A stretch of DNA of 61,525 bases, from NCBI RefSeq assembly GCF_003788585.1, contig NZ_AYKG01000013.1, positions 1 through 61,525 of the forward strand. Reading direction: 5' to 3'. Below, in pieces: positions 1-61,525 of the stretch. Numbering within the stretch: the first letter of the stretch is position 1; each line of letters starts with the position of its first letter. A program made the translations under genes and the position numbers. The notes below the pieces were generated by a model. That model was not told the origin of the DNA and made no database searches. It saw nothing but the letters and a program-made list of their open reading frames with translations. Origin of the DNA: Salinisphaera japonica YTM-1. GTDB taxonomy: Bacteria; Pseudomonadota; Gammaproteobacteria; Nevskiales; Salinisphaeraceae.

Positions 1-283
<283 letters not shown>

Positions 284-388
284 TGCCTCGCCTTTCGCTG
301 TTTGGGCTTTACGAAAACGACCGGGTTAAACCACCGGCCAACCCATACAAGCGGCGCGCCTCGAAGAGCCCACCGCACACGTAAAAAA

Positions 389-463
<75 letters not shown>

Positions 464-495
464 ACACTGTTGACTCTCGACTCGACGAATCGAGT

Positions 496-569
<74 letters not shown>

Positions 570-678
570 GCGTCTCAACGACGACAGACTTTGGCCAATC
601 GTAGCGCCCGTTGCAAGTCTGTATTTGATATGACCACCGCAGCGGGCCGGAAATTCATATCAACTCAATGTAAAGAGA

Positions 679-859
679 TGGTGGAGGGAGGAGGATTATT
701 CAGCGCTTAGCGCTTCACCCTTCGGGCCAACACGCCTTGCGTGTTGTTCGTCGCAGCTTTCGCTGCGCCGTCGAACCTCTATCGGTTCGAAAACCCCCTG
801 GATGCCTCTTCGCCTGTCGCCATCGACAGTTTTTTGCTACTACTTTCCTGATCTGGTGA
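679..859 (-). repeat. 181-bp tRNA-Tyr-tail repeat, distal copy (rtT-like)
   Basis: In the direction of transcription this unit is a 162-bp spacer (698-859) followed by a 19-bp copy of the tRNA-Tyr 3' end including CCA (679-697, TGGTGGAGGGAGGAGGATT on the plus strand). It is the second of two tandem units below tRNA-Tyr. Several short hairpins can be drawn, for example AGCGC-TTA-GCGCT at 702-714, a CAACACG/CGTGTTG stem and a GCAGC/GCTGC stem. It differs from the proximal unit at only three positions. The arrangement closely parallels the 178-bp repeats with 19-bp tRNA tails of E. coli tyrT that give rtT RNA. No convincing protein is encoded. Confidence 0.85.
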
Positions 860-1040
860 TGGTGGAGGGAGGAGGATTATTCGGCGCTTCGCGCCTCACC
901 CTTCGGGCCAACACGCCTTGCGTGTTGTTCGTCGCAGCTTTCGCTGCGCCGTCGAACCTCTATCGGTTCGAAAACCCCCTGGATGCCTCTTCGCCTGTCG
1001 CCATCGACAGTTTTTTGCTACTACTTTCCTGATCTGGTGA
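860..1040 (-). repeat. 181-bp tRNA-Tyr-tail repeat, proximal copy (rtT-like)
   Basis: This is the first unit directly after tRNA-Tyr: spacer 879-1040, then the 19-bp tRNA tail at 860-878. It is identical to the distal copy except in one hairpin, which here reads GGCGC-TTC-GCGCC (883-895). The outer A-T pair of the distal copy has become G-C, and one loop base differs. The period is exactly 181 bp across all three tails (679, 860, 1041). RNase processing at each CCA tail would release spacer-sized RNAs; that is inferred from the E. coli case. Confidence 0.85.
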
Positions 1041-1125
1041 TGGTGGAGGGAGGAGGATTCGAACCTCCGAAGGCTGAGCCGACAGATTTACAGTCTGTTC
1101 CCTTTGACCGCTTGGGTATCCCTCC
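1041..1125 (-). tRNA. tyrU: tRNA-Tyr (anticodon GTA)
   Basis: A class II tRNA of 85 bases including CCA: acceptor GGAGGGA with TCCCTCC, anticodon stem-loop around CTGTAAA (GTA), a long variable arm, T-arm GGTTCGAATCC and discriminator A. It sits in the tyrU position of the tufB-type tRNA operon. Its last 19 bases are repeated twice downstream at 181-bp intervals. Confidence 0.97.
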
Positions 1126-1199
1126 CCAATCGAGCGACGTATTCTGGCAACTCCGGCGTGATTGTCAACCGCTGATTTCACAACGCACGTACCGACGCC

Positions 1200-2189
1200 C
1201 TAGTAATAGATATTCAGCGCTGCCTGAGGCGCCACGGTAGCCGCGGTATTACGCCCGGCGGCCACAACGTTCGCGCCCACGATCACCCCGTAATGGCCGT
1301 TCCAGTTGTACTCCAGCGCCGGCGCGACAGAGATCGATTCGCTGGATCCACTGGTCGATCGAATCGGCGTGGCCAGACCGTTGGCGGCCTGCACGCCGCG
1401 AATCGACGCGCCGTCGCTATGCCCGTAGATGATATCGATAGCCGGTACCCAGTGCCGGGTCAGGCTGTACTCGAAGGCCAGATTTACGGCATAGCTGTCG
1501 CCGGTATCGATCTGGCCGTCGAAGCCGGACGGCGTGCCATACACACTCACCCCGCTGACCGAGGCATCGTCGAAGGCCGTGGTGTAAGTGACGTTGAGGC
1601 GGGTACGCAGAATACGCCCGGTCGGCATCCAGAAATATGTTTGCGTGAACACGCCAAAAGTGGATTCGAGCACGCCCGAGCCCAGCCCGTCCGCGATATT
1701 GCCGTCCAGCCCGTCGTATTTGCCGGTCGGAAACCCCTGCGCATAAGACAGCGATACGGTGGGCAAGAGACCGCCCTCGGTGAACTTGTGCAGCATGTAG
1801 TGAGCGCGCACAGTCATATCGCCGAGCTGCGGGCCACTGCTGGTGGCGCCACTGGCCGGAATGTTGTAGCCAAACGTCGGCAGCAGCGCGATCGACAGGC
1901 GATCGGTCAACCCGTACTGCAACAGCGTGACCGAACGCAGTGCATGACTATCTTCGACGTTGTTCTGGCTCCAGTCGTCGTCAAAGCTGGCGTACTGGAT
2001 CGAGTCGATCAAATACGGCTCGATATCCCAGTGCCCCTTCGGCAGCGCGGTCGCGTTGGGGGCACTCAACGGCCCCGTGAACAACGCATCCCCCATGGCC
2101 TGGCGCTCGATTGACGCCGCCCCCGCCGTGGCCGAGACAAGACACAGGGCGGTCGCGGCCAGCACGGGCCGTGTTCGGTTACTCGTCAT
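1200..2189 (-). CDS. Outer-membrane beta-barrel protein (transporter / phenol-MetA-degradation-like)
   Basis: Predicted 329-residue exported protein. The start MTSNRTRP is chosen because it begins a good signal peptide with cleavage near residues 22-26 (ATAGAAS); a longer in-frame reading only adds a basic leader. The mature part alternates polar and hydrophobic residues in strands and ends in aromatic residues (LNIYY), typical of BAM-inserted barrels. Phrases such as GHWDIEPY, YGLTDRLSIALLP and LSYAQGFPTGKYD resemble the outer-membrane family annotated as transporter or MetA-pathway of phenol degradation, so substrate and role are unknown. It lies between tRNA-Thr(TGT) and tRNA-Tyr on the same strand, an unusual place for a protein gene. 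Confidence 0.7.
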   Translation of the reverse strand: MTSNRTRPVLAATALCLVSATAGAASIERQAMGDALFTGPLSAPNATALPKGHWDIEPYLIDSIQYASFDDDWSQNNVEDSHALRSVTLLQYGLTDRLSIALLPTFGYNIPASGATSSGPQLGDMTVRAHYMLHKFTEGGLLPTVSLSYAQGFPTGKYDGLDGNIADGLGSGVLESTFGVFTQTYFWMPTGRILRTRLNVTYTTAFDDASVSGVSVYGTPSGFDGQIDTGDSYAVNLAFEYSLTRHWVPAIDIIYGHSDGASIRGVQAANGLATPIRSTSGSSESISVAPALEYNWNGHYGVIVGANVVAAGRNTAATVAPQAALNIYY

Positions 2190-2438
2190 GACGATCACAG
2201 GATGAAAGGCCCGCAGACAGCTCGGCCGGTGTGATTTGCTGGCCCGCTGATTAAAAGCGCCAGCCCCTGAGCGCACGCGGTATATCCAGGCGGTCGTCGA
2301 TTAACAGACCTGCCTGCCCCTACACCAATCGCGCGGTAGTCAGTCTACTCGTGCATGGCACATGAAGCAGCCAATCAGACAATAGACTTTCGTGGGATAT
2401 GCTCCGACGCCGGTTCCCGGCATCGAGCGGACAAGAGA

Positions 2439-2514
2439 TGGAGCCGGCGATCCGATTTGAACGGACGACCTGCTGTTTACAAGACAGCTGCTCTACCAAC
2501 TGAGCTACGCCGGC
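2439..2514 (-). tRNA. thrU: tRNA-Thr (anticodon TGT)
   Basis: A complete cloverleaf: acceptor GCCGGCG with CGCCGGC, D-arm GCTCAGTTGGTAGAGC, anticodon stem GCTGT/ACAGC around CTTGTAA, T-arm CGTTCAAATCG and encoded CCA. It is the first tRNA of the tuf operon, corresponding to E. coli thrU. Confidence 0.97.
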
Positions 2515-2528
2515 ATCAGGCGAGCGGT

Positions 2529-2558
2529 ATTCTGAACGACTCGGCCAGTGCTTGACTA
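2529..2558 (-). promoter_or_regulatory. Possible promoter of the tRNA-tuf operon
   Basis: Upstream of tRNA-Thr(TGT), read on the minus strand, there is TAGTCA (2558-2553) and, after an 18-base spacer, CAGAAT (2534-2529). Each matches the sigma-70 consensus at four of six positions. The next bases, ACCGCTCGCC, form a GC-rich discriminator of the kind common at stringently controlled stable-RNA promoters. This is a weak, pattern-based call. Confidence 0.35.
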
Positions 2559-2651
2559 GGGTCTGTTGTCGTTTTATGCGATTCGCGTCTTGCAGGACAC
2601 CTTGCGGACTTTCGACGAAAGCGACGCTCGCAAGAGACGCCAACAGCCCTA
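2557..2651. repeat. Short inverted-repeat element (TAGGG...CTGTTG ends)
   Basis: A 95-bp segment has imperfect terminal inverted repeats: TAGGGTCTGTTGTCG on the left and, inverted on the right, TAGGGCTGTTGGCGTC. Inside are further complementary stretches around CGTCTTGC and GCAAGAGACG. It fills the gap between the tRNA operon promoter and the birA stop codon. A similar end, TAGGGGCTGTTGCCGTTT, occurs at the right edge of the window. It resembles a small non-autonomous mobile element but encodes nothing. Confidence 0.5.
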
Positions 2652-2655
2652 CCCC

Positions 2656-3663
2656 TCACCCGCGCGGGGCGCGCAGACGCAGGCTGAGGTCGCCGGAATA
2701 GATCCGCTCGTATGTGCCGTCGTTGTCGAGGATCAGGCTGCCGTCGGCAGCCACGCCCCGGGCCACGCCGTGGCGTCGGCCGCCCGGCTCGAACAGGGTC
2801 ACGGCTTGACCATACAGCACGTCGAAACCCGCCCAGCGGCTCTGAAAGACAACGAAACCGTTCAGCGCGAACGTATCGATCGCACGCAGCACCGCATCGA
2901 TACAGCGCCCGGCGATCACGCTGCGCGCCGGCAGGTCGGGCACGTGATCGGCCAGGCGTGTCCATGCCTGATCAATCGGTGCAGCAGCAGCGCGCGGCAT
3001 GGCCAGATTCAGCCCCAGCCCGGCCACCAGCCGCGTACGGGTCGTCGCCTCGGCACGCGCCTCGATGAGAATACCGCCGATCTTGGCCCGGCCGATCCAT
3101 AGATCGTTGGGCCATTTCAGGCCCACGTCGGCCGCGCCCAAATCGCGCAGCACCTCGGCCACGGCCACGCCGATGGCCAGTGACAAGGCCCCCAACGCCC
3201 CGGCCCGGGGCGCCAGATCACGCCCGACAGACAGATACAGATTGGCCGCCATAGGTGATACCCAGGCCCGCCCGTCTCGCCCGCGCCCGGCAGTCTGTTG
3301 TTCAGCCAGACACGCCCGGGTCAGCCCGTCTTCACAGGCCCCGACATAACTGTTGGTCGAGTCGATCGATTGCAGCACCACCAGCTGATCGAGCATGCGG
3401 CCCGCCGCCACCTCGAGCGCGGCGCGCACGGCCGGGCCATTCAGAAGGTCGAGCGGCCCGGCGAGGCGATACCCGCGCCCGGTCACGCTATGGATGGCCA
3501 GGCCGCGCTGGCGCAGCCGGGCGATACGCGCCGAGATCGCGGCCCGGGTGACGCCGAGTGCCTCGGCAAGCACCGGGCCGCGATGCCAGGCCCCGTCGGC
3601 GAGCGCGGCCAGCACCGGATCAGGCGCCTCGATGTGATCAGATACGCCGACCGGCTGGCTCAT
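2656..3663 (-). CDS. birA: Bifunctional biotin-[acetyl-CoA-carboxylase] ligase / biotin repressor
   Basis: BirA makes biotinyl-AMP and attaches biotin to the carboxyl carrier protein AccB; E. coli-type proteins also repress the biotin operon. The 335-residue product has an N-terminal winged helix (about residues 15-65, ALGVTRAAISARIARLRQRG), the biotin-binding GRGRDGRAW near residue 125, KWPNDLWIG near 185 and GGILIEA, then a C-terminal SH3-like domain. The DNA-binding domain implies it keeps the repressor role. Its ATG overlaps the plsY stop by four bases, so it is probably translationally coupled as the last gene of the acyl-CoA synthetase-plsY-birA run. Confidence 0.95.
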   Translation of the reverse strand: MSQPVGVSDHIEAPDPVLAALADGAWHRGPVLAEALGVTRAAISARIARLRQRGLAIHSVTGRGYRLAGPLDLLNGPAVRAALEVAAGRMLDQLVVLQSIDSTNSYVGACEDGLTRACLAEQQTAGRGRDGRAWVSPMAANLYLSVGRDLAPRAGALGALSLAIGVAVAEVLRDLGAADVGLKWPNDLWIGRAKIGGILIEARAEATTRTRLVAGLGLNLAMPRAAAAPIDQAWTRLADHVPDLPARSVIAGRCIDAVLRAIDTFALNGFVVFQSRWAGFDVLYGQAVTLFEPGGRRHGVARGVAADGSLILDNDGTYERIYSGDLSLRLRAPRG

Positions 3664-4256
3664 CGCCGAATCCGCGGCTCTTGTCCCAGGCGCAGACGCA
3701 CGATGTTCTCGCGATGGGTGACGACCAGCAGCACGCACAGCCCGCCGATCAGTGCCCGTACCGGCCCGTCCATGAACGCCGCGAGCAACGCAAAGGAACC
3801 GGCCACGGCCAGTGCGGCCAGACTGGCCAGGCTCACGATCCGCCGAGCCCAGAGCGTGGCGCCAAAGACCGCGAGCGCCGCCACGAGCACGACCGGCGCC
3901 AGAAAGACCAGCACGCCGGCCGCCGTTGCCAGCCCCTTGCCGCCACGAAATCCGTGGAAGACCGGCCACACATGGCCGACGACCGCCACGAAACCCGCCA
4001 CCGCCGGCCACGGCATGATCGGCGCCAACGCAGCGGCCAGCCCGGTCGCCACGGCGCCCTTGAGCAGATCGAAGCCCAATACGGCCGCGCCATAGCCGCG
4101 CCCACCGATACGCCAGGCATTGCTCGTGCCGGCATTGCCGCTGCCCAGCCTGCGGATATCCGGCGCGGCGAATGCCCCGGCCAGCACCCGCGCCCCGGAC
4201 ACCGAGCCGATCAGGTATGCCGCCGCCAGTGCCGCGATGATGCCCACGACCGTCAT
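3660..4256 (-). CDS. plsY: Glycerol-3-phosphate acyltransferase PlsY
   Basis: PlsY transfers the acyl group of acyl phosphate to glycerol-3-phosphate, the first step of phospholipid synthesis at the inner membrane. The 198-residue protein is hydrophobic with about five membrane segments and shows the three family motifs: GSGNAGTSNAWR near residue 38, FRGGKGLATAAG near 103 and THRENIVRLRLGQEP near the C-terminus. The length is normal. Both ends overlap neighbours by ATGA (acyl-CoA synthetase upstream, birA downstream). Confidence 0.96.
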   Translation of the reverse strand: MTVVGIIAALAAAYLIGSVSGARVLAGAFAAPDIRRLGSGNAGTSNAWRIGGRGYGAAVLGFDLLKGAVATGLAAALAPIMPWPAVAGFVAVVGHVWPVFHGFRGGKGLATAAGVLVFLAPVVLVAALAVFGATLWARRIVSLASLAALAVAGSFALLAAFMDGPVRALIGGLCVLLVVTHRENIVRLRLGQEPRIRR

Positions 4257-6097
4257 CCGAGGTTCGTGTTTTCAGACACGTCAGTCTTGTCAGACGCTGC
4301 GCGACGCCCGTACAGCCGGTTGATAGCCGCGGCATAACGCTTGGCCACACGACGCCGGCGTACCTTGTCGGTGGCCGTGACCAGGCCGTTGTCCTGTCGC
4401 CAGGCATCAGTAACCACGGCCACGCGCCGAATCTGGGCATGGGCCGGAAAACCGGTGGTGAATTTGGCCAGGCGCTCGATGAAATAATTCTCCAGCCGGG
4501 CGCTGGCCAGTGCCTCGGGCGCGTCGGGATCCAGGCCCAGCCGGCGCATGATGGGCGTCAGCCGATGGGCCGGGCAGCTGACCACGGCCGCCAGTACGGG
4601 CCGGGCCTCACCCACCACGATGGCGCGCGTCACCAGCGGGTCCAGGCGCAGAGCCTCCTCCAGCGGTTCGGGCGAGGCTTTTTCACCCGAGGTCATCACG
4701 ATGACTTCTTTCATGCGCCCGGTCAGATACAGCCGTTTCTTGTCCAGGCGGCTGACCTTGTCGCCGGTATGCAGCCAGCCGCCGGGCGAGAGCACCCGCG
4801 CCGTGGCCTCGGGATCACGCCAGTAGCCCTGCATGACGCTGGGTGAGCGCACCAGCAGCTCGTTGTCCGGCCCGACGCGTGTCGCCACGCCGGGCAATAC
4901 CAGCCCAACGCTGTCGATGGCGTTGTCATCCACGCGATTGACGCTGACCACCGGCCCGGCCTCGGTCAGCCCGTAGCCCTGCAGCACCGGCAGGCCCAGC
5001 CCGATGAGCGTGCGCGCAACCGGATACGGCAACGCGGCCGCACCGGAGACCGCGATCTGCATGTCCGCGCCAAACAGGCGCAGACAACGCCGGGCCACGA
5101 AATACTGCAACAACGGCCACGCCAGATGGCCGAGCGCAAACCGCCCGCGGCCCTGGCGGCGCTCGAACACCGACTCGCCCACGTTGATGGTCGTGGCCAC
5201 CAGACGACGAATCAGCCGGGGCCGGCGTGAGAGCCAACGATGCAGCTCGATATAGAAGCGCTCATAGATGCGCGGCACGCCGATCAGCGTGGTGACCGGC
5301 TCGCGCGCCAGCGTGAGACCCAGAAACCGCGGATGACGACAGAACACGATCCGGGCGCCGGTGATCATCGCGCGATAGATATCGGCCACCCGCTCATAGC
5401 TGTGCGCCAGCGGCACATACGACAGCGCGCACTCATCGAGCACGCCGGGCAGCACGTCGGCAACGCTCTGCGCGTTGAACAACAGGCTTGCGTGGGTAAG
5501 CATCGCCCCGCGCGCCCGGCCCGACGAGCCCGAGGTATAGATCAGGCTGGCCACGGTATCCGGCGCTGGCCAGGCCAGAGCCGGATCGGGCAACGCGCGG
5601 GCGCCGGCCAGGGCATCATCGGCGCTGGCCAGCCGGGGCGCCTGGGCCCACGTGCCGGTGAACACCAGCGCCGTCTCGAGCGCCTCACAGTCATCCGCGT
5701 CCAGAATCCGCGTTACCCAACTGGCCTTGACCGCCACCAGCACCCGGGCCTGGCTATGGGCGACCAGATGCGCGTTGCTGGCCGGCGTGTCGGCACAGAA
5801 CAGCCCCACGCTCATCGCGCCCAGGCGCATCACGGCCTGCTCCACGCACAGCCATTCCGGTGAGTTGCGCAGCATGATCGCGACACGATCGCCGGGGATC
5901 ACGCCGTGGGCGTGCAGTACGCGTGTCCAGGCGGCCACACGGGTTTCGGCCTCGGCCCAGGACAGCGTGCGCCAGGCGCTCTTGCGCGGCGAATAGAAGC
6001 GATAAGCAGGCGCATCCGGCGTAGCAGCCACCCGCGCGGCGAACAGCTCGCAGAGTGTGGTGGCCCCGTCGGCGGGTATCCAGTGCGCCGGGCGCAT
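4253..6097 (-). CDS. AMP-dependent (long-chain) acyl-CoA synthetase
   Basis: This enzyme activates a fatty acid with ATP and CoA through an acyl-adenylate. The product is 614 residues from the ATG at 6095-6097, chosen because it follows the upstream peptidase stop and has AGGCGG about eight bases before it; longer in-frame starts would overlap that gene. The P-loop motif SLIYTSGSSGRARGAMLTH, the GYGLTEAGPVVS motif, WLHTGDKVSRLDKK and the hinge/C-terminal YLTGRMKEVIVMTSGEK are all intact. The overall pattern matches the FadD15/LC-FACS branch. It is followed by plsY with a 4-base overlap, so it may feed acyl chains into lipid synthesis; the chain length it uses is not visible. Confidence 0.9.
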   Translation of the reverse strand: MRPAHWIPADGATTLCELFAARVAATPDAPAYRFYSPRKSAWRTLSWAEAETRVAAWTRVLHAHGVIPGDRVAIMLRNSPEWLCVEQAVMRLGAMSVGLFCADTPASNAHLVAHSQARVLVAVKASWVTRILDADDCEALETALVFTGTWAQAPRLASADDALAGARALPDPALAWPAPDTVASLIYTSGSSGRARGAMLTHASLLFNAQSVADVLPGVLDECALSYVPLAHSYERVADIYRAMITGARIVFCRHPRFLGLTLAREPVTTLIGVPRIYERFYIELHRWLSRRPRLIRRLVATTINVGESVFERRQGRGRFALGHLAWPLLQYFVARRCLRLFGADMQIAVSGAAALPYPVARTLIGLGLPVLQGYGLTEAGPVVSVNRVDDNAIDSVGLVLPGVATRVGPDNELLVRSPSVMQGYWRDPEATARVLSPGGWLHTGDKVSRLDKKRLYLTGRMKEVIVMTSGEKASPEPLEEALRLDPLVTRAIVVGEARPVLAAVVSCPAHRLTPIMRRLGLDPDAPEALASARLENYFIERLAKFTTGFPAHAQIRRVAVVTDAWRQDNGLVTATDKVRRRRVAKRYAAAINRLYGRRAASDKTDVSENTNLG

Positions 6098-6101
6098 CGC
6101 G

Positions 6102-7904
6102 CTAGCCGCCTGCCGGCGCATGGCCCAACCAGGCCCGGCGACGGGCATGGGCCGCCGGCCCGGCCGCGGTATCGATCTCAAGCCGCCATTCCGGTGCCGC
6201 CGCGTCGCCGATGATCAACTCACGCTCGAGCAGCCGATCGTCGCGAAACAGGTGCAGGCGCAGACGTGCCCCGGCCGGGAGACGTGCCAGCGCCCCGGAC
6301 AGCGTGGCCCCGGCCTCGATACCGTCGATGGCGATCAGCCGATCGCCCGGCGACAGCCCGGCTGCCTGTGCCGGCGAGTCGTCATAGACCACGCGGATCG
6401 GCGCGCCCGGCTGTTCGCTGCGGGCAATGCCCAGCCGGCCTTGCAGGATCGCGGCTTCGTCGTCGCCCGGTTGGCATGTGGCCGTGACGCCGAAGGCCGA
6501 CAGATCCTCGGCCCAGGCGATATCCACCGGGCTGTTCAGGTAGTGCTCGAAGAACGGCGCCAGATCGATGCCTGCCCGGGCCGCCGCCCATTCGATGGCG
6601 ATATCGGCCAGGGCGTTTTCCGGCGCCGGTATCTCGTGTGCCCCGTAGCGCTGCCAGGCTTGGCGCATCACATCATCCAGCGACAGGCCGCCGTCGCTGG
6701 CCCGGCGCAGTTTCAGATCCAGCGCCAGGGCCAACTGCGCGCCCTTGCCGTAATAGCTGATCACGGCGTTGGGCGTGTTCTCGTCGGGCTGGTAGAACTT
6801 CAGCCAGGCATCGAACGAGCTTTCGGCCAGGCTTTGTTGCCGCCCGCCCGGCGTGCGGGCGATACGCGTGCCCAACTTGGCCAGACGCTCAAGATAGCCT
6901 GCCTCGTCGAGAATGCCCGCACGCGCCAGCCCCAGATCATCGTAATAGCTGGTGATGCCCTCATAGGCCCACAAATCCCGGAAATAAGCTTCGCGCGATA
7001 GATCCGAGGCCGCCACGGCCGCCGGGCGAATCCGCTTGACGTTCCAGAGATGGAAATACTCGTGGCTGGCCAGGCCCAGCAGCGTTTCATAGGCCGTGTC
7101 GCGCCCGTGCGTCTCAACGGCGCGTGCGGCACTGGGCAGGCTGTGTCGCGCGATCTCCAGCACGCTGGATTCGCGATGCTCCAGGCCGCCATAGCCGCGG
7201 GCCACGACATGCGCGAAAAACCGATACTGCGCCGCCGGCAAAACGCCGAAAACCCGGGCCTGGGCTTCGCAGATGGCCGCCAGATCCATCGCCAGTCGGC
7301 GCGTATCGGCATCGTGCCCGCCCAGCAGGACAAAACTGTGCGCCACGCCGCGCACCGAGAAATCCACGGCCTCGATGGCACGCCCCATCGCCACCGGATG
7401 ATCGATCAGATCATCGTAGTGATCGGCCACGTAGACACCGAAACCATCGGCCGCGATCTCGATCGGCGCGAGCGTGGTGACCAGCTGCCAGTCTGCCGGT
7501 GTTGCCGGCGGCACCAGCGCGACCCGTACCGGCACATCGCGCATGCCGTCCGGCCAGAGAGCCAGCGAGGTGAAATTGAAAAACCCGCGGGTGTCGTCGA
7601 GAAACGCCGCACGCACCGAGGCATCCCGGGCATAAAAGACACAGCGCACCGTCACGTCGGCCTGAGCGGGCGTGATCGCCCAGCGGCTGTGCGTGAGCGC
7701 GGTCGGGGTACAGGCCACATCACCGGCCCAGGCCTGGATCGACAACAGATGCCGGGCGAAATCGCGCAGGACATAGCTGCCCGGAATCCAGGTCGCCAGA
7801 TTCAGGCCGAGCGTCTCGCCGGGCACGGCCGTGAACGACAGATCCACCGTGAACCGGTGTGCCGCGGGATCGCTGGGCTGTATTTGATAGAACAAGGACG
7901 ACAT
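6102..7904 (-). CDS. M61 family glycyl aminopeptidase with C-terminal PDZ domain
   Basis: Predicted 600-residue zinc metallopeptidase. The start MSSLFYQIQ at 7902-7904 fits the known N-terminal domain; upstream in-frame sequence is arginine-rich and not protein-like. The zinc motif HEYFHLWNVKRIRP (HExxH) is followed by the third ligand region LWAYEGITSYYDDL. A PDZ domain near residues 490-570 contains DDSPAQAAGLSPGDRLIAI. Family members remove N-terminal glycine and alanine residues. No signal peptide is seen, so it is probably cytoplasmic. It lies four bases before the acyl-CoA synthetase gene in the same direction, suggesting a shared transcript. Confidence 0.9.
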   Translation of the reverse strand: MSSLFYQIQPSDPAAHRFTVDLSFTAVPGETLGLNLATWIPGSYVLRDFARHLLSIQAWAGDVACTPTALTHSRWAITPAQADVTVRCVFYARDASVRAAFLDDTRGFFNFTSLALWPDGMRDVPVRVALVPPATPADWQLVTTLAPIEIAADGFGVYVADHYDDLIDHPVAMGRAIEAVDFSVRGVAHSFVLLGGHDADTRRLAMDLAAICEAQARVFGVLPAAQYRFFAHVVARGYGGLEHRESSVLEIARHSLPSAARAVETHGRDTAYETLLGLASHEYFHLWNVKRIRPAAVAASDLSREAYFRDLWAYEGITSYYDDLGLARAGILDEAGYLERLAKLGTRIARTPGGRQQSLAESSFDAWLKFYQPDENTPNAVISYYGKGAQLALALDLKLRRASDGGLSLDDVMRQAWQRYGAHEIPAPENALADIAIEWAAARAGIDLAPFFEHYLNSPVDIAWAEDLSAFGVTATCQPGDDEAAILQGRLGIARSEQPGAPIRVVYDDSPAQAAGLSPGDRLIAIDGIEAGATLSGALARLPAGARLRLHLFRDDRLLERELIIGDAAAPEWRLEIDTAAGPAAHARRRAWLGHAPAGG

Positions 7905-8019
7905 GGATACTTCTTGGGCGACGAGACCGGGCGACCGGCGCGCAGTCGGTCGCAGTGCCCGCGCCCTGCCCACCGGTCGATGACGTGCCCAGTGTACGCC
8001 TATCGACCGGCGGCAGTGG

Positions 8020-8679
8020 CTACCAGCGCGCCACCTCGAGCCCGAGGCCGGCGACCTGATGAAACAGCCGCTTGGACGGGCACACCGCCACCCCGTGCTC
8101 GGCCCAGCCCAGCAGCGGCAGATCAGCGTGGGAGTCCGAATAGGCCGCCACACCCTGCCCGTCGGCGGGCATATCGGCCACAGTCTTCACCCGGCGTAGC
8201 TTCTCGTCGTCCCGGCAGTTGGCCCCGTCCATGCCGGCCAGTCGATCACGCCGATCCCACTTGGCCCGGGTGGCCAGCACTTCCTCGATCCCCAGGCGCC
8301 GGGCGATGGCATCGACATAGATATCGAAACTGGCCGAGGCCAGAATCACGCGAATGCCCTGGGCCTGATAGGCCCGCAGCTCGGCCAGGCCCTGCTCACG
8401 CATGCTGTCCTGCATGAGCTCTTCGACGAACTGGTCCACCCAGCCGGCGATACGCTCACGCGGCTCGCCGCCCATGAAGGCCTTGAGCATCTCGGTCTTC
8501 ATCCACGTGCGATTGCCCCAGTGCCAGAACTTCAGCAGGTTCAGCGGCAGGCGATACAGCTTGAGGCTGCGGCGCTTGCGATACTGGCGCAGATAGCCAA
8601 ACAGAAACGGCAGAAACGTGTCGTATTCCGTCAGCGTGACGTCAAGATCGAAGATGACGATACGAGGATGAAAAGCCAA
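8020..8679 (-). CDS. HAD-superfamily IB phosphatase (SerB-like)
   Basis: The 219-residue protein begins with HAD motif I as IFDLDVTLTEYDT: both catalytic aspartates are present, although the usual glycine after the second (DxDGT) is valine. Motif II is VILASASFDIYV, and the motif IV region is AAYSDSHADLPLLGWAEH with the metal-binding aspartate. This pattern fits HAD-IB hydrolases that act on phosphoserine, histidinol phosphate or lysophosphatidate; the substrate cannot be chosen here. No ATG is available before motif I, so a TTG at 8677-8679 is the likely start. It is divergent from murB with a 131-bp gap. Confidence 0.85.
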   Translation of the reverse strand: MAFHPRIVIFDLDVTLTEYDTFLPFLFGYLRQYRKRRSLKLYRLPLNLLKFWHWGNRTWMKTEMLKAFMGGEPRERIAGWVDQFVEELMQDSMREQGLAELRAYQAQGIRVILASASFDIYVDAIARRLGIEEVLATRAKWDRRDRLAGMDGANCRDDEKLRRVKTVADMPADGQGVAAYSDSHADLPLLGWAEHGVAVCPSKRLFHQVAGLGLEVARW

Positions 8680-8810
8680 GCCGGGCTCGTGGTTGTCGAG
8701 AAACGGCCTTCAGCTTACCCGAGGTGCTGCGCCCGCGTGGGCCGGCCGCGCTTGCAAAGTGACACGCCGACCCCGACCATTCCCGCATTGCCAGACCTTG
8801 TCAATTCGTC

Positions 8811-9788
8811 ATGCGTAATCCGCGTCGCCCGAGCCGGGCCCAGCAGCGTGAGCTAGCCCGCCGTCTCGGCCCGGGGCTGCACCGCAACGTGGCGCTGGCC
8901 GGCCAGACCAGCTTCAAGATCGGCGGGCCAGCCGCCCTGTTGTTCGAGGCCACCACCGCCGAGGCCCTGGCCACCGCGGTGCGCGTAGCCCGCGAGCTGG
9001 ATATCGATTATTTCCTGCTGGGGGCCGGCGCCAATATCCTGATCGGCGATCGCGGCTTTGCCGGGCTTGTGATTGCCAATCGCGCCCGGGGCGTGTCGGT
9101 ACGCGGCACCTTCGTGACCGCGGCCAGCGGCGCGCTGATCTATCCCGACGTGATCGATACCGCCGTGGCCCATGACCTGTCCGGGCTCGAGCACTATGTC
9201 GGCATTCCCTCGACCGTGGGCGGCGCGCTCTGGCAGAACCTGCATTTCCTATCGCCGGCGCCGGCGCGCGAGCGCACGATGTTCATCGGCGAGGTGCTGC
9301 ACAGTGCGGATATCCTGGGCGCGGACAACGTGCGCCGGCGCGTGGACGTGGATTACTTCGAATTCGGCTATGACCAGTCGGTGCTGCACGGGCGCGACGA
9401 TATCGTGCTATCCGCCACGTTCGAACTCGAACCCGGCCACGGCGAAGCCCTGGCCCGCATCATGGACGAGAACCTGCGCTGGCGCGCCGAGCGTCACCCG
9501 CCGCTGGATGCCGAACCCTCGGCCGGCTCGATCTTCAAGAAGATCGACGGCATCGGCGCCGGCCGGCTGATCGACGAGGCCGGCCTGAAAGGCTTTGCCG
9601 TGGGCGACGCCCAGATCTCGCCCCGACATGCCAATATCATCGTCAACCGCGGGGCCGCCACCGCAGCCGAGGTCTGTGCGCTGATCATGCACGTCCAGAA
9701 ACGCGTGGAAGCGACCACCGGCTACTGGCTGGAGCCCGAAATTTCTTTCGTCGGTGGCTTCGCGCCGATCAAGCGGATCGCGGCGTAA
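8811..9788 (+). CDS. murB: UDP-N-acetylenolpyruvoylglucosamine reductase
   Basis: MurB reduces UDP-GlcNAc-enolpyruvate to UDP-MurNAc with FAD and NADPH, in the cytoplasmic phase of peptidoglycan synthesis. The 325-residue protein has the FAD-binding region LLGAGANILIGDRGFAGLVI (about residues 66-85), YVGIPSTVGGALWQN, the catalytic serine in PSAGSIFKK (about residue 238) and the terminal glutamate in WLEPEISFVG. The layout is of the shorter type II kind rather than the E. coli type. It is a lone gene, not in a cell-division cluster, and is followed by a terminator. Confidence 0.95.
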   Translation: MRNPRRPSRAQQRELARRLGPGLHRNVALAGQTSFKIGGPAALLFEATTAEALATAVRVARELDIDYFLLGAGANILIGDRGFAGLVIANRARGVSVRGTFVTAASGALIYPDVIDTAVAHDLSGLEHYVGIPSTVGGALWQNLHFLSPAPARERTMFIGEVLHSADILGADNVRRRVDVDYFEFGYDQSVLHGRDDIVLSATFELEPGHGEALARIMDENLRWRAERHPPLDAEPSAGSIFKKIDGIGAGRLIDEAGLKGFAVGDAQISPRHANIIVNRGAATAAEVCALIMHVQKRVEATTGYWLEPEISFVGGFAPIKRIAA

Positions 9789-9884
9789 CGTCATACCCGT
9801 GTCACGAACAGGGGTGACAGTGATTATTCAGCGCCGCGTCCCCTGTCGGCTCTGACGGGTTTCGAGGGTATGCCTCGTGCCGCA

Positions 9885-9917
9885 GCCGGCGCCGGCGACG
9901 TCCCGCGCCGGCTTTTT
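9885..9917 (+). terminator. Rho-independent terminator after murB
   Basis: An 8-bp perfect stem GCCGGCGC / GCGCCGGC (9885-9892 and 9905-9912) is followed by TTTTT. It separates murB from aidB. Confidence 0.8.
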
Positions 9918-9986
9918 CATGCCCATGACACACAGCCCGCCGCGTGGTAAGCGTTAGCCGAGGCTTGATCTGATCGGTGTGCTGTC

Positions 9987-11663
9987 ATGTTTCACGATGC
10001 CTATCGCCCGCGCGACGTATTCGATACCCATTCGGTAACCAATCAGCCCGAGGCGTTGATCGATTACAACGCCGCCGCGCGTGATCCCGCGCTTGTCGAT
10101 GCGTTGCTGCGTGAGGGCGCCGCCTGGGGCCACGAGCGCCTGCTTGCCTACGGCGACGTGGCCGGCTCCACCCTGCTGCGCGCCGGCGCGCGTGCCAACG
10201 CCCATCCGCCCGAGCTTTTCCGCTACGACGCGGCGGGCCGGCGGATCGACGAGGTCGAGTTTCACCCGGCGTATCACAGCTGTATGCAAGCCGCCCGCCA
10301 CCACGGGCTGCACGCGCTGAGATGGACGGACGCCCGCCCGGGCGCGCAGGTGCTGCGCAGCGCGCTGTTCTATCTGCATAACCAGTTCGAGGCCGGCACC
10401 GCCTGTCCCACCACCATGACGCATGCCGCCGTGCCGGTGCTGCGCCAGGCCGGCCCGGCCCTGGATGGCTGGCTCGACAAGGTGCTGGCCGCCGACTACG
10501 ACCCACGCAACCGGCCCATCGCCGACAAGCACGCCGCCAGCATCGGCATGGGCATGACCGAAAAACAAGGCGGCTCGGACGTGCGCGCCAACACCACGCG
10601 GGCCAAGCCGATCGCCGGCGATCAGTATGCCCTGACCGGGCACAAGTGGTTCTTCTCGGCCCCCATGAGCGATGCCTTCATCGTGCTGGCCCAGGATCAA
10701 TCGTTGCAGGATCGGTCGCCGGGGGCGGCCGCCGCGCTGTCCTGTTTCTTTCTCCCGCGCTGGCGCGAGGACGGCACGCGCAACGCCGTCGATATCATCC
10801 AGCTCAAGGACAAACTGGGCGATCGGGCCAATGCCTCGTCCGAGGCCGAGTTCCGGGAGGCCCAGGCCCGACGTATCGGCGAGCCCGGCCGCGGCGTGGC
10901 CACGATCCTGAACATGGTGGCCCAGACCCGGCTGGACTGCATGCTGGGCTCGGCGGCATTGATCCGCGCGGCTCTCGTACAGGCCATTCATCATGCCCGG
11001 GCCCGCGAGGTCTTCGGCACCGCCCTCGTCGACCAGCCGTTACAAGCCGAGGTACTGGCCGATCTGGCACTGGAATCCGAGGCCGCGCTGGCCTTGTCGA
11101 TGCGTGTCGCCCGGGCGTTCGAGAGCCCGCGCTCGCACGAGCGGATGCTGGCACGCCTGGCCACGCCGATCGGTAAATACTGGATCTGTCGCAGCGCGCC
11201 GGCGGCGGTCAACGAGGCCCAGGAGTGTCTGGGCGGCGCCGGCTATATCGAGACCTCGATCATGCCCCGGCTGTTTCGCCAGTCGCCGCTGAACTCGATC
11301 TGGGAAGGCGCAGGCAACATCCAGTGCCTGGACATGCTGCGCGCCCTGGAACGCACGCCTGAAACCAAGACCGCCCTGTTCGATGAACTGGCCGGGGCCG
11401 CGGGCCGTCATCCCTTGTTCGATGCGCACGTGGCCCGGCTCAAGCAGGCGCTGACGGATACACCATCCCCTGCCGCGGCACGCCGGGTCGCCGGGGATAC
11501 GGCCCAGGCGCTTCAGGCCGCGGTGCTGCTCCAGGGCCAGGCCGACTGGGTGGGGGCAGCGTTCTGCCAGGCAAGGCTCGGCCCACATGGGTCCCGGGCT
11601 TATGGCACCGCAGCGCTCGGCGCTCGTGCGCCCGCACTCATCCAGCGCGCCTTCCCCGGCTGA
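9987..11663 (+). CDS. aidB: AidB-like acyl-CoA dehydrogenase
   Basis: The 558-residue flavoprotein belongs to the acyl-CoA dehydrogenase superfamily and matches AidB in length and layout. Visible hallmarks are MGMTEKQGGSDVRANTT (about residues 187-203), LTGHKWFFSAPMSDAFIVLAQ, the FLPRW stretch, and IGKYWICRSAPAAVNEAQECLGGAGYIE near residue 395. E. coli AidB is induced by alkylating agents and binds DNA, shielding it from damage; whether this protein does so is inferred by homology. It stands alone between a terminator and the MarR operon. Confidence 0.88.
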   Translation: MFHDAYRPRDVFDTHSVTNQPEALIDYNAAARDPALVDALLREGAAWGHERLLAYGDVAGSTLLRAGARANAHPPELFRYDAAGRRIDEVEFHPAYHSCMQAARHHGLHALRWTDARPGAQVLRSALFYLHNQFEAGTACPTTMTHAAVPVLRQAGPALDGWLDKVLAADYDPRNRPIADKHAASIGMGMTEKQGGSDVRANTTRAKPIAGDQYALTGHKWFFSAPMSDAFIVLAQDQSLQDRSPGAAAALSCFFLPRWREDGTRNAVDIIQLKDKLGDRANASSEAEFREAQARRIGEPGRGVATILNMVAQTRLDCMLGSAALIRAALVQAIHHARAREVFGTALVDQPLQAEVLADLALESEAALALSMRVARAFESPRSHERMLARLATPIGKYWICRSAPAAVNEAQECLGGAGYIETSIMPRLFRQSPLNSIWEGAGNIQCLDMLRALERTPETKTALFDELAGAAGRHPLFDAHVARLKQALTDTPSPAAARRVAGDTAQALQAAVLLQGQADWVGAAFCQARLGPHGSRAYGTAALGARAPALIQRAFPG

Positions 11664-11701
11664 CACGACATCATCGCCCGATGTTAAAAAGGTATAGACC
11701 A

Positions 11702-11738
11702 ATAGTCTTGACGACTGACTATCTAGCTAGGCTAATAT
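11702..11738 (+). promoter_or_regulatory. Promoter with overlapping palindromic operator for the MarR-efflux operon
   Basis: A TTGACG box (11708-11713) stands 17-19 bases before GCTAAT/TAATAT (11731-11738). The -35 box lies inside a perfect inverted repeat ATAGTC-N9-GACTAT (11702-11722), with a nested AGTC/GACT repeat and a TAGCTA palindrome further on. The site is markedly AT-rich against its surroundings. A MarR-family repressor bound here would block its own promoter, the standard autoregulation for emrR-type operons. Confidence 0.6.
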
Positions 11739-11767
11739 CCGGCTGTCAGATCATAAAACCCTTGGCC

Positions 11768-12205
11768 GTGTCTGTTCGTCTGCCCGACTCTATCCGTGCG
11801 CGTCTGCCTTATCTGCTCTCGCGGGCCTATCAACGCCAGCTCGTGTTGTTTGCCGAACACACACGCGAGCTGGATGTCTCCGGGCGTGAATATGCCGTGA
11901 TGCTCTTGCTCGAGGCCCACGAGCGGCTCTGGCAGAGCCAGATCGCCGAGGCGTTGGGCCTGGATCGCACGACGGTGACCTATCTGGTGGATGCCATGGA
12001 AAAACGGGGCCTGGCGGCCCGCCAGCGCGATCCGGCCGATCGCCGGGCCCACGTGATCGCGCTCACCGCGGCCGGCACGGCTCTGCTGGCTGAACTCGCG
12101 CCGGCGGTGCGCGCGGCTCGCGACGAGCTGCTCGCGCCCCTGAGCGAACCCGAGCAGGAGCAGCTGCGCGATCTGTTGATCCGTCTGAATCAGGAGCCGG
12201 TCTGA
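11768..12205 (+). CDS. MarR-family transcriptional regulator of efflux operon
   Basis: Winged-helix repressor of about 145 residues. An in-frame ATG at 11681 exists, but it would place the promoter and palindrome inside the gene, so the GTG at 11768 (or TTG at 11762) is preferred and gives the usual MarR length. The recognition region is LWQSQIAEALGLDRTTVTYL and the wing DMEKRGLAARQRDPADRRAH, ending DRRAHVIALT as in the family. It precedes tolC-, emrA- and emrB-like genes with stop/start overlap, so it most likely senses a toxic compound and controls their expression. Confidence 0.9.
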   Translation: MSVRLPDSIRARLPYLLSRAYQRQLVLFAEHTRELDVSGREYAVMLLLEAHERLWQSQIAEALGLDRTTVTYLVDAMEKRGLAARQRDPADRRAHVIALTAAGTALLAELAPAVRAARDELLAPLSEPEQEQLRDLLIRLNQEPV

Positions 12206-13599
12206 TGCACGCCACCCGACCCCGTCGCGCCCTGCTGCTGGCGCTGCTGTGCGTGGCCACAACGGCAGCCGGCGCGCCGACAGACAATGGCCGGCCCCTG
12301 TCGCTTCAGGCGGCGATCAACGGCGCGTTGGCCCGCAACGTCGAGCCCCTGTTGGCGCGTGCCAACCAGGCCGATGCCGCCGGCCAGCGGGTCACCGCCC
12401 GGGCCGCGTTTCTGCCGCATCTGTCGGGCCAGGTGTCACAACAACGTCGCCAGACCAATCTGGCGGCCCAGGGCTTTGATTTCGGCTCGGATCTGGGGGG
12501 CGGCGCCGGCGACGCGCTGGCGGCCAGCGGTATCGATCTGAATTTCCCGACCACGGTGACGTACAACGTCTTTGATGCCCGTGCGCATCTACGCCAGGCG
12601 CTGTTCGATTACAGCGCCTGGCAGACCTACAAACAAGCCAAGGTCGGCGAAAAAGCCGCCCGCGCGCGGCTCGAGGTTGCCGAAGAGCAGGTCGCCGCCC
12701 AGGCCGAGCTGGATTACGTGGCGTTGGCCTCGGCCAACGCCACGATCATGGCCGCCCGGGCCGATATCGATCAGGCCAAGGCCCTGTTGAAACTGGCCCG
12801 GGATCAGGAAACCGTCGGCGTGGCCACCGGGGTCGATGTAACACGCGCCCGCTCACGGCTGGCCGAGGCCCAGGCACGCTTGGCCCAGCGCCAGACCGAG
12901 GCGGCCCGTGCCCGGATAAGGCTGGCCCGTACCGTGGGCCTGCCGCTCGGCCGAGCCGTACAACTCACCGATACGCTGGTCTTTCGGCCCATGCCGCTCG
13001 GCACCGCCGACGGCGATCTGACAACCGCGTTCAATCAGCGCGCCGAGCTGACCATGGCACGGCTGCGTATCGATCAAAGTGAGCACGGCCTGGCTGCGGC
13101 CAAGGGCCAGCGCCTGCCCACGCTGGGCCTGGAGGCCGCCTACGGCGAATCCGGCAATACACCGAGCGAAAACGCCCGCCCGACCTATGCCGTGGGCGCC
13201 ACCCTGAACGTGCCGATCTTCGACGGCGGGGCGATCAGCGGGCGTATCGATTCCGCAGCCAGCCAGCTCAACCAGCAACAGATCCGGTTTCGCGACACCC
13301 GCGACGAGATCGAGGCCGATGTGCGCACCTCACGCGAGACGCTGGGCACGCTTGATGCCCGGGTCCGGGCCGCGCGCGCCAACCAAGAGCTGGCTTTGCA
13401 AGAGCTCACACGCTCACAGGATCGGTTCGCCAACGGCGTGACCGACAACGTGGAGGTCATTCAGGCCCAGACCTCGCTGGCCGCGGCCCGCAGCCGCCGT
13501 ATCGATGCCCTGGCCGAATACACCCGGGCCCGGATCAATCTGGCCGCCGCCCTGGGCCATGCCCGTCAATTCTCTCTCAACCATCCGATGCGCCCATGA
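12205..13599 (+). CDS. TolC-like outer-membrane efflux channel protein
   Basis: The 464-residue protein has a signal peptide (RALLLALLCVATTAAG, cleaved near residue 24) and two OEP repeats rich in long alpha-helices (AQAELDYVALASANATIMAA; later FANGVTDNVEVIQAQTSL). Such proteins form trimeric channels joining inner-membrane pumps to the outside. The ATG shares its A with the last base of the MarR stop codon, and the next gene starts inside this one's stop (ATGA). Having its own channel gene in the operon suggests a dedicated tripartite pump. Confidence 0.92.
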   Translation: MHATRPRRALLLALLCVATTAAGAPTDNGRPLSLQAAINGALARNVEPLLARANQADAAGQRVTARAAFLPHLSGQVSQQRRQTNLAAQGFDFGSDLGGGAGDALAASGIDLNFPTTVTYNVFDARAHLRQALFDYSAWQTYKQAKVGEKAARARLEVAEEQVAAQAELDYVALASANATIMAARADIDQAKALLKLARDQETVGVATGVDVTRARSRLAEAQARLAQRQTEAARARIRLARTVGLPLGRAVQLTDTLVFRPMPLGTADGDLTTAFNQRAELTMARLRIDQSEHGLAAAKGQRLPTLGLEAAYGESGNTPSENARPTYAVGATLNVPIFDGGAISGRIDSAASQLNQQQIRFRDTRDEIEADVRTSRETLGTLDARVRAARANQELALQELTRSQDRFANGVTDNVEVIQAQTSLAAARSRRIDALAEYTRARINLAAALGHARQFSLNHPMRP

Positions 13600-14786
13600 G
13601 TGCCAGCGACAACGACACCGCGCCGACCGCCCACACGTCAGACGATGCGCCGAAGAAGAAGAAAGGCCGGCGCACGGCACTGCTCGCGGTGATTCTCGTC
13701 GCGATTCTGGGCCTGGCCTGGCTGGCCTGGTCGTATTTTCACCGTCACCTGGTGAGCACCGACGATGCCTATGTTCAGGCTGATATCGCCCAGATCGCGC
13801 CCCGCGTGACCGGCACGGTGGCCAAGGTCTTCGTGCGCGACAACGAGCACGTGGCCGCCGGTGATGTGTTGTTTACGCTCGACCCGGCCGACTACCAGAC
13901 CGATCTGGCCAAGGCCGAGGCCAATCTTGAGGCCGCACGAGCCTCTTATGCCGCCAGCCAGCGCGATCTGTCGGTCACGAAGAAAACCTCGTCGGCCGAT
14001 ATCGACAACGCCCGGGCAGCGCTCGAATCGGCCCAGGCCGAGGCACGGCGCGCCCGGGCCGATGCCGCGCGTTACGACGCGCTTTACGACAAGCGCGAGG
14101 TCTCCGAGCAGTCATTGGATCAACGCCGGACTCAGGCCAGCCAGGCCGAAGCCCAGGTACGCCAGGCCCGCGCCCAGCTGGCACAGGCCCAGGCCTCGCC
14201 GGACCGGATCGAGTTCAAGGCCTCTCAGGCCTCGTCGGCCAAGGCCAAGATCGCCCAGGCCAAGGCCCAGCTCCGCCAGGCCCGGCTGAACCTGTCATAT
14301 ACCGAGCTGCGGGCGCCGCACGCCGGCAAGATCGCCCAGAAATCGATCGTGACCGGCAGCCACGTCAACGCCGGTCAGGCCGCCATGGCCGTGGTCGAAA
14401 ACGATCCCTGGGTGGTGGCCAACTACAAGGAAACCCAGCTGGATCGCGTACGGCCCGGCCAGCCGGTGGCCATGGAGATCGATGCCTACCCCGGGCGTGA
14501 GTTTTCCGGCCGCGTGGAGTCGATCCAGGCGGGAACGGGGGTGACGTTTTCGTTGTTGCCGCCACAGAACGCGACCGGCAATTTCGTGAAAATCGTGCAG
14601 CGTGTGCCGGTCAAACTGGTTTTTTCAAAGCCTGACGAGCTGGACGGCCTGGATATTTCCCCGGGGCTGTCGGTCGTGCCCACGATCGATACCGCCGGCC
14701 CCATCGTGCCGGTCGATCACAGCACCACGGATGCCACCGCGGTGGCCACGCCACCGGCCGCCCCACGCCCCGATAACGCCTCATGA
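13596..14786 (+). CDS. emrA: EmrA/HlyD-family periplasmic adaptor subunit
   Basis: The 396-residue membrane-fusion protein has a lysine-rich cytoplasmic start (PKKKKGRR), one membrane segment at about residues 28-48, the biotinyl-lipoyl motif VSTDDAYVQADIAQIAPRV with VTGTVAKVFVRDNEHVAAGD, a long alanine-rich coiled coil (about 110-220) and the second half-motif LSYTELRAPHAGKIAQKSIV. This is the EmrA pattern. It links the EmrB-like pump to the TolC-like channel. It overlaps both neighbours by ATGA. Confidence 0.93.
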   Translation: MSASDNDTAPTAHTSDDAPKKKKGRRTALLAVILVAILGLAWLAWSYFHRHLVSTDDAYVQADIAQIAPRVTGTVAKVFVRDNEHVAAGDVLFTLDPADYQTDLAKAEANLEAARASYAASQRDLSVTKKTSSADIDNARAALESAQAEARRARADAARYDALYDKREVSEQSLDQRRTQASQAEAQVRQARAQLAQAQASPDRIEFKASQASSAKAKIAQAKAQLRQARLNLSYTELRAPHAGKIAQKSIVTGSHVNAGQAAMAVVENDPWVVANYKETQLDRVRPGQPVAMEIDAYPGREFSGRVESIQAGTGVTFSLLPPQNATGNFVKIVQRVPVKLVFSKPDELDGLDISPGLSVVPTIDTAGPIVPVDHSTTDATAVATPPAAPRPDNAS

Positions 14787-16381
14787 GCGACACGGCCGCC
14801 CACGAAGATCCGGCCGCAATCGCCGCGCGCGCGGAATATCCGGCCGGTCGCTGGCTGATCGCCGGCGTCGTGGGCCTGGCGGCCTTCATGGAGGTGCTGG
14901 ATATCTCCATCGCCAACGTGAGCCTGGCCCATATCGCGGGCTCGCTGTCGGCCAGTCAGGATGAAGCCACCTGGGTGCTCACCGCCTACCTGGTGGCCAA
15001 TGCCATCGTGTTGCCGGCCTCGGGCTGGTTTTCCCAGGTCTTCGGGCGCAAGCGTTATTTCATTGGCTCGATCGTGTGTTTTTCGATCGCCTCGCTGGCC
15101 TGTGGGCTGGCCCCCTCGCTGGGCTGGCTGGTGGTGTTTCGTATCATTCAGGGCGCGGCCGGCGGCGGGTTGCAGCCGGTGGCCCAGGCGATCCTGGCGG
15201 ATTCCTTCCCGCCCAGCCAGCGCAGCATGGCGTTCTCGATCTATGGCATCGCCGTGGTCTTTGCCCCGGCGATCGGGCCCACGCTGGGCGGCTGGATCAC
15301 CGATAACGTCTCCTGGCACTGGATATTCCTGCTCAACGTCCCGGTCGGCGGCGTGCTCATCGCCTTGTCGCTCGCGCTGGTCAAGGATTCGGCGGCCTAT
15401 GAAAAAGCCCGCAAGGCCAAGATGGCCGGCGGTTTTCGCGTGGACTATATCGGCTTTGCCCTGCTCATCGTGGGCCTGGGGTGTCTGCAGGTGCTGCTGG
15501 ATCGCGGCCAGCAGGCCGACTGGCTGGCCTCGCCGTTCATCACGACCATGGCGGTGCTGGCAGGTCTGTCGATCCTGGCGCTGATCATCTGGGAGCCCAT
15601 GCAGGATGATCCGATCATGGATCTGCGGCTGTTCAAGTATCGCAACTTCGCGATCTCCAGCGTGATGATGTTCATGCTGGGCTTCGTGCTGTTCGGCTCG
15701 ACGCTGTTGATTCCGCAGTTCGTCCAGCGCGTGCTGGGATATACGGCCACGCTCGCCGGGCTCGTGATCTCGCCCGGAGGCCTGGTGATCGTGTTCATGA
15801 TGCCCATTGTGGGTGTGCTCTCGGGCAAGCTCGATGCGCGCTGGATGGTCGGCGGCGGGCTGGCTGTGGTCGCACTTTCCATGTTCCACATGACCACGTT
15901 CAACATGGACAGCTCGTTCACCCAGTTGGTGGCGGCACGCTGTCTGCAGACGCTGGGCCTGGCCTTCATCTTCATCCCGATCACCAGCATCGCTTATGTC
16001 GGCGTGCCGGCCGACAAGACCGATCAGGTCAGTGCGCTGGTCAATCTGGCGCGTAACGTGGGCGGCAGTGTGGGCATCTCGCTGGCCACGACGTGGCTGG
16101 CCCGGCGCGGGCAGTATCACCAGAACGTGCTGGTGGAAAACGTCACGCCCTATGATCACCAGACCCAGTCGTTGACCGATCAGCTCACTCAGCACTTCAT
16201 GGCCGCCGGCGCCTCGATGGACGCGGCCCGGCAACAGGCACAGGCCACGATCGCCGATATGGTGGCCTCACAAAGCCAGCTGTTGTCTTTTCTGGATGAC
16301 TACTGGATTCTGGGCGTGGTGATCGCGGCTCTCGTGCCGTTGTCGCTGTTCATGTCCTCGGGCAAGGAGCACAGCCACTAA
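14783..16381 (+). CDS. emrB: EmrB-type DHA2 multidrug efflux MFS pump
   Basis: The 532-residue protein is a 14-TM drug:H+ antiporter of the DHA2 family. Marks include FMEVLDISIANVSLAHIAGS in helix 1, ATWVLTAYLVANAIVLPASG in helix 2, FGRKRYF (motif A) and GPTLGGWITDNVSWHWIF (motif C region). Together with the upstream adaptor, channel and MarR regulator it completes a tripartite export system for hydrophobic toxicants. The substrate range cannot be predicted from sequence. Confidence 0.94.
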   Translation: MSDTAAHEDPAAIAARAEYPAGRWLIAGVVGLAAFMEVLDISIANVSLAHIAGSLSASQDEATWVLTAYLVANAIVLPASGWFSQVFGRKRYFIGSIVCFSIASLACGLAPSLGWLVVFRIIQGAAGGGLQPVAQAILADSFPPSQRSMAFSIYGIAVVFAPAIGPTLGGWITDNVSWHWIFLLNVPVGGVLIALSLALVKDSAAYEKARKAKMAGGFRVDYIGFALLIVGLGCLQVLLDRGQQADWLASPFITTMAVLAGLSILALIIWEPMQDDPIMDLRLFKYRNFAISSVMMFMLGFVLFGSTLLIPQFVQRVLGYTATLAGLVISPGGLVIVFMMPIVGVLSGKLDARWMVGGGLAVVALSMFHMTTFNMDSSFTQLVAARCLQTLGLAFIFIPITSIAYVGVPADKTDQVSALVNLARNVGGSVGISLATTWLARRGQYHQNVLVENVTPYDHQTQSLTDQLTQHFMAAGASMDAARQQAQATIADMVASQSQLLSFLDDYWILGVVIAALVPLSLFMSSGKEHSH

Positions 16382-16386
16382 GCGCG

Positions 16387-17235
16387 CTATACGGCGCGCC
16401 AGCCCCCGGGCGTCGAAACGGCAGCGCCCTGCTCGTCCAGATGAATCAGATGCGCCAGCACCTGACGCGCGGCGACCGGCACCAGTGCGGCTGAGAGCTC
16501 GGGATACAGTCGGCCCACCAGCGCCTCGGGCGACCGGGCATGGTCGCCGAGCAGCGCGGCGATCTGTGCCTCGCGCCTCAGACGATGGGCTTTGACCCGC
16601 GCGATCTCGCCCGATGCGTTGTCGATCAGGGCGCCATGGGCCGGCGCGATACGCCTGGGCGCCAACTCGGCCAGCCGGTCCAGCGTGGCCAGATAATCGG
16701 CCATGCGCCCATCGGGCGGCAGGATCACGACGGTGGCGGCCTGCATGAGCGTATCGCCGGCCAGCAGCAGACCCGTATTCGCGGCAAACACCACGTGATC
16801 GGCGGCATGGCCCGGGCTGTGCCACACGGTCAGCATCTGGCCGTCGGCCATGAGACGCTCGCCGTCGGCAAGCGGCCCATCGTTGACGATAGCGCTGTCG
16901 TGTTCGCCGCGTGTGTGCTTGGGCCAGGCCCGAATCGGTGCGCCGGTCATCTCGGCCAGCCGAGCCGCACCGGCGGCGTGATCGGCGTGGCGATGGGTCA
17001 GACAGATCGCCTGGATATCCGGGCCCGCCAGATCTTCAAGCGTGTCCAGATGGCCACGATCATCCGGGCCGGGATCGATGATCAACGTCTGGCGGGTGCC
17101 CACGATATAGCTGTTGGTGCCCGGCCCGGTCATGGGCGACGGGTTGGGGGCCAGTACGCGTGTGATACCGGGGGCGACACGCACGGGCCGGCCGGCGATC
17201 AAGGCCGGGTCATCGGTCGCGTGTTTATGGCTCAT
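16387..17235 (-). CDS. Metallo-beta-lactamase-fold hydrolase (LACTB2/glyoxalase II-like)
   Basis: The 282-residue protein has the MBL zinc motif as LTHRHADHAAG (about residue 79), the second ligand histidine in WHSPGHAADHVVF and the aspartate in LLLAGDTLMQ. The N-terminal MTGPGTNSYIVG and a C-terminal winged-helix-like tail (HRLRREAQIAALL) match the LACTB2 branch, whose members include an endoribonuclease and thioesterase-like enzymes. The substrate is not known. Its ATG overlaps the stop of the upstream Nudix gene by four bases, so the two are co-translated. It converges on emrB with a 5-bp gap. Confidence 0.88.
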   Translation of the reverse strand: MSHKHATDDPALIAGRPVRVAPGITRVLAPNPSPMTGPGTNSYIVGTRQTLIIDPGPDDRGHLDTLEDLAGPDIQAICLTHRHADHAAGAARLAEMTGAPIRAWPKHTRGEHDSAIVNDGPLADGERLMADGQMLTVWHSPGHAADHVVFAANTGLLLAGDTLMQAATVVILPPDGRMADYLATLDRLAELAPRRIAPAHGALIDNASGEIARVKAHRLRREAQIAALLGDHARSPEALVGRLYPELSAALVPVAARQVLAHLIHLDEQGAAVSTPGGWRAV

Positions 17236-17906
17236 CGCCTGTCGCCGCCTGCGCTGTCATCCAGCCCGGCCAAGGCCGCGGCCACCGAACCAAAACCGAC
17301 GAGCTGTTCCAGCGTGGCCCGGGTTGGCGTCATGAGCAGGCGCTTGCCGGCGCGTGCCTCGGCAAGCGCCTGGCCGGGCAATACCCACTCGGCCTGCGTG
17401 GTTTCATCGCCATCGGCCGTGGCGATCTGGCCGGCTGGGGCGGCTACGGCATAGAACTGGGTGGCATAGCGCTTGGGCGCACCGGCCGGCGTGGTCCAGT
17501 GGGCAAACGACACGAGCGCGTCGGTATCAAACGATAGCTCGAGCCGGCGACAACACGCGTGCCAGTCGATGTCGCCAGCACAGAGCGCGCCGCGCGTTGC
17601 GGCGATATAAGCGGGCGCGGTCGTTGGCTCGGCCGTGAGCGCGACCAACAGGCCGGCTTCTTCAAAACATTCGCGTATGGCCGCACGGCGATAAGCGGCG
17701 TCGGCACTCGCGCCGTGGTGATCGGCGGCGTCCACCGCCCCGCCGGGATAGACATCGGCATTGGCCCCGAAGACATGGCTGGCCGCGCGGCGTAGTAACA
17801 ACACGCACAGCCCGTGCGGCGAATCGGCCAGCACGGCGACGGTGGCCGCCTGGCGAATCGCTACCGATGATTGCGGATAGGGGGGCTTTCGCATATTCGC
17901 TAGCAT
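17232..17906 (-). CDS. Nudix hydrolase (NUDT7/8/19-like)
   Basis: The 224-residue protein carries a Nudix box with the expanded form of coenzyme-A-type enzymes: GGAVDAADH, then about 13 residues, then AAIRECFEEAGLLVAL. Nudix enzymes cleave nucleoside diphosphates linked to another group; this branch often acts on CoA derivatives. The ATG at 17906 is chosen over a much longer arginine-rich extension; ATG 17894 is an alternative. It is coupled by ATGA to the MBL-fold hydrolase gene. Confidence 0.85.
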   Translation of the reverse strand: MLANMRKPPYPQSSVAIRQAATVAVLADSPHGLCVLLLRRAASHVFGANADVYPGGAVDAADHHGASADAAYRRAAIRECFEEAGLLVALTAEPTTAPAYIAATRGALCAGDIDWHACCRRLELSFDTDALVSFAHWTTPAGAPKRYATQFYAVAAPAGQIATADGDETTQAEWVLPGQALAEARAGKRLLMTPTRATLEQLVGFGSVAAALAGLDDSAGGDRR

Positions 17907-17935
17907 AGCGGTTTCTTGTTCTGTCTCGTTTGGCC

Positions 17936-18313
17936 ATGACCGCAACCGATCTGGTGTTCGTCTACGGCACCCTGCGCCCCGGCGAGCGCAACGCGCACTG
18001 GCTGGCCGGCGCGCAACATCTGGGCCCTTCGGTCTCGCCGGCGGCCTATACGCTGTGTGACACCGGCCCGTATCCCGCCGCACTCCCCTATGGCCATACC
18101 GCCCTGGTGGGCGATGTCTATGCCGTGGATGCGACCACCCTGGCCGATCTCGATACGTTGGAATCCTATCCGGTGTTCTATTCGCGTCGCGTGATCGAGA
18201 CCGATTACGGCCCGGCCTGGATCTATGTCTGGGCCGCCATGCGTAAACACGACTGGCCGGTGATCATCGAAGGCGACTGGGTACGCCGTAACACGCGCCC
18301 CGCCATCAACTGA
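17936..18313 (+). CDS. Gamma-glutamylcyclotransferase-like (AIG2/GGCT fold) protein
   Basis: The 125-residue protein starts MTATDLVFVYGTLRPGERN; the YGTLR/PGE sequence is the hallmark substrate loop of the GGCT-like fold. The glutamate expected as the general base is seen in LDTLESYP. It probably acts on gamma-glutamyl amines or peptides, but small members of this fold are varied. It is divergent from the Nudix gene with only a 29-bp gap, so the promoters must overlap the gene starts. A TTG two codons upstream is a less likely start. Confidence 0.85.
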   Translation: MTATDLVFVYGTLRPGERNAHWLAGAQHLGPSVSPAAYTLCDTGPYPAALPYGHTALVGDVYAVDATTLADLDTLESYPVFYSRRVIETDYGPAWIYVWAAMRKHDWPVIIEGDWVRRNTRPAIN

Positions 18314-18343
18314 ATTGACTGCACGCCTGAAGGGAGAAACCGC

Positions 18344-19699
18344 GTGAGCACCACCCCCGCACGCGACAGCGCCACGACACCGCGGCCCGAGGATGGGCCG
18401 GTCCGCGATCTCTATGATCTGGTCACCGGCGACGAGAATGCTCGGGTCTGTACCGATATTTCCGAGTCGGCCTGTCGTGAGCAGCCGGCCAATTTCTTCA
18501 TCCATCTGGTATCGCTGTTTGCCACCAAGGCCGGCGATCTGCTGGCCAGCCCCAAGCTCGTGCTGCCCTGGCTGTTGGCCAGCCTGGGCGCGCCGGTCTG
18601 GATGGCCGGCATGCTGGTGCCGATTCGGGAATCCCTGGCCCTGCTACCGCAGCTGGTCGTGGCCGGCTGGATACGCCAGGCCCCGGTGCGTAAATGGTTC
18701 TGGGTGGCCGGCTCGCTCGTGCAGGGCATGATGATCCTGGCCATGATCGGCACGGCACTCATGTTCTCGCCGGCCGTCGCAGGCCTGTCGATCCTGGCGC
18801 TGCTAGCTGTTTTTTCGCTGGGACGCGGCGTGTGCTCGGCCTCGTACAAGGATGTCCAGGGCAAAACGATCGCCAAGACACGGCGCGGCACGGTGTCCGG
18901 GTATGCGGCCAGTGGCGCGGGCGGGCTGGCCGTTGCCCTCGGCGTGGTGCTGTATGTTCTGCCCGGTGCCCGGAATTTCGCCCCGATTATTGGCCTGTTG
19001 GCGATCGCCGGCGGGCTTTGGCTGATCGCTGCCGGCGTGTTCGCCTGCCTGCGCGAGTTTGCCGGGGCCACCGAAGGTGCGGGCAACGCGCTTAAGACGG
19101 CGCTGTCGAGCCTGTCGTTGATTCGCGAAAAACCCGCTTTCGGACGTTTTATCGCCGTGCGTGGCCTGCTGATCGCAACCGCTCTGGCAGCGCCTTATTA
19201 TGCCCAGCTGGCCCGCACCGCGGGCGACGCCTCGATCGGCCACCTGGCCGTGCTGCTTGGCCTGTCAGGCCTGGCCTCGTTGGTCTCGGCCCCGTTCTGG
19301 GGCCGTTTTTCTGATTATTCGGCACGCCAGGTGATGATACTGACCGGCCTGGCGGCCGCGGTGTTGAATGCCGCGGTCGCGCTCGTTGTCATCAGCGGTT
19401 TGGGCAGCTGGGCCGGGGTCTGGCCGTTCGCTGGCGCTTATTTCGTGCTGGCCGGTATTCATGCCGGCGTGCGCCTGGGCCGCAAGACCTATCTCACCGA
19501 TCTGGGCAGCGCCGACGACCGGGCCCAGCTCACCGCTGTGGCCAACACCACGATCGGTATCATTCTGTTGGCCGGCGGCGGCGTGATCGCCGCGATCGGC
19601 CTGCTCGGAGCCGCTGCAGCCGTTGCCGCACTGGTGGTGCCCGCAGCGGCCGCGGCCTGGCTGGCCCGTGGCCTGCCGGAGCTGGAAGCCCGCGGCTAG
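18344..19699 (+). CDS. MFS-type membrane transporter
   Basis: The 451-residue protein has about 12 membrane segments. The start is a GTG with a strong AGGGAGAAA site 6-8 bases upstream. A hydrophilic N-terminus of about 45 residues (DLYDLVTGDENARVCTDI) precedes helix 1. The central loop (ATEGAGNALKTALSSLSLIR) and the second-half motif GRKTYLTDLG support an MFS call. No substrate can be assigned. It sits 30 bp after the GGCT-like gene and may share its transcript. Confidence 0.82.
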   Translation: MSTTPARDSATTPRPEDGPVRDLYDLVTGDENARVCTDISESACREQPANFFIHLVSLFATKAGDLLASPKLVLPWLLASLGAPVWMAGMLVPIRESLALLPQLVVAGWIRQAPVRKWFWVAGSLVQGMMILAMIGTALMFSPAVAGLSILALLAVFSLGRGVCSASYKDVQGKTIAKTRRGTVSGYAASGAGGLAVALGVVLYVLPGARNFAPIIGLLAIAGGLWLIAAGVFACLREFAGATEGAGNALKTALSSLSLIREKPAFGRFIAVRGLLIATALAAPYYAQLARTAGDASIGHLAVLLGLSGLASLVSAPFWGRFSDYSARQVMILTGLAAAVLNAAVALVVISGLGSWAGVWPFAGAYFVLAGIHAGVRLGRKTYLTDLGSADDRAQLTAVANTTIGIILLAGGGVIAAIGLLGAAAAVAALVVPAAAAAWLARGLPELEARG

Positions 19700-19775
19700 A
19701 TACCATCTAGACTGCCTCGATCACACGGGCGTCGGCGTATAGTCGGTTGTAACGCGCAACCCTACGTCGACGCTC

Positions 19776-20414
19776 ATGAAACGAACTCTCTTATCCCTCG
19801 CCCTGCTGCTGACCGTGGCCGCACCGGCACTGGCCGGGCCACAGGATGCTTTCAAATCCAACGCCGGGGCCGATCAAGCCGTGGCGATCTTCGCCGGCGG
19901 TTGTTTCTGGTGCATGGAAGAAGCCTTTGACCCGATCAAGGGCGTGAAACAGACCATCAGCGGCTATACCGGCGGCCACGTGGCGGATCCGTCGTACAAC
20001 GACGTCACCTCAGAAACCAGCGGCCACGCCGAGGCGCTCAAGGTGGTCTATGACCCGAGCCAGGTCAGCTACGACCATCTGCTTCAGGTGTTCTGGCACA
20101 ACGTCGACCCGACCGATGCCAAGGGCCAGTTCTGTGACCGCGGCGACTCGTATCGCTCGGAGATCTTTGCCGTGAACGCCAAGCAGATACAGGCCGCCAA
20201 GGCCTCGAAGCAGGCGCTACAGCAGAGCGACAGTGCGCCCTCGCCGATCACGACCCAAGTCGTGCCGGCGGTGACGTTCTACCCGGCCGAGGCTTATCAC
20301 CAGGACTATTACGAGAAGAATCCGCTGCGCTACAAGTTCTATCGCAACGCCTGCGGCCGCGATCGCACGCTGGACAAGCTCTGGGGTGAGGCGGCCCGTA
20401 CGCCCGAGTCATAG
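19776..20414 (+). CDS. msrA: Peptide methionine (S)-S-oxide reductase, exported
   Basis: MsrA reduces methionine-S-sulfoxide in damaged proteins. The 212-residue product has the active site AGGCFWCMEEAFD (about residues 44-56), SGYTGGHVADPSYNDVTSETSGHAEA and the C-terminal EAYHQDYYEKNP. Unlike cytosolic MsrA it begins with a clear signal peptide (LLSLALLLTVAAPALAG, cleavage near residue 21), so it should work in the periplasm. The last base of its stop codon is the first base of a 279-bp terminal-repeat element. Confidence 0.95.
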   Translation: MKRTLLSLALLLTVAAPALAGPQDAFKSNAGADQAVAIFAGGCFWCMEEAFDPIKGVKQTISGYTGGHVADPSYNDVTSETSGHAEALKVVYDPSQVSYDHLLQVFWHNVDPTDAKGQFCDRGDSYRSEIFAVNAKQIQAAKASKQALQQSDSAPSPITTQVVPAVTFYPAEAYHQDYYEKNPLRYKFYRNACGRDRTLDKLWGEAARTPES

Positions 20415-20692
20415 GGCGTGTCGTCATAAGATAAGGCGGCGCACCGGCGGCCAAGCCGCGGCAAGACAAGGCATCGCGCGTGCAGCGTAGCCGTGCCACG
20501 TAAGAGAGCCAGGAGGATAACAATAACGCCGTATTGCCGCGGCTTGGCCACCGGCCCCGACGGGGTTGCTCGCGCCGGACGCGCCATGCCGCGTTACGGA
20601 CCTTGACCTGATACGCCACGCTCGGCGGCCCGCGCCTTGCCTGACACGCCCGGCGCGGGCAATGCGACGTCATATCTCCTGACGACACGCCC
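20414..20692. mobile_element. 279-bp MITE-like element, copy 1
   Basis: The two ends are perfect 13-bp inverted repeats, GGGCGTGTCGTCA on the left and TGACGACACGCCC on the right. Inside are 20-nt complementary arms (20444-20463 and 20535-20554, CCGGCGGCCAAGCCGCGGCA against TGCCGCGGCTTGGCCACCGG, 19 of 20 paired), so the whole unit can fold. A second copy of exactly the same length lies at 48743-49021. No protein is encoded. It looks like a non-autonomous transposable element or structured intergenic repeat; the flanks give no clear target duplication here. Confidence 0.75.
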
Positions 20693-20699
20693 CAACCGC

Positions 20700-21743
20700 T
20701 CAACTTGGCGAGATCATCTCGTCGACCAGCGCCAGGACCAGATCGCCCGCGGCCAGTTCGCGGCTTAGCGCCACGCCCTGGCCTGCCCAGTTCGGGGCAT
20801 AGCGATGATCGCCGTTGGCCTTGGCCGCGGCGTGGAGCTGTTTGGCCGCATCGTAGGCCAACGGGTAATCCGGCACCCACGGCGCGCCCGGCGCGATATC
20901 GCTCTGGAACGGGCCGATGAGGCCCCGTGCCGGCCGGCCCGAGATCGCCTGCGTGATCTCGGTGGCCTGACCCATGCGCAGCGCATCACGATAGGCCGGT
21001 GCGGCCGCGGATTCCGGGCAGGCCACGAACGCCGTGCCCAGCTGGGCCGCGGCCGCGCCGAGGGAGAGCACGCCGCGGATGGCCACGCCGTCCATCAAGC
21101 CGCCCGCGGCGATGATCGGCAGGCTGTAGGTGCTTTCCAGAATCCGTAGCAGGGCCACGAGCCCGAACTCGGCATCGTTTTCAGCCTCGAAATTGCCACG
21201 ATGACCGCCGGCCTCCACGCCCTGGGCGATCAGCGCATCGGCCCCGCCGTCCACGGCCTGCGCGGCCTCGCCCGGCGTGGTGACACAGATCCACACCTGG
21301 CCGCCGTAGTCGTGAATACCGTCGACGAGTGCCGCACTCGGCACACCGAAATGAAAGCTCACCACCGGCGGCCGAGTCTCGAGAATGACCACCTGCATGG
21401 CCGGGTTGTCGTTGATCGGCTGATAGATATTGGCCAGATCGTCCGGGACCGCGGCGCCCTGGGCCTGAAAATACGGCGCCAGATGCGCCAGCCAGGCCCG
21501 GCGTGTCTTGGCGCCACTCGCCGGCGATGCATGACAGAAGAAATTCACGTTGAACGCGCGATCGGTCAACGCACGCACGCCCTCGATCTCTTCACGGGCT
21601 TTTTCTGGCGAGGACGCGCCCAGCCCCAGCGAGCCCAGCGCCCCGGCCTCGGACACGGCCGCGGCCAGCGCCGGCGTGGTGACTCCGGCCATGGGCGCCT
21701 GAACGATGGGGTGGCGTAGCGAGAGTTGATCAACCAATGACAC
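20700..21743 (-). CDS. Nitronate monooxygenase
   Basis: FMN enzyme that oxidises alkyl nitronates, 347 residues. The start is a GTG with GGAG seven bases upstream. Features are the N-terminal LRHPIVQAPMAGVTTPALAA, the active-site histidine in AQGVEAGGHRGNF (about residue 178), the FMN-phosphate loop LPIIAAGGLMDG and LGTAFVACPES. This is the class I NMO/2-nitropropane dioxygenase pattern. It is separated from the MITE-like element by 7 bp and is divergent from the Fic gene. Confidence 0.9.
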   Translation of the reverse strand: MSLVDQLSLRHPIVQAPMAGVTTPALAAAVSEAGALGSLGLGASSPEKAREEIEGVRALTDRAFNVNFFCHASPASGAKTRRAWLAHLAPYFQAQGAAVPDDLANIYQPINDNPAMQVVILETRPPVVSFHFGVPSAALVDGIHDYGGQVWICVTTPGEAAQAVDGGADALIAQGVEAGGHRGNFEAENDAEFGLVALLRILESTYSLPIIAAGGLMDGVAIRGVLSLGAAAAQLGTAFVACPESAAAPAYRDALRMGQATEITQAISGRPARGLIGPFQSDIAPGAPWVPDYPLAYDAAKQLHAAAKANGDHRYAPNWAGQGVALSRELAAGDLVLALVDEMISPS

Positions 21744-21896
21744 GAGCGCTCCGACAAAACCTTGTACGTCGTCGTAGGCTATTCTTTTGTTACCGGCAGG
21801 GAAACTGCCCGCAAGAAATACCCGATATTTCCCTCGTTAATCGCAAGTTCCACGCGGCAACGGCCGCTACATCGCCCCGGTTTTCCGGAGATCTAT

Positions 21897-22514
21897 TTGA
21901 TTGATCGTTATAAAATCGCAGGTGAGCAAGGCCGGTTCGAATCCGGCTCGAACGGCACGGTGCTGGAGAACAAGCTCGGTGTTATCGATCCGAACGAAAT
22001 GAACGACGCCGAGCTTTATCTACTGCGCAGTCTGTACGAGGTCGTTTTTGTCGACGAGTTTCCGGAGCGACAGATAACCGTTATCGACCTGAAACGTTGG
22101 CACTATCGCTGGCTCGGCAACATTTATGGGTGGGCCGGAGAAGAACGCTCGGTCAATATGGCCAAAGATGGCTTCCAATTCGCGGCCGCCGCGCAGATTA
22201 CTCGCCTACTGAACGTCTTTGAACGCGATTGCCTGGCGCGCTATACGCCCTGCACTGTATTTGACGATGAGATGCTGATTCAGGCACTTGCGGTCACACA
22301 CGTCGAATTCATTCTTGTGCATCCGTTTCGCGAGGGCAACGGCCGTCTCGGCCGATTACTAGCGGATGTAATGACCTCCCAAGCAGGTCGCGGCCTTTTG
22401 GATTATCGACCATGGGATATGAATCGCCAAGCATATTACGCGGCAATTCAGGCAGGTGTGGGCTGCGATTATGAGCCGATGCAAGACCTGATGAGTGCCG
22501 CATTACATCGCTGA
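21897..22514 (+). CDS. Fic-family protein (probable AMP-transferase)
   Basis: Fic proteins transfer AMP or related groups to target proteins and often act as toxins. The 205-residue reading from TTG at 21897 (GGAG seven bases upstream) starts MIDRYKIAGEQ and matches the usual short form; a longer in-frame ATG at 21762 gives an unrelated N-terminus. The catalytic motif HPFREGNGR at residues 142-150 is intact, and the flap IYGWAGEERSVNMAKDG is at about 76-92. No (S/T)xxxE(G/N) inhibitory helix is evident at either end, so an external antitoxin would be expected but is not obvious. The gene is visibly lower in GC than its neighbours, suggesting acquisition. Confidence 0.9.
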   Translation: MIDRYKIAGEQGRFESGSNGTVLENKLGVIDPNEMNDAELYLLRSLYEVVFVDEFPERQITVIDLKRWHYRWLGNIYGWAGEERSVNMAKDGFQFAAAAQITRLLNVFERDCLARYTPCTVFDDEMLIQALAVTHVEFILVHPFREGNGRLGRLLADVMTSQAGRGLLDYRPWDMNRQAYYAAIQAGVGCDYEPMQDLMSAALHR

Positions 22515-22515
22515 A

Positions 22516-22692
22516 TCAATCGGCGAGGCTGAGGTGCCGGAATTTGTTCGAGTTTGTGTCCCGAAGTTTTGCGTTAACTACTTCGAACTTCTCACCCGTC
22601 TCCAATGCCGTCGAGCTGGCGACCGCGAGTCGAATAGCTGTGCGGCTCGGTTTTGAGCGCGATGCGTTAGGCGACTTATGCTGAAAGGCCAT
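22516..22692 (-). CDS. Possible small protein or gene remnant next to fic
   Basis: A 58-codon reading (MAFQHKSPNASRSKPSRTAI...HLSLAD) ends two bases after the fic stop on the opposite strand. No family is recognised. It contains SSTALETGE, which only approaches the Fic-inhibitor pattern SxxxEG. No strong ribosome-binding site was seen. The rest of the stretch to 22841 shows nothing recognisable and shares the lower GC of fic, so this may be degraded acquired DNA. Confidence 0.2.
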   Translation of the reverse strand: MAFQHKSPNASRSKPSRTAIRLAVASSTALETGEKFEVVNAKLRDTNSNKFRHLSLAD

Positions 22693-22841
22693 GCGATTTC
22701 CGCTGACGAGAACACCAACCAAAGTCTACCGCGCCAAAAGTAATAGCGATAGCGGCACCAATGAAGCGTATCTGGACGGTACCTCGGGAGTAGGCGCCGC
22801 TATGCTGAATACATTTGGACCAAGCCGCCAAGCACAAGCCT

Positions 22842-23771
22842 TCACGACCGAAACCGATCCAACCCGCGACAGACACCGGCCAGCGCCGCGCCGGACACGT
22901 TGTGCCAGACCGAGAAGATGGCACCGGGCAGGGCGGCCGCGGGGCCGAAGTATTGTTGGGCGAGTGCCACGGCCAGGCCAGAGTTCTGCATGCCGACTTC
23001 GATGGCCAGGGTGCGCGCGATGACGCTGTCGCGGGTGGCCAGCCACGCCAGCGTATAACCGGCCGCCAGCCCGATCGTGTTGTGCAGGATGACAGCCACG
23101 AGCACCAACGCGCCGAGAGTGGCGATATCGGCTGCGTTCAAGGCCACGATGATCGCGATCACCGCGCCGATGGCCGCCGCTGACAATAACGCACACCAGC
23201 CGTCACGCTCGGGCCAGCGCGGCCCGATCCAGCGATTGACCAGCATGCCCGCGGCCACGGGCGCGACCACGATCTTGGCGATCGAGACCAGCATGGAAAC
23301 CACCGGCACGCCGATCTGGGTGCCGACATAGGCCCAGGTAAGCAATGGCGTGGCCGCCACGGCCACCAACGTGGAAATACTGGTCAAGGTGATCGACAGC
23401 GCCACATCCCCACCGGCGACAAACGTGATCACGTTGGAGGCCGTGCCACCGGCCACGCTGCCGACCAGCACCAGGCCCAGCGTCAATTCACGCGACAGGC
23501 CCAGGCCGTGGGCGATGACCAGTGCGGCCAACGGCATCAGCCCGTATTGCAACACCAGCCCCAGGATGACCACCGGCCAACGCGAGACGGCACGTTTGAA
23601 ATCCGCGGCCTTCAACGTAAGCCCCATGCCGAACATGATCAGAATGAGAAACGGCACGATGAGAAACGCGCCCGGGGCGAACACCGCGGGCAACCCGTAG
23701 CCCGCGCCGGCCATGACGAGTGCATAGAGCGGAAAACCGAGCGCGATGGCCGTCGTGCCCGGCGCCTTCAT
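22842..23771 (-). CDS. BASS-family (bile acid:sodium symporter-like) transporter
   Basis: The 309-residue, highly hydrophobic protein has about ten membrane segments. The family region MFGMGLTLKAADFKRA (about residue 46), the VGSVAGGTASNVITFVAGGD crossover helix and EVGMQNSGLAVALAQQYF are typical of BASS proteins such as PanS/YocS, which carry organic anions (pantoate, bile acids, keto acids) with sodium. The substrate is unknown. Its start overlaps the maf stop by four bases. The C-terminal end (CRGLDRFRS) is short. Confidence 0.9.
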   Translation of the reverse strand: MKAPGTTAIALGFPLYALVMAGAGYGLPAVFAPGAFLIVPFLILIMFGMGLTLKAADFKRAVSRWPVVILGLVLQYGLMPLAALVIAHGLGLSRELTLGLVLVGSVAGGTASNVITFVAGGDVALSITLTSISTLVAVAATPLLTWAYVGTQIGVPVVSMLVSIAKIVVAPVAAGMLVNRWIGPRWPERDGWCALLSAAAIGAVIAIIVALNAADIATLGALVLVAVILHNTIGLAAGYTLAWLATRDSVIARTLAIEVGMQNSGLAVALAQQYFGPAAALPGAIFSVWHNVSGAALAGVCRGLDRFRS

Positions 23772-24376
23772 CGCGCCACCCCATCGATGCCGGCCCGGCC
23801 CAGCGGGTCGAGGCCGATCTCGCGCAGGCGGGCGGCGGTTTCATACACCGGCAGGCCCATCACGGCCGAGAAACTGCCCGCCAGATGCACCACGAACTGC
23901 CCGGCCTGGCCTTGGATGGCATAGGCCCCGGCTGCGCCCTGGGGCTCGCCGGTGGCCCAATAAGCCGCGATCGTGGCCGGTTCCAGCCTGGCCAGCGTGA
24001 CCTGGCTGATCACAGAGCTGACGTGTATCGGCACCCCCGGAGCAATCACGGCCAGCCCGGTGATCACCCGGTGAGTCGTGCCCGATAGCGCGCCGAGCAT
24101 TCGCTGGGCATCGGCCAGATCGCGCGGTTTGCCAAACGCCTCGTCGCCGTGGGCGACGACCGTGTCCGAACCGATCACACACGCCTGCGGATAATCCGGG
24201 GCGATCGCACAGGCCTTGCCGCGCGCCAGGCGCTCGGCCAACGCCACCGAATCTTCGTCCGGATGCGGGGTTTCGTCAATATCGGCCGGGACGGCCGTGA
24301 ACGACAGCCCGAGCTGTTCGAGCAGGCGCGCCCGTTGCGGTGAAGCGGAGGCCAGGACAATAGGCGTGTTGATCAT
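23768..24376 (-). CDS. Maf-family nucleoside triphosphate pyrophosphatase
   Basis: Maf proteins hydrolyse non-canonical or pyrimidine NTPs to monophosphates. The 202-residue protein begins TPIVLASASPQRARLLEQLG, has ADIDETPHPDE, the catalytic aspartate region CVIGSDTVVAHGDEAFGKP and AYAIQGQAGQFV. The form is closest to the YceF/YhdE group; which of the two is not certain. It is translationally coupled to the BASS transporter gene downstream. Confidence 0.92.
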   Translation of the reverse strand: MINTPIVLASASPQRARLLEQLGLSFTAVPADIDETPHPDEDSVALAERLARGKACAIAPDYPQACVIGSDTVVAHGDEAFGKPRDLADAQRMLGALSGTTHRVITGLAVIAPGVPIHVSSVISQVTLARLEPATIAAYWATGEPQGAAGAYAIQGQAGQFVVHLAGSFSAVMGLPVYETAARLREIGLDPLGRAGIDGVAR

Positions 24377-24381
24377 GGCAT

Positions 24382-24406
24382 GGGGCCTGTCGTCATGAGA
24401 TAAGCC
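24382..24406. repeat. Solitary end of the 279-bp MITE-like element
   Basis: GGGCCTGTCGTCATGAGATAAG here matches the left end of the 279-bp elements (GGGCGTGTCGTCATAAGATAAG) at all but two positions. No matching right end lies nearby. It fills the 30-bp gap between the maf start and the patatin stop codon. Confidence 0.5.
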
Positions 24407-25480
24407 CTACAGTGGCTGGACATGATCCACCAGCTTATCGCGGGCTGCGAGATCAAAAAACGCATCGCGCATGCGCTCGCCGGCCGTCATGGCCTCACGC
24501 CATAAGCGTTGACGGGTGGCGTCATCGCCGGCGTGGCGATAGAAATCACGGCGCTCGGGCACGCGCCCGCCGGGCAGCGCTTCGCGCATGGCCGGCCCGG
24601 GGCCAATCATCAGAACGTGATCGGCGTGGCGCGGTCGGCGCCATTTCAGGCGCTTGTCCAACCAACCCGGCACCAGCCGATCCTCGAAGTGTGGCATGAG
24701 CACGATGGGGGCAGACGCCCCCGGTGCCAGCAACGGCTGATCGATGTGGTAATCGGTCAGCCCGCCGTCGCGATAGAGCCCGGCCGGGGCGCCCGCCGGG
24801 TCGTGTACCGCGTTCATGATCATCGGCACGTTGCCGCTGGCGAACAGCGCATCGAACAGATTGGCCTGCGAAAGTGCGACGGTACGCGTGGCGAAGCCTT
24901 CATTGGCCCACACCAGTTCACGGGCGCCGCGGGCGAAAACCACGCGTTCAAAAGCCAGCCCCAGGCCGACCCGATCCACGAGATTCGCCGCCGCGCTCAG
25001 ACCCAGTGCAGCCCCGAGCCGCAGTCGATTATCGCTGGCTGCCAAGCCCTTGGAGCGACACGTCACCACATGCAGATCAAAACGCGGATTGGACAGAATG
25101 CCGCGGCGCACGCCGTCGGTGAGCGCGGTATCCAGGATACCGGCCAGCGTTTCGGTGATGACCCGAGCATCGGGTTTTTCGGCATAGGACTGGGCGATAT
25201 AGCGCTGGGCAAGCGCATCGATCGCGCCCGCGGGATCATCTTCATGACAGGCCATGGCCCCGGCCCACGCGCCAATGGATGACCCGACGATGGGCAGGTG
25301 ATGCGCATCACTCAGCCAGTCGGCGAACAGCGTGCGATGAAATGGCGCGATCGCCAGCCATTTCGGCCCGCCGGCCGCGGCGGCCACCGCGCCGATCCGG
25401 TCCGGCGTGAGCGCGCCCTCGGCCAGTGCGGCGCGGGCCGCCGGCCCGGCCTTGATCGTGAGCCAGCGGGCAGAATCCAC
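24407..25480 (-). CDS. Patatin-like phospholipase
   Basis: The 357-residue protein has the three marks of the patatin Ser-Asp hydrolase fold: the oxyanion glycines in AAAAGGPKWLAIA (about residue 35), the nucleophile elbow GSSIGAWAGA (GxSxG, about residue 66) and the catalytic aspartate in LYRDGGLTDYH (about residue 238). Such enzymes release fatty acids from phospholipids. No signal peptide is present. The start is a GTG seven bases after the pyruvate-kinase stop, so the two genes are probably co-transcribed. Confidence 0.88.
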   Translation of the reverse strand: MDSARWLTIKAGPAARAALAEGALTPDRIGAVAAAAGGPKWLAIAPFHRTLFADWLSDAHHLPIVGSSIGAWAGAMACHEDDPAGAIDALAQRYIAQSYAEKPDARVITETLAGILDTALTDGVRRGILSNPRFDLHVVTCRSKGLAASDNRLRLGAALGLSAAANLVDRVGLGLAFERVVFARGARELVWANEGFATRTVALSQANLFDALFASGNVPMIMNAVHDPAGAPAGLYRDGGLTDYHIDQPLLAPGASAPIVLMPHFEDRLVPGWLDKRLKWRRPRHADHVLMIGPGPAMREALPGGRVPERRDFYRHAGDDATRQRLWREAMTAGERMRDAFFDLAARDKLVDHVQPL

Positions 25481-25487
25481 GCCGTCG

Positions 25488-26909
25488 TTATTCGACGGTG
25501 ACGATCTTCATGGCGTTGGTGCCGCCGGCACCGTTGAAGTCACCCTTGGTGACCAGCACACGGTCGCCCGAGCTGACGTCGCCGGTTTCCTTCAAACGGG
25601 CGATAGCCTCGTTAATGGGCCGCGAGCCGTCCATCTCGGTGGGCTTGAAAGCCACCGGATAAACGTTGCGACACAGCGCGAGATAGTTCTCGGTGTGCTG
25701 GTGCTGGGTCATCGCATAGATCGGGATATTGGTGTCCTGACGCGACATCAGCATGGCCGTGGTGCCGGACTCGGTCAGGGCCACGATGGCATCGGCGTGC
25801 ATGTGGCGCGCCGTGTAGGCCGTGGCCATGGCGATGGCCTCGTCGGTGCGCCGGAAATGCGAGGCCAGACCGCTGGTCTTGCGTTCACGGATCGACTCGC
25901 GCTCGGCGCCCAGACAGATCCGGCTCATCGACTCGACCGTCTGGACCGGATATTTGCCCACTGCCGATTCCGCCGACAGCATGACCGCATCGGTGCCGTC
26001 GAGCGTGGCGTTGGCCACGTCCAGCACCTCGGCGCGCGTGGGCACCGGGTTCTCGATCATGGATTCCATCATCTGCGTGGCGGTGATCACCAGCCGGTTC
26101 ATCTCGCGCGCGGTGGCGATGATGCGTTTCTGCACCCCCGGCAATTCGGGATCGCCGATCTCGACACCCAGATCACCACGGGCGACCATCACCACATCCG
26201 ATGCCGCGATGATTTCATCCAGCGTATCGATGGCCTCGGCGCGCTCGACCTTGGCACACAGCCGGGCGCTGCCGCCGGCTTCAGAGAGCATTCGCCGGGC
26301 CTGGTGCATATCCGAGGCACTGCGCACGAACGACACGGCCAGGAAATCGACCTCCATTTCGGCAGCCAGCTTGATATGCCCGAAATCCTGTTCGGTCAGC
26401 CCGCCGGCCGACAGGCCGCCGCCCCGCAGGTTCACGCCCTTGCGGCCCGACAGCGTGCCGCCGACCTCAACCTCGGTGACGATCTGGGTCGCCGTGACCT
26501 CGGTGACCTTCAACGAGATCGCCCCGTCGTTGATCATCAAATAATTGCCGGCGCGCACATCGGACAGCAGCGGCTTGTAATAGATCGCCACCGCGTCCTT
26601 CGTGCCGGCATCACTGGCCATCTCGGTGTCCAGCGTGAAGGTCTGGCCGTTTTCCAGCTCGACCTTGTCATCGGCAAACGACTCGATACGAATCTTCGGG
26701 CCCTGCAGATCGGCCAGCACACCAACTGACTTGCCCAGCTCGCTGGCAACCTGTCGCACTGTGGACACGCGCTTTCTATGCGCGTCGGCGTCGCCGTGCG
26801 AGAAGTTGATCCGCACCACGTTGACCCCGGCCTGGATCAAGCGCTTGAGAACATCCGGGCTGTCACTGGCCGGCCCGAGCGTGGCTAGAATCTTGGTTTT
26901 TCTGTGCAT
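25488..26909 (-). CDS. pyk: Pyruvate kinase
   Basis: Pyruvate kinase makes pyruvate and ATP from phosphoenolpyruvate and ADP. The start MHRKTKILATLGPASDSP is the family N-terminus; upstream in-frame sequence is not. The 473-residue protein shows RINFSHGDADAH (about residue 34), the signature region MVARGDLGVEIGDPELPGVQ and VITATQMMESMIENPVPTRAE, and the C-terminal allosteric domain with EMDGSRPINEA. It is single-gene glycolytic machinery upstream of the patatin gene. Confidence 0.96.
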   Translation of the reverse strand: MHRKTKILATLGPASDSPDVLKRLIQAGVNVVRINFSHGDADAHRKRVSTVRQVASELGKSVGVLADLQGPKIRIESFADDKVELENGQTFTLDTEMASDAGTKDAVAIYYKPLLSDVRAGNYLMINDGAISLKVTEVTATQIVTEVEVGGTLSGRKGVNLRGGGLSAGGLTEQDFGHIKLAAEMEVDFLAVSFVRSASDMHQARRMLSEAGGSARLCAKVERAEAIDTLDEIIAASDVVMVARGDLGVEIGDPELPGVQKRIIATAREMNRLVITATQMMESMIENPVPTRAEVLDVANATLDGTDAVMLSAESAVGKYPVQTVESMSRICLGAERESIRERKTSGLASHFRRTDEAIAMATAYTARHMHADAIVALTESGTTAMLMSRQDTNIPIYAMTQHQHTENYLALCRNVYPVAFKPTEMDGSRPINEAIARLKETGDVSSGDRVLVTKGDFNGAGGTNAMKIVTVE

Positions 26910-27085
26910 GAGACGAATGCTAGCACTTTGTCGACGTGGCGGCAGGCCTTGAGGGTAACGGTCCCATGATTTGATCACCGGCTAAGGCGATTGTCTTATG
27001 GCAGCGGGGCACGCCGCGCGGCATGCTGGGCGGCTCGTTATTGAAACCGTTCCCAACCGGATCTGTCGTGTCGGACTCCTCTTCC

Positions 27086-28114
27086 ATGCCGAAACGGCCC
27101 GGCGGCACCAGCCGGCGCCCGACCATTCGCGATGTGGCCGCGGACGCCAACGTGTCCAAGACCAGCGTATCGCGCTATTTCGGCGCCGAGCGCGAACGGC
27201 TGTCGCCCGAGCTCAAGGATCGTATCGAGGCCTCGGTCGAACGCCTGGGCTTTGCCCCGGACCGTATTGCGGCCAGTCTGCGCGGCGGGCGCACCCGCCT
27301 GATCGCCGCTCTCGTGGCCGACCTGCGCAACCCCTACAGCGTGGCCGTGATACGCGCCGCGGAAATGGCCTGTATGGATGCCGGCTACTCGCTGATGATC
27401 TGTAATACCGACAACGACCCGGCCACCGAGCGCCGTCAGCTGGCCGCCCTGGATGGCTACAGCGTCGAGGGCCTGATCGTGAACACCGCCTCGGGCGATG
27501 CCAGCGCGCTCTCGGAATTATCCGAGCAGGGCCTGCCGATCGTGCTGGTCGATCGACGGATTCCCGATCTGGCCTGTGATGTCATCGGCCTCGATGACGG
27601 CCAGGCCGTGGCCGACTGTGTCGATCACCTGATCGGCCAGGGGTTCACCCATCTATCGCTGGTCAGCGAGCCGGTCGCCGGCATCAGCCCGCGCGAGTCC
27701 CGCGTGGCCGGCTTTCGTGCGATCTGTCGTGATCGCGGCATCGACCACGACTGGCACGAACTCGAAGCCGACGCGCCCGGCGCCTTCGACCGGCTGGTCG
27801 CCGAGCGCTTGGCCGAGGCACCGAATACCGCGATTCTCACCGCCAACGGCGTGATGACGCTGGCCGTATGTCATGCCATGAACCGCGCGGGCCCGGATGC
27901 CTTCGCCCGGCTCGGCCTGTTGGGCATCGACGAGCTGGACTGGTGTGCACTGGTCGGCCCGGGCGTGTCGACGCTGGCCCAGCCGGTCGATGCCATCGGC
28001 CGCCATGCCGTGCGTGCCCTGCTCGGCCGGCTGTCCGGCACGCTGACCGCACCCGCCGGCGAACAACGCCTGCCCGGCCGGCTCATCCCCCGCGGCTCGA
28101 CCAAGCGCGGCTGA
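27086..28114 (+). CDS. LacI-family transcriptional regulator
   Basis: A 342-residue repressor from the ATG at 27086 (MPKRPGGTSRRP), which puts the helix-turn-helix RPTIRDVAADANVSKTSVSRYF at residues 12-33 as usual. An ATG at 27023 and a GTG at 27068 are alternatives. The hinge LGFAPDRIAASLRGGRTR leads into a periplasmic-binding-protein-like effector domain (LIAALVADLRNPYSVAVIRAAE onward). The usual ligand in this subgroup is a sugar or sugar acid; no sugar operon is adjacent, so the target is unknown. The cupin gene converges on it with a 6-bp gap. Confidence 0.9.
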   Translation: MPKRPGGTSRRPTIRDVAADANVSKTSVSRYFGAERERLSPELKDRIEASVERLGFAPDRIAASLRGGRTRLIAALVADLRNPYSVAVIRAAEMACMDAGYSLMICNTDNDPATERRQLAALDGYSVEGLIVNTASGDASALSELSEQGLPIVLVDRRIPDLACDVIGLDDGQAVADCVDHLIGQGFTHLSLVSEPVAGISPRESRVAGFRAICRDRGIDHDWHELEADAPGAFDRLVAERLAEAPNTAILTANGVMTLAVCHAMNRAGPDAFARLGLLGIDELDWCALVGPGVSTLAQPVDAIGRHAVRALLGRLSGTLTAPAGEQRLPGRLIPRGSTKRG

Positions 28115-28120
28115 CCGGGT

Positions 28121-28540
28121 CTATAAATCGTCCAGATTCGACACGAAATCACGGCCCTTGGCCGCCGCCTTGTCGATGAACACCACATCATCGGGCGCGC
28201 GACGCGGCGTATCCAGGGTCAAGAACACAGCCGGGCCAGCCGCGATCTCGGTGATCGCGTGCACCACGCCGCGCTTGAACGTGACCATCTGCCCGGGCTC
28301 GATCAGCCGCGGCGTCTCGTCGTCGATCTGAAAACGCACCGCGCCCGAATACATATACAGATGCTCGTCACAATGCTCGTGGTAATGCGCCGGCAGCGGA
28401 TGATAAATCCGAAACACCCGAGCACTGGCCTCGGGGCTATCGGTCAGATACGCATCGATCAGGATGGTTTCAGAAGTCTGCGGAAACCGCTCGGCGATCT
28501 CGGCGACGTCGTGAAAAGAAAAACGGGCGTTATCGGTCAT
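28121..28540 (-). CDS. Single-domain cupin protein
   Basis: The 139-residue protein has the cupin metal site HYHEHCDEHLYMYSGAVRF (about residues 51-69) and the second motif GVVHAITEIAAGP. Three histidines and a glutamate are placed as in metal-dependent cupins. These can be isomerases, dioxygenases or ligand sensors, and no specific activity is visible. It is convergent with the LacI-type regulator gene. Confidence 0.85.
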   Translation of the reverse strand: MTDNARFSFHDVAEIAERFPQTSETILIDAYLTDSPEASARVFRIYHPLPAHYHEHCDEHLYMYSGAVRFQIDDETPRLIEPGQMVTFKRGVVHAITEIAAGPAVFLTLDTPRRAPDDVVFIDKAAAKGRDFVSNLDDL

Positions 28541-28594
28541 GGGTCTCCGACTGGCAGATTGAACGTTTCTGTCTATTGAACGCGTTATAAGCCG

Positions 28595-28909
28595 ATGCGC
28601 AAGCCCTATCCCGAAACGCCCGACGGGCGCTACTTCGTCGCCAAACGCCGGCTGTGGCGTAAGACCAATCCGCGCCTGGCTGCCGATACGGAAAAACGCT
28701 GGGTCTCAGAACTCATGTCCGCCCGTCGCGCGGTCAAGGCCGCCGGCGACGACGAGACGGCCGAACGCGCCGCCCGCGATCGCGTCCAAGCCGCCAAGGA
28801 AGCGCTCGGCGAGCGCGGGCCCGTTTGGTGGGACGACGGCGCGCCCGATGAAACCGGCACCCATCCAGAGAACTCGAGCTATGCCGCCTGGTGGGCGTCT
28901 GTTTCTTAG
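28595..28909 (+). CDS. Conserved small hypothetical protein (RGPVWWDDGAPD motif)
   Basis: The 104-residue soluble protein begins MRKPYPETPDGRYFVAKRRL, has a basic, helical middle and ends with LGERGPVWWDDGAPDETG. This combination recurs in a family of uncharacterised proteobacterial proteins that I recognise by pattern only. No catalytic residues or membrane segments are obvious. It is the last gene before the non-coding repeat array. Confidence 0.75.
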   Translation: MRKPYPETPDGRYFVAKRRLWRKTNPRLAADTEKRWVSELMSARRAVKAAGDDETAERAARDRVQAAKEALGERGPVWWDDGAPDETGTHPENSSYAAWWASVS

Positions 28910-28910
28910 C

Positions 28911-29965
28911 TTGGGGCTTCGTTCTTCAAGGCATTTCGTCCGCAAATGCACGCGAATAGACGCGAATGTGGGTTTCGTGGGGCGGAAGTTTTCGAGTCAT
29001 CGCACTCTGTGGCGCGGCCGGGCAGACTGGCGTAGGGCGTGCGTGGGCCGCGGACCTGTCGGGACCGTGGTGCGCGCGGGGCCGGCGGCTTTGATCCTAA
29101 ATAACCGCAAATGAGCGGCGCGGTGTCTTGTCAGTGGCGTTGTGGGTGGCGTGTTTTAGGTCGGGGCTCCGTTCTTTGAGGCATCCTCGTCCGCAAATGC
29201 ACGCGAATAGACGCGAATGTGGGTTCGGTGGGTCGGCGGCCTTCGAGTCATCGCACTGATTGACGTCTGGGACGGTTGGGCCTCGGGCATGCGTGGGCCG
29301 CAGGCCTTCCTCAATTCACGGGTGCGCGTTGGGCGGCGGCTTCGATCCTGAATGACCGCAAATAAGTGGCGTGGTGCATTGCCGGTGGCGTTGTTGGTGG
29401 CGTGTTCGAGGCCGAGGCTTCGTTCTTTGAGACGTTTGCGTGGAAATTTCTAGAGAACGAAACCTTTCACTACAAAAAACCGCGAATCAAAATCGAGCAA
29501 CCAAGCCTGAAATATGATTTGCGGTCATTCGGGGCCGGAACCACCAAACCAACGCGTGCCGCCCGACCCCGTTACGTCCGCGGCCCTCACGCGCCCTGAG
29601 CCAGACTGCCCGGCCGCGCCATAGAGCGCGACGACGCGAAGACTGCCGCCCCACGAAACCCACATTCGCGTCTATTCGCGTGCATTTGCGGACGAAGATG
29701 CCTTAAAGAACGAAGCCAGGCGTTAGACAAACAACCAAACGACATACCGGCCATCCATTTGACGTCTCATTCGCGGTCATTCAGGAACAGCGCGGCTCAA
29801 CCAACGCGCGCCACGGTCTCGCTAGGTCCGCGGCCCTAGCGCGCCTCAAGCCAGACTGTCGAGCCCCGCCACAGAGCGCGACGACGCGAAAACCGCTGCC
29901 CCACGAACCCCACATTCGCGTCTATTCGCGTGCATTTGCGGACGAATGCCTTAAGCAGCGAAGCC
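28911..29965. repeat. Head-to-head array of four ~250-bp repeats (two forward, two inverted)
   Basis: The core GTCCGCAAATGCACGCGAAT, continuing AGACGCGAATGTGGG, occurs forward at about 28938 and 29189 and inverted at about 29658-29693 and 29908-29943. Forward spacing is 251 bp and inverted spacing 250 bp. Each unit also shares a TTCGTTCTTTGAGGCAT-like left end, a GGGCCGCGG middle and an AATGACCGCAAAT-like right part. A third forward unit is only started (29412-29440). The units point at each other across a unique AT-richer centre near 29440-29500. No convincing protein gene or transposase lies inside. Confidence 0.8.
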
Positions 29966-29972
29966 CGGTCAA

Positions 29973-31106
29973 TCAATCGCCCGCCACGGGCGTGCCGTCA
30001 TTGGCCAACGGGTTCTTCGAAGACGGCGTCGGTGCACGCATGAGTTCGATGAACCGTTTGTCGAAGGCGTCGCGATCCAGGGTCATCTGTACGGTGGCAA
30101 GCGGGCCGTGGTGCTCGGGCTTGGTGTCTTCGGTCCAGGCCAGGGTATTGCCATAGCTGGGGCCATGGCTCATGTCGGCATCGAGATAAAGGTTGCGCGC
30201 GTCGGTGACCAGCTCGGGATACAGCCAGCCCAGCGCCGCGATCTCGTCCCACATGTAATAGCGCTCGGTATCGAAGGCCGCCAGATAGTTTGCCGCCGGG
30301 GTATCAGCGCGCGTGATCTTGTCGTGCATGGCATCGGTATAACGGCTTTGCAACGAGATATCGATCGGCGTGACGATGATTCTGTGCCAGGCGGCGGTGA
30401 GCACTGCATGCGCGGCTTCGGGATCGAACCAGACATTGAACTCGTGGTTCGGCGTGGTGGTGAATTCCGGGTCATCGGTGACCGGTGAGATCGAGCCCCC
30501 CATGAACACCAGCTGCTTGGCCGTGTCCGCAAAGCTGGGATCCAGTCGCTGGGCGATCGCCAGATTGGTCAGCGGCCCGGCGGCATAAACGGTCACCTCG
30601 CCCGGATGGGCATGCACGGCATCGATGAGGAACCGGGCGGCCGCCTCGCGCGCGGGGGCGGTTTCCGGCGGGCCTTCAATCATGTCGGGCACCGCGTTCG
30701 GGTCGTCGGGATAAGCCGACGGATCGCTTCCATCACCACCCCAGGCGCCCAGCCAGGCGAGCTGGCCATAGAACGCCTGATTGGCCAGGGTTTCGGCCTT
30801 CGAACGTACCAGCGGGTGTACCGCACCTTCGTAGACCGGGATATCACGCCGGCCGAGGTATTCGAGCATGCGCAGCGTGTGCTGGGTTTCCGCGTGCATC
30901 CAGGCGTTGCCAGTGACCATGGCGATGCCTTCGACACGCACCTCGGGCGACTGGATCAGGGTCATCATCGACCGGATATTGGAGCCGCCCGGGCCGGAGC
31001 CGTCCTGGTCGATCACGACGCGCTCGACGCCCTGTGCCGGGCTCGTACCGATCATTACAAGAATCGCGAACGCCGTGATCACGGCTGTGCGTTGTTTGAA
31101 AAGCAT
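29973..31106 (-). CDS. Exported nucleoside hydrolase (IUNH-like)
   Basis: The 377-residue protein has a signal peptide (AFAILVMIGTSPAQG, cleavage near residue 25) and the inosine-uridine nucleoside hydrolase fold: VTVYAAGPLTNLAIAQRLDP, LVFMGGSIS, HEFNVWFDPEAAHAV and the late aspartate in YYMWDEIAALGW. The N-terminal calcium motif, usually DTDPGIDDA, is changed to DQDGSGPGGSN (from residue 33): the first two aspartates remain but the DD pair is replaced. It may therefore belong to a divergent subfamily with another metal site or substrate. It would act in the periplasm. It is divergent from the SYLF lipoprotein gene. Confidence 0.87.
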   Translation of the reverse strand: MLFKQRTAVITAFAILVMIGTSPAQGVERVVIDQDGSGPGGSNIRSMMTLIQSPEVRVEGIAMVTGNAWMHAETQHTLRMLEYLGRRDIPVYEGAVHPLVRSKAETLANQAFYGQLAWLGAWGGDGSDPSAYPDDPNAVPDMIEGPPETAPAREAAARFLIDAVHAHPGEVTVYAAGPLTNLAIAQRLDPSFADTAKQLVFMGGSISPVTDDPEFTTTPNHEFNVWFDPEAAHAVLTAAWHRIIVTPIDISLQSRYTDAMHDKITRADTPAANYLAAFDTERYYMWDEIAALGWLYPELVTDARNLYLDADMSHGPSYGNTLAWTEDTKPEHHGPLATVQMTLDRDAFDKRFIELMRAPTPSSKNPLANDGTPVAGD

Positions 31107-31305
31107 GCGGGTGTACTGGCAGATGAGTGACCGGGAATGAAGATCAGTCTGCCACCTCGGCCCGTGCCTGTCCCGTGCGGGCGTGGATCGACGGCCGGCC
31201 CTTCCCGCGCTGTGGCCAGCGGCCTATGATGAGCCGAGTTGTCAGTGCCATTGGCACATAGCGCATCGACGAGCCGTGTCGGGGCGCATATCAGGGAGAA
31301 ATCAT

Positions 31306-32043
31306 ATGGGTTCGTCTGTTGTCTTTCGTCGTCTCGCGCTGGCCGGGGCACTCGTCGCTCTGGGGCTTGTGGTGGGCTGTGCCAGTAATCGCGATCAAAC
31401 ACAGGCCAGCGAAACGGCCCAGCTACAGGCCCAGGCCAAACTCGCCGCGGATGCCACCACCGTGCTGCAACAGCAGATGCTCCAACCCAGCCAGGCGCGT
31501 ATTCCCCGGGCACTGATCGAAAAAGCCCGCTGTATCGCGGTGTTTCCGACCGTGACCGAGGCCGGGCTCATCTTCGGCGGCTCGCGCGGCACCGGCTTGA
31601 TCAGCTGTCGTCAGCGTACGGGCAATTACATGGATGCCCCGCCCGCGGTCTATACCCTGTCGTCGGCCTCGGTCGGTTTGCAGGCCGGGGCGGCGCAGTC
31701 GTCGGTGGTATTGCTATTCACCACGCTGCAGAGCACCCGCGCCGTGCTCGACTCGCTGGTCAAACTGGGTTCCCAGGTGGCGGTGTCGGCCGGGCCCAAG
31801 GGGTATGACCAGCCGATCCGCGATTCCGCGCCGATCGTGGCCTACGGCCTGTCCAAGAAAGGTCTGTTCGCCGGCCTGAATCTCAGCGGTAGCAAGGTCG
31901 CCTTCGACAAGACCCGTAATTCGGTTATCTATAACGTGACCGACCCGCAGCCGCGCGAAATCCTGCTGCAAACCCCGCAAGTGCCGCAATCGATGTCCAA
32001 CTACGCCGAAGCGCTCGAGCAGTTCACCAACAGCGAAGGCTGA
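31306..32043 (+). CDS. SYLF/Ysc84-domain lipoprotein
   Basis: The ATG at 31306 has an AGGGAGAA site directly upstream. The 245-residue product starts with a lipoprotein signal (LVALGLVVGC, lipobox cysteine near residue 25). The mature part has a helical alanine/glutamine-rich linker, then the SYLF domain with ARCIAVFPTVTEAGLIFGGS and GLSKKGLFAGLNLSGSKVAF. SYLF domains bind phospholipids. It is probably anchored in the outer membrane. A bidirectional terminator follows. Confidence 0.9.
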   Translation: MGSSVVFRRLALAGALVALGLVVGCASNRDQTQASETAQLQAQAKLAADATTVLQQQMLQPSQARIPRALIEKARCIAVFPTVTEAGLIFGGSRGTGLISCRQRTGNYMDAPPAVYTLSSASVGLQAGAAQSSVVLLFTTLQSTRAVLDSLVKLGSQVAVSAGPKGYDQPIRDSAPIVAYGLSKKGLFAGLNLSGSKVAFDKTRNSVIYNVTDPQPREILLQTPQVPQSMSNYAEALEQFTNSEG

Positions 32044-32064
32044 TCACGCCAAGCCGTTGACGCT

Positions 32065-32098
32065 AAAAAGCCCGTCGTGGCGCCACGGCGGGCTTTTT
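32065..32098. terminator. Bidirectional rho-independent terminator
   Basis: AAAAAGCCCGTCGTGG, then CG, then CCACGGCGGGCTTTTT forms a long stem with A- and T-runs on its two sides, so it can end both the SYLF gene (plus) and nadA (minus), which converge here. Confidence 0.85.
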
Positions 32099-32114
32099 GG
32101 GTTCCAGGCCGGCC

Positions 32115-33059
32115 TTATCCGATGGCCAACATCCGGTCGATGGGCCGCCGGGCGGCCTTGGCCATTTCCGGATCAACGCGTACTTCGTACTGGTCGTGGG
32201 CCAGGGCATCGCGCAGGTTGGTCAGCGTGGTCATTTTCATGTACTCACAGACCGAGTTTTCGTTGGCCGCGTAGAAGGTCTTGCCCGGATTCTCTTTTCT
32301 CATGCGGTGCAGAATGCCGGTCTCCGTGGCCACCACGAATTCGTCGGCCGCGGACTCGCGGGCATGGGTGAGCATGCCGGAGGTCGACTGCACGTGCGCC
32401 TCCTTGCAATCACCGTTGAAGGCCTGTTTCATCATGCAGGCAGTCGAGCAGCCACATTCCGGATGGATCAATACCTCGGCGTCGGGATGCTCGGCCTGTT
32501 TGTCGGCCAGGTTCATGTCGCCGATCTTTTCGTGCACATGACAGGCGCCGGGCCAGATATGCAGCTTGCGCCCGGTGATCATCTCGACGTAGGTGCCCAG
32601 AAAACGATCCGGCAGGAACAAGATCTCCTCGCTCTCGGGGATGGCGTTGATAACGGCCACGGCGTTGGACGAGGTCACGCAGTAATCACACTCGGACTTG
32701 ATGGCCGCCGAGGTGTTCACATAGGCCACCACGGTCGCGCCGGGGTGCTCGGCCTTCCAGGCCACGAGCTGGTCGTAGGTGATCGACTCGGCCAGCGAGC
32801 AGCCGGCGTTCTCGTCCGGGATGAGCACGGTCTTGTCCTGGGCGATGATCGAGGCGGTCTCGGCCATGAAATGCACGCCGCAGAACACGATCATGTCGGC
32901 TTTCGTCGCCGCGGCCTGGCGCGACAGGCCCAGCGAATCACCCAGGTAATCGGCGATGTCCTGAATTTCGGGCCGCTCGTAGTTGTGCGCCAGGATGACA
33001 GCATTCTTGGCGGCCTTGAGGCGCTCGATCTCGGTGATCAGCTCGGCTTGTGATGGCAT
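32115..33059 (-). CDS. nadA: Quinolinate synthase A
   Basis: NadA condenses iminoaspartate with dihydroxyacetone phosphate to quinolinate using a [4Fe-4S] cluster. The 314-residue protein shows VILAHNYERPEIQDIADYLG (about residue 21), MIVFCGVHFMAETA, CDYCVTSSNAV and the cysteine-rich HPECGCSTACMM near residue 203. The length fits the short form. It is the last gene of a nadB-nadC-nadA run, 71 bp after nadC. Confidence 0.97.
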   Translation of the reverse strand: MPSQAELITEIERLKAAKNAVILAHNYERPEIQDIADYLGDSLGLSRQAAATKADMIVFCGVHFMAETASIIAQDKTVLIPDENAGCSLAESITYDQLVAWKAEHPGATVVAYVNTSAAIKSECDYCVTSSNAVAVINAIPESEEILFLPDRFLGTYVEMITGRKLHIWPGACHVHEKIGDMNLADKQAEHPDAEVLIHPECGCSTACMMKQAFNGDCKEAHVQSTSGMLTHARESAADEFVVATETGILHRMRKENPGKTFYAANENSVCEYMKMTTLTNLRDALAHDQYEVRVDPEMAKAARRPIDRMLAIG

Positions 33060-33130
33060 GACGTCGGTCTCCCCTTGCGTGCCGGCCGAGGCCGGCGTTT
33101 GATTTATTCTGTAGCCGCGGTCGGGCCGCG

Positions 33131-33979
33131 TCAGTCGATGGGCGCGATGCGCTGGCTGATATCGAAGGCCATGACCGAGTGCGTGAGCGCCCCGATCGAG
33201 ATGAAATCAACGCCGGTGGCCGCGATGGCAACAATGCTGGCCTGCGATACGTTGCCCGAGGCCTCCAGGCGTGCGCGCCCGGCGACCCGGGCCACGGCCT
33301 CACGCATCATCGCCGGTGCCATGTTGTCGAGCATGATCATGGGTACCTCGGCGGCCAGGGCTTGATCGACCTCGGCCAGGCTCGTCGTTTCTACCTCGAT
33401 GGCGATATCCGGCGCATAGCCCCGCACCGCAGCCACGGCCGCCGCAATACCGCCGGCCGCGGCGACATGATTGTCCTTGATCATGGCCAGGTCATACAGC
33501 CCGAAGCGATGATTCGTGCCGCCGCCCGCGGCGACGGCTTTCTTGTCCAGATCACGCAGGCCGGGCACGGTCTTGCGGGTATCCAGAATCCGGGCGGCAT
33601 AGCCGGCCACGGCATCGACATAGCGCCGGGTTTCGGTGGCGATACCGGACATGCGCTGGGCGATGTTCAAGGCCAGACGCTCGCCGGAGAGCACGCCGTG
33701 GGCCGTGCCGGACAAGCGGGCGATCGTCTGGCCGGCGCGAACTCGCGCACCGTCGGCGACCTCGGCCTGCCAGATCAGCTGCGGGTCCAGGCGCTGGAAT
33801 ACGGCCCGGGCCTCGGCCAGGCCGGCGACGATGCCATCCGCCTTGGCGATCCAGCTGGCCTGCACCGCACGATCGGCGCCAAGCGTGGCCCGGGTGGTGA
33901 CATCACCGGGCCCCAGGTCCTCGGCCAGCCACTGATCGATTCGGGCGCTATCCAGCGTTGTGTCTCGTTCTTGCTGCAT
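33131..33979 (-). CDS. nadC: Nicotinate-nucleotide pyrophosphorylase (carboxylating)
   Basis: NadC converts quinolinate and PRPP to nicotinate mononucleotide. The 282-residue protein starts MQQERDTTLD after a GAGGGGG site; longer upstream in-frame sequence is an artefact. Motifs include EDLGPGDVTTRATLG, LNIAQRMSGIAT, RILDTRKTVPGLRDLDKKAV, GGGTNHRFGLYDLAMIKDNH and LEASGNVSQ. Its start lies 32 bases inside the end of nadB, indicating translational coupling. Confidence 0.97.
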   Translation of the reverse strand: MQQERDTTLDSARIDQWLAEDLGPGDVTTRATLGADRAVQASWIAKADGIVAGLAEARAVFQRLDPQLIWQAEVADGARVRAGQTIARLSGTAHGVLSGERLALNIAQRMSGIATETRRYVDAVAGYAARILDTRKTVPGLRDLDKKAVAAGGGTNHRFGLYDLAMIKDNHVAAAGGIAAAVAAVRGYAPDIAIEVETTSLAEVDQALAAEVPMIMLDNMAPAMMREAVARVAGRARLEASGNVSQASIVAIAATGVDFISIGALTHSVMAFDISQRIAPID

Positions 33980-35567
33980 CACCGACCCCCTCGTCGGTTG
34001 GGCTGCGGGCAGCGCTACTATGCCCGCCCGCTTGATCATCGACCAGTTCGTCATCGACCAGCGCATGGTCGCTACGCCGATGCACGCCGATGCTCTGACT
34101 ACGCGCGGCGGCTGCCACCACGATGCGCTGCGACAGATCGGCCGTGCCCCGGTCCAGCCAGTCGTGATATTCACGACCGCGGCCCGGCGGCCAGCCGGTC
34201 GGTGTCTCGGCCAGTGCGGCCGCCGCACGAGCCAGGCCCGGTGCGTCGCGCAGCAGGCCGACATCGGCCATCAGAATATCGGCCCGCGCGGCACTGCGCC
34301 GGGCCTGATGATCGGCCCGGGCCGCGTTTCGATACGCCGTGGCGCGGGGCATGGCTTTCAGCGCGGGCGCAGGCCGGCGCCCGGCGATATCACGCACGGC
34401 CCGGGCCGCGAACACCAGACATTCGAGCAACGAGTTGCTGGCCAGCCGATTGGCGCCGTGCACCCCGGTGGCCGCGGTTTCGCCGGCCACATACAGCCCG
34501 TCGATACCGCTGCGCGCCGTGGCATCGGTCGCCACGCCGCCGATACAGTAATGCGCGGCCGGGGCGACCGGAATCGGCGTGGTCGTGATATCGATCCCGG
34601 CTGCGGCCACGCGGGCCAGCAGGCTGCCGAACTCGGCGGTCAGTGTCTCCTGATTCAAGTGGCGCAGATCCAGGCCCATGCACGGCACATCTTCAGCCGC
34701 GCACCGGGCGTGGATGGCCGCGGCCACCACGTCCCGCGGGGCCAGCTCAGCCCCGGGCGTATTCGCCAGAAAGCGCCGGCCGTGGGCGTCGACCAGCGTG
34801 GCCCCGGCGCCGCGCAGCGCCTCGGTCAGCAGAAAAGTCTGCCCGCTGGGGTCATAGAACGCCGTGGGATGGAACTGTACGAACTCCAGATCGGTGAGCC
34901 GGGCCCCGGCCTCCGCGGCCAGCATCAGCCCGCTGCCGTTGGCGCCCGGCGGGTTGGTGCTGCGGGCGAACAATCCCGCGTATCCGCCTGTCGCCAGCAA
35001 CGTTGTGCCGGCATAAAGCCGCCGCGGCGCATACGCGGGCCCGCACAGCAGCTCGGCCCCCACCACCGCGCCGTTTTCACTTTGCAGCAGGGCCAGCACA
35101 TCGGCGCGTTCGATGATCGTGACGTTGTCACACTCGGCCAGCCGGGCCTCGAGGAACTCGGTCAGCACACGGCCGGTTTCGGCCCCCTTGGCATGCAGCA
35201 CGCGATGCGCGCCGTGCCCGCCCTCCAAGCCGCGCAGCAGGGTGCCGCTGGCATCGCGATCGAAGGCCATACCGGCTGCAATCAGCCCGGCCACGTGGGC
35301 CGCGCCTTCCTCGACGAGGATCTGCACGCGCTCGGCGTCACACAGCCCACGCCCGGCGGCCAGCGTGTCGGCGACATGATCGGCCAGGCGATCTTCGGGC
35401 GCGGTGACGGCGGCGATCCCGCCCTGGGCCCAGTAGCTCGAGCCCGAACGCAGCACGCCGCGGGTGACCACCGTGACCGCCAGCCCGGCACACGCCGCGC
35501 ACCAGGCGCCGTACAGGCCGGCTGCACCACTGCCGACGATCAGAAGATCGGTGTCCTGTATTGCCAT
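33948..35567 (-). CDS. nadB: L-aspartate oxidase
   Basis: NadB oxidises L-aspartate to iminoaspartate with FAD, the first step of de novo NAD synthesis. The 539-residue protein has the N-terminal DLLIVGSGAAGLYGAWCAA dinucleotide fold, SSYWAQGGIAAV, GGHGAHRVLHAKGAETG, FVQFHPTAFYDP, YVAGETAATGVHGANRLASN and the helical C-terminal domain. The last 35 residues are hydrophilic and run over the nadC start. The nadB-nadC-nadA order supports a complete quinolinate route. Confidence 0.96.
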   Translation of the reverse strand: MAIQDTDLLIVGSGAAGLYGAWCAACAGLAVTVVTRGVLRSGSSYWAQGGIAAVTAPEDRLADHVADTLAAGRGLCDAERVQILVEEGAAHVAGLIAAGMAFDRDASGTLLRGLEGGHGAHRVLHAKGAETGRVLTEFLEARLAECDNVTIIERADVLALLQSENGAVVGAELLCGPAYAPRRLYAGTTLLATGGYAGLFARSTNPPGANGSGLMLAAEAGARLTDLEFVQFHPTAFYDPSGQTFLLTEALRGAGATLVDAHGRRFLANTPGAELAPRDVVAAAIHARCAAEDVPCMGLDLRHLNQETLTAEFGSLLARVAAAGIDITTTPIPVAPAAHYCIGGVATDATARSGIDGLYVAGETAATGVHGANRLASNSLLECLVFAARAVRDIAGRRPAPALKAMPRATAYRNAARADHQARRSAARADILMADVGLLRDAPGLARAAAALAETPTGWPPGRGREYHDWLDRGTADLSQRIVVAAAARSQSIGVHRRSDHALVDDELVDDQAGGHSSAARSPTDEGVGDAARTRHNAG

Positions 35568-35626
35568 AGGAAACAGATGGGAGGGGTGGCACGGCGGTTG
35601 CCCGCCGGGTAACTACGCGCGCATGT

Positions 35627-37165
35627 TCATCGCAGATGACAAGCCGTATCGACGCGGCCGATTCCGGCCCGCCGCAGCCGGTCGGCCTCGAACGCGCCCA
35701 GGCCATCATCCAGCAGCCGGCGCAGGCCGGCCAGCTGCTCGCCGCTCGGCAGAACACGCCCGTTCATGAGCTTGACGCCGAAACGCACGAAGAAATTGTC
35801 CAACAGATCGCCCTCGCCTTCGAAGACCAGACGATTGTCGGTGCTGCGATCGGTCAGATCCAGTGCCAGGCGCGCCCCCGCGCCGTCATCGCTGTCGGCC
35901 AGGCGCTGCATGAACTGTTCGGCAAAGCTTGCCAGGTCCTTGGGCATGAGCGCATCAAGCATGCCCGTCGGCACGATACCGAAGGCCCGCCCGCTGGTCC
36001 GAGTGACCGGCACATCGTCAAGACGGCCCACGAGGTGGCCACCGCTGGCATCAGCGGTGAAGTGCCAATCGATCGTTAAATCATCGAAGGCGATGACCAT
36101 GCCGTAGGCACGCATTCTTGCATTGATATCAGTGGAAAAATCGCCCCGGGCCGGCGTATCGCCAAGCGCCTGATCGGGCCGCGGCGCGCCGTCAGCGCTG
36201 GGCACGAGATGCCCGTCATCATCGACCCAGGCATCGACCGAAATCTGGCGGGCGCCCGAATCCACCGTGAACACCAGCCACTGGCCGGCGGCACTCGTGA
36301 CCCGGATACGGGCCTCTACCAGGTCGGCCAGCTGGGCCATGTAATCATCCACCGCCGGATAGGCATCGGCCAGCTCACTCGCGTCGAGCGCGGCCTGATA
36401 ATGCAGATGATGCACCCCGCCGGCGGTGGCCGGCACGCCGCGCAGCTGCTCGACGCGCCCGATACGGGCATACCAGGCCCAGGTTACGGGCAGGCCGTAC
36501 CAGAGCTGGGCCATGAGGGGGCGATCATCCTTGGCCAGCTCGCCGAAGGCGCCGTTGGCTGCCTGCTGGGCAGGGCCCGGCGCGCTGATATTGGCCGGCT
36601 GCGCGCTATGCAGAATACCCAGGCCGGCGGCTTCATAGGCCCCTTGCCAGCCGATCGGGCCGATATTGGCGCCCAGGGCGCCGCGCACGGTGAAGGCATC
36701 GCCGCGATCGGCTTTTTCATCGGGCTTGGCCGCCAGGGTGGTGCGTATCGCGCCCAGGCTATCGATCGTTGCATCCGGCCCGTCGGCCACCGACAGGCGA
36801 TAGATATCCCCGGCCGGGCGCGAGATGAAATACGCCGCACGCCACGGCGGGTCAGCCACTGGCAGGGCCTCGTAGAGCGCGTCCAGGTCATAATCGCGCA
36901 CGCCTTTCCAGAGCGCGCCCCGCAGCTTCCTGGCCGCGGCATCGGGTTCGGCATGACCCACGATCAGCCGCTGCACGGCGATCACCCGGCCCAGATCGGC
37001 CAGCGCATCGCTGGCGTTGCCGTGGCGCGTCAACGCCACGAACGGCTGCCACTGATCGACCACGAGCGCGTCGTGACACGCGTTTTCGGCCGCGGCCACG
37101 GGCATGACCGTGCCCAGGCACAAGCCGAATATCAAAAGCCAACGTGTCCTGGGCCGATACGCCAT
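35627..37165 (-). CDS. Exported protein of unknown function (512 aa)
   Basis: The start MAYRPRTRWLLIFGLCLGTV gives a clear signal peptide with cleavage after VAAA near residue 26; an AGGA site is about nine bases upstream. The mature part has no domain I recognise. It contains ISRPAGDIYRLSVADG, a repeated aspartate/alanine-rich texture, two cysteines at the ends (near CHDALV and ACHLR) and several predicted beta-strands, so it is probably periplasmic. The leader contains a large perfect hairpin (see 37183-37237). It is 59 bp upstream of nadB in the same direction but seems unrelated to NAD synthesis. Confidence 0.7.
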   Translation of the reverse strand: MAYRPRTRWLLIFGLCLGTVMPVAAAENACHDALVVDQWQPFVALTRHGNASDALADLGRVIAVQRLIVGHAEPDAAARKLRGALWKGVRDYDLDALYEALPVADPPWRAAYFISRPAGDIYRLSVADGPDATIDSLGAIRTTLAAKPDEKADRGDAFTVRGALGANIGPIGWQGAYEAAGLGILHSAQPANISAPGPAQQAANGAFGELAKDDRPLMAQLWYGLPVTWAWYARIGRVEQLRGVPATAGGVHHLHYQAALDASELADAYPAVDDYMAQLADLVEARIRVTSAAGQWLVFTVDSGARQISVDAWVDDDGHLVPSADGAPRPDQALGDTPARGDFSTDINARMRAYGMVIAFDDLTIDWHFTADASGGHLVGRLDDVPVTRTSGRAFGIVPTGMLDALMPKDLASFAEQFMQRLADSDDGAGARLALDLTDRSTDNRLVFEGEGDLLDNFFVRFGVKLMNGRVLPSGEQLAGLRRLLDDGLGAFEADRLRRAGIGRVDTACHLR

Positions 37166-37182
37166 ACAAGCGGTCCTGTTAA

Positions 37183-37237
37183 GCCGGGCGAGTGATCGCG
37201 CGGGTATAAAGTCAACATACGCGATCACTCGCCCGGC
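37183..37237 (-). promoter_or_regulatory. 18-bp perfect inverted repeat in the leader of the 512-aa exported protein gene
   Basis: GCCGGGCGAGTGATCGCG (37183-37200) is exactly repeated in inverse form at 37220-37237, with a 19-nt AT-richer loop containing TATAAAGTCAAC. On the minus strand it ends 17 bases before the ATG of the exported-protein gene. It could be an mRNA hairpin near the ribosome-binding site or a pair of operator half-sites around a promoter. No T-run follows, so it is not a classical terminator. Confidence 0.6.
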
Positions 37238-37370
37238 GTGTACCGATCGACTCAAGAGCCGCACTCGGACAGACTACGCCGCCCGCCCTCGACATCATGG
37301 CCCGGGCATTGTTACCGCTACGTCGTTACCCGAGCATTGCCGCCAGGCGTTCGCGCCCCGCGTTTGATTC

Positions 37371-38795
37371 ATGTCGCTGATACGTCATTCCCGGCTGTCG
37401 CGTATCGAGGCCCAGCGCCTGCTCCATTTGGCCTGGCCGATTCTGGGTGCCCAGCTGGCCCAGATGGGCATGGGCACGCTGGATGTGGCCATGTCCGGGC
37501 ATGTGGATGCCACCGCCCTGGCCGCGGTATCGATCGGGTCGAGCATGTGGCTGCCGATCATGGTGGCCTTTATCGGTATTTTGATGGGCCTGACCCCGAT
37601 CGTGGCCCAACATGTCGGCGCACGCGAGTGGGCCGCGGTGCGCCCGGCCCTCCACCAGGCACTCTGGGTCGCCGTGGCACTCGGCATGGCCAGCGGTTTC
37701 GCGCTTTTTGTATACGGCGATGCGCTGCTCGCGCTGTTTAAGATCCCGCCCGATGTCGCGCATCTGGCCGGTGCCTATCTGCGGGCCGTGGCGTTCGGGC
37801 TGCCGGCGATCGCGGCTTACGAAACGCTGCGTTTCTATTCCGATGCCCTCGGCCATACCCGGGCCTCGTTGTTGTTCGCGCTGGCCGGGCTGGTGGTCAA
37901 CGCGATCACCAATGCGGTATTGATCTTCGGCGGGCCGGGGCTGGTCTCTTTTTTCGGCGCTGATCTGCCGCTGGGGCTGGCCGATCTGCCGGCACTGGGC
38001 GCGGTGGGCTGTGGCATCGCCACCACGATCAGCATGTGGACGATGCTGGTCGGGCTTTTCATCTACGCCCGCCTACACCCGGCCTATGCGCGGGCGCGTG
38101 TCGGTTCGGCCTTCAGCGCCCCGCGCACCGGCCTGATCGCCGAGCAGCTGCGGATCGGTGCACCCATCGGCGTATCGCTGTTTTCCGAGGTCTCGTTGTT
38201 CACGGCCATCACTCTGCTTCTGGCTGGCTACGGCGAGATCGTGGTCTCGGCCCATACGGTAGCGCTGAATTTCTCGGCGCTGTTGTTCATGCTGCCGTTA
38301 TCGCTGGGCATGGCGCTTACGGTGCGCGTTGGCCAGGCGCGTGGGCGGGCCAAGTTTCGCCACGCCCGTTTCGTGGCTTTCAACGCGCTGGGCCTGGCCA
38401 TGGTCGTGGCCGTGCTGCTGGATTTGATCCTGATCTTCGGCGGGCCCTACGGCGTTGCTTTGTATACCGATAACCAGGCCGTCGCGCATCTGGCCGTTCA
38501 GCTGTTGTTGATCGCCACCATCTATCAATTTTCTGATGCCGCGCAGGTCGCCCTTGCCGGCGCACTTCGGGGCTATAAGGACACACGAATCCTGATGTGG
38601 GTCACGCTTTTCGCCTACTGGCCGGTGGGCCTGGGCAGCGGGCATGTTCTGGCACGCGGCATCGACGGCGTATTCGCCGGGCTGGGCGTGTATGGCTACT
38701 GGATCGGGCTGATCGCCGGGCTGTCGGTGGCCGCGTTGTTGCTGACCGCGCGCCTGGTGGTCATTACACGGCCCCGTGTGGGCGATTCGATATAA
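37371..38795 (+). CDS. MATE-family multidrug/Na+ efflux pump (NorM-like)
   Basis: The 474-residue protein has 12 predicted membrane segments in two related halves. Family phrases are HLAWPILGAQLAQMGMGTLDVAMSG (split over helix 1), PIVAQHVGAREW, RIGAPIGVSLFSEVSLF at the start of the second half and QVALAGALRGYKDTRIL. NorM-type pumps export cationic drugs in exchange for sodium or protons. It stands alone. A lipoprotein gene starts 43 bp downstream. Confidence 0.93.
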   Translation: MSLIRHSRLSRIEAQRLLHLAWPILGAQLAQMGMGTLDVAMSGHVDATALAAVSIGSSMWLPIMVAFIGILMGLTPIVAQHVGAREWAAVRPALHQALWVAVALGMASGFALFVYGDALLALFKIPPDVAHLAGAYLRAVAFGLPAIAAYETLRFYSDALGHTRASLLFALAGLVVNAITNAVLIFGGPGLVSFFGADLPLGLADLPALGAVGCGIATTISMWTMLVGLFIYARLHPAYARARVGSAFSAPRTGLIAEQLRIGAPIGVSLFSEVSLFTAITLLLAGYGEIVVSAHTVALNFSALLFMLPLSLGMALTVRVGQARGRAKFRHARFVAFNALGLAMVVAVLLDLILIFGGPYGVALYTDNQAVAHLAVQLLLIATIYQFSDAAQVALAGALRGYKDTRILMWVTLFAYWPVGLGSGHVLARGIDGVFAGLGVYGYWIGLIAGLSVAALLLTARLVVITRPRVGDSI

Positions 38796-38838
38796 AACCT
38801 TGTTAGATTGTCGTATTAATTCAGCGGAATGGTCTGTG

Positions 38839-39612
38839 ATGTCTTTTATCTGCCGGGTTCTGCTGCCCAGCCTGTTGGCCGGCCTGGTGACAGCCATGGC
38901 CGGCTGCACCCCGCCGAACATGCGCGCGTCGACGCCGGTCGCCGAACCGGGCGCGACGAATACCAGCAGCACCCCGGCCGATCCCGCAGCCTGGATCGGG
39001 CGCTGGCACAGTGCGGACGGTGCCACGCTTGATATCCGCGCCCAGCCGGGCGACAACGACTACGCGCTGGTCTTTCACCGGCCCAGCCGGGTGGCCGTGA
39101 CCCACGAGGCCCGAGCCACGGCCGGCCAACTGTTCTATCAGGCCGGCACGGTCCAGACCGCGTTACGCCCGGCCACCGGGGCCACCAGCGCGGATGCAAG
39201 CCAGCGTGCGCTGACCTATTGCCTGGCCACCCGCCCCGGCAACACCATCTATTGTCGACGACGCGATAGCGCTGATGCGCTGGCGCTTGCCCACGGCGCG
39301 TTCGTGGCCGTACGTCAAGAATGCGAGCAGGCCGGCCAGACCGAGACCCTCGTTTTCGACGGCCAGAGCCTTCGTCACCCGGGCCAGGCCCAGTGCGCGA
39401 CCCGCGTCATCAGCCAACAGGGCATGATCTATTCGCTACAGGCCAGCTGTATCGGGCCCCCGGCAAGCGGGCCGGCCACGGCCAATGTCGTGGCCAGCAC
39501 ACCGGATACGCATCATCTGGCGCTGACCGCCCGCGGCCAGGACACACGGCTGTATCGCTATTGTGCGACCCGCAGCCTGCCCGGCCCGTTGCAGGCCGAT
39601 ACGCCAGACTGA
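38839..39612 (+). CDS. Lipoprotein of unknown function
   Basis: The 257-residue protein from the ATG at 38839 has a lipoprotein-type signal (RVLLPSLLAGLVTAMAGC, cysteine near residue 23). After a Ser/Thr/Pro linker comes a domain starting AAWIGRWHSADGATLDIR with six further cysteines spaced as possible disulfides (YCLAT, YCRRR, QECEQ, QCATR, SCIGP, YCATR). I do not recognise the family. It probably sits at the cell envelope. Confidence 0.7.
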   Translation: MSFICRVLLPSLLAGLVTAMAGCTPPNMRASTPVAEPGATNTSSTPADPAAWIGRWHSADGATLDIRAQPGDNDYALVFHRPSRVAVTHEARATAGQLFYQAGTVQTALRPATGATSADASQRALTYCLATRPGNTIYCRRRDSADALALAHGAFVAVRQECEQAGQTETLVFDGQSLRHPGQAQCATRVISQQGMIYSLQASCIGPPASGPATANVVASTPDTHHLALTARGQDTRLYRYCATRSLPGPLQADTPD

Positions 39613-39668
39613 GCCATAAAAAAGCGCTTGGCGAGGACTCGTATGAAACAGCAACAGGCCCTGAGGCC

Positions 39669-40604
39669 TCAGTCCAGCGCCGGCAGCTCGGCCTCGATTG
39701 CTGCCCGACGCGGTTCGTACTGGGGCGGCAGACGCAGCGCCTGGCCGAGCTCGGTGTCGTCTTCATCGACCCCGAAACCCGGCCCGTCGGTGGCGATCTC
39801 GAACAGCACGCCGCCGGGCTCGGTGAAATACACCGATTCGAAATACTGACGATCGATGACCGGCGTGGGATGCAGGCCCAGCCGGCGTGCCGCGGCGGCC
39901 AGCTCGGCCTGATGATCCTGATCGTGGGCGCGGAAGGCGATATGGTGCACCGAGCCGTGGCCGGTGCCGGCCGGCTGGGCCGTGGCCTGTAGTGCTAGAT
40001 CGATATAAGACGATGGGCCCGATCCGCCGGTCGCGATATAGCGCTGCCAGTCGCTGTCTTCACGTTCGGCGCGATAGCCCAGGACGGTTTCCAGAACCTC
40101 GCGGGTGGCCGCCGGCGCCTGGCTTGCGATATCGATACCGGCAAACCCGCCGATCTGCTCGGGCTGTGGCACCGGGCTGTCCGGCCACAGGCAGGCTGTG
40201 CCCTGCTCGGCCTCGACCAGGGCGAAGGCAAACCCGTGCGGGTCGCGGGCCACCAGGCGCGGCGTATCGAAACGCAGGATACGAGCATAAGCCACGTCGT
40301 GTGCGTCCAGGCGGGCCGCCCAGGCATCCAGCGTACCGGCGGGCACGTGCCAGGCCAGCTCGCGGGCCTCGCCAACGCCGGCGCGCCCGGCCGCCACGTT
40401 GGCAAAGGCAAAGAACGTGAGGGCCGTGCCCGGCTGGCCGTACCGATCGCCGTAGTAGAGATGATAGGTGCCCGGATCATCGAAATTGACGGTCTTTTTG
40501 ACTCGTCGCAGGCCCAGCGTTTCGGTGTAAAAGCGTGAATTGATCCGCGGATCCCCGCTGATCGCCGTCACATGATGCAGGCCCGGGCTGGGTTGATACG
40601 ACAT
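39669..40604 (-). CDS. Ring-cleaving dioxygenase / VOC-family glyoxalase-like protein (MhqO-type)
   Basis: The 311-residue protein has two vicinal-oxygen-chelate halves: LHHVTAISGDPRINSRFYTETLGL with GTYHLYYGDRYGQPGTALTFF, and VHHIAFRAHDQDHQAEL with FESVYFTEPGGVLFEIATDGPGF. The metal ligands expected are the two histidines and the last glutamate. This is the pattern of MhqO/MhqA-like hydroquinone dioxygenases. The preferred start is the ATG at 40604; a GTG two codons earlier is possible. No aromatic-degradation genes are adjacent. Confidence 0.88.
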   Translation of the reverse strand: MSYQPSPGLHHVTAISGDPRINSRFYTETLGLRRVKKTVNFDDPGTYHLYYGDRYGQPGTALTFFAFANVAAGRAGVGEARELAWHVPAGTLDAWAARLDAHDVAYARILRFDTPRLVARDPHGFAFALVEAEQGTACLWPDSPVPQPEQIGGFAGIDIASQAPAATREVLETVLGYRAEREDSDWQRYIATGGSGPSSYIDLALQATAQPAGTGHGSVHHIAFRAHDQDHQAELAAAARRLGLHPTPVIDRQYFESVYFTEPGGVLFEIATDGPGFGVDEDDTELGQALRLPPQYEPRRAAIEAELPALD

Positions 40605-40652
40605 GGGCACGTCTCGACAAAGGGTAGGGTTCTAGGGGCTGTGACGCTCGGC

Positions 40653-41041
40653 TCAGGCGCCCCGCTGGGCACCACCGGCGCGGGCTTTCTCTGCCCGTTG
40701 CCGGATCTCGCGATGCACCTGATGGTTCAGATCAAAGCCTTCGCTGCGCGATTGCAGATGCCCGTAGGTGATATTGCGTGTCTGGCGGGTATAAAGCAGC
40801 TGCAGGCCGGCGGTATAGTCCTGCCAGTGACTGTCACAGCGCGCGAGCGCCGTGGTGGCCACGGTCTGGGGCTCGAAATCGGTGGTCTCGATCATGCGCG
40901 TGGCCTGGCGATCGGCACAGGTTTTGAAGGCTGCCTTGTCGGCCGCGATCTCATCGCGCAGCGACGGCGTGTCGCTACCGGTGGTGGCACAGCCGGCAAG
41001 CATGACGAGCGTGGCAAGCAGGCCGAGTGATGCGTGTCGAC

Positions 41042-41045
<4 letters not shown>
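40653..41045 (-). CDS. Small lipoprotein of unknown function
   Basis: The 130-residue product begins [19 protein letters not shown], a textbook lipobox with the cysteine at residue 19. The mature part is hydrophilic and helical, with two further cysteines (TCADRQ and RCDSHW). The family is unknown. Its ATG overlaps the sthA stop codon by four bases, so it is translated together with SthA, although no functional link is known. Confidence 0.75.
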
Positions 41046-42580
<1,535 letters not shown>

Positions 42581-42693
42581 ACTCGTATGATCGCGCGATA
42601 AATCGTTATCCTGATTGTCGCACGTCTGCGCGCCATGCAACGCAGGGCATCGCCCGGGCGTAACCCGTTTCTCGTTTTCACCATCCATCAGCC

Positions 42694-43281
42694 ATGAACA
42701 AACCCGTAAACACCGACGGCAAGGGCCAGACGCCGGTGCTGGCGATCCTCAACGAATCCACGCGGGCTGCCGCGGCCGTGCCCGCCAAGCAGATTGATCA
42801 GGTCACGACCGAGCTGTTCACGTCGTTGTTCGTGCTGGAATCCGAGTTCGCGTTCAAGCCGGTGCCGGGCAAGCCGTATTATCTGTACCAGCAGGACACG
42901 CGCTTCTGGCTGGGCCTGACCGCACCGGACATGCTGGCCGAACGGGTGGCCGGGCGCTTCATCGGCACCGCCACGCTACAGCCGGATCTGACCTGGACAC
43001 TGGCTTTGGCCGAGGCCGTGGCGGCCGACAGCCGCTTTACCGACTGGCTGGCCGATAAACGTGCGGCCTTCGAGCAGCGCCTGGGCGCAGCCGAGACGGT
43101 CGACGAGGTATTGCCGGTCTATGAATCCCGGCTGTCCTTCTATCGACGCGCCTCGGCCTTCGGCGTGGCCCACTCGCTCTCGCGCTCGATGAGCGCGGCC
43201 GGCATCAGCGGGCTGTCCTACGACGAGGCACGGGGCCTGCTGGCCGATGCCTCCGAGGACACCGACACACCGACCGGCTGA
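42694..43281 (+). CDS. Conserved hypothetical protein (DUF2452-like)
   Basis: The 195-residue soluble protein has a central [22 protein letters not shown] (split in family alignments) that resembles the DUF2452 proteins; this is a pattern-level match. The N-terminus is hydrophilic, and the C-terminus ends in an acidic, threonine-rich tail. It converges on the DAHP-synthase gene and overlaps it by 64 bases, so the two mRNA 3' ends are complementary. Confidence 0.65.
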
Positions 43282-44336
43282 GCCCGCAGGCAGGCGGCGG
43301 CCTCACGCAACGCATCCGCGGTCGCGGCAAAGCCGAGACAGTCATCGGTCACGGACTGGCCATAGGTCATCGCCCCGCCGATCGATTGCTTGCCGTGAAC
43401 CAGATGCGACTCGAGCATCACACCGGCGATACCGGCCTCGCCCGCACAGCGGCGCGCGACCAGATCGGCCAGCACGGCCGGCTGCCGGGCCGCGGTCTTG
43501 GCGCTGTTGGCATGGCTGCAATCCACGATCAGGCGCTCGGGCCACCCGGCCGCGGCCAGCCGGGCCAGCGCATCGGTGACGTGCTCACGGTCGCAGTTGG
43601 GCCCGTAGGTGCCGCCACGCAGAATCAGATGCGTGTCCGGGTTACCCGCGCTACGGATCATCGCCGGCGCCCCGGTGCGGTCCTGGCCCAGATAACACTG
43701 CGGTGCGCTGGCCGCCGCCATCGCATCACAGGCCGGCTGGATATCGCCGCTGGTGGCGTTTTTGAACCCGACCGGCAGGTCCAGATCCGACATGCGCTCG
43801 CGATGGGTCTGCGACTCGGTGGTCCGCGCGCCGATGGCCGCCCAGGCCAGCGTGTCGGCCAGGTATTCCGTGGCCGCGGGGCTCAATAGTTCGGTCGCCA
43901 CGGGCAGGCCCATATCCGCGATATCGCGCATCAGCTCGCGCGAGAGCGACAGCCCCTTGGCCAGATCGCCCTGCTCGTTCATGTCGGGATCGTGCAGCAG
44001 CCCTTTCCAGCCGACGGTCGTACGCGGCTTTTCGACATACACACGCATGACGAGATACAGGGTATCGCCCACTTCGGCGGCCAGTGCAGCCAGGCGCGCG
44101 GCATAGTCGCGCGCGGCCTCGGGATCATGGATCGAGCACGGGCCACAGATCACCAGCAGCCGGTCATCGTGGCCGGCCAGGATCTGGCGAATGGTCTCGC
44201 GCTGGGCCGCGATCCGCTGGGCCGTGAGCGGCGAAATCGGCAGCTCGGCGCGCAGGGCAGCCGGCGTGGGCAGGGACGTGGTCCGAGCAGTCTCGGCCGC
44301 TGCGGCCTCAGCCGGGGCGATGGCAGATCGTGCCAC
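43218..44336 (-). CDS. 3-deoxy-7-phosphoheptulonate (DAHP) synthase, class I
   Basis: This enzyme joins phosphoenolpyruvate and erythrose-4-phosphate, the entry step of the shikimate pathway. The 372-residue AroFGH-type protein shows LLVICGPCSIHDPEAARDYA (about residue 60), MRVYVEKPRTTVGWKGLLHDP, GARTTESQTHRE, PVGFKNATSGDIQPA and VDCSHANSAKT. A GTG start at 44334-44336 follows GGAGG. The leader holds an aromatic-rich peptide and a strong terminator, pointing to attenuation by an aromatic amino acid. Which isozyme (Phe-, Tyr- or Trp-sensitive) is not evident. Confidence 0.94.
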   Translation of the reverse strand: MARSAIAPAEAAAAETARTTSLPTPAALRAELPISPLTAQRIAAQRETIRQILAGHDDRLLVICGPCSIHDPEAARDYAARLAALAAEVGDTLYLVMRVYVEKPRTTVGWKGLLHDPDMNEQGDLAKGLSLSRELMRDIADMGLPVATELLSPAATEYLADTLAWAAIGARTTESQTHRERMSDLDLPVGFKNATSGDIQPACDAMAAASAPQCYLGQDRTGAPAMIRSAGNPDTHLILRGGTYGPNCDREHVTDALARLAAAGWPERLIVDCSHANSAKTAARQPAVLADLVARRCAGEAGIAGVMLESHLVHGKQSIGGAMTYGQSVTDDCLGFAATADALREAAACLRAQPVGVSVSSEASASRPRASS

Positions 44337-44412
44337 GACGCACCTCCGTAAGCCGAACGATCAGTGGGGCGAACAAGGCCTGCCGGGGCGGATAGAAATC
44401 AGCAACAATCAT
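44308..44412 (-). CDS. Short leader ORF overlapping the DAHP-synthase start
   Basis: An AGGAG site (44419-44426 region) stands about eight bases before ATG 44412. The 34-codon reading starts MIVADFYPPRQALFAPLIVR and ends 28 bases inside the DAHP-synthase gene in another frame. It lies after the attenuator terminator, so it is made only on read-through transcripts. Its ribosome-binding site is better than many real genes here, suggesting translational coupling. No homologue is known to me. Confidence 0.45.
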   Translation of the reverse strand: MIVADFYPPRQALFAPLIVRLTEVRRGTICHRPG

Positions 44413-44431
44413 GGTGTGTTCTCCTGCAACG

Positions 44432-44463
44432 AAAAAACCCCGACCGGGAGCCGGTCGGGGTTT
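44432..44463 (-). terminator. Attenuator terminator upstream of DAHP synthase
   Basis: Read on the minus strand, AACCCCGACCGG-CTC-CCGGTCGGGG followed by TTTTTT is a near-perfect intrinsic terminator. It lies between an aromatic-rich leader ORF and the DAHP-synthase gene, 96 bases before the GTG start, so transcription must pass it to express the gene. Confidence 0.85.
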
Positions 44464-44482
44464 CGTGTTGGGTCACACCAGA

Positions 44483-44519
44483 CAGGCTCTCCGTTCGGGA
44501 GACGCCTGCCGGTTATCGG
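44483..44519 (-). promoter_or_regulatory. Leader hairpins of the DAHP-synthase attenuator
   Basis: Minus-strand CAGGC-GTCTCC and GGAGA-GCCTG (44508-44483) form a strong hairpin between the leader-peptide stop and the terminator. CCGATAACC (44519-44511) can instead pair with the Gly-Tyr-Trp codons GGTTATTGG of the leader peptide (44565-44557). Such exclusive pairings are what ribosome-stalling attenuators need; the exact switch with the terminator stem is not proven from sequence. Confidence 0.5.
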
Positions 44520-44520
44520 C

Positions 44521-44622
44521 TCAGGCGCCCGGGGTCATAAACCCGTAACGAATAAACCAATAACCCGAAAAAACCGACGCACACGCGCTTGCACCAGCGG
44601 CGAGAAGCCCCTGGCACGACAT
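44521..44622 (-). CDS. Putative aromatic leader peptide (attenuation)
   Basis: A 33-codon reading begins MSCQGLLAAG and ends SVFSGYWFIRYGFMTPGA. Within 11 residues it has Phe, Tyr, Trp, Phe, Tyr, Phe, far above chance for this GC-rich genome. The TGA is followed at once by leader hairpins and a terminator before DAHP synthase, the arrangement of his/trp/phe leaders. Ribosome stalling at the aromatic codons when aminoacyl-tRNA is scarce would favour read-through. An ATG nine codons upstream (44649) is an alternative start; the ribosome-binding site is weak in either case. Confidence 0.65.
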   Translation of the reverse strand: MSCQGLLAAGASACASVFSGYWFIRYGFMTPGA

Positions 44623-44659
44623 GCTGTCTTTTTCCGCGTGCCTCGTCATGACGCAAACG

Positions 44660-46681
44660 CTACGCCGAGCCACGTCTCGGCGCAAGCCGACCCTTGACGA
44701 TCTGGCGTATCCACCAGCGCCCCGGATGGATCGCGGCCACCAAATCAGCCGCGATCGGCAAGGGCTCACCGGCCAGCTGGCTGGCCAGGATTTCCGCGGC
44801 CAGGGGCGCGCGCAGCAGGCCGTTGGAGCCGTGCGCCAGACTCATCGACAGGCCGGGCCAGAGCGCGCCCGAACGGGCGATCGTCTGGCGGGCATCGCGG
44901 GCCAGGTCTTGATAATCCTCGCGCCAGGCAGCGATGTCGGGTACGCCGCCCACGAGCGGCATCCGGTCATGCGAGACACTTCGAAACCGCGTACGGCCAA
45001 CGGTTGCCGCGTGTTCGATCTGCGTGGCCGTTTCGGGAAGGACATCGGCCAGGCGGCGGCCGTTGTCGGCGTGGCCGGCCTCGGTCACGGCCAGCTCGGT
45101 GGCACGCGGGTCATAGGTCGCCCCGACACTGATCCGGCCTGCTTTAGCCGGGGTGATATAGCCGGTATCACAGACCACACAGGCCGGCGCTCGCGCTGCA
45201 TCAGTCAGCGTAAAGACACTGGCCTGCCCGGCCACCGCCTGTTGCGGGGCGATGTCGCCGCACAGATAATTGGCCGCGCCGGCCGTGGCCAGTACGACGT
45301 GGTCGGCGTGATAAACCGCCCCGCTCTGTCCCTCGAGCCGCCAGCCCGGTTCTGATACGGCATTGCCGCGCGTCAGCGCCTCGATGTTGTCGATGACCGG
45401 GTCGATCCTATGCCGGGCGAACAGCGCGCGGCACAGCCCTGACGGATCAACGGTGCCGGCCCCGGGAAAAAACAGCCCGCCCTGTACGTCGCCGGCCAAC
45501 GGCTGGCCGGCGTAGGCCGCGGCCTCGGCCCGGTCACAGGCCTGCAGGACCGTGGCCGGTAGCGACAGCCGCGCGGCCAGGCCTTGTTGGCGGCGACGTT
45601 CAGCCTCGCCTCGGGCCAGCTGCAAGACCCCGTCACGCCGCCAGAGTGTGCCCGTGTCGTCCAGATCAGCCAGCCATCGGCCGGCATAGCCCAGTGCCGC
45701 GAGATCAAAGCGGGTACGCGGGCTGGCCTCGGCGGCCAGGCGCGGGTTGAGCACGCCGTCGCGATTGCCCGAGGCGCCGTGGGCGATGCCCTGGCCGTCA
45801 TAGACCGTGACGAGAAAACCGCGCCGGGCCAGGGCATCCGCCGCGGTGGCCCCGGCGATGCCGGCGCCGATGATCGCGATACGCTGTGCCCGCGGTACGG
45901 CTGGCACACGGCTGTACCAGGGCAGCTCGCGTGCTTCGGGCGGCGTGGGCCTGCCGGTATAGCGCGCGGCCAGGCAGTGTTTCTTGGCGCCGTGGCCGGG
46001 GCGGCGCTGGCAGATGAATCCCACAGCTGCCAGCTGCTCTCGTAGCGCCCCGGCCGCACTGTAGGTGGCCAGCGTGGCCGCCTTCGCGCTGTGGCCGGCG
46101 ATAGCCCGGCACACGACAGGCGACCACATGGCCGGATTCCTGGCTGGCGCGAAGCCATCGAGAAACCAGGCATTCACGGTGCCGGTGAAGTCCGCCAGGC
46201 CGGCCTCGATATCGCCGAAATACAGATCGAGCGTGACGCGCTCATCCAGGTGCAGACGATGCGTACCCGCCACCGGCGCTGGCCATAACGCCGCGATTCG
46301 CGCCGCCTGGCTCGACAACGCAGGCCAGCGCGCCGTCATGCATGCCAGATCCGGCGCGGCCAGAGGGTGTGCCTCGATAGACACGATATGCAGCCGAGCG
46401 CCGGCCGGGGCATGGGCCGCGAACAGCTGCCAGGCGAGCATGACGTTGCGCCCCGCGCCAAAGCCGGTCTCGCCGATGACGAACAGATCACCGGCCGCCA
46501 GCGCCGTGAACCGCGCAATCAGCGCATTGCCGTCCACGAAGACATGACGTGATTCAGCCAGGCCATCGGCCTGCGAGCAATAGATATCGTCGTAGTCGGG
46601 CGCGCGGCTGCCTGCATCGTCGTGGATGACGCGCGCATGGGCCAGGCCCAACGGCTGATCGCGGCGCGCGCGATCGTTCAT
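44660..46681 (-). CDS. mnmC: Bifunctional tRNA 5-methylaminomethyl-2-thiouridine biosynthesis protein
   Basis: MnmC finishes the mnm5s2U34 modification of several tRNAs: the C-terminal FAD domain removes the carboxymethyl group of cmnm5U and the N-terminal domain methylates the product. The 673-residue protein has the methyltransferase half (GDLFVIGETGFGAGRNVMLA near residue 65; NAWFLDGFAPARNPAMW) and the oxidoreductase half (RIAIIGAGIAGATAADALA near residue 267; SLAHGSNGLLRAPLAAEILA). The fused layout is the standard gammaproteobacterial form. It is followed by the DAHP-synthase leader. Confidence 0.95.
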   Translation of the reverse strand: MNDRARRDQPLGLAHARVIHDDAGSRAPDYDDIYCSQADGLAESRHVFVDGNALIARFTALAAGDLFVIGETGFGAGRNVMLAWQLFAAHAPAGARLHIVSIEAHPLAAPDLACMTARWPALSSQAARIAALWPAPVAGTHRLHLDERVTLDLYFGDIEAGLADFTGTVNAWFLDGFAPARNPAMWSPVVCRAIAGHSAKAATLATYSAAGALREQLAAVGFICQRRPGHGAKKHCLAARYTGRPTPPEARELPWYSRVPAVPRAQRIAIIGAGIAGATAADALARRGFLVTVYDGQGIAHGASGNRDGVLNPRLAAEASPRTRFDLAALGYAGRWLADLDDTGTLWRRDGVLQLARGEAERRRQQGLAARLSLPATVLQACDRAEAAAYAGQPLAGDVQGGLFFPGAGTVDPSGLCRALFARHRIDPVIDNIEALTRGNAVSEPGWRLEGQSGAVYHADHVVLATAGAANYLCGDIAPQQAVAGQASVFTLTDAARAPACVVCDTGYITPAKAGRISVGATYDPRATELAVTEAGHADNGRRLADVLPETATQIEHAATVGRTRFRSVSHDRMPLVGGVPDIAAWREDYQDLARDARQTIARSGALWPGLSMSLAHGSNGLLRAPLAAEILASQLAGEPLPIAADLVAAIHPGRWWIRQIVKGRLAPRRGSA

Positions 46682-46720
46682 CGCATCATGATGGCCGGCT
46701 CGGGGCGCGTGGCTGCCGAT

Positions 46721-46996
46721 CTATACGCGTTTGACGGCATGCACTTGGGTGATGCGTGACTGCGACTGGCCTTCGCCGGCACTCGGGTCTTCCGGGTCGA
46801 AATCGCTTTGCGAGATATATTTGAAGATCGAGATCGCAGCGATTACACCAATCCCCACAACAAAAGCGATCAGGACACAGCCGGTCTTGCCCATGCTGCG
46901 GTTGAGTTGGTTGCCACAGTTCTGACAAGCCTGGCGCCCGCGACTGACAGGCTTGTTGCAGTTCTCGCAATACCGGGTTTCGATCGGCTTGGCCAT
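46721..46996 (-). CDS. Small zinc-ribbon membrane protein
   Basis: The 91-residue protein has a zinc ribbon (CENC at residues 10-13, CQNC at 24-27), one membrane segment at about residues 38-60 (GCVLIAFVVGIGVIAAISIF) and a short acidic tail. A good AAGGAAAG site precedes the ATG. Many unrelated bacterial membrane proteins share this zinc-ribbon plus TM plan, so the function is unknown. It lies 39 bp upstream of mnmC in the same direction. Confidence 0.75.
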   Translation of the reverse strand: MAKPIETRYCENCNKPVSRGRQACQNCGNQLNRSMGKTGCVLIAFVVGIGVIAAISIFKYISQSDFDPEDPSAGEGQSQSRITQVHAVKRV

Positions 46997-47148
46997 GAGC
47001 TTTCCTTGGTCGGTTCGCGCGATATGTCGCCAGAACGATGCCCTCGAGCGCGAACGTTTGTTCGAAGGCCCCGTATTTAAGCCGAATTAACCCGCCGACG
47101 CCAACCGGAAAACACGCCGATTTTTGCTGTATTGCACCGCAATCGCAC

Positions 47149-47172
47149 AAAAAAACGGGCCCGCAGGCCCGT
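47149..47172 (-). terminator. Terminator after the 240-aa lipoprotein gene
   Basis: On the minus strand ACGGGCC-TGC-GGGCCCGT is followed by TTTTTT, 27 bases after the lipoprotein stop codon. Confidence 0.8.
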
Positions 47173-47198
47173 CGATCAATCGCCCGGTTCGGGGCCGA

Positions 47199-47921
47199 TC
47201 ACTGGGTCGAGATGAACGGTACGCTGATCTGGCCAAAGCGGTTGCCGCTCTCGGCATTAACCAGCGTTGCACGGAAGTCCACGCCGGCGATCTTGTCCGT
47301 GGGCACTTTCTCGAAGTACAAAAAGCCTTCGATCATGCCGCCCGGCTCAATCACGCCGTCCGGGATGGCGACTTCGCGCATATAGGGCGTGGGCAGCTTG
47401 ACGTTGTAGTCGGCCCAGCGGCGGGTGTAGTTGTTGTAATAGCCCGAGTCATAGCCATAGGCCGTGCTGTAGGCGTTCATGCCGGGATAGCTCGACGAGT
47501 AATACGGTGCCACGGCAAACCCTGAAGACGTGAATCCGGGGCTGCCAACGACGTTGGCACTGCGCTCGACCGAGCCGTCGATGGCGATCGGCGGCAGGGC
47601 GGCAAACCGCTGACCGGTAGCGGCCGCCACCAGCGCGAAGTTGTCGTAGCTCAGGCGGATCGGCTGGTCGCTTTCGTTTTCGATGCGTACGTGCATCGGG
47701 GTCACATCGCGCAGCACGCTGGCGTCACCGTCCCACTGGCCGGTCTTGACCCGCATCTGGACGCCGTTGACCGCGTCCACCACGCTGCGATTGCTGTCGC
47801 CGTTGGGCCCGATCGATGAGGCCGGCTTGAGATTCACGCCGCCGCCGCAGCCGGCCAAAGCCAGAACGGCCAGTGTCGTGGCCAGCGTGGCACCGGTCGA
47901 AAAATAAGAACGAATCGTCAT
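47199..47921 (-). CDS. Tyrosine/glycine-rich lipoprotein of unknown function
   Basis: The 240-residue protein has a lipoprotein signal (TLAVLALAGCGGG, cysteine near residue 25). A beta-rich region with HVRIENESDQPIRLSYDNFAL (split) resembles immunoglobulin-like envelope domains. The middle is low-complexity (about residues 134-165, SSGFAVAPYYSSSYPGMNAY). The end, PDGVIEPGGMIEGFLYFEKV, suggests a second strand-rich part. No name can be given. It is transcribed alone and ends at a terminator. Confidence 0.75.
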   Translation of the reverse strand: MTIRSYFSTGATLATTLAVLALAGCGGGVNLKPASSIGPNGDSNRSVVDAVNGVQMRVKTGQWDGDASVLRDVTPMHVRIENESDQPIRLSYDNFALVAAATGQRFAALPPIAIDGSVERSANVVGSPGFTSSGFAVAPYYSSSYPGMNAYSTAYGYDSGYYNNYTRRWADYNVKLPTPYMREVAIPDGVIEPGGMIEGFLYFEKVPTDKIAGVDFRATLVNAESGNRFGQISVPFISTQ

Positions 47922-48024
47922 GAGTTTTCCTTTTGCTCGTTGAAACTTGGCTGTTCAAACACGCCTTAAGCGTCGCGGCCAGGCGTGTGGTGTGCGCCAT
48001 GAGCGAATCTGCCAACATGTCAGC

Positions 48025-48447
48025 ATGTCGTCTTCGTCAACCAAACATAGGCCGCAGGCCGTCAACAACCGCGGGCTGCGCTGGTTGTATCGCGCCGTGG
48101 CCGGTTTTTTCATCGCCCTGGCCGCGATAGGCGTCGTGTTGCCGGTCTTGCCCACGACGCCGTTTCTGATCATCGCCGCCTGGGCCGCCGGCAAGGCCTC
48201 GCCGGCGCTACGCGCCAAACTGCGCAGTCATCCGACCTACGGCCCGCCGCTTCGACGCTGGCAGGATCACGGAGCGATCAACCGGCGCGCCAAGATTCTG
48301 GCGTTGTCATTGATGACCGCAAGCTGGGGGCTGGTCTGGCTGACGGTCGACAAGCTCTGGCTCATTGGCCTGGTCGGCGCCATTCTGGTCACGGTCGGCG
48401 TGTTCATCGCCACGCGCCCCGAGCAGACCGACCGGCCCGGCGACTGA
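48025..48447 (+). CDS. DUF454 (YbaN-like) inner-membrane protein
   Basis: The 140-residue protein has a hydrophilic N-terminus and then LYRAVAGFFIALAAIGVVLP with LPTTPFLIIAAWAAGKASP, the signature of the DUF454/YbaN family, and two further membrane helices near the C-terminus. The ATG at 48025 is chosen over a longer basic extension. Family function is not known. Confidence 0.88.
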   Translation: MSSSSTKHRPQAVNNRGLRWLYRAVAGFFIALAAIGVVLPVLPTTPFLIIAAWAAGKASPALRAKLRSHPTYGPPLRRWQDHGAINRRAKILALSLMTASWGLVWLTVDKLWLIGLVGAILVTVGVFIATRPEQTDRPGD

Positions 48448-48742
48448 TCCAGCCCGCCGGCCGCTGCTCGGCGCGGCCAACACCCGAGCGCGGTTTTACG
48501 GTCCGAGTCGGCACGTCTGCTACTGCGGGTTTCGACCCCGTCGTTCAGCGCTGTCGCGACGACATGGATGCCCAGCTGGAGATCGGCACGGCCCTTATTT
48601 TGCATGCGATACGATCGAGACCGTTCTACGGTGCGGCTTCTGGTTTGGTTAACGCGTCGCTCAATATTCAATTGACAACAACATTTCTACCCCAATCCGA
48701 CAATCCGTACTCGCACGGACGGGCGATACACGCGCCGGCCCA
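48448..48742. other. Intergenic stretch without a recognised gene
   Basis: Between the DUF454 gene and the second 279-bp element I see no protein-like reading or RNA gene. There is one TTGACA box near 48674 without a clear -10 partner. Confidence 0.5.
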
Positions 48743-49021
48743 GGGCGTGTCGTCATAAGATAAGCCGGCGCACCGGCGGCCAAGCCGCGGCATGACAAGG
48801 CATCGCGCGTGCAGCGTGGTTATTCCGCGTAAGCGAGCTAGGCAGATAACAATAACGCCGAATTGCCGCGGCTTAGCCACCGGCCCATTCGGGTTGCCCG
48901 CGCCGGACGCGCCATGCCGCGTTACGGGCCTTGACCGTGGCGGGCCACGCTCGGCGGCCCGCGCCTTGCCTGACACGCCCGGAGCGGGCAATGCGACGGC
49001 ATATCCTATGACGACACGCCC
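48743..49021. mobile_element. 279-bp MITE-like element, copy 2
   Basis: It has the same length and the same 13-bp terminal inverted repeats as the copy at 20414 (GGGCGTGTCGTCA / TGACGACACGCCC), with scattered substitutions between. The internal complementary arms are kept. CA occurs at both flanks, which might be a 2-bp target duplication. It lies upstream of the BCCT transporter gene and may influence its leader. Confidence 0.75.
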
Positions 49022-49160
49022 CAGGATGCCGCCTTCGGGGATATGGCTGCATGGCACAGCTAAACATCGGTTTTGCAAAGCAAAATTAGACGTGTTCCTC
49101 TTATAACAGCATTCGGCGCGTTGTCGCGACGATGCTCATGTCTCTAAAAGAGGGTTTTTA

Positions 49161-50852
49161 GTGAACGAACCACGTGGCAGTAAGCAGGTTGTTTTTTTCG
49201 GCGCGGCATCGGTGATCGCCGTGCTGGTGGCACTTGGTGCCGCCGCACCCGAGGCGTTCGGCAATATCGCCGGTGCGGCGCTGGATACGGTGTCGCACTA
49301 TGTGGGCTGGCTGTATCTGATATCGGTATTCGGCTTCGTCGTCTTTCTCATCTGCCTGGCTGCCAGCAAATACGGCAAGATCCGGCTGGGCTCGCCCTAT
49401 AGCGAGCCGGAGTACAGCTTCTTCTCTTGGGTGAGCATGCTCCTGGCCGCGGGCTTTGGCGTGGGCCTGGTGTTCTATGGCCTGGCCGAGCCGATCCTGC
49501 ACTACGTGCATCCGCCCTACGACGACATGCCCGGTTCCACCCCGGAAGCCGCGCGCTATGCCATCCAGTATTCTTATTTCCACTGGGGGCTCAGCCAGTG
49601 GGCAGGCTTTGCGATCGTCGGCCTGATCGTGGCTTATTATCAGTTCCGCAAGGAGCAGGAAGGCCTCGTCTCGACCGTTCTGGCCCCGTTGACCAACAAA
49701 CTGCCCGAGAAAAGCCATGCCCCGGTCAACAACGCGGTCAATATCTTTGCGGTCGTGGCCACGGTCATGGGCGTGGCCACATCGCTGGGCCTGGGCGTGC
49801 TGCAGATCAACGGCGGCCTGCATCAACTGATCGGCGTCAGCGAAGGCTTTTTCTGGCAGTTCGTGATTCTGGCCATCATGTGTGTCTGCTACACGGTGTC
49901 CAGCTATACCGGGCTGGACAAGGGCATCCAGTGGCTGTCCAACATCAATATGGTGCTGTGCCTGGGCTTGATGGCCTGGGTGCTGTTCACCGGTCCCACG
50001 ATGTTCATTCTGAACACCATCGTGGTCGGCCTCGGCGATTATCTGCAGAACTTCATCGGCATGAGCCTGCGGATGAACCCGTTCCGCGCGACCGGCGAAG
50101 ACTGGATCAGCTCGTGGACGGTGTTTTACTGGGCGTGGGTGATCGCCTGGTCGCCCTTCGTGGGCACCTTCGTGGCGCGCGTATCCAAGGGCCGCACCAT
50201 TCGTGAATACGTTGTCGGCGTGCTGATCGTGCCCTCGATCCTGGCCTGTCTGTTCATCGGTGTGTTCGGCGGTGCCGCGCTGCATATGGAGCTGTTCGGC
50301 GATGCCTCGGGCCAGCTGGCCAGTGCGGTGGACACCAACATCACACAGGCGCTGTTCACGTTCTTCGAGATGATGCCGTTCTCCAACGCGCTGTCGGTTC
50401 TGGCCATGGGCCTGATCTTCATCTTCCTGGTCACATCGGCCGATTCGGCCTCGTATATCGTGGCCCAGATGACCGATAACGGCTCGCTCGACCCGCCGCT
50501 GTACAAGCGCCTGACCTGGGGTCTGCTGATGGCTGCCATCTGTCTGACGCTGATCGCCGCGGGCGGGCTGAAAGGCCTGCAGACCGGCTCGCTGCTGTCG
50601 GCCCTGCCGTTCATGATCATTCTTTATCTGATGGTCTATGTCCTGACCACCGAACTGCGCGATGACCGACGTCGCATGCTCATGGAGCTGCACGAGCAGT
50701 ACAAGGAAATGCCGGTCGGCGCCGATGCGTTCGAGGCCCGCGATATTCTCAACGACGTCTGGGAAGACGACGACCTGGAGGATGCCGACGCGGCCAACAT
50801 GCAGTCCGGCTATCACATCAAGGACGACGATTCGTCGAGCGACAAGACCTGA
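49161..50852 (+). CDS. BCCT-family betaine/choline/carnitine transporter
   Basis: A sodium- or proton-coupled importer of trimethylammonium compatible solutes, 563 residues with 12 membrane segments. The substrate-site region is AAGFGVGLVFYGLAEP (about residue 97) and the tryptophan-rich helix 8 motif is FYWAWVIAWSPFVGTFVARV with SKGRTIREYV. The acidic C-terminal tail (EDDDLEDADA) may take part in osmosensing, as in BetP-like carriers. The start is a GTG with AGAGGG upstream. The gene fits life in saline habitats. Confidence 0.93.
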   Translation: MNEPRGSKQVVFFGAASVIAVLVALGAAAPEAFGNIAGAALDTVSHYVGWLYLISVFGFVVFLICLAASKYGKIRLGSPYSEPEYSFFSWVSMLLAAGFGVGLVFYGLAEPILHYVHPPYDDMPGSTPEAARYAIQYSYFHWGLSQWAGFAIVGLIVAYYQFRKEQEGLVSTVLAPLTNKLPEKSHAPVNNAVNIFAVVATVMGVATSLGLGVLQINGGLHQLIGVSEGFFWQFVILAIMCVCYTVSSYTGLDKGIQWLSNINMVLCLGLMAWVLFTGPTMFILNTIVVGLGDYLQNFIGMSLRMNPFRATGEDWISSWTVFYWAWVIAWSPFVGTFVARVSKGRTIREYVVGVLIVPSILACLFIGVFGGAALHMELFGDASGQLASAVDTNITQALFTFFEMMPFSNALSVLAMGLIFIFLVTSADSASYIVAQMTDNGSLDPPLYKRLTWGLLMAAICLTLIAAGGLKGLQTGSLLSALPFMIILYLMVYVLTTELRDDRRRMLMELHEQYKEMPVGADAFEARDILNDVWEDDDLEDADAANMQSGYHIKDDDSSSDKT

Positions 50853-50870
50853 TCACCCGGTCTGATATCC

Positions 50871-50902
50871 AGCCCTCATCGCCTTGGCGATGGGGGCTTT
50901 TT
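50871..50902 (+). terminator. Terminator after the BCCT transporter gene
   Basis: AGCCCTCATCGCC and GGCGATGGGGGCT form a stem with a small loop, followed by TTTTT. Confidence 0.8.
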
Positions 50903-50921
50903 CGTGTTGATCGTGCGCAAA

Positions 50922-51235
50922 TGAATACAGGCGGTTATCCGCCGATGAACGCCGATGCGCGCCGATAAAAAGATGATGGCCTGTGATTGCAGGCCGGTCG
51001 AAAAAGCCGTTCATCCGCAGATTGCACAGATGTCACGGATTAAAAGACAAGCGCTTTTGATCGATCAACCGGGCGAGTGCGACGACTCGCGGCGCATGAC
51101 ATCAAGCAACCCATCTGCGTCATCTGCGGATTGTCTTCCTGCCTGTATTCGTTTGTTTTGTTGATTCAGCGCGGATCGGCGGATTGTCTTTTTTATTAGC
51201 GCTCATTAGCGTTCATTCGCGGACAGGTTTCGCGA
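50922..51235. repeat. Degenerate intergenic repeats (CCGCxGAT / CGCGAATG type)
   Basis: No gene is seen. The stretch is packed with short related words: CCGCCGATGAACGCCGATG, CCGCAGATTGCACAGATG, CATCTGCGTCATCTGCGG and AGCGTTCATTCGCGGAC. A GAATACAGGC word occurs forward near 50925 and inverted near 51140, giving an imperfect large inverted repeat. The right end shares the CGCGGAC word with the array at 28911-29965. Confidence 0.6.
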
Positions 51236-51257
51236 ACGCGTCGCCCAAGCCGCGCGC

Positions 51258-52175
51258 TCAAACGATCCGCTCGCGCGCAATAGCGATGATGCGCTCGCGC
51301 AGCCAGCGGTGGGCCATATCGTGGTGATCCAGCGCGCCCCAGGCCATGCCGATCTCGAAACCGGGCAGATCGATCGGCGGCGGCTGGACCACCAGGCCCA
51401 GATGACGCGCCTGATAGCGGGCAATACGCGCTGGCAGGGCCACGATCATGTCGGAATGGGCAATCAGCTCGCGCGGCAACTGATAATGACGGGTAAGCAC
51501 GCTGATCGTGCGCGAGAGGCCGCGGTCGGCCAGGGCTTCGTCAATACGCGACAGGCCCACGCCGGTCTGGGTGATCAACACATGACGCTGCGATAGAAAC
51601 GCCTCCAGCGTGAGCGTGCCGCCGGCCGCGGCCAAGGCTGGGTGATCGGCCCGGATCAGACAGGCCAGGCGATCGGTCCATAGCCGCTGCTGATGAAAAT
51701 TGGCCGGCAGACGCCCGAATTCATTGACCAGAAAATCTGCTTCACCGCGCTCGATCTGGTCGATGGCATCCGAGCCGGCCGACAGGATATTGAGCGCGAT
51801 ATTGGGCGCCTCGTCCTCGAGCACATCCACGATATGTGGCATCAGAATCGAGGCGGCGTAGTCGGTGATCAATATCGTGAACAACCGCTCGGCCGTTTCC
51901 GGCTCGAAGGCACGGTTGGGCGCGATCAGCGCTTCCATCTCGGCCAGCACGTTGCGCACCGGGCGGTGCAGCTGGGCGGCCCGGGCCGTGGGCTGCATGC
52001 CCCTGGCCGTACGTACGAGCACCGGATCACCCAAGAGCTTGCGCAGCCGCTTGAGCGCATTGCTCATCGCCGGCTGGGTGATATCCATGGCGCGTGCGGC
52101 ACGAGTCACGCTCTGCTCGCGCAGCAGCGCGTCGAGCATGACCAGTAGATTCAGATCGACATCCCGGATGTTCAT
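51258..52175 (-). CDS. LysR-family transcriptional regulator
   Basis: The 305-residue protein starts MNIRDVDLNLLVMLDALLRE and has the LysR helix-turn-helix SVTRAARAMDITQPAMSNALKRLR (split, about residues 22-45) followed by LGDPVLVRTARGMQPTARA. The effector domain follows from about residue 90. The N-terminal style is that of the NodD/LinR/PcpR branch. It is divergent from the MFS gene at 52285 and probably controls it and the lipase gene. Confidence 0.92.
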   Translation of the reverse strand: MNIRDVDLNLLVMLDALLREQSVTRAARAMDITQPAMSNALKRLRKLLGDPVLVRTARGMQPTARAAQLHRPVRNVLAEMEALIAPNRAFEPETAERLFTILITDYAASILMPHIVDVLEDEAPNIALNILSAGSDAIDQIERGEADFLVNEFGRLPANFHQQRLWTDRLACLIRADHPALAAAGGTLTLEAFLSQRHVLITQTGVGLSRIDEALADRGLSRTISVLTRHYQLPRELIAHSDMIVALPARIARYQARHLGLVVQPPPIDLPGFEIGMAWGALDHHDMAHRWLRERIIAIARERIV

Positions 52176-52284
52176 GCCGCCAATATAACGTGACGGCGGC
52201 TGGTAAAAACCGGGCCGCATGCCCAGAATACCGGCGCTATACAACGACCGTCGTGTCTAGGCGGTCTGCTTTCGGTTATCGGTC

Positions 52285-53475
52285 ATGTCCAGCCAGTCTG
52301 TCGCACCTGCTTATAAAACAGCCCCCTGGCTGACGCTGGCCGGGCTGTTGCTGGTCGCGCTCAACCTGCGGCCGGCGCTGACCAGCGTGGCGCCGGTGCT
52401 CGGGGCCATCGGCGATGCGATGGGGCTGGGCTCGATCGGTCAGAGCGTGCTGACCACCCTGCCCGTACTGTGCCTGGGGCTGGCGGCACCGGCGGCCCCG
52501 CGAATGGCGCATCGTCTGGGTGCCGAGCGGGCGGTACTGGTCGTGCTGGCCGTGCTGGGCGCTGCCCTGGCCGTGCGGCCGTTCATCGGTGTGGCCGGGC
52601 TGTTTGTCGGCACGGCGGTGGCCGGCGGGGCAATCGGCATCATGGGCGTCCTGCTGCCCGGCCTGGTCAAACGCGATTTTCCCGATCAGATCGGTCTGAT
52701 GACCGGTCTTTACACCATGCTGCTCAACCTCGGCGCCGCATTGGCGGCCGGGGCGACCGAGCCACTCCGGCTGGCGTTCGATAACGATTGGCAGGCCGCA
52801 CTGGCCTTCTGGCTGGTGCCGGCGGTGGTGGCTGGCGGGCTGTGGTGGTCACAGCTGGCACCGCGGCCACAAGCAACCCGCCCACGGCGCTCGGGCCGGC
52901 GGCTGCTGGCCGAGCCCCTGGCTTGGCAGGTTACCGCTTTCATGGGCCTGCAGTCGTCGCTGGCCTATATCGTGTTCGGCTGGCTGCCCACCATTCTGGT
53001 CGATCGCGGCATGCAGCCGGTGGCCGCAGGGCTGGTGTTATCGACCTCGATTCTCGTGCAGGTGGCCAGCGCGCTCGTCGTGCCGTGGGTCGCCACGCGC
53101 CTGGCCGATCAGCGCGCCGTGCTGGTGGCGGTGCTGGCGGTGACGCTGACCGGTCTGGCGGGCTGTCTGTATGCGCCGCTGGGCTGGATCTGGCCGGTGG
53201 CCGTGGTCCTGGGGCTCGGCCAGGGCGGCAGCTTCTCGATGGCGTTGACGCTGCTTGCCCTGCGCGCGCCCGACGCCGACTCGGCGGCCGAGTTGTCCGG
53301 CATGGCCCAGGGCGCGGGCTATGTCATGGCCGCGATGGGCCCGCTGGCCATCGGCGTGATTCATGACTGGCGCGGCAATTGGGCTGCCTGTGGCGCACTG
53401 CTCGCCGTGATCGGCCTGGCCGCGATGATCGCCGGGCTGGGTGCCGGACGGAACCGATGGATTACGCCCGGCTAG
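52285..53475 (+). CDS. CynX/NimT-like MFS transporter
   Basis: The 396-residue protein has 12 membrane segments. The first helix region LVALNLRPALTSVAPVLG, then TTLPVLCLGLAAPAAPRMAH and GIMGVLLPGLVKRDFP, follow the CynX/NimT cluster (cyanate or 2-nitroimidazole transporter-like). The true substrate is unknown. It is divergently placed from the LysR gene and overlaps the following lipase gene by 19 bases. Confidence 0.88.
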   Translation: MSSQSVAPAYKTAPWLTLAGLLLVALNLRPALTSVAPVLGAIGDAMGLGSIGQSVLTTLPVLCLGLAAPAAPRMAHRLGAERAVLVVLAVLGAALAVRPFIGVAGLFVGTAVAGGAIGIMGVLLPGLVKRDFPDQIGLMTGLYTMLLNLGAALAAGATEPLRLAFDNDWQAALAFWLVPAVVAGGLWWSQLAPRPQATRPRRSGRRLLAEPLAWQVTAFMGLQSSLAYIVFGWLPTILVDRGMQPVAAGLVLSTSILVQVASALVVPWVATRLADQRAVLVAVLAVTLTGLAGCLYAPLGWIWPVAVVLGLGQGGSFSMALTLLALRAPDADSAAELSGMAQGAGYVMAAMGPLAIGVIHDWRGNWAACGALLAVIGLAAMIAGLGAGRNRWITPG

Positions 53476-54797
53476 GCGGCGTCGTTGTCGCTGTTCTAGC
53501 CAGTTTTCTGGCCGGTTTTCTGGCCGGCTTTCTGGCCGGCTGTGCCCACGGCCCGGTCGGTGACGCCGCCCCGGCACCGCCGGGCCTGGCACAACCCCAA
53601 ACTGACAACACAACGTGGGCGCCCGTGGCCTGGCCGTCGCCGGGTTCCTCCGTCCGCAGGCCGGCCAACGATCCGTTTTATCGCCAGCCGGCCGATGTAC
53701 GCCTGGCCGGCCTGGCACCCGGCACGATCATCCGTTATCGCCCGATTTCTCCGCGCTCTTATCTTTTCGGGCATGTGCCGGCCCGAGCCTGGCAGTTCGT
53801 CTATCGCAGCCTGAACACGCACGCGGCCCCGGTGGCCGATGTGGGCACCCTGCTTGTCCCGAGCCCGGCGCGCCCGCGTCTTTTGTCTTATCAGGTCGCC
53901 TATGACGCGCTCAACCCGATTTGTAATCCGTCTCAGGAAATCCTCCGCGGCACGCTGATCGAGCAACGATTCATCTCGGCCGCACTCGCCGACGGCTGGC
54001 CGGTGGTACTGCCCGACCACGAAGGCCCGAACATGGCTTATCTGTCGGGGGCCCAGGCCGGCCATGCCGTGCTCGACGGTCTGCGTGCGGCCCAGACGCT
54101 GCTGGGGCGCGCGGATACGCCGATCGGCCTTTGGGGCTATTCCGGGGGCGGGTTCGCCACGCTCTGGGCAGCACAGATGGCCACCGACTATGCCCCGGAG
54201 CTGGCTGTTACCGGTATCGCGGCCGGTGGCGTGCCGGGTGATCTGGATGTCGTGGCCCGGCATCTCGACGGGCGCGCCTTTGCCGGCATTTATTTTCAAG
54301 CGTTCTTCGGCCTGGCCAATGCCTACCCGTCGATCGATCTGGACAAACTGCTCAACGAGCGGGGAGAAAACGTACGACAACGCCTGGCGCACAGCTGTCT
54401 TGGTCAACTGTTATCCGGTGTACGCGATCCGTTGTTATCGGGCTTGAGCTTTGCCTCATTTGCCGATTACAGCACCCGAGACGCGCCGCGCGACACGCCG
54501 GCCGTGCAGGCGGCGCTGGCGGCCAATCGCCTGGGCGAGGCGCCGCTGGCCGCCCCGCTGTATTACTACCACGGCCGGATTGATCCGATCATCGGGCGCG
54601 ATCAGGCACGCAAGATGCTCTTGCGCTACTGTCGGCGCGGCGTGTCGCTCACCTACGACTGGGCACTCGGCGAGCATATTCTGGCTGCGCTCACCCAGGC
54701 CGATGACGCACTGGCGTATCTCAACGCACAGGCCGATAGCCTAAAGGCGATCGCCGGCCCGGGCTGCAAGGATCTTGAAGGCGACGGTTCGGGTTAG
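53457..54797 (+). CDS. Secretory-lipase-family lipoprotein
   Basis: The 446-residue protein starts at ATG 53457, inside the end of the MFS gene. The signal holds three tandem FLAG copies (FLAGFLAGFLAGC, cysteine near residue 29 as lipobox). The alpha/beta-hydrolase domain has the nucleophile elbow LWGYSGGGFATLWAAQ (about residue 224), YYYHGRIDPIIG for the acid residue and ALGEHILA for the histidine, as in the LIP secretory lipases. It probably hydrolyses esters at the cell envelope. Co-expression with the MFS carrier under the LysR regulator is likely. Confidence 0.85.
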   Translation: MDYARLGGVVVAVLASFLAGFLAGFLAGCAHGPVGDAAPAPPGLAQPQTDNTTWAPVAWPSPGSSVRRPANDPFYRQPADVRLAGLAPGTIIRYRPISPRSYLFGHVPARAWQFVYRSLNTHAAPVADVGTLLVPSPARPRLLSYQVAYDALNPICNPSQEILRGTLIEQRFISAALADGWPVVLPDHEGPNMAYLSGAQAGHAVLDGLRAAQTLLGRADTPIGLWGYSGGGFATLWAAQMATDYAPELAVTGIAAGGVPGDLDVVARHLDGRAFAGIYFQAFFGLANAYPSIDLDKLLNERGENVRQRLAHSCLGQLLSGVRDPLLSGLSFASFADYSTRDAPRDTPAVQAALAANRLGEAPLAAPLYYYHGRIDPIIGRDQARKMLLRYCRRGVSLTYDWALGEHILAALTQADDALAYLNAQADSLKAIAGPGCKDLEGDGSG

Positions 54798-54804
54798 ACC
54801 GGGT

Positions 54805-55584
54805 TTAGCCAGCGGTCCAAGCCGTCTCGCGAACCTGCCCCGATCGATCGATTGACCACAGCCGGCCGTCGGGTAAGAGTTCGGCGAGCGTCAGCGCGCC
54901 GTCTGCCGTGAAGACACCGGTATCCAGCCAGCGACGGTTGGCCACGGCAAGCGGCGCGGCCAGGGGCGTATGGCCGTGAAAGATGACGTCGATGCCGGTC
55001 ACACGCGCCAGCGAGGTGTTTCGACGTGCGCCGGGCCGCCCCAGGGCCGATAACGTATGGCGCGACCAGAGCGCGGTGTCCTTGATTGGCGCCTCACCCA
55101 GGCGCGTGACGAAATCTGCCCAGTCGGCCATACCGATATCAGCATGCACGAGACCGACGCGCGCCCCGGTTTCGATCGTTATCGTCATCGCCAGCGGCAG
55201 GCTCGCAGCACGCTGGCGATGGGCGGTCAGTGCCTGCGTATCCAGCTGGCGCGACCAGGCGCCGCCATTACTCAGCCATAGCGCCTCGGCATTGGCGGGG
55301 GCATTGGCTGCATGGGCATCCAGCATCATCTGCTCGTGGTTGCCCCGGACCGCGAAACACCAGGGTGCATCGACAAGCTGCAGCGCAGCCGCGCTATCCG
55401 GCCCGCGATCGATCAGATCCCCCACGGAAAACAGACGATCCCGTGACCGGTCGAAGCCCACATGGGCGAGCAACCCCTCAAGCTGTCGAAGGTATCCGTG
55501 GATATCACCGACGATGAAATCACGCCCGTCATGGTTACACCCGTGGTGCTGAACGGTGTCGTCGTCGGTCACATCATTTCTCAA
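54805..55584 (-). CDS. PPP-family metallophosphatase (PrpA/ApaH-like)
   Basis: The 259-residue enzyme has all motifs of calcineurin-like phosphatases: FIVGDIHGYLRQLEGLL, LFSVGDLIDRGPDS, FAVRGNHEQMML and DVIFHGHTPLAAP. Relatives are PrpA/PphA Ser/Thr phosphatases and diadenosine-tetraphosphatases. No ATG precedes the GDIHG motif, so the start is the TTG at 55584 or GTG at 55572. The TTG lies one base from the TGA of the small zinc-ribbon gene upstream, so it is probably made by translational coupling. Confidence 0.87.
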   Translation of the reverse strand: MRNDVTDDDTVQHHGCNHDGRDFIVGDIHGYLRQLEGLLAHVGFDRSRDRLFSVGDLIDRGPDSAAALQLVDAPWCFAVRGNHEQMMLDAHAANAPANAEALWLSNGGAWSRQLDTQALTAHRQRAASLPLAMTITIETGARVGLVHADIGMADWADFVTRLGEAPIKDTALWSRHTLSALGRPGARRNTSLARVTGIDVIFHGHTPLAAPLAVANRRWLDTGVFTADGALTLAELLPDGRLWSIDRSGQVRETAWTAG

Positions 55585-55722
55585 TCAGGTACGCAAAGCC
55601 ACGAAGCGATGCCCGCAATCGATGCAATATCGAACGTTTGGGCGTCGAAACAAGCGTCGTATAACACCGCGTTTAAGCGGCGCTGTCCCGAAGCTCTGGC
55701 ATTTAGGACAGTTGTTATGCAT
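55585..55722 (-). CDS. 45-residue zinc-ribbon protein
   Basis: A small reading starts MHNNCPKCQSFGT and ends YCIDCGHRFVALRT. Two CxxC knuckles (residues 5-8 and 34-37) with a basic loop between (LKRGVIRRLFRRP) make a one-domain zinc ribbon. GGGGGA stands six bases before the ATG at 55722; an in-frame ATG at 55728 is an alternative. The stop is immediately followed by the TTG start of the PPP phosphatase gene. A nucleic-acid or partner-binding role is inferred only from the fold. Confidence 0.7.
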   Translation of the reverse strand: MHNNCPKCQSFGTAPLKRGVIRRLFRRPNVRYCIDCGHRFVALRT

Positions 55723-55923
55723 GTGCATTCCCCCGTTAGCACGCGTCCAACCGATCGCGCGGTGCGATCTTTCGTTTTTAATATCGTCAGTCGTCTTATC
55801 TTTTCATTTTCATATGAAGATTTTATAAATCGGCAAGCGCCGGCTCACGGGTCATCCGCGGCCGGTTGATCCACTCGGCTTATTCAGGACGCAACGATCA
55901 GCCCGGCACGGCCTTGGGCTGTT

Positions 55924-56997
55924 TCAGCGTATGGAGCCGCCCTCGGCGTTCGTGCTGCATTCGGCGAGCGCGCCGTCGGTGTCGCATCGGATCTTTTTCA
56001 GCAGATGCTGCATACGATGGCTGTACCAGGCGTCGTCCCACAGCTGCTGACGAATATCGCCCAGCATGCGGCGGTACTTGGTTTCGCGCTGGCCGTTGAT
56101 ATGAACCCAATACCGATCAGGGATCGTCCTGTCGGCTTTTTTTACCAGTCGAATCGCTCGATCCCAGCCTTCATCGACGGCGTAGCGTCTGGATGCCGCC
56201 GCGAAGTCTTCTGAAAAACGATCGCTTACGACCACCATCTGCAGCGACAGCATACCGAGCACAAAATCGGCCACACCGCCGCTATCGCCAAGCCCCTTGT
56301 AAAGCTCCAGCGGCTCGTAGGCGATGGCCGGCGCATACGCCATATCCACACTGTGGTTATTGAACATCGGCCCGAAACTGGCAATACTCGCCGGCACGGG
56401 CGACGCCCCGGCCACGTTGGCCACAACGCTGGCCTGCTTGTCGTAGCCGATGACGGCCACCTTCTTGCCGGCCGCGGCTTCCAGGCTGTCCAGAAAACCC
56501 TTGTCGCGTGAAAACAGATAGACCTTGCCCCCTGGCAAGACGCCGGCCACCGTATAGGGCCCTTCGCTCATCAAGTCAGCGGCCTTGTCGCTGGCCATGA
56601 CCCGAATCGCGGTATGTTGCTGGGCATAGGTCTGCAGGCCGCCCACCATGTCCAGGCTGCCGGCGAAATCGACGAACTGCTTGGTTCGTATACCGGTCAG
56701 CCCGGCCGCATCACAGCGTCGGGCGCGTAAATCCTTGGCCACGACGCCTTCATCGGTATAGGCGGATAGCTTGAAGTCCACCCCTTTCGAGCGCGCCCAG
56801 ATCAGATAATCCTGAAACTGCTGGGCGACCATGCCGTTGGCCCCGACCGGGTCGAACAGACACAGGGTGCGCTCGATCGGCGCCGCCGTGGCCGAGCCGG
56901 CGAGACCAGGCAGCACCTGGCCGGCCAACACCACGGCAAAAGCCATCGATCGCAGCGATCGATGGCTCCTTGCCTGCTTGAGAAAGCGGCTGGCCAC
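55924..56997 (-). CDS. AdeT-like putative solute-binding protein, second paralogue
   Basis: The 357-residue exported protein has a signal segment SMAFAVVLAGQVLPGLAG (cleavage near residue 38) and the family phrases LCLFDPVGANG, FAGSLDMVGGLQTYAQQHTA, GYDKQASVVANVAGASPV and ASFGPMFNNHSVDMAYAP. This is the AdeT1/2-type putative solute-binding family, sometimes labelled RND transporter. The start is a GTG seven bases after the stop of the first paralogue; an ATG at 56946 is also in frame. The C-terminal HLLKKIRCD...ECS pattern is shared by both copies. Confidence 0.85.
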   Translation of the reverse strand: MASRFLKQARSHRSLRSMAFAVVLAGQVLPGLAGSATAAPIERTLCLFDPVGANGMVAQQFQDYLIWARSKGVDFKLSAYTDEGVVAKDLRARRCDAAGLTGIRTKQFVDFAGSLDMVGGLQTYAQQHTAIRVMASDKAADLMSEGPYTVAGVLPGGKVYLFSRDKGFLDSLEAAAGKKVAVIGYDKQASVVANVAGASPVPASIASFGPMFNNHSVDMAYAPAIAYEPLELYKGLGDSGGVADFVLGMLSLQMVVVSDRFSEDFAAASRRYAVDEGWDRAIRLVKKADRTIPDRYWVHINGQRETKYRRMLGDIRQQLWDDAWYSHRMQHLLKKIRCDTDGALAECSTNAEGGSIR

Positions 56998-57003
56998 GGC
57001 GGT

Positions 57004-58014
57004 TTAGTTCACCGCCCCGCCTTCAGATTCCAGACTGCACTCGGCAAGCCCGGGCTGCGAGTCACAGCGGATCTTTTTCAGCAGATGCTGTGCACGATGG
57101 CTGTACCAGTTCTGGGCCCACAGCTTCTCGCGGACGTTACGAAACAGCTCGCGATATTTCTTGTCGCGCTGATCGTTGATATGCACCCAGTATTTGTCGG
57201 GCAGCTGATCCTCGGCGCCGGTCACACGTCGCAGGGTGGAGTCGAACATGTTGTTAAACACCCAGCTACGCGACTTCTGGCCGAAGCCGTCGGGAAAACG
57301 ATCCGCGTGGATCAGGATCTGACCGGACAGCATACCGAGCACGAAATCCGCGATGCCGCCGTTCTCGCCAAGCCCCTTGTAGAGTTCGAGCGCGTTGTAA
57401 GCGAAGGCCGGGGCATAGGCCAGATCCACACTGCCGTTATTGAACATCGGCCCGAACGATGCGATCGATGCACCCACCGGCGAGGCACCGGCCACGTTGG
57501 CCAGCGTCGAGGCCTGCTTGTCGTAGGACAACACGGCGACTTTCTTGCCCGCGATATTGTCGATGCTGTCGAGCAACTGCTTGTCACGCGAGAACAGGAA
57601 CGCCTTGCCCAGCGGCACGATACCCACGACTTCGTAGCCGTCGGACTTCATGTACTCGGCCGCCTTGGGGCTGGACATGACCTGGATCGCGGTGCGCTCC
57701 TGGTCATAGGTCTGCAGGCCGCCCGCCATATCCAGGCTGCCGGCGAATTTGACGTAATGGATGGCACGCACGCCGGTCATGGAGACCATGTCGCACTTGC
57801 CGGCCTTGAAGTCAGACGCCGCCACGGCCTCATCGGTATAGGCACGCGGCTCGAGCTTGTAGCCCCAGGCACGCGCCTGAACCAGATAATCCTGAAATGC
57901 CTGATAGATGAAGCCGTTGGCACCAATCGGGTCATAGACGCAGAACGTCCGCGATTCGGCCTGGGCCGCTGCCGGCTGTAGTGCCGCGCCAAGAAATTTC
58001 CGTTTGAATTGCAT
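57004..58014 (-). CDS. AdeT-like putative solute-binding protein, first paralogue
   Basis: The 336-residue protein from ATG 58014 has a strong GGAGGAT site six bases upstream. It shares with the next gene FCVYDPIGANG, FAGSLDMAGGLQTYDQERTA, SYDKQASTLANVAGASPV, ASFGPMFNNGSVDLAYAP and the YSHRAQHLLKKIRCD end. The signal is unusually short (MQFKRKFLGAALQPAAAQA), with a hydrophobic core of only about seven residues. Both genes form one operon and probably arose by tandem duplication. No membrane permease is next to them. Confidence 0.86.
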   Translation of the reverse strand: MQFKRKFLGAALQPAAAQAESRTFCVYDPIGANGFIYQAFQDYLVQARAWGYKLEPRAYTDEAVAASDFKAGKCDMVSMTGVRAIHYVKFAGSLDMAGGLQTYDQERTAIQVMSSPKAAEYMKSDGYEVVGIVPLGKAFLFSRDKQLLDSIDNIAGKKVAVLSYDKQASTLANVAGASPVGASIASFGPMFNNGSVDLAYAPAFAYNALELYKGLGENGGIADFVLGMLSGQILIHADRFPDGFGQKSRSWVFNNMFDSTLRRVTGAEDQLPDKYWVHINDQRDKKYRELFRNVREKLWAQNWYSHRAQHLLKKIRCDSQPGLAECSLESEGGAVN

Positions 58015-58251
58015 GCGATCCTCCAGATGCATCCCTAGAAAAAACACTCGACACCCGTGCTGGCACATCGAGCCGACAAGCTCTCGATTGAAAATATTTC
58101 TTTTCGGGCGCGTTGAATAGACCGACTTTCGTCAAAGACCGGCCCTGTGACGTGATTCATCCAACCGACATATTCAGCCGATACGCTCCTCGGCTTGCGC
58201 GGCGCGAGATGAGCGCGCCGAACAATCAAGCAACGGAGAGGAAGAATCAGG

Positions 58252-59937
58252 GTGGCGATGAGCAAGTGGGCGTGGGCAGGGCTGGTACTGACAGGCGTTC
58301 TCGTGGCCTCGGGCTGCAGTGACGACAAGAACGCCCTTGCCGAGGACATGAACGACAAGACCGAGGCGCCCGCAACGCCACAAAGAGCGCTTAGGATTAC
58401 CCAGGCCGGCCGCTATCAGGTCTCGCCGTTCGCTTTCGACGCGGGGGCTGCCGAGATCGTGGCCTATGATCCGCGCTTGATGCGCCTGTACGTGGTCAAT
58501 TCCAGCGCGCGGACGGTCGACGTACTCGATATTGCCGACCCCGATGCCATCACCCGCATCGGCCAGATCGATGCCAGTGCCGAAGGCGCCTCGGCCAACA
58601 GCGTGGCGGTCTCGGGCACGACGGTGGCCGTGGCCATCGAAGCCAAGACCAAGACCGCGCCCGGCAAGGTGGCGTTCTATAACGCCAGCGATTTCACCAA
58701 GCTGGGCGAAGCGACCGTTGGCGCCCTGCCGGATATGGTGACCTTCACCCCAAACGGCCGGCGCGTGCTGGTGGCCAACGAGGGCGAGCCGGCCGACGAC
58801 TACGCCACCGATCCCGAAGGCTCGGTCAGCGTGATCGATGTCTCGCGCGGTTTTCAGATGCCCGACGTGCGGAGCGCTGATTTCAGTGCCTACAACGACC
58901 ACGCTGAGGCTCTGCGCGAGCGCGGCGTGCGGATATTCGGGCCCCGCGCCAGCGTGGCCCAGGATCTGGAGCCTGAGTATATCGCCGTGGCCGCCGACGG
59001 CGAGACGGCCTATGTCTCGCTACAGGAAAACAACGCCATCGCCACCGTCGATATCGAAAACGCCCGCGTGACCGCGATCCATGCGCTGGGCGAGAAAGAC
59101 TTCAATCTGGCCGGCCAGGGCATCGATCCGTCCAACAGCGACGGCCTTAATATCCGCAAAGTGCCGGTATTCGGGCTCTACCAGCCCGATACCATCGCGG
59201 TGTTCACCGACGACGACACGCGCTACCTGCTCACCGCCAACGAAGGCGACGCCCGCGACTACGACGGTTTTTCCGAGGAGGCCGACGCCAAGGACGTAAC
59301 GCTTGACCCACAGGTCTTTCCGAATGCCGCGGCCCTGCAGGAAGACAGCGCGCTCGGCGATCTGAAGATCACGACCACGCTGGGTGATGCCGACAATGAC
59401 GGCGATTACGAGGCGCTCTATGCCTACGGGGCCCGCTCGTTCTCGATCCGGCGGGCGGCTGATGCCGCGCTGGTCTATGACTCGGCCGATGATTTCGAAC
59501 AGATCACCGGCCAGCGTTACGGCGACGGCTTCAACGCCGACAACACCAGCAACGACGGCGATGATCGCTCCGATAACAAGGGCCCCGAGCCCGAGGCCCT
59601 GGCCACCGGCGTGATCGATGGCCGGCGCTATGCCTTCATCGGGCTCGAACGCATGTCAGGGTTTATGGTCTATGACATCACCGCCGTGGAGGCGCCCGAA
59701 TTCGTGACCTATATCAACAATCGCGATCTGGACGTGGATCCCGAAAGCGGCCGGGCCGGCGACCTGGGCCCCGAATCCATCGTGTTCATCAGCGCCGACG
59801 ACTCGCCGATCGACGACCAGCCGCTGCTGGCCGTAGGTAACGAGGTCAGTGGTTCGACCACGCTGTATCGCCTGCATCTCATCGCGGCGAGCGCCGATAA
59901 CGATTCCATGCAAGACAGCATGGCCGACGACGGATAG
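58252..59937 (+). CDS. Choice-of-anchor I family lipoprotein (beta-propeller-like)
   Basis: The 561-residue protein has a lipoprotein signal (WAGLVLTGVLVASGC, cysteine near residue 22). The body is made of repeated beta-propeller-like blades (AEIVAYDPRLMRLYVVNSSA; GEPADDYATDPEGSVSVIDV; DTIAVFTDDDTRYLLTANEG) and the family end PEALATGVIDGRRYAFIGLE with GPESIVFIS. Related proteins are often annotated alkaline phosphatase-like or choice-of-anchor I. The activity is unproven. Start GTG 58252 or ATG 58258; a GAGAGGAAG site lies upstream. Confidence 0.88.
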   Translation: MAMSKWAWAGLVLTGVLVASGCSDDKNALAEDMNDKTEAPATPQRALRITQAGRYQVSPFAFDAGAAEIVAYDPRLMRLYVVNSSARTVDVLDIADPDAITRIGQIDASAEGASANSVAVSGTTVAVAIEAKTKTAPGKVAFYNASDFTKLGEATVGALPDMVTFTPNGRRVLVANEGEPADDYATDPEGSVSVIDVSRGFQMPDVRSADFSAYNDHAEALRERGVRIFGPRASVAQDLEPEYIAVAADGETAYVSLQENNAIATVDIENARVTAIHALGEKDFNLAGQGIDPSNSDGLNIRKVPVFGLYQPDTIAVFTDDDTRYLLTANEGDARDYDGFSEEADAKDVTLDPQVFPNAAALQEDSALGDLKITTTLGDADNDGDYEALYAYGARSFSIRRAADAALVYDSADDFEQITGQRYGDGFNADNTSNDGDDRSDNKGPEPEALATGVIDGRRYAFIGLERMSGFMVYDITAVEAPEFVTYINNRDLDVDPESGRAGDLGPESIVFISADDSPIDDQPLLAVGNEVSGSTTLYRLHLIAASADNDSMQDSMADDG

Positions 59938-59993
59938 ACACGGCACCGGCCACTGGCCAGACTGGCCGGGTCGCCCTGATATGTCCTGTCTTG

Positions 59994-61346
59994 ATGCCAT
60001 CTCTGTCTTTCACCCGATTGGCCACGGCCGCCCTGCTCGGGTTGGCCGCGAGTGGGCCGGCACTGGCCGCTCTGAACTGTGAGGCCGATGCACGCAGCCG
60101 CCCGGTCGAACACGCGCTGTGCCAACACCCCCAACTCGTGCGCCTGGATACGGCCATCGATCAACAGATGGCAGCGGCGTCCGATGCCAAGGCACGCAGC
60201 GGCGACGCGCTGATGCGCGACCAGGCCAACTGGCAATCACAAACCCTGTCGATCGCCTGGCAAACGATGGAAGCCGACAACAAAGCGCTGACAGCCCGGC
60301 TACTGCCACGCTATCGCCGACGGCTGGCCTATATCCAGGCGCTGGGAGATACCCCGCGCGGCCCGGCCGCGCGTATCGCCGACACGCTGGCACATACGGC
60401 CGGTGACGACGATATCGTCGACCGGCTCGCGGCCGGCGATGAGATACAGCCGGGCGAGACACACCGCTATGACAGCCCGGCCGCGGCATTGGACACGTTG
60501 CATCTCGATACGGCCACTGATGCCCGCGAGGCCTTGAGCGCGGCGTTTGCGCCGGGCCCGATTCGCCTGGCCTGGCTGGAGGGCCCCGGCATCGGTCTTC
60601 TGCTTCAAAGCCAGGGCACTGCCCATTGCCCGGTCATCGCGGCCTTCAAGCGAAATACCAAGAGTCGTCTGGTGCCCATGGCGAGCCCGCTGGCCACGGA
60701 ATCAGCGCGTCAGAAGGCCTGCGGGCAACAGATCGCTCTTTTCTCGATCGCCGGCATGCCCGCCCTGACGTTGATCGACAAGACAAGCGCCAACGAGATC
60801 GCGATCGATCTCTATACCCTGCACGGCGCCACCGGCTGGCAGGCCGGCCCGACGGTGATCGGGCGCTATGACCATACCCTGCAGGCTGGCGCGGTTCGTC
60901 ATCGCGACGATAGCAACGCCAGGTTCTGGCGCCGCCTGGCCTTGCCCGTCGCCAAGGCGTTTGATCGCCGGCCCGTGCCCGGTTTCAGCCGCTCGGCCCT
61001 GTCGCCGCGCAACAACGCACGGATAGAAACCGCACGCCGCGCGGTATTGGCCAACGCCGCGGACGATGGCCTGGCCGCAGCACCGTTAACCACCGACGAC
61101 GACAACACGCTCGGGCCCTTCAATCACTTCGGCAAAGCCGGCGTATTCTTTCCCATAGCCGCCCGTGGCAACTGGGTGCTGGGCCGGATCGGCCACGGGC
61201 GCCTGGGCTGGCGCGCCAGCGACGATTGGTTAATGGGCTTCTGGGGCCTGGATGCCGACGACCGATCGGTGCCGTTGGCCAGCCTCACGATCGAGCGCCA
61301 ACGCGGCGCCGCGCTCGGGCAAGCTGTCATCACGACGGCCGACTAG
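59994..61346 (+). CDS. Exported protein with LprI-like N-terminal domain
   Basis: The 450-residue protein has a signal peptide (MPSLSFTRLATAALLGLAAS, cleavage after ALA near residue 26). Next comes NCEADARSRPVEHALCQHPQ with LVRLDTAIDQQM, the cysteine/LD pattern of LprI/DUF1311 lysozyme-inhibitor-like domains. The remaining 330 residues are not recognised; they include a beta-rich end (VLGRIGHGRLGWRASDDWLM). It may share the transcript of the preceding lipoprotein (56-bp gap). Confidence 0.7.
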   Translation: MPSLSFTRLATAALLGLAASGPALAALNCEADARSRPVEHALCQHPQLVRLDTAIDQQMAAASDAKARSGDALMRDQANWQSQTLSIAWQTMEADNKALTARLLPRYRRRLAYIQALGDTPRGPAARIADTLAHTAGDDDIVDRLAAGDEIQPGETHRYDSPAAALDTLHLDTATDAREALSAAFAPGPIRLAWLEGPGIGLLLQSQGTAHCPVIAAFKRNTKSRLVPMASPLATESARQKACGQQIALFSIAGMPALTLIDKTSANEIAIDLYTLHGATGWQAGPTVIGRYDHTLQAGAVRHRDDSNARFWRRLALPVAKAFDRRPVPGFSRSALSPRNNARIETARRAVLANAADDGLAAAPLTTDDDNTLGPFNHFGKAGVFFPIAARGNWVLGRIGHGRLGWRASDDWLMGFWGLDADDRSVPLASLTIERQRGAALGQAVITTAD

Positions 61347-61371
61347 CCGGGCGGATGCCCGGCCAGAGCCG

Positions 61372-61525
61372 CGTGTCGTCTTAGGGGCTGTTGCCGTTTC
61401 GTACGAGCGCCGCGTTGGCGTCCGCAAATCGTGCCCTGCAAGGCGCGAGTGGCAGCGTCGTGGTGTGCCACGACCAAGACTCGCAACGCCGCAGGGCGCG
61501 ATTTGCGGCCCAACCCTTCGGGACA
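61372..61525. repeat. Start of a structured repeat running off the window
   Basis: TAGGGGCTGTTGCCGTTT near 61383 resembles the ends of the element at 2557-2651. Further on CCGCAAATCG-TGCCCTGC is repeated inverted as GCAGGGC-GCGATTTGCGG around a central GTGGTGTGCCAC, so the DNA can fold into a long hairpin. GCGTGTCGTC just before it also recalls the end of the 279-bp element. The right end is outside the window. Confidence 0.45.

Follow-up and report, generated by a model that had tools for sequence, protein, structure and literature searches.

The window analysed in this study was a stretch of 61,525 nucleotides from Salinisphaera japonica YTM-1 (contig NZ_AYKG01000013.1). At its beginning, on the minus strand, an intact tRNA-Tyr gene was followed by an array of two tandem units, two further tRNA genes and the start of a gene which we take to encode EF-Tu. 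The core of the units was searched with R2, a model built from the core and the T-arm half without the tail. The features, given in the direction of the RNA with the evidence in brackets, were as follows:

1041–1125, minus strand: intact tRNA-Tyr(GTA), upstream of the array (ARAGORN, Rfam tRNA)
860–1040, minus strand: RtT unit 1, 181 nt, with trailer and leader, hairpin P2, core and tail (repeat comparison; Rfam RF00391 at 860–995, 58.7 bits; folding)
952–971, minus strand: hairpin P2 of unit 1, UCGAACC/GGUUCGA (folding, positions)
879–951, minus strand: core of unit 1, with P3 at 930–951, P4 at 909–927, P5 at 898–908 and P6 at 883–895, then CGAAT (R2 match 879–958 at 71.6 bits; covariation)
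860–878, minus strand: tail of unit 1, a copy of the last 19 bases of tRNA-Tyr with the CCA end (repeat comparison)
679–859, minus strand: RtT unit 2, 181 nt, with three differences from unit 1 (repeat comparison; Rfam RF00391 at 679–814, 55.8 bits; folding)
771–790, minus strand: hairpin P2 of unit 2 (folding, positions)
698–770, minus strand: core of unit 2, with P3 at 749–770, P4 at 728–746, P5 at 717–727 and P6, the variant hairpin, at 702–714 (R2 match 698–777 at 68.4 bits)
679–697, minus strand: tail of unit 2, a copy of the last 19 bases of tRNA-Tyr with the CCA end (repeat comparison)
496–569, minus strand: tRNA-Gly(TCC), next gene on the strand (ARAGORN)
389–463, minus strand: tRNA-Thr(GGT), next gene on the strand (ARAGORN)
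2–283, minus strand: start of the EF-Tu-like gene, cut by the end of the window (open frame of 94 aa)

The last 19 bases of tRNA-Tyr (1041–1059) recurred at 860–878 and 679–697, a step of exactly 181, as an earlier note on this DNA had described. The two tail copies were separated by 162 bp. The 3' strand of P2 in unit 1, GGTTCGA (952–958), was identical to the 5' half of the T-arm of tRNA-Tyr (1059–1065). Both cores in the window were flanked by GGTTCGA and a tRNA tail. On the same strand, an open frame of 358 aa (1200–2276) was situated between tRNA-Thr(TGT) and tRNA-Tyr. It gave the impression of an outer-membrane protein, and no Pfam family matched it.

On the RNA strand, the two units differed at 895/714 (G to A), 890/709 (G to T) and 883/702 (C to T), and at no other position. 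All three differences were located in hairpin P6, which was GGCGC-GAA-GCGCC in unit 1 and AGCGC-TAA-GCGCT in unit 2. They comprised one compensated change of a G-C to an A-U pair and one loop change, and the count made in the earlier note was correct. A species of the same genus (G011) had a single unit at the same place, with the hairpin GGCGC-GGA-GCGCC. Because G011 carries one unit there, the second unit of the window is probably a recent tandem duplicate; the alternative is loss of a unit in G011. The three clustered changes in one copy may represent a single mutational event. As a donor for the variant P6, no sequence within 2 mismatches was found in the own genome, and no exact match was found in the 376 loci collected.

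Both units scored above the gathering score of the Rfam RtT family (RF00391), with 58.7 and 55.8 bits against 45, and the match extended from the leader to the CCA of the tail. None of 200 shuffled sequences matched the fold of either unit (z of −4.1 and −3.9). When R2 was applied to E. coli tyrTV, four matches at 50–56 bits were obtained, one of them in the tyrT–tyrV spacer. Because of the Rfam RtT match and the R2 matches in tyrTV, the window array, judged by its sequence, is homologous to the rttR array of E. coli. The earlier note had remarked on the likeness to E. coli tyrT and proposed a comparison with E. coli rtT; the likeness proved to be real homology. A convergent origin was ruled out by the Rfam and R2 matches. 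The suggestion that the device may have arisen more than once was not supported, and one family was found at many tRNA genes. A tRNA-Tyr-specific device was also ruled out, the core being present behind many tRNAs.

E. coli K-12 rttR (b4425, tyrTV) belongs to the same family by both Rfam and the core model, and it has the same order of tRNA-Tyr, leader, P2, core hairpins and 19-nt CCA tail in a tandem array. The window differs from it in the gene order of tRNA-Tyr, tRNA-Gly, tRNA-Thr and EF-Tu, in its two 181-nt units and in its weak leader–tail helix. An overlapping Tpr frame is annotated in E. coli and is not an Rfam requirement for RtT. The only RNA-strand frame of at least 20 aa wholly within the window array was an Arg-rich frame of 24 aa at 840–914; its comparison with E. 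coli Tpr yielded no alignment with E ≤100. Elements with a strong leader–tail helix share with tmRNA and other tRNA-like RNAs the trait of a structured RNA with a tRNA-like 3' end. Unlike these RNAs, RtT elements have no tag frame and no anticodon arm.

The distribution of the family was investigated with both models. With Rfam RtT, the own genome yielded a third copy that scored below the cut-off and was situated behind tRNA-Arg(CCT). R2 detected 12 matches at E ≤1e-5, located at Tyr (2), Arg-CCT (1), Arg-TCG (3), Arg-TCT (5) and Gln-CTG (1). At the Gln-CTG locus, a second unit was visible in the sequence besides the single R2 match. Rfam RtT matches were found in 18 of 61 relatives and in 65 of 369 genomes of the class. 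At E 0.01, R2 had matches in 120 of the 274 class genomes sampled and in 78 of 299 phylum genomes, many of the latter belonging to family f204 of another class. The f204 genomes had up to 15 copies, behind Ser, Gln and Asp tRNAs and tmRNA. Among the genomes sampled, the core was found behind Tyr, Gln, Ser, Arg, Glu, Asp, Lys, Pro and Val tRNA genes and behind tmRNA. A scan of named genomes with a tail-free DNA pattern returned at least 117 stretches, 80 of which were listed; R2 confirmed 79 of these 80, with 115 matches. The organisms among the pattern matches listed included Salinisphaera, Thioalkalivibrio, Pectobacterium, Marinobacter, Luteimonas and uncultured lineages. R2 did not confirm the pattern match in Actinacidiphila (L289), which was treated as a chance hit.

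The last 19 bases of the elements were compared with the closest same-strand tRNA upstream of them. Among the 159 matches compared in the Rfam set, 128 had such a tRNA within 700 nt. The tail was identical to it in 74 matches, agreed at 18 of 19 positions in 21 and at 17 of 19 in 8, giving 103 of 128 at 17 or more; agreement was below 15 in 19 of 128. The tRNAs of this set were Gln, Tyr, Ser, Arg, Glu and Val. The remaining 31 matches had no such tRNA; 15 of them started within 350 nt of the end of a stretch, and one of the 31, at locus L058, followed tmRNA. In the R2 set, which comprised the 115 matches on the listed pattern stretches, 89 had a same-strand tRNA within 900 nt. Among these listed matches, the tail agreed with the local tRNA at 17 or more of 19 positions in 73 of 89 (57 identical) and at fewer than 15 in 12 of 89. 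When the same 89 listed tails were compared with tRNAs of other amino acids, none reached 17. A hand-picked set of 128 R2 matches, richer in distant genomes, had a tRNA or tmRNA within 700 nt in 81 cases; the tail reached 17 in 40 of the 81 (Arg, Ser, Lys, Gln, Tyr, Asp and Pro) and was below 15 in 33. Tails were often decayed, notably in family f204. At locus L058 (1501–1639, minus strand), an RtT element lay directly behind a tmRNA gene and had the 3' end of the tmRNA as its tail.

The Rfam RtT consensus structure includes an outer helix between leader and tail. At a cut-off score of 22, the leader paired well with the tail in 58 of 94 elements. Pairing was 83–100% at tRNA positions 59–67 and at chance level in the CCA (74–76), in our own numbering; the anchor of this comparison used positions 58–72, so the high values there are partly built in. 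The leader paired better with its own tail than with the tails of all other amino acids in 49 of 94 elements, with 0 of 11 for Ser-GGA and 0 of 5 for Arg-CCG. In the window, the pairing score was 16 against the cut-off of 22, and a leader–tail helix was present in the minimum-energy folds and absent from the centroids.

The fold of the core was investigated in alignment A1, which covered the part between GGTTCGA and the tail in 65 diverse elements and was not fitted to structure. Run automatically on A1, RNAalifold gave a structure of no more than 7 pairs, because a sequence alignment misplaces hairpins of different length. This structure was replaced by helices that were named by hand and then tested. 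The resulting structure of 23 pairs in P3, P4, P5 and P6 had standard pairs in 85.6% of the A1 cells. Changes on both sides of a pair occurred in 277 cells, against a shuffled mean of 93 (0 of 500 shuffles as high) and 39–79 when the partners were slid, although the slid control favours the structure and is partly expected to, since the helices were read from the aligned sequences themselves. At least one such change was found in 20 of the 23 pairs of A1 (shuffled mean 15.4). The covariation across many genomes supported a core fold of four hairpins. A tandem GA motif in RtT has already been noted in the available part of one report (PMC7657543).

The single compensated pair of the window had been taken in the earlier note as a sign of selection on RNA structure, and this was not established. 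The pair was set aside as proof because the changes were clustered in one, probably recent copy, because correction templated by a DNA hairpin would give the same compensated pair, and because the comparison of G-U with A-C cells was equivocal. In the unfitted A1, there were 52 G-U and 42 A-C cells, and 31 and 35 without the first pair of P5. In alignment A2, the counts were 97 and 31, in an alignment that was fitted to pairs and leans to G-U by construction; G-U exceeded A-C in P4 and P5 of A2. The counts in A1 did not clearly favour RNA-level selection; those in A2 did. Selection on RNA need not be the cause when a short, near-perfect hairpin shows a compensatory change.

The position of the core in its surroundings was then compared between loci. 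A typical element had a short leader followed by GGTTCGA before the core. Among 482 context strings (at most 413 distinct cores), there were 10 loci in which a tRNA spanned the junction once the core was excised, and the junction was at the T-loop in every one of them. The tRNAs of these loci were Gln, Ser, Arg and Tyr, and L081 had no clear anticodon. In 7 of the 8 loci listed out of these 10, an intact copy of the same tRNA then followed. The eighth listed locus, L282 (283–361, plus strand), was a chimera of a tRNA-Gln body, an RtT core and a Ser-type tail, which suggests recombination through the core. At L241, one tRNA-Ser copy had cores in both the D-loop and the T-loop, and an intact copy was present downstream. 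Another D-loop core was found at L239. The dinucleotide before the core was GA in the cases read.

The core was also found inside ERIC repeats, in genome G629. The E. coli ERIC consensus aligned at 86% (L202 and L205) and 93% (L208) over 123–127 positions, with scores of 141–166 against a shuffled maximum of 60, and the core appeared as an insertion. At L200, L201 and L204 of this genome, the ERIC alignment was only partial. Some ERICs were reportedly described by Wilson and Sharp in 2006 as having about 70 bp inserted internally. The same core follows GA inside the ERIC copies of G629, while ERIC arms were absent around the window cores. The consensus sequence was taken from Table 1a of PMC2759123, available in part, and ERIC, or IRU, is described as a mobile repeat of 127 bp in the accessible sections of PMC2759123, PMC2229807 and PMC10969869. 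In genome G617, cores were located outside tRNA genes in another dispersed repeat (L210–L215). Closely successive cores, with starts about 73–115 apart and no tRNA between them, were present at L204, L220 and L234. Rfam sX4 (RF02223) matched, below its cut-off, tRNA-Ser and part of the element behind it at L020 (1369–1525, plus strand) and L018 (1585–1775, minus strand). The sX4 family may overlap the RtT family.

Core identity was compared with one core taken per genome and tRNA. Within the genus, cores at the same tRNA had a mean identity of 0.776 (79 pairs); 24 pairs were at 0.85 or more and 55 below, many of the latter close to the value for unrelated cores. For different tRNAs within one genome, the mean was 0.721 (51 pairs, all genomes), against 0.669 for unrelated cores (5759 pairs). 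At L237, an identical core was present behind tRNA-Pro and tRNA-Arg of one genome. Recent transfer between tRNAs was visible in few genomes, since cores at different tRNAs were only somewhat closer than unrelated ones. It seems that cores are inherited, that they are replaced at a locus and that they occasionally pass from one tRNA to another. L078, with further repeats behind a displaced tRNA end, and L116, with a presumably transposase-like frame between the tRNA and the element, were considered as longer gene-bearing forms, and neither looked autonomous. At L078 (about 2700–3300) and L123 (about 800–1060), the tRNA-Arg(ACG) sequence in front of RtT was a displaced 3' half, a layout resembling the distal end of an integrated island.

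The two repeats are RtT elements homologous to rttR, and it is quite probable that such elements contain a core module copied into tRNA loops and give CCA-ended read-through RNAs. In each unit, a tRNA trailer and leader and the P2 hairpin precede four covarying hairpins, which make up the core, and the 3' end of the local tRNA is copied behind them. Most cores are about 70 to 80 nt long, and such a small module would enter a tRNA sequence in a loop, immediately behind a GA. The entry site would be the T-loop as a rule and the D-loop in the two cases seen, and in nearly all cases read an intact tRNA copy remained adjacent. We infer from the sequences that the core moves or is copied. The array would grow or shrink by exchange between tandem units. 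A 175-bp variable repeat in Salmonella rtT, listed in the part of PMC2658671 that was available, is in line with such growth.

The main rival, which we regard as possible and do not favour, is a repeat acting at the level of DNA. The hairpins would matter, if at all, as DNA, or would persist by hairpin-templated repair, with the RNA as a by-product, and spread would occur by template switching or gene conversion between the common T-arm halves GGTTCGA and AATCC. The missing clear excess of G-U over A-C in A1, the clustering of the three window differences in one hairpin of one copy, the recombination through the core to which chimeric L282 points and the identical cores with different tRNA flanks at L237 are consistent with this explanation. 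The orientation of the cores argues against it. The T-loop TTCGAA is palindromic, yet 168 of 230 regex matches had the sense T-arm half on the left and none had both flanks antisense, in a sample that is biased because the loci were mostly fetched with sense-flank queries. One regex match (L154) had an antisense-looking left flank and a sense tail. The D-loop and ERIC cases, which have no T-arm homology, the excess of G-U in P4 and P5 of A2 and the expression of RtT RNAs in other bacteria, as given in the accessible part of PMC4986893, also count against a DNA-level repeat.

It is doubtful that the core is a mobile structured RNA, which would insert in single-stranded RNA loops (T-loop and D-loop, after GA, on the sense strand) and return to DNA by reverse transcription. 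If this were true, the core would be a minute intron-like or retro-element-like parasite, with RtT arrays, interrupted tRNA copies and ERIC insertions as its host sites.

An ordinary tandem duplication of tRNA tail and spacer, that is, an old arrangement inherited at each tRNA with no mobile core, is highly improbable. The 24 of 79 same-tRNA pairs between Salinisphaera species with an identity of at least 0.85 agree with it, as does the probable duplicate in the window. The other 55 pairs do not, and one core family is found at many tRNAs, tmRNA, D-loops and ERIC. As a full account, tandem duplication is contradicted by the identical core at two tRNAs of one genome (L237), by L241 and by the ERIC cases. 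The T-loop and the 3' end of tRNA genes are known integration sites. The least credible explanation is that the elements are remnants of integrative elements with the tRNA 3' end as attachment site and the tail as the displaced end: the tail copies resemble attachment-site duplications and the elements at L078 and L123 lie behind displaced tRNA-Arg 3' halves, but the units measured span only about 130 to 213 bp, the core is common while the tails differ by tRNA, the D-loop and ERIC cases do not fit, no integrase was noticed in the stretches read, and between the window tails an integrase and cargo were absent, the longest listed frame touching the array having 85 aa on the strand opposite to the tRNA in addition to the gap of only 162 bp.

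For the copied core module, which remains the preferred explanation, the expected products are as follows. Because the tail keeps the T-stem strand, the acceptor strand and the CCA, read-through transcripts could be trimmed by tRNA-maturation enzymes into RttR-like, CCA-ended RNAs. The end of the RttR feature in the E. coli K-12 RefSeq record falls exactly on the A of the tail's CCA. In Actinobacillus pleuropneumoniae, two RtT members (Arrc20 and Arrc21) near Asn and Lys tRNA genes gave Northern blot and RNA-seq signals, according to the available text of PMC4986893; these Rfam RtT members near non-Tyr tRNA genes are likened to the window by description only. Since E. coli RttR ends at the tail CCA and the Actinobacillus RtT RNAs gave signals, a processed RNA from the window array, which the earlier note had also predicted, is a fair prediction. 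Arrays of this kind probably yield CCA-ended RNAs. The window units are presumably transcribed and processed, and the RNA may have a function.

A role of RtT in the stringent response is cited in the same Actinobacillus paper, as far as its text was available (PMC4986893). In E. coli, overexpressed RttR was without effect on biofilm, motility and fimbriae in the accessible part of PMC4606813. In a pseudouridine preprint, available in part, the tRNA-Tyr neighbour is referred to as a regulatory sRNA that has been characterised (PMC11623569). The presence of RtT near other tRNAs and its expression are already known from the available text of PMC4986893, which describes no local-tRNA tails, T-loop insertion or ERIC. 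In the literature covered, which was partial and did not include the 1991 paper, neither the local-tail rule nor the T-loop position nor an ERIC link was found to be stated. To judge from these searches, three points are new: the local-tail rule, the T-loop or D-loop location of the core, and the ERIC link.

RtT has so far been known mainly from one E. coli operon and scattered reports. If the family-wide picture holds, RtT would be a common structured element of tRNA genes in Gammaproteobacteria and would join two repeat families, RtT and ERIC, that have been treated separately. It would also raise the question of which agent places copies of a 75-nt hairpin module so exactly in tRNA loops, and whether tRNA enzymes act on the CCA-ended products.
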